From positions 1 through 22,813 of IMG/VR virus record IMGVR_UViG_3300025079_000029: a DNA stretch of 22,813 bases; one strand, written 5' to 3'. A program made the translations under genes and the position numbers. The DNA is from a virus. The notes below the pieces were generated by a model, which was not told the DNA's origin, searched no databases, and saw only the letters and a program-made list of their open reading frames with translations. Below, piece by piece: positions 1-22,813 of the stretch (position 1 is the first letter of the stretch; every line of letters starts with the position of its first letter).

Positions 1-356
1 AAATTTTTTAAATTATCTTTAGAGTCTTTTTCTTTTTTTTCTACAGCAGTTATTATTTCTTTTGATTTTTCTACATCTTCCTTGCTTAAAGGATCAATCT
101 TAGTAGGCTCACCTCTTCCTGTTACAAACTCACCTGTTGCATTAGCTAAATAAGGAGAATCTAAAGACTTTTCTTCTACAACAGCTTCAGGTTCTTCAAT
201 CTTAACGTCAGTGCTCATTTCTACTTGGCTAGAATATTCAGGATATTTTTCTATTATTTTTTCTACTAAAACAGAATCTTCAACATCTTCGTAAGCGTTG
301 TACTTACTTCTTACTGCTGATGCAAAATCTGCTATAGTTAATTTTTCTTCTGGCAT
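1..356 (-). CDS. N-terminal part of a virion-associated protein (cut by window end)
   Basis: The gene starts with ATG at 356-354, just after the stop of the upstream 503-aa gene, behind an ATTA-rich leader. The frame stays open for 118 codons to base 1, so the 3' part is missing. The N-terminus is a short helical module with the pattern KYNAYEDVEDSVLVEKIIEK followed by YPEY. I recognise this KYPEY-type module from the N-termini of large internal or ejection proteins of marine podoviruses. An acidic, lysine-rich linker follows (roughly residues 48-118), which is probably disordered. The gene follows two probable internal virion genes, so a third, larger ejection or cargo protein is the best guess. 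The catalytic part, if any, lies outside the window. Confidence 0.6.
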   Translation of the reverse strand, partial: MPEEKLTIADFASAVRSKYNAYEDVEDSVLVEKIIEKYPEYSSQVEMSTDVKIEEPEAVVEEKSLDSPYLANATGEFVTGRGEPTKIDPLSKEDVEKSKEIITAVEKKEKDSKDNLKN

Positions 357-359
357 TAA

Positions 360-1871
360 TTAGTTTTTTAAGTCTAAATTTAAAGGATTGTCATTCTTGG
401 TTTTTGGAGCTTCAGACTTTCTAGTATATTCTTTATTTTCTTTTTTCAAGTCCCTAGCTAGCTGATCTAGCTTATCTAAAGTGTATACTTTTGTATCAAT
501 TTGATCTCCTTTTGCGTTAGTATAAGAAGGTGTTATAATTACCTTGCCATCATCATTAATATCTACAAACACTTTTGATATTGCTCTAGTATTTTCTCCA
601 ACTCTAATATTGTAAGTTGAAAATTCTTTTGTTAGCTTTTCCTCTAGTTTATTAGTTAAATCATTTACTTTTTTTTGTTCAAAAACTGGTAATAAATCAT
701 CATTTTTAATATTTAAAATTTCTGCTTCTATATTATTTCCTTCTGTTTTAATATCAGAAAAATCTACAGAAGCGCTAACATTAACACTACCAGGTGGATC
801 TGTTTGTTTGTTTCTAATACTAGTACCTGTAACAAGCTCTACACCTACGGTTGTTAAATATTCATCAACAGAAGTTTTAGCTAAGTATGCTGCAGCTGCA
901 GCATCTTGTAAATCCATTTCTTCTTGAGTACCTCCATGCCAGCTGTTAGTTCCAGTAGCATCATTACCCATTTTATCAGTCCATATACTAGACATTATGT
1001 CATCATCTTTTAATAAAGCAGTAAATTGACCATTAACAACCATATTTTCCATAGCTAATTCTGCTTGCTCTAAAGTTGTTGTTTTGGTTTTGACCTCCAT
1101 AACTCTTCCTCCTCCTTGATCTACTTGTTTAGAACCAAAGGTTACAAATTTAGAAACAGGATTATCTTCTCCAGCTGGAAAAAATGTATTTTTCACTGCG
1201 TTTTTTTGTATTTCAGAAATGTCAGGAACTGTTTTTATATATGTTTTACCAGACTCTTCTAAATTAACAAACTCATTACCATTTATAAATGCTCCTTTCC
1301 CATCGTTTCCTTCTGGATAATATAAAAACATTTGATTATCTTTATTAACTATTCTAACATCACCACCTTGTGTTAAATTAATTAAAACTTCTTGTTGATC
1401 AGAAGGTACACCAGCTAAACTTAAAGATCCAGCTTCTCCTATAGGTATTTTATAAGCTTCTTGTAATAAAGCTCCTTTAGCCAGTATCATAGGTGCTAAT
1501 TTCTCGTATAACACTAGCTCAGCCTCTATGTCTGCCAAAGCTTTATTGCCCATTGCTAAATTATCTAAAGTACCATTACCCATAGCATTTTTAATTTCAA
1601 CATACTTACCTATTCTATCATAAAAGTAATCTTGTTGATTCTGATCAAATTTTTCATAACCGGTAGAACGAAGTGATCCAACTTTGTTATACATGTCATT
1701 ATTAAACTTATTAGACTTTTCAGCGTTTTTTTGTTGTTTATTATACCTATCTATAGTACTTTCTTTAGGTACAATAGCTAAATTAGCTGCTACATCTTTA
1801 TTTGCTTGTTCAACCATACTATTGGCATTGAACATAGTGTTTGTTATCTGTTGTGGATTTCTATAACTCAT
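360..1871 (-). CDS. Probable internal virion or ejection protein, 503 aa
   Basis: I do not recognise a named family. The protein starts with an Asn/Gln/Lys-rich helical stretch (about residues 1-120) containing MYNKVGSL and NQQDYFYDRIGKY. A mixed alpha/beta middle follows, and the C-terminal tail is lysine-rich. There is no signal peptide or membrane span. ATG at 1871-1869 follows an A-rich leader, and the gene begins 12 bases after the preceding stop. Its place after the tail genes and beside an Ala/Gln-rich coiled-coil protein matches where podoviruses keep ejection (internal head) proteins and crAss-like phages keep cargo proteins. That role is inferred from position and composition only. 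Confidence 0.5.
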   Translation of the reverse strand: MSYRNPQQITNTMFNANSMVEQANKDVAANLAIVPKESTIDRYNKQQKNAEKSNKFNNDMYNKVGSLRSTGYEKFDQNQQDYFYDRIGKYVEIKNAMGNGTLDNLAMGNKALADIEAELVLYEKLAPMILAKGALLQEAYKIPIGEAGSLSLAGVPSDQQEVLINLTQGGDVRIVNKDNQMFLYYPEGNDGKGAFINGNEFVNLEESGKTYIKTVPDISEIQKNAVKNTFFPAGEDNPVSKFVTFGSKQVDQGGGRVMEVKTKTTTLEQAELAMENMVVNGQFTALLKDDDIMSSIWTDKMGNDATGTNSWHGGTQEEMDLQDAAAAAYLAKTSVDEYLTTVGVELVTGTSIRNKQTDPPGSVNVSASVDFSDIKTEGNNIEAEILNIKNDDLLPVFEQKKVNDLTNKLEEKLTKEFSTYNIRVGENTRAISKVFVDINDDGKVIITPSYTNAKGDQIDTKVYTLDKLDQLARDLKKENKEYTRKSEAPKTKNDNPLNLDLKN

Positions 1872-1882
1872 TTATTTTTTTT

Positions 1883-2491
1883 TTAAAGACCGAATACGCT
1901 TAAACCTGCTTTCCACATGTTACCATTAGCAGCCAATCTATTCATGCCTGCTTGATACTCTTGATCTTCCATGTTTTGCTGCCTTTGTGTTTGTTGATCT
2001 AATAAGTTAGAAGTTCTATCTAGTTTTTGTAATTCTCTAGTTTCTTGATTATTAAAAGCAATATTTCTACCTTCAGCTTTCATTCTTGAAACTGTAGCAG
2101 CTCCATCAGCAGCTAGCTTTTGATTATTAACTTCTTGTTTTTCTAAACTTTGTGATATACCTCTTTTTGATTGTAAAGCAGCTTGAGCTAAGGCAGTTGC
2201 TCCACCAGCACCTGCTCCAGTAGCAACCATAGCATCTAAAGTGTTGGCTAAAGCTATATCAGCTTCTTCTGCTTGAAACTCTGAAGCTTGAGTAGCTACG
2301 CCTAAATTAGCATATTCATTTTGCATTTGATCATATGGATTTATGATCTCTTGTCTATTTGCCTCTAAATTACTTAATTGATCTTGGAGTATAGCTGCCT
2401 TAGCTGCAGCTTCTCTTTTTTCATTAGCTGCAATTTCTTGCGCCATTTTAGCTTGCTTTTGCGCGTTTCTAGCACCACTTATTTTACTCAT
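1883..2491 (-). CDS. Ala/Gln-rich helical internal virion protein (T7 gp14-like role)
   Basis: This is a 202-aa, almost wholly helical protein. It has an Ala/Gln/Lys/Glu-rich coiled-coil N-terminus (residues 1-60), a glycine-rich hinge ATGAGAGGATA near residues 90-100, and a second Gln/Asn-rich coiled coil to about residue 185. The C-terminus is short and hydrophobic (WKAGLSVFGL). This build, with a small flexible Gly/Ala hinge between amphipathic helices, is typical of small ejection proteins such as T7 gp14, although I see no direct sequence match. The start ATG lies two bases after the stop of the GNAT gene, so the two are translated from one message. Composition and position support a virion-internal role; the exact function is inferred. 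Confidence 0.5.
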   Translation of the reverse strand: MSKISGARNAQKQAKMAQEIAANEKREAAAKAAILQDQLSNLEANRQEIINPYDQMQNEYANLGVATQASEFQAEEADIALANTLDAMVATGAGAGGATALAQAALQSKRGISQSLEKQEVNNQKLAADGAATVSRMKAEGRNIAFNNQETRELQKLDRTSNLLDQQTQRQQNMEDQEYQAGMNRLAANGNMWKAGLSVFGL

Positions 2492-2492
2492 G

Positions 2493-2891
2493 TTATATCT
2501 GTTTATTTACTAAATGAAAGTTTTTATCATGGTTTGTAAAACCTAATTTTTTTAATTTGTTTATAAAGTTCATGTTGTCACCAAGAAACATTAAATATTT
2601 GTAACCTTGAGATTTACAAACATATTCACATCCTTTTATTAATAAGTTAAGAGCTTCTTCTCTATTTTCTTTATAATTTTTATCAGATAATGGCCAGCCT
2701 AGCCAAACTAATTTAGAATTTGAAGTGTACATGAATATACTAGCTACAGGCTTTTCATCCACTTCTACTATTAATCCTCCAGTACCATTGTTAGGTAAAA
2801 AATCTTTTGCTGGTATTTCTTCCCAACCCCAGTCTTTCCACCAAGAAGATATAGTGTCCCAGTCTTTTTCTGTAATTTTACGTATTTGCAT
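2493..2891 (-). CDS. GNAT-like N-acetyltransferase, 132 aa
   Basis: The start (MQIRKITEKDWDTISSWW) is the first beta-strand and alpha-1 of the GNAT fold. The central strands (GGLIVEVDEKPVASIFMY) and the C-terminal alpha/beta unit (YKYLMFLGDNMNFINKLKKL then GF) also fit the fold. The tryptophan-rich helix (W11, W17, W18, W21, W23) is characteristic of the short GNAT proteins common in marine phages. The canonical acetyl-CoA pyrophosphate loop (Q/R-x-x-G-x-G/A) is poor: the expected place reads YKENREEA. Activity is therefore uncertain. The gene sits between the tail genes and the internal virion genes, which suggests modification of a virion or host protein, but the substrate is unknown. Its start codon lies at the end of an AAATT pentamer repeat. 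Confidence 0.65.
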   Translation of the reverse strand: MQIRKITEKDWDTISSWWKDWGWEEIPAKDFLPNNGTGGLIVEVDEKPVASIFMYTSNSKLVWLGWPLSDKNYKENREEALNLLIKGCEYVCKSQGYKYLMFLGDNMNFINKLKKLGFTNHDKNFHLVNKQI

Positions 2892-2908
2892 TTAATTTAA
2901 TTTAATTT
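2889..2908 (-). repeat. AAATT pentamer repeat ending in the GNAT start codon
   Basis: On the coding strand there are three copies of AAATT followed by AAATG, whose ATG is the start codon of the GNAT-like gene. The stop codon of the upstream 629-aa gene lies inside the repeat. There is no Shine-Dalgarno sequence, so this A/T repeat is the likely ribosome-recruiting leader. Confidence 0.7.
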
Positions 2909-4791
2909 GACGAAACAACAAACTCTGAAGCAGCTGCCCATAGTTCTTTAGGACCACCTGGTTGAGTGTTGTTATCTGTTTCTATAGTTACCGTAGCAAA
3001 ATAACCTTTAATACCTGTCATTGAGTTTCCAAAAATAACTTCACCTGCTCTAGCTGCTGACTCAGAAATAAGATTAGCTACGTATCTATTTTCTTTCCTG
3101 TTAAACCCGGCTCTTAATAATGGAGGATTTGAAGCACTTGCATTTAATCCAGTTCTTCCAAGCCCATCATACGCACCTTCTTCATAGCTAAGTACGGATA
3201 AAGATGTGCTAGAACTTGTTGTTTTATCTTGATTCTGTATAAAAGGTGGAACACTAGATGTTGGATTAGGATCAAACCCTTCAAAACCAGATACAAACGA
3301 TGTAACTTCCCAGCCATTACTACCTTGATAAGATATAGTTTTAAAATTCTTCATAACTGAAGAGTTAGGGTTGAATACAAAAGTAACGTTAGCAGGTAGT
3401 TGAGTGTTGTAAAATTTACCCCTATTGTTAGCTACTGTGTTGTCATAATGTAAATATAGCTGTTCTTTATTTAGTGAATAAAATTTATTTTTTAAACTAC
3501 CCATAAAAGTAGGTTTGAAAGTCATAAAGCTAACCCAGCCATTAATTTTTTCATCAAAAGTTATAGTTTTAAAACCACCACTAGTTATTATTGGCGGCTT
3601 TTGCTGTAAAGAAACAACGTAATTTTTGTTATGTATATCAAAACCTCCAATTATTCTACCAGAAGCTTTATTAAAAAATCTTAATAAAGTATCTACGGTT
3701 AGTGGAATTGCTGGTATTAACTCTGAAAAATAAATTTCAGTGTATAAACCTACTATTTTAACATCTACAATATAGCCAGTAACCACGGAGTAAGAATTTC
3801 CAGCATCTGCACTTAATGAAAATCCCATACCTATAACTATCTCGCCTGTTAAAGTGCTTGATATTGCTTTTATTATTATACTAGTTCCATCAGTTGAAAA
3901 ACCTAATTTACCATCAACATTGTTGGTTACAGGTTGTTCATTTATTAAAGCTAATTCATCTCTAAAAAAATCTTGCATACCATAAGTGCTTATCTCGGTA
4001 AGACCATCATTAGATAGTCTCATTATAGAGTTTCTATTTCTATCAGAAAAATATTTTCTATAACCATAGTAAGCAAACGATTCTGGGTTTGTGCTAATAC
4101 CATACTCACCTTTGTAAGGCACTATTTGACCTATAACTTTTGCTCCAGACTGTGTTTGAGTACCACCTTCAGCTGTATATATAGTATCCTTGTCTATTAA
4201 AGCTCTACTTACTTTGTTTTCTTGAAAAACTAATAGATTAGTGTCTTCAGCGTGAGTATATTGTATAGATCCATTAACTGGATCTGCAGATCTAGTTATA
4301 GTATCAGCTACAGAAAATACATTAGTTTGGTTTATTCCAGTTCTACTATTATATATACCTGAGTAGATTAAAGAATTAAATCTATGTTGTTGTAAAGGTT
4401 CTGGATCATCTAAATAAGCTCTAGCACCATAATCAGTTGATGTATTATTAAAACCTCCTCTTATTCTAGCTTCTTCAACAAACCAATTTATATTCCAAGG
4501 TGTTGTAGTGTATACGTTGTTAGTGCCGTCATTACCTAAAAATCTTACTTGGTATCCATTTCTTAAAAAACCTGGATAAGCAGTTCCAGGATAAAACTCT
4601 CCATAAGGTTGAACACCTGTAGAGCCGGCTGGACTTGGAAACGTTGGTTGAGGTGTTCCAATCCCAAGTACTGAACTAACGCCACTATCGCCTGCTAGCT
4701 TTACCTGAGGAGGCTGTTGTGCTCCATCTTGTGATGTTACTTTTTTTAGTAAATAAGAATTAAAAAAATCTACTTCTATAATTGCTGCCAT
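2902..4791 (-). CDS. Tail nozzle/muzzle-type structural protein, 629 aa
   Basis: This is a large beta-rich protein. The region around residues 185-290 contains blocks I recognise from tail stabilisation (muzzle) proteins of crAss-like and related marine phages: LLVFQENKVSRALIDKD, a KVIGQIVPYKGEYG block, and YFSDRNRNSIMRLSNDGL followed by TEISTYGM. The YFSDRNRNSI segment resembles the YWTD-type beta-propeller blade motif. The first ~60 residues are Pro/Gly/Gln-rich and probably extended. No membrane span is visible. The gene lies 30 bases after the 1241-aa tail gene and probably forms the distal tail with it. Elsewhere these blocks can form one longer chain; here they are separate genes. Family membership is fairly clear; the exact position in the tail is inferred. 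Confidence 0.7.
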   Translation of the reverse strand: MAAIIEVDFFNSYLLKKVTSQDGAQQPPQVKLAGDSGVSSVLGIGTPQPTFPSPAGSTGVQPYGEFYPGTAYPGFLRNGYQVRFLGNDGTNNVYTTTPWNINWFVEEARIRGGFNNTSTDYGARAYLDDPEPLQQHRFNSLIYSGIYNSRTGINQTNVFSVADTITRSADPVNGSIQYTHAEDTNLLVFQENKVSRALIDKDTIYTAEGGTQTQSGAKVIGQIVPYKGEYGISTNPESFAYYGYRKYFSDRNRNSIMRLSNDGLTEISTYGMQDFFRDELALINEQPVTNNVDGKLGFSTDGTSIIIKAISSTLTGEIVIGMGFSLSADAGNSYSVVTGYIVDVKIVGLYTEIYFSELIPAIPLTVDTLLRFFNKASGRIIGGFDIHNKNYVVSLQQKPPIITSGGFKTITFDEKINGWVSFMTFKPTFMGSLKNKFYSLNKEQLYLHYDNTVANNRGKFYNTQLPANVTFVFNPNSSVMKNFKTISYQGSNGWEVTSFVSGFEGFDPNPTSSVPPFIQNQDKTTSSSTSLSVLSYEEGAYDGLGRTGLNASASNPPLLRAGFNRKENRYVANLISESAARAGEVIFGNSMTGIKGYFATVTIETDNNTQPGGPKELWAAASEFVVSSN

Positions 4792-4821
4792 AATATATTA
4801 TCACTTGTTTTTTAGCTATTG

Positions 4822-7800
4822 TTACCCTATAGCATCGTTAAGTTCTGATATTAAACCAGATGTAGAAGTTTCCCAGTATATATCTATTAGAGATTCTAAT
4901 GGTTTTACTTCTAATATTCCAACACATGGTTCATTAGAAAATGTAGTATCTTCTCGTCCAAACAAAGCAGCTCTTATCCCATTTAATATTGTCCCGGATT
5001 GCTCGTCTGCATCACTGTCTTCATATACTCCAAATATTCTACTATCAGAATCATTGCCTATAAAATTATTTTGAGTATTTAATTTAGCTACGGTAGGATT
5101 GCTATTAGGGTTATACACTCCTCTAGCTTCTGTTTTTCTATTTATTTCTTCTACAGCCGTAGATGCTATTTCATATTCTGCTTTTACATAAAGCCATTTT
5201 CTGTATGTACCTGGGCATGGATCTCCAAACTGAGCGTCATTAGCAATGAAAGTTTTAGAATTAAATCCTAATAGAATTGTCTCCATGACTGCTTTACTAG
5301 ATACTGAGTGGCAATCTTGTTTAATAGCAAAATCACCACAATTGTTATTAGGTGAATTGCTACCATCCCCTCGTACAGTACCACCTGTAGGTCTGCCATA
5401 ACTTGCAAATAATATTTTTGTAAAAACGCCTCCGGGAGGACATTGCATTGTTCCAGGGAATTCAAAACCGTTGTTGTTGTGCGATTGTACTAGCTGTAAA
5501 CATACTGTTCCAGTCTCTGGTGTTGCTGTTTGATTTCTTGGATTATTTGTATCTATACCCATATCAGTTACTTTAGCTATGGTTTCAACAGTTACAAATT
5601 CAGTGCCAAGATTATATTGAACACTATTATATGGTTCTAATTCATCACCTGGAGTAGTTGAACTAGCAACTACCGTAGGTGTTCTTCCAGTTATACTACC
5701 TACAAACAAGTTAGGATTTGCAACTCTTGGATATAAAATAGAATCACTAGAAGGGAAATTAGTTTGCTCAGGTTGAACTTCTTGCAGATCTGGCGGAATT
5801 TTATTTATATTATCACTTATCAATGTAATATAACTAGTGGAAGAAGAACTAGTTGCTTTAGCTCTATCTTTATAACTTTTTGGTTCTCCGCTTAATATAT
5901 TAGGAACATAAACATTGTAATAGTCTTGCTGAGTTTGTTTTACAACAACTTTGTAAGAATACCAACCAAGAGGATTAGCTTCTGTAAATAAAGTAACGTT
6001 GGCATAAATACCGGGAGACAAGTCATGCTCACCTTGTATTGTTATTGTTTTAGCGCTTTTTGAAAAATTTAATATAATTGAAGTATAAGCGCCATTGATA
6101 CTAACTCCAGAAACTGTAGAACCAAGAGCTATAAAATCATTCCAAGATTGTAAAGTATATATAGTGTTAACTCCATCTGAAGTAAAAGAAACAGCTCTTA
6201 AATTTCTTTTTCCACTATCATACAAGCCAGGATATCCATCTGCATATGTTATCGTTTCTGGTATCTTGCTGTTAAAACAAATTTTCAAAGAATTTCCAAA
6301 CCAATAAAAAGGATTATCTTCTGTGTAAGGGGCATAAACTGTAGATCCTTTAAATGTTGTACCGTTATGAACTATAGTATTATTTCCAATACTAGACTGT
6401 ATTACGTCAGATTGTCTTCCATATCTATCAGAAAGTATTAAACCAACTTGATATGTTCTGTTTTGTTTTAATGTTGCAGTAGGGTACTCTACATTAGAAC
6501 CAGCACCTATAAGAGCTGTAGCACTATTTAAATTTAAAGCAGTTAATATAAAAGTCAAAGTGCCAGTAGAGCCTGGTAAACCTGAAGTATTAAAAGTAAT
6601 TACATCGCCAATTGAATAACCACTACCTCCACTTAAACAAATTATTACATTATCTGCTTTTGATGAAGTTATTATTTCAAAAGTTGCAGTTTGATTACTA
6701 CTAGATATTGGAATTGGAGCCTGAGCGTTATATGGATAATTAATATCAGTATTAGGAGTATATGTACCTAATATTATAGATCCACCAACAGAGGCAGAGC
6801 CAGCACTACTTTTATTACTTATAGCAACTCCAAAGTCTAAAGTTAATGGTGGAGTATGTTTGTCATAGAAATTACCATATATAACTCTGTTTCCAGAAGA
6901 TGACTGAGACTTAGCTCTTACTGGTATTTTATCATAAACTCTTGTTGTTTCTCTTTCTGGAAGAACTTTTGTTGGTCTTCTTGATTGATATTCATAAGTG
7001 TAGACATAACTTGAATTAGAAGATATAGAGGTGTCGGTAACAGATACTGTTTCTAAAACTTTAAAAGCTAAACCGTTTGACTCTTTATAAAGAATATCTA
7101 TTTCTTTTACTTTTAAAGCAGTGTCTAATTGATTTACGCGGTAAGGAGTTTCTATATTCAAAGTAACGTTTGTAACTTTATTTTCAAAAAACTGAACTAT
7201 AGTACTTCTAGACATTGCCACTTCTTGGCTTTGCTTGACTCCAGCTGATTCGCCAACGGGCACTGAAAGCACGTATCCATCTTGCTTTGGTATAAAAGCT
7301 GGTTGCGTGAATGGAGATATTAAAGAATATTCACCATCGTCAAATTTAAACCTATAAGCAAATCTAACAAATCTATCTGTTAAAAACTCTTTATCTCCAG
7401 GCCAATTAGCTTCATAATTTGGGTTTTTATAATGAAACATAAAAGCAACATCTGATGATGATGCATTTGGAAAAAATCCTGTTCTAGGAGGTATTGGTTT
7501 ATTTAAATTCACTACAGCACCTCCACTTCCTAATGCAACTGATTGAACAAATACATCAGTAAGAAAACTTCCACAAGTAACTCCCATACCCACTTCTATT
7601 ATATTGATATCTTGCCCTGTTATATTAGCTGCTCTAATAAGAATCCTACTTGTGGGATTAACAGCTGTTAAGATTGAAGTAGCTTTTATCGGCACGCCAT
7701 ATGCTGTAAATGAAGGCGGTAAATACTCACTAACAGTATCAAGCATTGAAGTTGAAGTGTAAGTTATTGATCTCCATGTAGTATCGATAATAGGAGATAT

Positions 7801-8547
7801 AGGATTTCTTGGATTAGTATCAAAAGTTTCTAAAAGAGCTTGATTGCTTGAATTAATTTTTTTAATTCTAACTTGAATATTTTTATCTAAACCTACAAAA
7901 GACAAGTACATGCCTTCTATTAGATTAGCGGTTGATCCTATTAAAATATTTGATGTTATTTTGCCAACACCGTCTATTGTTTTAGTTAGTTTAGGCGTTT
8001 TATATGGGTAATATTTAGCTACTGATATTTGATCTTCTGTAGTGTAGTAACTTGAATCTGAAGCAGCTGTTTTTACATTTATTTTTCTAGGTTGATTTCT
8101 ATCATCCGTCCAAAATAACAAATCCTCTATAAGACTTATTCCTAAAATAAGATGAGTAGTAGAAAAATTTAAAAATACTCCTTTTACTAATACATCATAA
8201 GTGTCTAACAAGGTATTGTATGAAACAATATAGCAAGTAGAACCTCCTGGAGCTTGTCTTGAGAGTTGATCACTAGTAGTATCACTGTAGTTTGTTAAAA
8301 AAACTATAATTCTGTCATTAGATATATCCATGTACTTACCTATAGACGTAAGGCCGCTAACAGTACTTAACCCAAAGTTTGTTTTTAATAAATTACCTAA
8401 AATATTTTCTAAAGCACCAACGTCTTCGCCTTCTGATCTACTTACACTTACATTTTGAGCATTTCTATATTCGCCATTAGACAATAGTCTATCGTCTAAG
8501 TCTTTATTCATTCTAGACTTAATAAAAGTGTTTTGTACTTTAGCCAT
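4822..8547 (-). CDS. Large tail stabilisation/muzzle protein with inserted lectin domain, 1241 aa
   Basis: The N-terminus (VQNTFIKSRMNKDLDDRLL, then NGEYRNAQNV and ILGN) is a hallmark I know from the tail stabilisation proteins of crAss-like and marine podoviruses. About residues 60-160 hold a propeller-like blade with LLFWTDDRNQPRKINV. The remainder is beta-rich, with Ser/Thr/Asn-rich loops and Ig-like stretches. Near residues 1015-1126 there is a complete SUEL-type (galactose/rhamnose-binding) lectin domain, listed separately. The final ~110 residues continue the tail fold. There is no signal peptide or membrane span. ATG at 8547 is four bases after the stop of the upstream ring gene, with an ATTAATTAA leader. 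The protein probably forms the short tail tube or nozzle and, through the lectin, contacts host surface glycans. Confidence 0.75.
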   Translation of the reverse strand: MAKVQNTFIKSRMNKDLDDRLLSNGEYRNAQNVSVSRSEGEDVGALENILGNLLKTNFGLSTVSGLTSIGKYMDISNDRIIVFLTNYSDTTSDQLSRQAPGGSTCYIVSYNTLLDTYDVLVKGVFLNFSTTHLILGISLIEDLLFWTDDRNQPRKINVKTAASDSSYYTTEDQISVAKYYPYKTPKLTKTIDGVGKITSNILIGSTANLIEGMYLSFVGLDKNIQVRIKKINSSNQALLETFDTNPRNPISPIIDTTWRSITYTSTSMLDTVSEYLPPSFTAYGVPIKATSILTAVNPTSRILIRAANITGQDINIIEVGMGVTCGSFLTDVFVQSVALGSGGAVVNLNKPIPPRTGFFPNASSSDVAFMFHYKNPNYEANWPGDKEFLTDRFVRFAYRFKFDDGEYSLISPFTQPAFIPKQDGYVLSVPVGESAGVKQSQEVAMSRSTIVQFFENKVTNVTLNIETPYRVNQLDTALKVKEIDILYKESNGLAFKVLETVSVTDTSISSNSSYVYTYEYQSRRPTKVLPERETTRVYDKIPVRAKSQSSSGNRVIYGNFYDKHTPPLTLDFGVAISNKSSAGSASVGGSIILGTYTPNTDINYPYNAQAPIPISSSNQTATFEIITSSKADNVIICLSGGSGYSIGDVITFNTSGLPGSTGTLTFILTALNLNSATALIGAGSNVEYPTATLKQNRTYQVGLILSDRYGRQSDVIQSSIGNNTIVHNGTTFKGSTVYAPYTEDNPFYWFGNSLKICFNSKIPETITYADGYPGLYDSGKRNLRAVSFTSDGVNTIYTLQSWNDFIALGSTVSGVSINGAYTSIILNFSKSAKTITIQGEHDLSPGIYANVTLFTEANPLGWYSYKVVVKQTQQDYYNVYVPNILSGEPKSYKDRAKATSSSSTSYITLISDNINKIPPDLQEVQPEQTNFPSSDSILYPRVANPNLFVGSITGRTPTVVASSTTPGDELEPYNSVQYNLGTEFVTVETIAKVTDMGIDTNNPRNQTATPETGTVCLQLVQSHNNNGFEFPGTMQCPPGGVFTKILFASYGRPTGGTVRGDGSNSPNNNCGDFAIKQDCHSVSSKAVMETILLGFNSKTFIANDAQFGDPCPGTYRKWLYVKAEYEIASTAVEEINRKTEARGVYNPNSNPTVAKLNTQNNFIGNDSDSRIFGVYEDSDADEQSGTILNGIRAALFGREDTTFSNEPCVGILEVKPLESLIDIYWETSTSGLISELNDAIG
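5170..5505 (-). other. SUEL-type galactose/rhamnose-binding lectin domain within the 1241-aa tail protein
   Basis: This segment covers about residues 1015-1126. It carries the ordered signature of the SUEL/Gal_Lectin family (Pfam PF02140 in my knowledge): MQCPPGGVF, then ILFASYGRPTGGT, then NNNCGDF and DCHSVSSKAVME, then FGDPCPGTYRKWLYVKAEY. The ASYGR and FGDPCPGTY blocks are the family's most conserved parts. Five cysteines remain. The cysteines usually found in the 'KSC' position and at the very end of the domain appear to be absent, so not all classical disulfides can form. A role in glycan binding at the host surface is inferred from the family. Confidence 0.8.
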
Positions 8548-8551
8548 TTAA

Positions 8552-9733
8552 TTAATGTTTAATTTGTTTAGATTTACCCCTCATAACTTGAACTATTTCA
8601 GTAAGTTTTATGTTTGATAATCTTATTTTAGCATTTCTTAATTTAGATGATCTATCTCTTTTGTATCTTTGAACTATATACTCTTGAGTGTTAGCTTTTG
8701 AAGATAATATAGAATAGTTTATATGAGCATATAATGCGTCCTCGGCCATCTTAGGCACTTTAGAATTCATATCATAAGCTAAACCATCTGATATATATTG
8801 TAAAACTATAATCTTACCTACTAAATTGCTAGAAAACGAAAAAGTACCTAGCCTTTGGTTTATACTAAACCAACCGTTTATTTGAGAGTATTGAGGTTCT
8901 AATCCATATCTTTGACCAAAATTCAATTTCCACCAATCATGACTGTAAACATTTACATTTTGCCTATCAATTTCACCTGTAACCTGACCTAGGTTTTGCT
9001 TAGACCATCTGTCTTCAACAAGGGATTGTTCTGCTAAATTGTTATCTCCTAAACCGTTTTGTGTTGGCACACCTAAAGCATCTTGTATAGGAAGCTCAGT
9101 TGGGTTAGAGGTTAAGTTATTTACTGGATATATTGGGTGTTGAACTCCACCTAAATCAACCCAATAACAAGCTACGTAATTAACGTATCCTTGAGGTATT
9201 GGAACTCCTAAGCTAGGTGGTATTGTTAATTCTTGTGAGTTAACTGATTTTAAAGTATCATAACTAAATTCTTGTAAACCTCTTTTAGCGTGAAATATAA
9301 CGTCAGATCTTTTTACTCTAGGTATTAACTTGTCTATGCCTACGTAAGCAACCATGAAGTTATTTACTATATCTGTTAAGCTAACATATTCATAGCTACC
9401 GTAATTAGCATTTATAGCAGGTTGTTTAAGCTGCACATACACTAATGATCCTACTACAAAAGTGCTGCCTCTTAAGGTTATTATGTTGTTTATAGGGTCA
9501 GATACATATGATTGGCTCTCAGCTTGAGCTACATATCCAGTAAAGCCTGGAGAAGTGTTTATATATATAATGTAATTAGACGCTGTACTAACTTGAACAC
9601 CTGTGCTATTAAAAGCACTAAAAACATTAGTGTTAAACGTGCAATTAAAAGTTTGATTTCCCGTAGTTGTTAAAGCAGGAAAATCTTGTTGACCTGAGTA
9701 ATACTGCGCGTTAGTTTCTGTTATTAGTCCCAT
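8552..9733 (-). CDS. Head-tail connector/ring protein (tail-tubular type), 393 aa
   Basis: The protein starts GLITETNAQYYSGQQ. A beta-sandwich-like insertion occupies about residues 25-115. A helical core at about residues 119-163 (LTDIVNNFMVAYVGIDKLIP and KRGLQEFSYDTLKS) is typical of adaptor/tail-tubular proteins (gp6/gp11-type helical folds). A mixed region follows, and the basic C-terminus (KRDRSSKLRNAKIRL) could touch DNA or the capsid vertex. I recognise this as one of the ring proteins stacked under the portal in crAss-like phages. It lies between the other connector gene (three bases upstream) and the giant tail protein, consistent with that order. The family role is likely; the exact ring number is not resolved. 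Confidence 0.65.
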   Translation of the reverse strand: MGLITETNAQYYSGQQDFPALTTTGNQTFNCTFNTNVFSAFNSTGVQVSTASNYIIYINTSPGFTGYVAQAESQSYVSDPINNIITLRGSTFVVGSLVYVQLKQPAINANYGSYEYVSLTDIVNNFMVAYVGIDKLIPRVKRSDVIFHAKRGLQEFSYDTLKSVNSQELTIPPSLGVPIPQGYVNYVACYWVDLGGVQHPIYPVNNLTSNPTELPIQDALGVPTQNGLGDNNLAEQSLVEDRWSKQNLGQVTGEIDRQNVNVYSHDWWKLNFGQRYGLEPQYSQINGWFSINQRLGTFSFSSNLVGKIIVLQYISDGLAYDMNSKVPKMAEDALYAHINYSILSSKANTQEYIVQRYKRDRSSKLRNAKIRLSNIKLTEIVQVMRGKSKQIKH

Positions 9734-9736
9734 TTA

Positions 9737-10450
9737 TTATCTTTTTTTATTAGCTTCATCACTAGCTAGCTGTTGACCTGCTGCTTGCATTATTTGAGGA
9801 TCTCTTATTATTACTCCAGTGTATTTTAATATCTCTAATACAACTTGTGGTTGATTGCTTTCGTCTATTTCAAATTGAACAGAGTTTACTGAATCGTAAA
9901 CGTATTGACCAACACCACCTATTGTGAAAGCCCAAACAGGATCAACTGGCTTTCTAATATAGTTAAAAGTAACGTCTGTAGCTAAAGGTGTTGATACTTT
10001 TGGAAACACTGTTAATTTATCATCTTTATACTGAGCTATAGGAAAATTAGTTGTAGGTTGTGTTAAAGGAGATAATATTTGTTTTCTGTAGTCTCTTGAA
10101 CTTATTATCTCTATTGCCGGTGAATTTAATCCTCTATTGTAAATAGCTGAACCAAATCTATGTAAGTCTGTTGGCTGAGTGTATATGTTATCTGTAACAG
10201 CAGAGGCATCGTTATTTTTTTCAAATATTTGAAAATCCTCTCTCATGTGGTCAATCCTAGAAGCGAATTCCACATCTGTTTTTGGCATACGTAATAATTG
10301 ATTATAATCTTCAAAAAACTTTTCAAAGATTTCTAATTGAACTTGTGCAGCTACTTTACCAAACTCATCTGGAGTTAAATAACCACGTTGTTCTTTGTTT
10401 AGTATAGTCAATACTGTAGTGTATACAGTGTTTACGTTTAATTTAGCCAT
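9737..10450 (-). CDS. Head-tail connector/ring protein, 237 aa
   Basis: Residues 5-50 read VNTVYTTVLTILNKEQRGYL and PDEFGKVAAQVQLEIFEKFF. I recognise this block from a conserved small structural protein of crAss-like and related marine phages, located between the capsid and tail genes. The N-terminal half is helical. The C-terminal half is beta-rich (LTVFPKVSTPLATDVTFNYI) and is followed by a helix ending in a charged tail. This matches the bipartite build of ring/connector proteins. Its ATG lies only about 20 bases after an intrinsic terminator hairpin, so it must be translated mostly from read-through transcripts unless a promoter lies inside the upstream gene. The specific ring position is not certain. 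Confidence 0.65.
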   Translation of the reverse strand: MAKLNVNTVYTTVLTILNKEQRGYLTPDEFGKVAAQVQLEIFEKFFEDYNQLLRMPKTDVEFASRIDHMREDFQIFEKNNDASAVTDNIYTQPTDLHRFGSAIYNRGLNSPAIEIISSRDYRKQILSPLTQPTTNFPIAQYKDDKLTVFPKVSTPLATDVTFNYIRKPVDPVWAFTIGGVGQYVYDSVNSVQFEIDESNQPQVVLEILKYTGVIIRDPQIMQAAGQQLASDEANKKR

Positions 10451-10461
10451 TTTAATTTTTT

Positions 10462-10492
10462 AAAAAAAAAAGGTGGCGATTAAACCACCTTT
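10462..10492 (-). terminator. Intrinsic terminator after the 261-aa gene
   Basis: On the minus strand, AAAGGTGG and CCACCTTT form an 8-bp perfect stem around an 8-base loop (TTTAATCG), followed by a run of about ten T residues. It lies 15 bases after the stop of the 261-aa gene and about 20 bases before the next start codon. Confidence 0.85.
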
Positions 10493-10507
10493 AATTATAA
10501 TCACTTG

Positions 10508-11293
10508 TTATTTATTTTTTTTCTCAATAGATTTATAAACATCAAGACCTTCGTCCGTTTTAAACCACGCAGCTAGTGCTGAATATGGGTTTTCATCAAA
10601 AGGTACTGTTATTAACTTACGACCTGTGCTTGCCCAAGTAAAGGTTCTTTGATCGTCAGATATATTTATAATTCCATTTTCTCTTGCTTTAATAGCAAAG
10701 TTTCTTAATTGTACATTATCGTCATTAGCTAATTCTATAAATAAAGTTGGATTTCTTCTAGCAAATACTAAAAGATCTCTTTTTAGTTCTTTAGAACTCA
10801 TTGAGTTCACACTAGAGCCTAGTTCAACTCTTAATATAGCTTCTGCCATTTCAATATCCATTTGTAAAGCTGCATTCATAGCTAAAACTTCAAGTTCTAA
10901 ATCTGCAACTTCATCTTTAGCAACTTCAGTTCTGTCAAACTCTGTAAATATTAATTGAAAATGCGGATGATGATTTAAAAACTCTTGTAAATTTCTTTTT
11001 TCTTTTCCAACAAACAAATGTCCTTTTTCAAAAACTATATGCTTCATAGTCACTGGACCATTTTGTTCATCTACAAAAATACTTTTTTGATTAGTAGCAT
11101 ATCTTAATTCTCTTTCATATCCTAAATCTTTATCAAACCAAACTAAAGGATATTTCCTAGAGTGTTTAGATGGTAAAGTATATGTTAAAGGTTCTTTATT
11201 ACCTGTTAAGTAATAGTTTCTATCTTTATATTCCCAAGTGTCTTTTTTAACCTCTTGCTTGGGGGCAGGAGCTTTCTTTGTTTTTGTTTCCAT
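10508..11293 (-). CDS. Conserved structural-block protein of unknown function, 261 aa
   Basis: I do not recognise a named domain. The N-terminus is Lys/Pro-rich and probably disordered (residues 1-18). A beta-rich half follows with YYLTGNKEPLTYTLPSKHSR and KHIVFEKGHLFVGKEKRNLQ. A helical half (about residues 123-215) contains VADLELEVLAMNAALQMDIE and RNPTLFIELANDDNVQLRNF. The final beta/alpha segment is FTWASTGRKLITVPFDENPY. The size, solubility and location between capsid and connector genes fit a head-completion or head-auxiliary protein; this is inference. The gene is bracketed by two intrinsic terminators, so its expression is separated from its neighbours. The start ATG is the last unit of an ATTAT pentamer repeat. 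Confidence 0.75.
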   Translation of the reverse strand: METKTKKAPAPKQEVKKDTWEYKDRNYYLTGNKEPLTYTLPSKHSRKYPLVWFDKDLGYERELRYATNQKSIFVDEQNGPVTMKHIVFEKGHLFVGKEKRNLQEFLNHHPHFQLIFTEFDRTEVAKDEVADLELEVLAMNAALQMDIEMAEAILRVELGSSVNSMSSKELKRDLLVFARRNPTLFIELANDDNVQLRNFAIKARENGIINISDDQRTFTWASTGRKLITVPFDENPYSALAAWFKTDEGLDVYKSIEKKNK

Positions 11294-11311
11294 AATATAA
11301 TATAATATAAT
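11292..11311 (-). repeat. ATTAT pentamer repeat forming the leader of the 261-aa gene
   Basis: Four tandem ATTAT units on the coding strand run straight into the ATG (the last unit reads ATTATG). The repeat fills most of the space between the T-run of the upstream terminator and the start codon. No Shine-Dalgarno sequence is present. Confidence 0.7.
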
Positions 11312-11313
11312 AA

Positions 11314-11342
11314 TTAAAAAAGACCCCGCCGAAGCGGGATCT
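11314..11342 (-). terminator. Intrinsic terminator with UUCG loop after the capsid genes
   Basis: On the minus strand, AGATCCCGC and GCGGGGTCT form a 9-bp stem (one T:G pair) closed by a C(TTCG)G tetraloop and followed by six T residues. The UUCG loop is exceptionally stable. It lies 15 bases after the stop of the 132-aa gene that follows the major capsid gene. It is the only obviously G+C-rich element in the window. Confidence 0.93.
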
Positions 11343-11356
11343 TACATTTTATTGAC

Positions 11357-11755
11357 TTACGTCATAGCATATGCTATAGGAGCAGCACTAGTAACATCCG
11401 AAGTTGTTCCAGTGTAATTTGCTTCATTAAGAATAGCACCAAAGTCTACAGCAACTACTAAGCCTTCAGCTTGAGCAGCAGCTACAATTGCAGCGTTAAC
11501 CGCATTTTGCATTATTGCTACAGCTCCAGTAGTAGCAGCAACACCTGTAGCAGGTCCTACTATTACTTTGTTAGCAAGTAAATCTAGTCCATCAGTAGAC
11601 TGTATCGTAGTGTTTTGTACTATTTCAACAAATGGAGCAAGACCATTACCTGATCCTGTTTCAGCAGCACCTTCTGTGCCTTTAACATATACAATGTTAT
11701 CAACTGGTATTAAATCAAAAGCACCACCTGCTTTTTTTAGTTTTATATAACTCAT
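11357..11755 (-). CDS. Small protein downstream of the capsid gene, possible head accessory, 132 aa
   Basis: The N-terminal half is beta-rich (YIKLKKAGGAFDLIPVDNIV). The rest is unusually Ala/Thr/Val-rich (GVAATTGAVAIMQNAVNAAI then VAAAQAEGLVV), with a Ser/Thr/Ala tail. No enzyme motif or membrane signature is convincing; the Ala-rich stretch could be an amphipathic helix. It starts 29 bases after the major capsid gene and is the last gene before a strong terminator, so it should be made in amounts similar to the capsid protein. That position suits a head-decoration or accessory protein, but the function is not proven by sequence. Confidence 0.65.
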   Translation of the reverse strand: MSYIKLKKAGGAFDLIPVDNIVYVKGTEGAAETGSGNGLAPFVEIVQNTTIQSTDGLDLLANKVIVGPATGVAATTGAVAIMQNAVNAAIVAAAQAEGLVVAVDFGAILNEANYTGTTSDVTSAAPIAYAMT

Positions 11756-11784
11756 TTTTCTTATTTTTAAATGTTAATAATTAA

Positions 11785-13245
11785 TTAAGCTCCTTTGAAC
11801 AACACGAAGTTATTAGCAGCTTGAGTTACTAAACATCTTTCAGATAAGAAATGTACAGACATTGCATCTAAATCAGAAGTGTAAGCTCCTCCAACTGAAC
11901 CAGTAATCCAGTTTTTAAATCTTCGATCTTCAGTTTCAGAAGCTCTATATCTTACGTGTAAGAAAGGACGTCTAATGTTAGATCCTAACATTTGATCGTA
12001 TACTGTTGAAGTTCCAGCAGGAACTAAAACACCATCAATCTCTTTGTCTAATCCTCTTGTAGAAGCATCGTTTAAGTATTTCCAGTCAGTCTTGTAGAAG
12101 TCATAAGAACCTCTTCTGAATCCTGAAAATCCAAAGTTTAATGCCATTTCTGATTCGTTATCAAATAAACCATAAGAAGCAGCTTGAGTAGAAGCATAAC
12201 CTCCACCAGCCATAGCGCCGATCATATCATCAAAGTCAAGAGCCGTAGATCTTGATAAAAATAACATGTTTTCTTCAATAGCACCTTGCTTATCTAAGTT
12301 TTTAAGAATTTCATCAAAATCACCTAAAGCACCTGAACCAGGAGCAGCAGCACCAGAAAATCCAGAGTATATATTACCTCTTTTTTCAATAGCAGCAAAC
12401 ATACCTTCAGTACCTAGTATATTGTCTCCAGATAAAGAAGAAGCATTACCATTAGCTAGTTTTGAATCAACACCTTCAACCATCATCATTTCAAGATAAT
12501 CTTCAAAACGTAATCTAGTTTCAGACTCAGCTTTTAGATACCATAAGTATCCAGATGTTCCGTCTTCAGTAGCAACTTCAACCCACCCAATTTGAGCAGT
12601 ATCAGAACCGTTGATTTCGTACTTATCTTTGATAATTACAGGTCTATTAGCATACTGAGTAAAAGATGGCTCAATAGAACCGTCCATACCAGGTGTTCCT
12701 TTTTTAAATTCAGAACCGTATACAAACATGTTAATACCTTTTGTATTTAATAAACCAGCAGGTAGTGTGTCAGCACCGTATACTTTAGCAGTAAATTTAG
12801 TGTTACTTGTAGTTAAACTAGTTACATAAACTTTAGCAGTTACTAAACCAGTAGCTTGATCAGATAAAAGAACAGTTTGACCTACTCTAATAGCTATTTC
12901 AGTTGTTTCTGTATCTGTTAAATCAGGCTCAATTGTATAAACAGCACTAGCTGGACCAGTAATATTAGCTTCTAGTCCTTTGTAGGCTACGTGTAATCTA
13001 TTTTGTTCAGACCAAATTACTTGATCAGAAGTCATAGGCATTTCAGCTCCTACCATTCTCAAGAAACCAGACAAAGTCCTGTTTCCGTATCTCTCCACTT
13101 CTTGCTCATAAAGCTCAGGAAGATATTGTTGTGCGAAAGTTCCACCACCACCTGACGAATTGAAATCTAAGAAGTTTCCAATTGTTGTCATTCTAGCTTG
13201 TGAAGGAACTATACTTGCGGGAAAACTCCCACCAGATAAACTCAT
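11785..13245 (-). CDS. Major capsid protein, 486 aa (HK97-fold expected)
   Basis: The length (486 aa) and the position after portal and scaffold fit the major capsid protein. The N-arm is Gly/Ser-rich (SGGSFPASIVPSQARMTTIG). Conserved blocks at residues 42-92 include LPELYEQEVERYGNRTLSGF and DQVIWSEQNRLHVAYKG, which I recognise from capsid proteins of crAss-like phages. The middle (SGYLWYLKAESETRLRFEDY) and the C-terminal segment (RRPFLHVRYRASETEDRRFK) look like capsid helical-spine and P-domain pieces. No protease cleavage site is evident. The leader has two AAAAACT repeats and no Shine-Dalgarno sequence, and the gene starts 12 bases after the scaffold stop. Its codon spelling is a little less A+T-biased than that of its neighbours by eye, as expected for a highly expressed gene. 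Confidence 0.88.
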   Translation of the reverse strand: MSLSGGSFPASIVPSQARMTTIGNFLDFNSSGGGGTFAQQYLPELYEQEVERYGNRTLSGFLRMVGAEMPMTSDQVIWSEQNRLHVAYKGLEANITGPASAVYTIEPDLTDTETTEIAIRVGQTVLLSDQATGLVTAKVYVTSLTTSNTKFTAKVYGADTLPAGLLNTKGINMFVYGSEFKKGTPGMDGSIEPSFTQYANRPVIIKDKYEINGSDTAQIGWVEVATEDGTSGYLWYLKAESETRLRFEDYLEMMMVEGVDSKLANGNASSLSGDNILGTEGMFAAIEKRGNIYSGFSGAAAPGSGALGDFDEILKNLDKQGAIEENMLFLSRSTALDFDDMIGAMAGGGYASTQAASYGLFDNESEMALNFGFSGFRRGSYDFYKTDWKYLNDASTRGLDKEIDGVLVPAGTSTVYDQMLGSNIRRPFLHVRYRASETEDRRFKNWITGSVGGAYTSDLDAMSVHFLSERCLVTQAANNFVLFKGA

Positions 13246-13257
13246 AATTTTTAGTTT

Positions 13258-14433
13258 TTAGTTTTTATTTCTCTTTTGTATTTTTAATTTAGAACTATCA
13301 ACACCTGATACTGACTTTACTTTAAAACCACCTATAAAAATATCTCCGTTATTTTGAGGTCTAGAAGCTGTTTCTATATTTTTAGATTTATTTACAAGGT
13401 CTTTAATGCCATCGGCTTTACCTTGTTCATAAAAATGCTGCGCTATCGTATCGGAGTTTTGTGCTGCATATATAGCTTTGTGGTAACCTTTATAGTCTTT
13501 TATACTCCCATCTTCACCCATGAACTTCTGGATAAAATTGGCTATATCTGACTGTTGTTCAGCTACTTTTTTTACGTCATTTACACCATATCTAAAGTTT
13601 TTATCACCTAAGTTAAACTCAAAACCTTTGAAATCCTCAGATAAGTATTCTTTAGTAGTGTTTAAAAATGATTCGTGTAAAGTTTTCTCTTGTTGTACTT
13701 CTTTATTGTATCTATTGAAAAAGTCCATAGCTTTTTGTTGTTCCTGAGTAACGCCCGGTCTCAACTTGATCTCGTCGTAATATTTACTCTTGGTGTCTTC
13801 CAAAAAGTTTTTGGCCTTAGCAATTTCTTCTTTAAAAGCGAGTTTCTTTTTCTTTATATCTCGCTCTTCGTCCATTTCTTCATCATACGAAAAGTTGTCT
13901 TCCATAATGAAATTAACTTCCTCTTGATTTAGATGTGGTTTAGTATTTTTATAGTATTCTTTAAGTAGAGTATCTTCATCTATAGAAGAGTAATCTCTAT
14001 TTAGTCTAACGTAGTCTTCGACTGTACCACCAGTTTCTTTCATAAAACTAACTAGTTTTTCAACATTTTCTGGAAGTTCTATTTTAGGAGTATCTACTTT
14101 AGTTACTATCTCTTTTTTAGGTTCTTCAATATCTTCTTTTTTATCTATTACAGATATTGGGTTTGAAGTGTCTTTATTAGTTTTTATTACTTCTTCTTTA
14201 GTATCTTCTTTTACTTCTTCTTTAACCTCTTCTTTTACTTCTTTTAAATTAACTTTAGGAGTTTCTTTTAAATCAACTTTAGGTGTTTCTTTAATTTCTT
14301 CTTTTTCTTTAGTCTTACTTAAATCAACTTTTGAATCCTCTTGTTTTTTAGCAAGTTTTTTTGGTTTTTTCTTTACCTTAAATTCTCCTTGTGTTAATTC
14401 TCCTCCTTTTGTTTCTTTTATTTCTTCTGACAT
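13258..14433 (-). CDS. Probable scaffolding protein, 391 aa
   Basis: Residues 1-115 are low-complexity and Lys/Glu-rich, with short internal repeats (KETPKV followed by DLKETPKVNLKE; KEEVKEEVKEDTKEEV). They are almost certainly disordered. Residues 120-391 are helical and charged: VEDYVRLNRDYSSIDEDTLL, NFSYDEEMDEERDIKKKKLA, a coiled-coil region, and a basic C-terminus (KLKIQKRNKN). A highly charged helical protein placed between portal and major capsid, with a basic C-terminal tail, is the standard profile of a phage scaffold. No protease domain or catalytic triad is visible here or nearby. The leader is an ATTAT pentamer repeat merging into the ATG. I am fairly confident of the role from position and build. 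Confidence 0.72.
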   Translation of the reverse strand: MSEEIKETKGGELTQGEFKVKKKPKKLAKKQEDSKVDLSKTKEKEEIKETPKVDLKETPKVNLKEVKEEVKEEVKEDTKEEVIKTNKDTSNPISVIDKKEDIEEPKKEIVTKVDTPKIELPENVEKLVSFMKETGGTVEDYVRLNRDYSSIDEDTLLKEYYKNTKPHLNQEEVNFIMEDNFSYDEEMDEERDIKKKKLAFKEEIAKAKNFLEDTKSKYYDEIKLRPGVTQEQQKAMDFFNRYNKEVQQEKTLHESFLNTTKEYLSEDFKGFEFNLGDKNFRYGVNDVKKVAEQQSDIANFIQKFMGEDGSIKDYKGYHKAIYAAQNSDTIAQHFYEQGKADGIKDLVNKSKNIETASRPQNNGDIFIGGFKVKSVSGVDSSKLKIQKRNKN

Positions 14434-14446
14434 AATATAATATAAT
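14432..14446 (-). repeat. ATTAT pentamer repeat forming the leader of the scaffold gene
   Basis: Three ATTAT units on the coding strand end in the start codon (ATTATG). They are preceded by further AATTATTATT sequence that reaches almost to the stop of the portal gene. The design is the same as before the 261-aa gene. Confidence 0.65.
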
Positions 14447-14466
14447 AATTAATAATAATTGTTAAA

Positions 14467-16854
14467 TTACTCTAACAATGGGTCTACTTGATTTTTTTCA
14501 AAATTAGTTGGTAATAAATCATTTTTTCGTTGATCTATCATTTGGCTTTGTTGTGTGGCTTGTATTCTTGTTCTTTCGTCTTTACGGTTTTCTATTTCAG
14601 CTTCTTTATTGCTTATAATATCTAAATCCATTTGTTTTAGTTGCTGGTCATAACCAAACTGAATCTCCATTAACTGTCTTTTAATTTCAGCTTCTTGTTG
14701 TATTTTGTTTATACCAAACTCAGATTTACCTTGTTCTATTTGTAAAGTTGTTTCAGCTAAAGCTTGTTGTTTTTGCATTTCAGCTAAAGCTCCTCTTTCA
14801 GCTGCTTCTGCATTTGCATTAGCCTGTGCTTGAATATTTGCTTGTTGAGCTTTTTGATCAGCTTCTTGTTTTTGTTTTCTTTTTATTTTAAGAAGTTGAT
14901 TAGCTAATTTAAGATTGTTAATTTGTCTAATATCTATAGCGTCTTCTAGGTTTATTCCACCTTGTTTCATAGCAACTTGAATATTTTGCTCTAGTTGAGC
15001 TTTTTCTTCCTCGTCAGGTACTAGCTCTAAATATATCCCAAAGTCAGCCATATTCAGCTTATGCATGTCTTCTAGTGTTCCAACATTATATGTGCTTAAA
15101 CTAGAATTAAGAGCTGATTTAGTTAAAGGATATTCTAAAGCATCTGATATTCTTAAAGAAATATTTTCACATGTTTTAACTGTTAAATACAATAGTGATT
15201 GTAGTAGGTGCTTAGTTGCTACGTTTGAACTAGCTGCAGCAAGTTTTTGTAAGCCTACTAGCGAATCTGAATTAGGCATAGTACCATCTCTAGCCTCGTT
15301 AAGCCCCGTAACATCTCTCATCATTTGTAAATAATATTGATAAGTCTGTATTAAAGCTTGAGTTTTAGCACCACCTGAAGAAGTTTGAAGTTCTTGAATT
15401 GGTATTTTGCCTCTATTAACGTCGCCATCTTGTGTTAAAGATCTACCTAATATACTACCAGTTTGGAAATACATATTAAGAGCTTCTGCAGGATTATAGT
15501 TTGTTCCGTTTCCTAAGTCAACCTCTGCCAAACCATCTACATCTAAGAAAACACCATCAGGTACTATTCTTGATAATACTTGTTGTAGTTTTAAATGAGT
15601 TAGTTGTATCATGTCAGCAAAACCAGTCATTCTACTAACTAAAGATTCTATACGCCCTTTATACATTTTAGGAGCGCAAAGCGTATAATTCATATTAACC
15701 TTAACAACATTAGCTTCAGGCCTAACCATGTTTCTTGCAAGTTCCCATCTTAACATTTTATCATGTCCTAAGACTTTAGCGCCTTGATACAAAACCTCTA
15801 TAGATCTATAAACTCTTTGAAAGTTATCATTTTCTGGAGGGTTAAACTCGTCATTTTTTTCAATAGCTTTTTCTAAACCAGTAGCTGTTTCTTTTATTTT
15901 AAAAACTTGGTTTTGATAAGTCTTATATTCAAAGTATAATACTGGAACATTGTTAGTATCGTTTCTACCGTTGAATTGATAAGCATAATTACTTCTGTTA
16001 GGATATTTTTCTATTTCTCTTAATTCTTCATCAGTTATATTAGGAAATTCCTTTTTTAATTCTCCTAAATTAATACTCTTTACTTCTCCTATATACCATA
16101 GATCTTGAAAATTAGGATCTTCTGTATAAGAATAAACTAAATCAGCTGGATCAACGTATTTTACTGTAACACCTTCTGATAGATTAAAATCTGTTTTAAC
16201 AGCACTTATTCCTAAAACAACTAAATCATTAGCCATTCTTCTTTTTACTAACTCATACTTATTAAAATCTAAAGTATTGTTAATTGCTTCTTCTTCTGCT
16301 ATTTCAACCGATTGCTTATAATCTAACTGCATATGTATATCTAACTCTTCACGATTCTGAGGTAATTCCTCAGGGTTTGAAGTAGAATACATATTTAATC
16401 CTGTAACTTGTTTTATTTGTTCAATAAGCTTTTTAGCTTGTATATCTCTTAACAAGTGCTCAGCATATTTAGTTCTAGCAGCTAAAGAAACAGGATCTTG
16501 AGCATAAGCTTTTATATCATAAAGCTTAGTGTCTAATCCATTAACAACTATATCTACAAATTTAGGTATTATAGGAACAGGTTTCCAGTCTAAATTTAAA
16601 TAAGATAAATCTCCATTTATTGCTAGTTCGTCTTTGTATTTTTGAACAGACTGTTCTCCTCTTGCATATAGTCTTAAGTTTCTAAAGTTATTGTAGTTAG
16701 TATTAAACCTACCACTTACACCAGTACGAGTACCAGCGAACCAATCACCTTCAATTGCTCGACCAACTTGTCTGCCGTAGTCTAAGCTGCTTTTGACTTC
16801 ATCAGATACTACCTGATCAGGGAAAGAACTACCGTTTTGAGTACTTATTTGCAT
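14467..16854 (-). CDS. Portal protein, 795 aa
   Basis: The protein forms the ring at the capsid vertex through which DNA is packaged and ejected. Position immediately after the large terminase and length near 800 aa fit. Recognisable blocks include WFAGTRTGVSGRFNTNYNNF, RLYARGEQSVQKYKDEL, LDWKPVPIIPKFVDIVVNGL and VEIAEEEAINNTLDFNKYEL (clip/wing region). A stem/crown region around residues 440-540 contains GLNEARDGTMPNSDSLVG. The last ~140 residues are a long Gln/Ala/Glu-rich coiled coil (barrel-like), which is characteristic of the large portals of crAss-like podoviruses. The start ATG directly abuts the terminase stop, behind an AATAAA-rich leader. Confidence is high. Confidence 0.88.
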   Translation of the reverse strand: MQISTQNGSSFPDQVVSDEVKSSLDYGRQVGRAIEGDWFAGTRTGVSGRFNTNYNNFRNLRLYARGEQSVQKYKDELAINGDLSYLNLDWKPVPIIPKFVDIVVNGLDTKLYDIKAYAQDPVSLAARTKYAEHLLRDIQAKKLIEQIKQVTGLNMYSTSNPEELPQNREELDIHMQLDYKQSVEIAEEEAINNTLDFNKYELVKRRMANDLVVLGISAVKTDFNLSEGVTVKYVDPADLVYSYTEDPNFQDLWYIGEVKSINLGELKKEFPNITDEELREIEKYPNRSNYAYQFNGRNDTNNVPVLYFEYKTYQNQVFKIKETATGLEKAIEKNDEFNPPENDNFQRVYRSIEVLYQGAKVLGHDKMLRWELARNMVRPEANVVKVNMNYTLCAPKMYKGRIESLVSRMTGFADMIQLTHLKLQQVLSRIVPDGVFLDVDGLAEVDLGNGTNYNPAEALNMYFQTGSILGRSLTQDGDVNRGKIPIQELQTSSGGAKTQALIQTYQYYLQMMRDVTGLNEARDGTMPNSDSLVGLQKLAAASSNVATKHLLQSLLYLTVKTCENISLRISDALEYPLTKSALNSSLSTYNVGTLEDMHKLNMADFGIYLELVPDEEEKAQLEQNIQVAMKQGGINLEDAIDIRQINNLKLANQLLKIKRKQKQEADQKAQQANIQAQANANAEAAERGALAEMQKQQALAETTLQIEQGKSEFGINKIQQEAEIKRQLMEIQFGYDQQLKQMDLDIISNKEAEIENRKDERTRIQATQQSQMIDQRKNDLLPTNFEKNQVDPLLE

Positions 16855-19080
16855 TTATTTTATTATTTTTGAAAAAACTCCGTCGTTATCATAACGTTTA
16901 ATACCTAATTTAATGTGTTTAGTTAATCTTTCTGGAACAGGTTTATATTTATTTTTATTACAAGCCATAATAGCTAAGCCTGAACTTATAGTAGCATCAT
17001 GCTTTGTTCTATTATTTATGTTAAATTTACCCCAGTCCTCTAAAGTTTTTTGGTGATACATATCGCCATAACCTTCACCTATTAAACCTACATATGTTTC
17101 TATATAAGATTCCACAGCCGCAGCGTGTGCTTGTTTAATGTCTTCACTTGAATTAGGTATTCCACCTATTTCTTTTTCTGTTGTAGAAAGCTTATTCCAA
17201 ATTTTATCAGGACGATTCATTGAAAAACCTCTATAACCTCTACGTTTAAAATAGTACAATAGTCTTGGTTTGTTATTTTCACAGAGTATTGGCATACTAT
17301 AAAATACGCAAGCCATCAACACGTCTTCAAAAAATATTTCAGCAGTTTGAGGTCTAGCAATATATTCAAGAAAAAAATGATTAGGTGGTGCGTCTTCCAT
17401 ACTAAACTTGGTCAAGCCGTGCAATGCTCCATTAGAACCTTTACCATCTACTGTTCCACTTATATCGTAACTATCACAACCAAACGCGCCTATATGTTCA
17501 TTACCAGGATATTTAGTTCCATTTTTCATTATTACTTGATTTTGCAAGTTTACAGGTGGAACCCAAGATATCATAAATCTACCATCTTTGTTAGGATAAA
17601 ATCTTACGCTAGTATCTTTTACTCCACTAACCCACTGAAAACTACCTCTAGTAACTGAAGATATATTATTTATTTCAGCGTTGTAATCTATTTGTTGATA
17701 TATTTTAGTTAAGTTAAACAAGCTGTCTTTAGCTTCATCTCTAAAAGCATGCTGTTCTGTTCTTGGAAATTGCCTGTAATATTCATTTAAACTATCAGGA
17801 TCATCCTTTAATCCATCTACTTCGTTCTGCCAGTGCTCAATAACTCCTGTTGAAATTTTTTGACCATCTGCTCCTTTAATGTTATTTCCTTCTCTAATGA
17901 AAACAGGTGATCCGTAAGTATCCATGAATCCTTCGTAGTTCCATTCCATAGGGATGAAAAGAGAATAGAGTCCAGAAGAAGTTTGTCCGTTTTTATTTCT
18001 TTTTGTAACGTCTGAAGAGTAATAGAGTTTTTTGAAGTTGTTTCCACCTTTATCTAATGCGTTTGAAGTTGAGCCCATCATACACTTGCCTACGATTCTT
18101 GATCCTAGCCTTAGTGTTGTTTTTGTAACTCGCCAGTTGTTTAATATGTTGTCCGGTCTTTCCCATTTTCCGCTTTCGTCGTGTGCTAATAATTTTAATT
18201 TCTCACCATCGTAAGAGTTGTCGCCGGTATTTTTCCAGTCAATAGTTGTATCAAGCCCGTCAAGTTCTTTTAGTTGCTCATTACTCTCAAGCTTTCTTCT
18301 AGTAAGTTTTGAAGCCGGAACCCTATACGCCAGTTCTGTCTTAGGACGATCCATACCGTCTTGGATTGGCTTGAAGAAAAACGGATAGTTAATGGATATT
18401 GGCACAACTTTATCTGTGAACATTTTTTTAGCATCTGCTCCAGATTTAGATAATATACCGAATCTGGCGTCACTTGATATCGTCGCTTTATTAACAAGCT
18501 CTGCCGAGGACATAAATGAAAATCCAGACCTTCTGTTTTTAAGGTAGCACATCCCGTAACATCTGTTATCTGCTTTACATGCTTCCCAAAATATATAGAA
18601 TAATCTATTTGCTTCTCTATAATCTGGTGCCCCAACGTCGATCTTTGACCACTGTAAGTACATGTAATGAGTGCCAGTGATATATGTAGAAATACCTTTA
18701 CTATAAAACCAATAACCCTCTTCTCTTCTTGTAAATTCTTTGTCAATATAATCATACCACCTTTCTTTAAAATCAGTGTCAAAATTTTCCCAGTCAAACC
18801 TGCTCTTGATTCTATTTAATTCTTTTGGATATTCTGCTTTTTCCCAATATTGTTCAGCTTTTTTTTCGCTTCGTTTATGCGATTCATATTCTGCTGGTAA
18901 AGCAATCCTGAGATTCTGTATTTCAATGATTTTTCCAATTTTCCCAGTTTTACTTATTACTATAAAGTCATACTCTTCATTATAACCATACTCCCATTTT
19001 TTATATCTATTTTGCTTAGATAATATTTTAGGGTTTACAACATCTTTAATCTCTTTCCAAAGAGTTTGTTCATAACTCAT
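16855..19080 (-). CDS. terL: Terminase large subunit (packaging ATPase and nuclease), 741 aa
   Basis: This motor pumps DNA into the prohead and cuts the concatemer. The ATPase half has a degenerate Walker A (KNRRSGFS, about residues 181-188), a Walker B (LKLLAHDE, D301/E302) and a coupling motif (MGSTSN, about 335-340). The nuclease half has an RNase H-like triad: D536 in GAFGCDSYDISGT, E601 in PILCENN, and D695 in TKHDATISS. It also has a GTVDGKGSNGALHG stretch typical of crAss-like terminases. The ATG overlaps the stop of the upstream gene (ATGA), and the stop is followed directly by the portal start, so translation is coupled. The length is within the usual 700-750 range for this group. 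No frameshift is visible. Confidence 0.92.
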   Translation of the reverse strand: MSYEQTLWKEIKDVVNPKILSKQNRYKKWEYGYNEEYDFIVISKTGKIGKIIEIQNLRIALPAEYESHKRSEKKAEQYWEKAEYPKELNRIKSRFDWENFDTDFKERWYDYIDKEFTRREEGYWFYSKGISTYITGTHYMYLQWSKIDVGAPDYREANRLFYIFWEACKADNRCYGMCYLKNRRSGFSFMSSAELVNKATISSDARFGILSKSGADAKKMFTDKVVPISINYPFFFKPIQDGMDRPKTELAYRVPASKLTRRKLESNEQLKELDGLDTTIDWKNTGDNSYDGEKLKLLAHDESGKWERPDNILNNWRVTKTTLRLGSRIVGKCMMGSTSNALDKGGNNFKKLYYSSDVTKRNKNGQTSSGLYSLFIPMEWNYEGFMDTYGSPVFIREGNNIKGADGQKISTGVIEHWQNEVDGLKDDPDSLNEYYRQFPRTEQHAFRDEAKDSLFNLTKIYQQIDYNAEINNISSVTRGSFQWVSGVKDTSVRFYPNKDGRFMISWVPPVNLQNQVIMKNGTKYPGNEHIGAFGCDSYDISGTVDGKGSNGALHGLTKFSMEDAPPNHFFLEYIARPQTAEIFFEDVLMACVFYSMPILCENNKPRLLYYFKRRGYRGFSMNRPDKIWNKLSTTEKEIGGIPNSSEDIKQAHAAAVESYIETYVGLIGEGYGDMYHQKTLEDWGKFNINNRTKHDATISSGLAIMACNKNKYKPVPERLTKHIKLGIKRYDNDGVFSKIIK

Positions 19081-19352
19081 TTGCTTCTACCTTCTGCAAA
19101 ACCTTTAAAAGCTTTATTTTCTTTTACTTCTTTAGGTTTTTCATTTAAAATATCTTCTTCATCTTGTATGCGAGTTAAAATTTCAAATGCATCAAATATA
19201 GCTAATTTTTTTGTTGCAGCAGCATTTTTAAGTCTATCAGCTGAGATATCATCTCCTGAGTCAACGATCTTTTCTTGTGCTACTTTAATTAGTTCTTCAA
19301 CTGCTTTTTGCCCAGCTTGGATTATTTTCAATTTCGTTTCCTTCGTATTCAT
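19077..19352 (-). CDS. Candidate small terminase subunit, 91 aa
   Basis: This is a short helical, charged protein (LKIIQAGQKAVEELIKVAQE, then DRLKNAAATKKLAIFDAFEI, then LTRIQDEEDIL). Its tail is Phe/Gly-containing (AFKGFAEGRSK). It lies directly before the large terminase, overlapping by four bases (ATGA). Position and size suggest the DNA-recognition partner of the packaging motor, although no clear helix-turn-helix can be assigned. It also overlaps the upstream 197-aa gene by 56 bases in another frame. Both proteins keep plausible sequence across the overlap, so I accept both. The first ATG is used because it is the only one before the conserved helical part. Confidence 0.65.
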   Translation of the reverse strand: MNTKETKLKIIQAGQKAVEELIKVAQEKIVDSGDDISADRLKNAAATKKLAIFDAFEILTRIQDEEDILNEKPKEVKENKAFKGFAEGRSK

Positions 19353-19890
19353 GGGTTAAAGCTATATCATTTGATTTCATACAATAAAGTCGTTCACCAT
19401 CTATAATAAACTCAAATTCAGAGTTTGGGGTAAACGTAATAAGTGTTCCAGGTGTTATTCCTAGCGCTTCTAAGGTGTTGTTAGTATATTTTATTATACC
19501 AACATTAGGTTGTTCTTTTCTGTTCTCTAAAAAAGAACTATTTAAAATTGGTTTTACAAAGCAATAATTAAGATGAGAAGTCTTGTTGTACATATATATT
19601 TGATCTAAAGCACAAAAATATAAATCATTTTTAAAGTAAGTACCACTATTTTTTTCTTCACCTTTCATATCATAATACCTGCGAAGAATATTATGATGTA
19701 TATAAACTTCATCACCAACTTTTATTTCTGTAGCATAAGCAGCTGGAGTCGAAACTACAACTGCTTTTTTACTTACAAAAATATGGTTTTCTATACTAGA
19801 GTTAATAATTAATTCTTTATTACCAACTTTTTTAATATTATCATACCTTTTATCTAAAGGTTTTATAATAAAGTGATATAGACTTTTCAC
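19297..19890 (-). CDS. GroES-like/small beta-barrel protein, 197 aa (tentative)
   Basis: The protein starts IIKPLDKRYDNIKKVG and contains VVVSTPAAYATEIKVGDEVYIHH (positions 44-66; key part KVGDEV). This recalls the core of co-chaperonin GroES (RPLxDRV ... VxVGDxV). A second similar unit follows: VGIIKY (130-135), ITPGTLITF (145-153), EFEFIIDGERLYCMKSNDIAL (158-178; the end resembles GroES LxxxDILAV). So it may be two tandem GroES-like barrels, possibly aiding folding of the capsid protein. The start codon is GTG (19890-19888), overlapping the previous stop as TAGTG; no nearby in-frame ATG precedes the conserved part. The family assignment is tentative; the gene itself is solid. Confidence 0.6.
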   Translation of the reverse strand: MKSLYHFIIKPLDKRYDNIKKVGNKELIINSSIENHIFVSKKAVVVSTPAAYATEIKVGDEVYIHHNILRRYYDMKGEEKNSGTYFKNDLYFCALDQIYMYNKTSHLNYCFVKPILNSSFLENRKEQPNVGIIKYTNNTLEALGITPGTLITFTPNSEFEFIIDGERLYCMKSNDIALTHEYEGNEIENNPSWAKSS

Positions 19891-20114
19891 TAATATTTCA
19901 AGTCATATTCTAAAGACACCGCCATGTTTCTATTAAATTTTTTCCAAGGAAGAACTTCATTATCTTTAGTTATAAAGATATTATAAGACTGATCTTCTTT
20001 TTTAAATAAAATATCATTAATTATGTGACCGCCATATACTTCTTGGCCAACAGCATAATGCATAGCTTCGTTTTTATAATCAGATCCTATACTAATCTTT
20101 CTTATCTTCGACAT
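19890..20114 (-). CDS. Small protein of unknown function, 74 aa
   Basis: This is a mixed alpha/beta protein with AMHYAVGQEVYGGHIINDIL, FKKEDQSYNIFITKDNEVLP and WKKFNRNMAVSLEYDLKY. The pattern (strand, GQEV turn, strands, NEVLPWKKF) suggests a small beta-barrel, perhaps SH3-like. I do not recognise a family. It overlaps the upstream coiled-coil gene by 23 bases and its stop overlaps the GTG start of the next gene, so the three appear translationally coupled. It contains no cysteine or membrane span. Confidence 0.65.
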   Translation of the reverse strand: MSKIRKISIGSDYKNEAMHYAVGQEVYGGHIINDILFKKEDQSYNIFITKDNEVLPWKKFNRNMAVSLEYDLKY

Positions 20115-20364
20115 CTTCTGTTACTGCATCTTTAGCTTCTTCTTCAATTGAAGTATAAGATCCATCTAATAAGTTTATATTAATCTGACCATAGTCAGAC
20201 TCTAAAATCTGCTTATAATCTTCTATTTGCTTATTAACCTCTGCTACCTCATGAAGCATAGCATGTTTTTGAGTTACAATTAGTCCAATATTTTGTGTTA
20301 ATTCTCTTAAAGACTTTTGTTGTTCTTTAATTAATTCTAATTCTTCTTCTTTTATTTTATTCAT
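20092..20364 (-). CDS. Short acidic coiled-coil protein, 90 aa
   Basis: The likely start is ATG at 20364-20362. A longer open frame reaches 20436, but only by using TTG and translating the repeat leader. The protein has an N-terminal coiled coil (KIKEEELELIKEQQKSLREL, then TQKHAMLHEVAEVNKQIEDY). A small strand pair (YGQININLLDGSY) and an acidic tail (EDVEDKKD) follow. Small proteins of this build are common in marine phage genomes near the structural genes, but their function is not known to me. It may be a chaperone or adaptor for virion assembly. The leader holds (AAAAC)5 and AAATC repeats. Confidence 0.7.
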   Translation of the reverse strand: MNKIKEEELELIKEQQKSLRELTQNIGLIVTQKHAMLHEVAEVNKQIEDYKQILESDYGQININLLDGSYTSIEEEAKDAVTEDVEDKKD

Positions 20365-20409
20365 TTGATTTGATTTTATTGTTTGTTTTGTTTTGTTTTG
20401 TTTTGTTTT
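20362..20409 (-). repeat. AAAAC and AAATC pentamer repeats forming the leader of the coiled-coil gene
   Basis: On the coding strand, five tandem AAAAC units (20409-20385) are followed by AAAC, a short AATA spacer, and AAATC AAATC AAATG, the last containing the start ATG. The upstream gene's stop codon overlaps the beginning of the repeat. No Shine-Dalgarno sequence is present. Confidence 0.75.
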
Positions 20410-20713
20410 AAAATATAGCCACGCAGTCTGTTCCAACTTTTAATTTAGTAGCTAGCATAGGCGTTTTATCACCTACAACTGTTCCTGGTTGTACATTTTT
20501 AAATACAACGTCATTACCAGCTTCTGTTGTTATAGTAATAGATTGTGCTGATCCACCGTTATATATCACAGCACCTCTTTTACCTGTGTTTGCTATTGCG
20601 TCTGTTCCAGCCGTTAAAGCTACAGCGTCATGACCAAACACTCTTGGTTGAGCCATCATATTTCCTTCTAAACCATCTAATGTTGGTTCCCACCCTGGGT
20701 TAAATTCTGCCAT
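20408..20713 (-). CDS. Small beta-rich protein, possible virion decoration, 101 aa
   Basis: The protein has an extended start (AEFNPGWEPTLDGLEGNMMA) and then a beta-rich body with repeated strand/turn patterns (GAVIYNGGSAQSITITTEAG, DVVFKNVQPGTVVGDKTPML, TKLKVGTDCVAIF). The size and the Gly/Thr-rich beta pattern resemble small head-decoration or spike proteins found in marine phage genomes. I cannot name a family. It follows the holin-family gene and is preceded by an AAAT tetramer leader. No membrane span is present. The role is inferred from composition only. Confidence 0.68.
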   Translation of the reverse strand: MAEFNPGWEPTLDGLEGNMMAQPRVFGHDAVALTAGTDAIANTGKRGAVIYNGGSAQSITITTEAGNDVVFKNVQPGTVVGDKTPMLATKLKVGTDCVAIF

Positions 20714-20714
20714 T

Positions 20715-21167
20715 TTATTTATTTATTTTTGTTATTTTTTCAGCACCACGACTTCCGAAGTATGCTACGTAAACTGTTATTAATAGTGTTTTAAGTAATT
20801 CTACCCATGCTGTGTCTACTTCAAATTGTAAATGAAAAGAATCTATACACATTATAAGTGTAGAAGCAAAAGTTAAAAATATAAGAGCTAGCGGGCGTGT
20901 GTTTTTAGAAAGCCACGAATCACTTTTCATATCGTTATTCCACCTGCTAGATACATTGTTCATTTCAATTATATCTTGTTCTAATAGTTTCATAGCCATT
21001 TCTTTATCTTTGGGCTTAATACTATTATCACTTGCTATAATATTTTTTACTATTCCTAATCCTCCTTGATCTGGTAAAAAGTTACCTACTGTTTGTAATA
21101 ATTTAGGAGCTTTGTTTTTTAAAAACTCTCCTATTTTAGTTTCTTTAAATAATTTCTTCTTCGCCAT
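20715..21167 (-). CDS. 3TM-holin-family membrane protein, 150 aa
   Basis: This is probably a lysis holin or a related inner-membrane protein. The first 80 residues are soluble and helical. Residues 78-92 read NDMKSDSWLSKNTRP, followed by a membrane span (about 91-109, LALIFLTFASTLIMCIDSF). A loop and a second span (about 121-138, WVELLKTLLITVYVAYFG) end in SRGAEKITK. The SDSWLSKNxRP...IFLT and LLKTLLxTVYVAYFGxR blocks are characteristic of the GTA_holin_3TM family (PF11351 in my knowledge). Only two strong spans are visible. It overlaps the upstream metallopeptidase-like gene by 23 bases. In this family a lysis role is often assumed rather than proven. Confidence 0.78.
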   Translation of the reverse strand: MAKKKLFKETKIGEFLKNKAPKLLQTVGNFLPDQGGLGIVKNIIASDNSIKPKDKEMAMKLLEQDIIEMNNVSSRWNNDMKSDSWLSKNTRPLALIFLTFASTLIMCIDSFHLQFEVDTAWVELLKTLLITVYVAYFGSRGAEKITKINK

Positions 21168-21543
21168 TGTAAGTTATTAATCCTTTTTTTTGAAAGTTTT
21201 GAGCCATTTTATTATTACCTCTATAACCTTGTAAAACTTTATCGCTAGCTGGGTAAGATTCTTGTTCCCATGGTAAAGATCTTTTTGATTCATCTAAATT
21301 AGGACCTCTTTTATAAGACTTATCTTTGTAATAAAAAAAATCTTTATCGTAATCTAAATCTTCATCTAGCTGGTGTACTGTTTCATGTTTTACTACAGCT
21401 TTCTCCATGACTGGATCTAAATTCATATTAACAACTATACCTCCGTGGTTAGATTTACCAACAGAACCATCATCTAAATTCATGTGGTAAACAGGTATGT
21501 TCATGTCGTTTTTATTGTAGCTTGGCTTAAGTTTAAACCCCAT
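21145..21543 (-). CDS. Small HExxH metallopeptidase-like protein, 132 aa
   Basis: A zinc-binding HExxH motif (VKHETVHQLDEDLDYD; H53, E54, H57) sits in the predicted active-site helix. It is preceded by a beta-strand (GGIVVNMN) and followed by a strand (FFYYKDKSY). Downstream, PWEQESYPAS (E93, E95) could supply the third, glutamate ligand, as in compact gluzincin-like peptidases. No signal peptide or membrane span is present. The protein is short for a full peptidase but complete for a minimal one. Its place between small virion-type proteins and the holin-family gene suggests virion maturation or cell-wall/protein processing during lysis or entry; the substrate is unknown. Confidence 0.68.
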   Translation of the reverse strand: MGFKLKPSYNKNDMNIPVYHMNLDDGSVGKSNHGGIVVNMNLDPVMEKAVVKHETVHQLDEDLDYDKDFFYYKDKSYKRGPNLDESKRSLPWEQESYPASDKVLQGYRGNNKMAQNFQKKGLITYNGEEEII

Positions 21544-21548
21544 TTTAT

Positions 21549-21770
21549 TTATTTTTTTAATTGAGGAAATTTTTTATATACGCATCTTTTTATTTTTCTT
21601 GGATTTTTCGCGTTGTGCGCAAGCTTTAATGCTGATTTAGCTCTATTCAAACTATTAACTGGAAAAGTGCCTTTTGGCCCACAAAAATCACTTTTAGCTA
21701 CATTCTTGTATTTACCAGAGTTAGACATACCGGGTTCTTCTCTTACTTCTGTAATTGTTTTTTTAGCCAT
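21549..21770 (-). CDS. Small basic protein with two cysteines, 73 aa
   Basis: The protein has a lysine-rich start, then SDFCGPKGTFPVNSLNRAKS and ALKLAHNAKNPRKIKRCVYK. The FCGPxGTFPVN...RAKSAL stretch is a pattern I know from small marine-phage proteins, without an established function. It is strongly basic, contains two Cys (residues 30 and 63), and is helical in the second half. It begins two bases upstream of the previous gene's stop region in a tightly packed cluster, behind an AAATAAAATG leader. A nucleic-acid-binding or virion-internal role is possible from charge alone. Confidence 0.68.
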   Translation of the reverse strand: MAKKTITEVREEPGMSNSGKYKNVAKSDFCGPKGTFPVNSLNRAKSALKLAHNAKNPRKIKRCVYKKFPQLKK

Positions 21771-21771
21771 T

Positions 21772-21918
21772 TTATTTGTTTTTATATGGAAAGTAATCGT
21801 TTAATATGTTTTGTCTGTTTTTACAACCACAACCTCCAGGTATCATATCTGCCATTTTCTTTATACCTGTTGCTTCTGTAAATCTAGCTACTGTGTCACC
21901 AAATCCTCTATCTTTCAT
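21772..21918 (-). CDS. Tiny CGC-motif protein, 48 aa
   Basis: ATG at 21918 overlaps the stop of the upstream 86-aa gene (ATGA); the stop TAA is at 21774-21772. The protein reads KDRGFGDTVARFTEATGIKK at its start, then ADMIPGGCGCKNRQNILNDY and FPYKNK. The pattern GxGDTxxxxTxATGI...CGCxxRxxxLNxxFPYK recurs in my memory of marine phage genomes. The two cysteines form a CxC pair that could bind metal. Function is unknown. Tight stop/start overlap and a sensible amino-acid pattern support it as real despite its size. Confidence 0.68.
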   Translation of the reverse strand: MKDRGFGDTVARFTEATGIKKMADMIPGGCGCKNRQNILNDYFPYKNK

Positions 21919-22175
21919 TTTTCTTTATTTGAATTACAAAATTTTCTAGCGGCTGCAACACTTCCAAAACCCCATTTTTTTAAAGCAATAGCTTTTCTAG
22001 TTGGCTCGCCATTAGGTTTTTTCATAGGCCCTTTCATACCAGCAAATCTACAAGCAAAAGATACTCTACGTTTTCCTTTACCACTTGTCTGTCTTGAACC
22101 TAGTGTTTTACCTGTTTCTTTTTTATAATCAGAACGCATCTTACGATTTGATTTTTCATAACCCGCGTTTGTCAT
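21915..22175 (-). CDS. Small basic protein with GMKGPMK motif, 86 aa
   Basis: This is a lysine/arginine-rich protein with RRVSFACRFAGMKGPMKKPN, then GEPTRKAIALKKWGFGSVAA and ARKFCNSNKEK. The GMKGPMKxxxGxPTRKAxALxKW block is a pattern I recall from small proteins of marine and T4-like phages (possibly the DUF6321 family; not certain). It has two cysteines and a very basic charge. It overlaps both neighbours (TAATG at the start, ATGA at the end), so it is tightly coupled in translation. A DNA-binding or virion role is conceivable but unproven. Confidence 0.7.
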   Translation of the reverse strand: MTNAGYEKSNRKMRSDYKKETGKTLGSRQTSGKGKRRVSFACRFAGMKGPMKKPNGEPTRKAIALKKWGFGSVAAARKFCNSNKEK

Positions 22176-22324
22176 TATTTTTTCTTTTTACCAATCTTAA
22201 CACAATTGTTAACCATTAAAGGTTTACCATTTTTATCTTTCTTACCACTAGGTGACGGTTTTTTGCCTTTAGCTACATAGCCTTTCCAACACGTACTACC
22301 TCTTTTTGTTTTCTTTTTAGCCAT
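22175..22324 (-). CDS. Tiny lysine-rich protein, 49 aa
   Basis: ATG at 22324-22322 overlaps the preceding stop as TAATG, and its own stop overlaps the next start in the same way. The protein begins AKKKTKRGSTCWKGYVAKGK, continues KPSPSGKKDKNGKPLMVNNC, and ends VKIGKKKK. It is extremely basic and has two cysteines (residues 12 and 41) that might pair. The T/SCWKGYxxxGxKxKxGxxVNNCV pattern recurs in small marine-phage proteins. No function is known to me. Confidence 0.68.
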   Translation of the reverse strand: MAKKKTKRGSTCWKGYVAKGKKPSPSGKKDKNGKPLMVNNCVKIGKKKK

Positions 22325-22680
22325 TATCTACGTTTTTTTGATTTCAATGCTAAAACTTGTTTAGCTAATTCATCTAGTTTCCCATCAGTCTTTGTACCAT
22401 CTTTTACAAGTGTAGAAAGCACTTTAATTTCTTCAGATAGTATATCATTCATCTGCTCCATCATATCAACTCTTTCTTTTAGATCTTCTATATTAGCATG
22501 ATTCCATTGCTCTTTTAAATCATACTCTAATCTTTTAACCTCTGTTGGTGGCATTCTCTTTGCTAGATCAATATCGTCTTGTAATGTATAGTACATACCA
22601 ACTAAAGTAGTTGTTAACATAATTATACCTATTACTGTTTTTATATCAATTTTAAATTCTGTGTTTTCAGATATCTTCAT
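22324..22680 (-). CDS. Single-span membrane protein with coiled-coil tail, lysis cassette, 118 aa
   Basis: The start is placed at ATG 22680-22678, because an AGGAGAG sequence stands just upstream and the longer open frame to 22722 needs TTG. A short polar N-terminus (ISENTEFKIDIK) precedes one membrane span (about residues 14-32, TVIGIIMLTTTLVGMYYTL). A long charged coiled coil (LEYDLKEQWNHANIEDLKER and onwards) and a basic end (KSKKRR) follow. It overlaps the end of the amidase gene by 14 bases. The layout fits a holin, spanin-like or lysis-regulator protein working with the amidase; sequence alone does not decide which. Confidence 0.72.
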   Translation of the reverse strand: MKISENTEFKIDIKTVIGIIMLTTTLVGMYYTLQDDIDLAKRMPPTEVKRLEYDLKEQWNHANIEDLKERVDMMEQMNDILSEEIKVLSTLVKDGTKTDGKLDELAKQVLALKSKKRR

Positions 22681-22813
22681 ACTCTCCTGTTGCATCAAAT
22701 GACGGGCATGCTTTGTTAGCAAACTCGCTGTGTGAATAAATAACTGCCTCTGGGTACATTGCTTTAAGTGTTTTAAGCACGTTTAAGAGACTATCTTTCT
22801 GTTCTTGTGTTCT
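22667..22813 (-). CDS. N-acetylmuramoyl-L-alanine amidase, C-terminal end (T7 lysozyme type; cut by window end)
   Basis: The last 48 codons are present: RTQEQKDSLLNVLKTLKAMY, then PEAVIYSHSEFANKACPSFD and ATGEYEDI. This is the final helix and active-site segment of a zinc amidase (Amidase_2 family). The spacing of the H in SHSEF, the K in NKAC and the C in KACPSFD matches T7 lysozyme H122, K128 and C130 (zinc ligands and catalytic lysine, from established knowledge). The enzyme cuts the bond between muramic acid and L-alanine in peptidoglycan, releasing progeny. The first zinc histidine and most of the domain lie outside the window. Confidence 0.88.
   Translation of the reverse strand, partial: RTQEQKDSLLNVLKTLKAMYPEAVIYSHSEFANKACPSFDATGEYEDI

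Follow-up and report, generated by a model that had tools for sequence, protein, structure and literature searches.

The question raised by this locus is whether a segment within a large structural protein of a crAss-like phage is a SUEL-type lectin domain and, if so, which role such a domain plays there. The window, meaning the whole stretch of DNA that was analysed, is the IMG/VR record IMGVR_UViG_3300025079_000029, which is a linear piece 22,813 bases long. It carries a crAss-like structural module on the minus strand, in which the genes of the terminase large subunit (TerL, 16855-19080), the portal (14467-16854), the capsid protein (11785-13245) and ring-type proteins are followed by the open reading frames (ORFs) 4822-8547 and 2902-4791. 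The nearest annotated phages by muzzle, the protein encoded by these two ORFs, are Cellulophaga phages (Pervagoviridae) and Flavobacterium phages, with about 30% identity over parts of residues 1-574. Another assembly of this virus (L001) differs from the window by 12 mismatches in 16.5 kb, none of which falls in ORF 4822-8547; five of the 12 are clustered in 15 bases (393-407) near the end of gene 360-1871. Two small genes, both on the minus strand, were also recorded. One (21145-21543) encodes a possible zinc metallopeptidase, a protein that contains an HETVH (HExxH) motif and weakly matches Peptidase_Mx1 (E=0.013). The other (2493-2891) lies right after the muzzle genes, is acetyltransferase-like (GNAT-looking) and matches phrog_17252, a family of unknown function, with no Pfam matches.

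Judged by comparison with gp44 of crAss001, ORFs 4822-8547 and 2902-4791 are the two halves of one crassvirus muzzle, a protein that forms a hexamer at the tail tip and acts as its gate (Bayfield et al., PMC10172136). The first half (4822..8547, minus strand, 1241 amino acids) was assigned by its match to phrog_14478 (E=9e-52), by hhalign to gp44 and by an alignment with 12 relatives. It begins with the start of the propeller at the N-terminus, continues with the presumed IG1/IG2/crass-fold region and ends just past the conserved ETSTSGLISELN. The second half (2902..4791, minus strand, 629 amino acids) holds the rest of the propeller and was assigned by hhalign and by a match to Pfam crAss_MUZ_C, which exceeds the Pfam cut-off (E=3.6e-9). 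Residues 1-178 of the first half correspond to gp44 1-175 (hhalign, 93%) and residues 155-503 of the second half to gp44 1034-1291 (hhalign, 96.5%). The propeller parts homologous to gp44 and the conserved gene order, with the same place after the ring proteins as in crAss001, identify the protein as a muzzle, and the crAss_MUZ_C match and the alignment to gp44 bear out the initial annotation, which had placed the domain inside such a crAss-like protein. The gp44 sequence was drawn from the crAss001 genome record, because the muzzle profile gave no gp44 matches among the PDB sequences.

For the middle part of the muzzle, no significant sequence match to gp44 was found with hhalign, and an AlphaFold2 model of the 706-amino-acid crass region, computed from 14 sequences, was set aside with a mean pLDDT of 47.7. 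Since the two halves map to gp44 1-175 and 1034-1291, the SUEL-type domain lies, judged by order, in the equivalent of gp44 176-1033, which in gp44 comprises IG1, IG2 and the crass fold (PMC10172136). The crass domain is located on the tail tip and is likely to contact the cell, and muzzles vary there by insertions (Bayfield et al., PMC10172136). The window muzzle differs from gp44 in its division over two genes and in its SUEL insertion; crAss001 gave no match to the viral SUEL profile. The split is considered real and not an error, because nearly all relatives have a two-gene muzzle; in L005 (8001-12659) both halves are fused as one ORF. The position of the domain near the C-terminus, as first described, is therefore correct for ORF 4822-8547 and not for the muzzle, in which the domain is placed in the middle, since the second half is encoded by the next gene.

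The first half is closed by the conserved core motif EVKPLESLIDIYWETSTSGLISELN (4837..4911, minus strand), which was defined from the alignments with relatives. In most relatives, a long and variable C-terminal extension follows ETSTSGLISELN/EVKPLESLIDIYWETSTSGLISELN, while the window protein ends there without an extension. The extensions after ETSTSGLISELN in the muzzles of L002-L021 are highly variable, reach up to about 800 residues and represent a second hot spot for added modules. A second, unrelated insertion of the window muzzle with the GGSGYSIGDVITF motif, at about residues 582-690 (approximately 6478..6804, minus strand), is missing in most relatives in alignment A3. Motifs resembling GGSGYSIGDVITF occupy another loop in L326 and L329, which suggests that this small module changes its place among the loops.

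The segment in question comprises residues 1015-1126 of the first half (5170..5505, minus strand) and is located in a muzzle loop. It contains, in the order originally reported, ASYGRPTGG and then FGDPCPGTYRKW: the ASYGRP motif occupies residues 1048-1053 (5389..5406, minus strand), with Tyr1050 aligned to Tyr63 of latrophilin-1, and the FGDPCPGTYRKW motif occupies residues 1107-1118 (5194..5229, minus strand) in loop 2 of the lectin fold, with one extra residue beside the position of the conserved Lys. Pfam PF02140 (SUEL_Lectin) matches residues 1015-1126 with E=5.1e-6 and 27.2 bits, which is below the gathering cut-off of 31.4 bits; the corresponding domain of the related phage L325 scores 17.6 bits. 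As this cut-off is a database inclusion rule, membership in the curated PF02140 family is not claimed. With phmmer, sea-urchin SUL-I was matched at 5e-6 and the SUEL domain of rice beta-galactosidase at 5e-4.

For an independent profile, IMG/VR was scanned for the FGDPCxGT motif, which yielded 102 SUEL-like segments, 56 of them non-redundant including that of the window's own virus. The held-out profile was built from the 55 SUEL-like domains of the other viral contigs, with the window excluded, and it matched the window domain with 56.7 bits (E=1.2e-16), as opposed to 6.3 bits for the best reversed-sequence decoy. In a set of 1,097 ORFs from the window and the relatives compared at that stage, its matches were limited to the window domain and the two other copies of this gene. 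Because the 55 profile domains had been collected by FGDPCxGT, this motif was masked in a retest, in which the domain still reached 29.9 bits (E=2.8e-8) and 2000 shuffles did not exceed 11.2 bits. Used directly as query, the window domain gave no credible matches in 50,697 phage records and none in the first bacterial scan, and L110, a typical viral SUEL domain, gave no matches in the phage records either, so that homologues had to be sought by their motif. The negative results of a PF02140 search of genome records carry no weight, because this search gave no match even in a record that bears the domain. The GC content of the domain is 38.1% compared with 32.9% in the gene, corresponding to the 96th percentile among stretches of the same size, which lends weak support to a possible foreign origin.

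The fold of the domain was modelled with AlphaFold2 from 52 sequences (pLDDT 80, pTM 0.74), and the model has the fold of the superfamily, a beta sandwich that includes a single helix and two loops. In a Foldseek search of the PDB, the best 14 matches were all SUEL/RBL domains, and the next match had E=0.15. The fold Z-scores of the SUEL entries range from 12.1 to 9.2; the next entries are Plasmodium RIPR (6.9) and P113, and no entry outside the family exceeds 6.9. The nearest solved structure is the C-terminal domain of rice beta-galactosidase 1 (5iaz; Z 12.1, rmsd 2.4 over 104 residues, 33% identity), which is likewise an add-on domain of a larger protein. However, it belongs to a plant enzyme, and when the isolated OsBGal1 domain was tested, sugar binding was not detected (PMC13070324). 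The SUEL/RBL domains of SUL-I (5h4s), CSL3 (2zx0) and the latrophilins (2jx9/5afb) follow with Z 10.4 to 9.2 and share with the window domain the ASYGR and FGDPC motifs, the central helix, the Tyr and Gly of the sugar site and cysteines 1, 3, 4 and 7. The window domain differs from them in its location in a phage muzzle, in the absence of cysteines 5, 6 and 8, in the displaced Glu and Lys of the sugar site and in its Pfam score below the curated cut-off. Residues 1015-1126 thus almost certainly adopt the SUEL/rhamnose-lectin fold; the Pfam match, the held-out profile and the top PDB matches of the model, all of them SUEL, agree with the original assignment of the segment.

Animal RBLs contain eight half-cystines that form four disulfides. 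The window domain has five cysteines (residues 1016, 1036, 1070, 1079 and 1111) and lacks positions 5, 6 and 8. By order, Cys 1016, 1070, 1079 and 1111 correspond to positions 1, 3, 4 and 7 of the animal domains, the assignment of Cys 1016 being the least sure because the loop that follows it is longer in the window. In the animal domains, these positions form the pairs 1-3 and 4-7, i.e., Cys41-Cys71 and Cys83-Cys115 of latrophilin (PMC2430599). The cysteine at position 2 (1036) is kept and its partner is missing. The initial annotation had noted that the KSC-type and the terminal cysteines are absent and had suspected a disulfide-reduced variant; both are indeed missing, together with the partner of the KSC cysteine, and L001 is identical in this respect. 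However, the form is not peculiar to this phage, as the same four cysteines are found in L325 and in many Bacteroidota domains and this form is the usual one in bacterial homologues.

The insertion site is bordered by an upstream flank VETIAKVTDMGIDT (residues 987-1000; 5548..5589, minus strand) and a downstream flank GVYNPNSNPTVAKL (residues 1143-1156; 5080..5121, minus strand), which were defined from alignment A3 and the empty-site relatives L326 and L329 and can be aligned in relatives without the SUEL domain. Between VETIAKVTDMGID and VYNPNSNPTVAKL, most of the 13 relatives in A3 have a few residues, compared with about 130 including the SUEL domain in the window, and L002 carries a different insert at this site. 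Alignment A4, in which muzzles and SUEL fragments were combined, was rejected, as it forced muzzle residues into SUEL columns. A profile scan detected over 560 relatives of the muzzle; 80 of them were retrieved, and the SUEL site was fully covered in 72 of 100 loci. Among these 72, L325 (IMGVR_UViG_3300027686_000034) is the only one besides the window's virus with a SUEL domain at the muzzle site (59.8 bits, E=2.3e-17); in L326 and L329, the flanks match and the site between them is empty. The domain is therefore almost certainly a true insertion in a muzzle loop, which agrees with the proposed modular nature of the segment; the opposite case, a segment present and equally conserved in all relatives, does not apply, since most of them lack it.

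The domain is common to at least two related phages. The capsid proteins of L325 and the window are 83% identical (373 residues compared) and their muzzles 54%. Along the muzzle, the identity is 66% for residues 1-180, 49% for 181-535, 58% for 536-1014, 41% for the SUEL domain and 53% after it, which makes the domain the most divergent part of the muzzle between the two phages. The L325 domain is located at the same site and has the same four cysteines; the differences are a C-terminal extension of the L325 muzzle, about 300 residues long, and the kept spacing of the sugar-site Glu and Lys.

This sugar site was compared with that of latrophilin-1, in which Glu42, Tyr63, Gly117 and Lys120 contact the sugar and every change made to Glu42 or Lys120, even E42Q and K120R, abolished or dramatically reduced binding (PMC2430599). 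In 107 prokaryotic and viral SUEL domains, chosen by FGDPCxGT only and not by sugar-site residues, Glu is conserved in 103, Tyr in 106 and Lys in all 107. The window domain keeps Tyr1050 (= Tyr63) and Gly1113 (= Gly117). Its loop 2 reads GTY-R-KWL and is one residue longer than usual, with the column of the conserved Lys taken by K1117 in the profile alignment, which treats R as an insertion, versus R1116 in the MAFFT alignment. No window residue is aligned in the Glu column, which E1029 could fill with a shift of one residue, and in L325 both Glu and Lys stand at the usual spacing. With the canonical galactose/rhamnose site altered, binding of galactose or rhamnose by the window domain is possible but doubtful.

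SUEL domains had been described at the outset as best known from animals, a view that the motif scans do not support, as both Bacteroidota and other viral contigs frequently contain them. In such contigs, they accompany Pfam tail or Ig domains within a protein or lie close to genes for baseplate, sheath and tape measure: the domain is fused to Phage_tail_L in L075, lies beside baseplate genes in L085 and near a tape-measure gene in L123, and is found in a phage with a tail sheath in L030. The capsid, portal, ring and second muzzle gene of the clade studied here were absent from the stretches examined at all other SUEL loci. Many other SUEL matches in IMG/VR have signal peptides and proline-rich linkers, and their contigs may be cellular rather than viral; in a large group of this type among L023-L132, which clusters with Nanopelagicales/Actinomycetota, this may apply to some contigs. 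The bacterial motif scan revealed at least 54 clear SUEL domains, at least 41 of them from Bacteroidota, and in all four proteins that were checked a T9SS sorting domain was recognised, in one case with a score below the curated cut-off. Among the matches listed, Bacteroidota proteins with Por_Secre_tail (L160 from Pontibacter, L214 from Flavobacterium, L169 from Flavobacteriaceae) are closest to the window domain with about 40-46% identity, although they differ from the muzzle in being secreted and in carrying Ig, PKD, RCC1 or laminin-G domains. In a tree of 108 SUEL domains, the nearest rows among the matches listed are also Bacteroidota, a placement without support and with an end branch of 1.37 for the window, so the tree gives a tentative hint of an origin of the domain from the hosts.

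Two proteins of uncultured Caudovirales (UniProt A0A6J5PD65 and A0A6J5NGG5) are phage-encoded, already named as SUEL proteins and similar in their predicted structures (rmsd 1.5 and 2.7), but they are different proteins of other phages, and 'muzzle' does not occur in their names. In the literature searched, no account of SUEL domains in phage tails or in a muzzle was found. Judging from these records, phage SUEL domains are already present in databases, and their placement in a muzzle appears undescribed. As SUEL is common in secreted proteins of Bacteroidota and in other viral contigs, the window shows a new arrangement of known parts.

Regarding its function, the domain probably binds to the host surface. 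This role is favoured by the SUEL domains that other viral contigs have in tail or structural proteins and Bacteroidota in secreted proteins, and it is weakened by the displaced Glu and Lys and by a nearest structure, that of OsBGal1, without sugar binding. Our preferred explanation, held with slightly more reserve and still considered likely, is that the SUEL fold, an insertion in a variable loop within the distal muzzle (its IG2/crass-fold part), serves the tail-tip gate as an exchangeable adhesin for the host surface. Six copies of the domain would ring the tail tip and face the cell, where they would bind a glycan or another surface molecule of a Bacteroidota host. Binding would keep the tip on the surface and may help to open the gate, and the display of six copies would suit weak sugar binding through avidity. 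A bolder version, in which the lectin forms part of the gate so that a host glycan bound by the muzzle acts mechanically on the opening of the gate, and in which the loop is a plug-in site through which crAss-like phages exchange receptor-binding modules independently of the tail fibres, is unlikely at present.

The alternative that survives best, although rather improbable, is a structural brace or decoration, in which the SUEL fold no longer binds sugar and serves to stabilise the muzzle or to add bulk to it, a role that the rice beta-galactosidase domain may have in its enzyme. It is consistent with the displaced Glu and Lys, with the absence of the domain from nearly all other relatives and with the top structural match, a SUEL domain that changes how its enzyme behaves and for which sugar binding was not detected (PMC13070324). 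However, L325 keeps the spacing of Glu and Lys, so the site may well work in this lineage, and the domain changes faster than the scaffold, which is unusual in a buried brace. It is quite unlikely that the domain binds free or environmental glycans, such as algal polysaccharide or exopolysaccharide, and keeps the phage near its hosts instead of recognising a receptor; Ig-like domains of gut phages, including crAss-like phages, are reported to adhere to mucus and epithelium (PMC13370021), and animal RBL lectins recognise bacterial surface glycans (PMC2430599), but the position on the tail-tip gate fits a final host contact better than general adhesion. A chance resemblance or an assembly artefact, for which the Pfam score under the curated cut-off and the occurrence of the arrangement in only one other phage could be cited, was rejected as practically negligible in view of the held-out profile, the motif-masked retest, the fold matches, the identical junction in the second assembly L001 with its 12 mismatches and the independent occurrence in L325.

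With host-surface binding as the preferred role, the finding concerns a largely unsolved aspect of crAss-like phages, namely host recognition, in which cell contact by the crass domain has so far been a proposal only. A recognisable binding fold in the presumed crass part, together with relatives that have an empty site and a sister phage that shares the domain, makes this proposal testable with one small domain. Moreover, although SUEL domains are often regarded as animal lectins, viral contigs and the secreted proteins of Bacteroidota contain them as a recurrent module.
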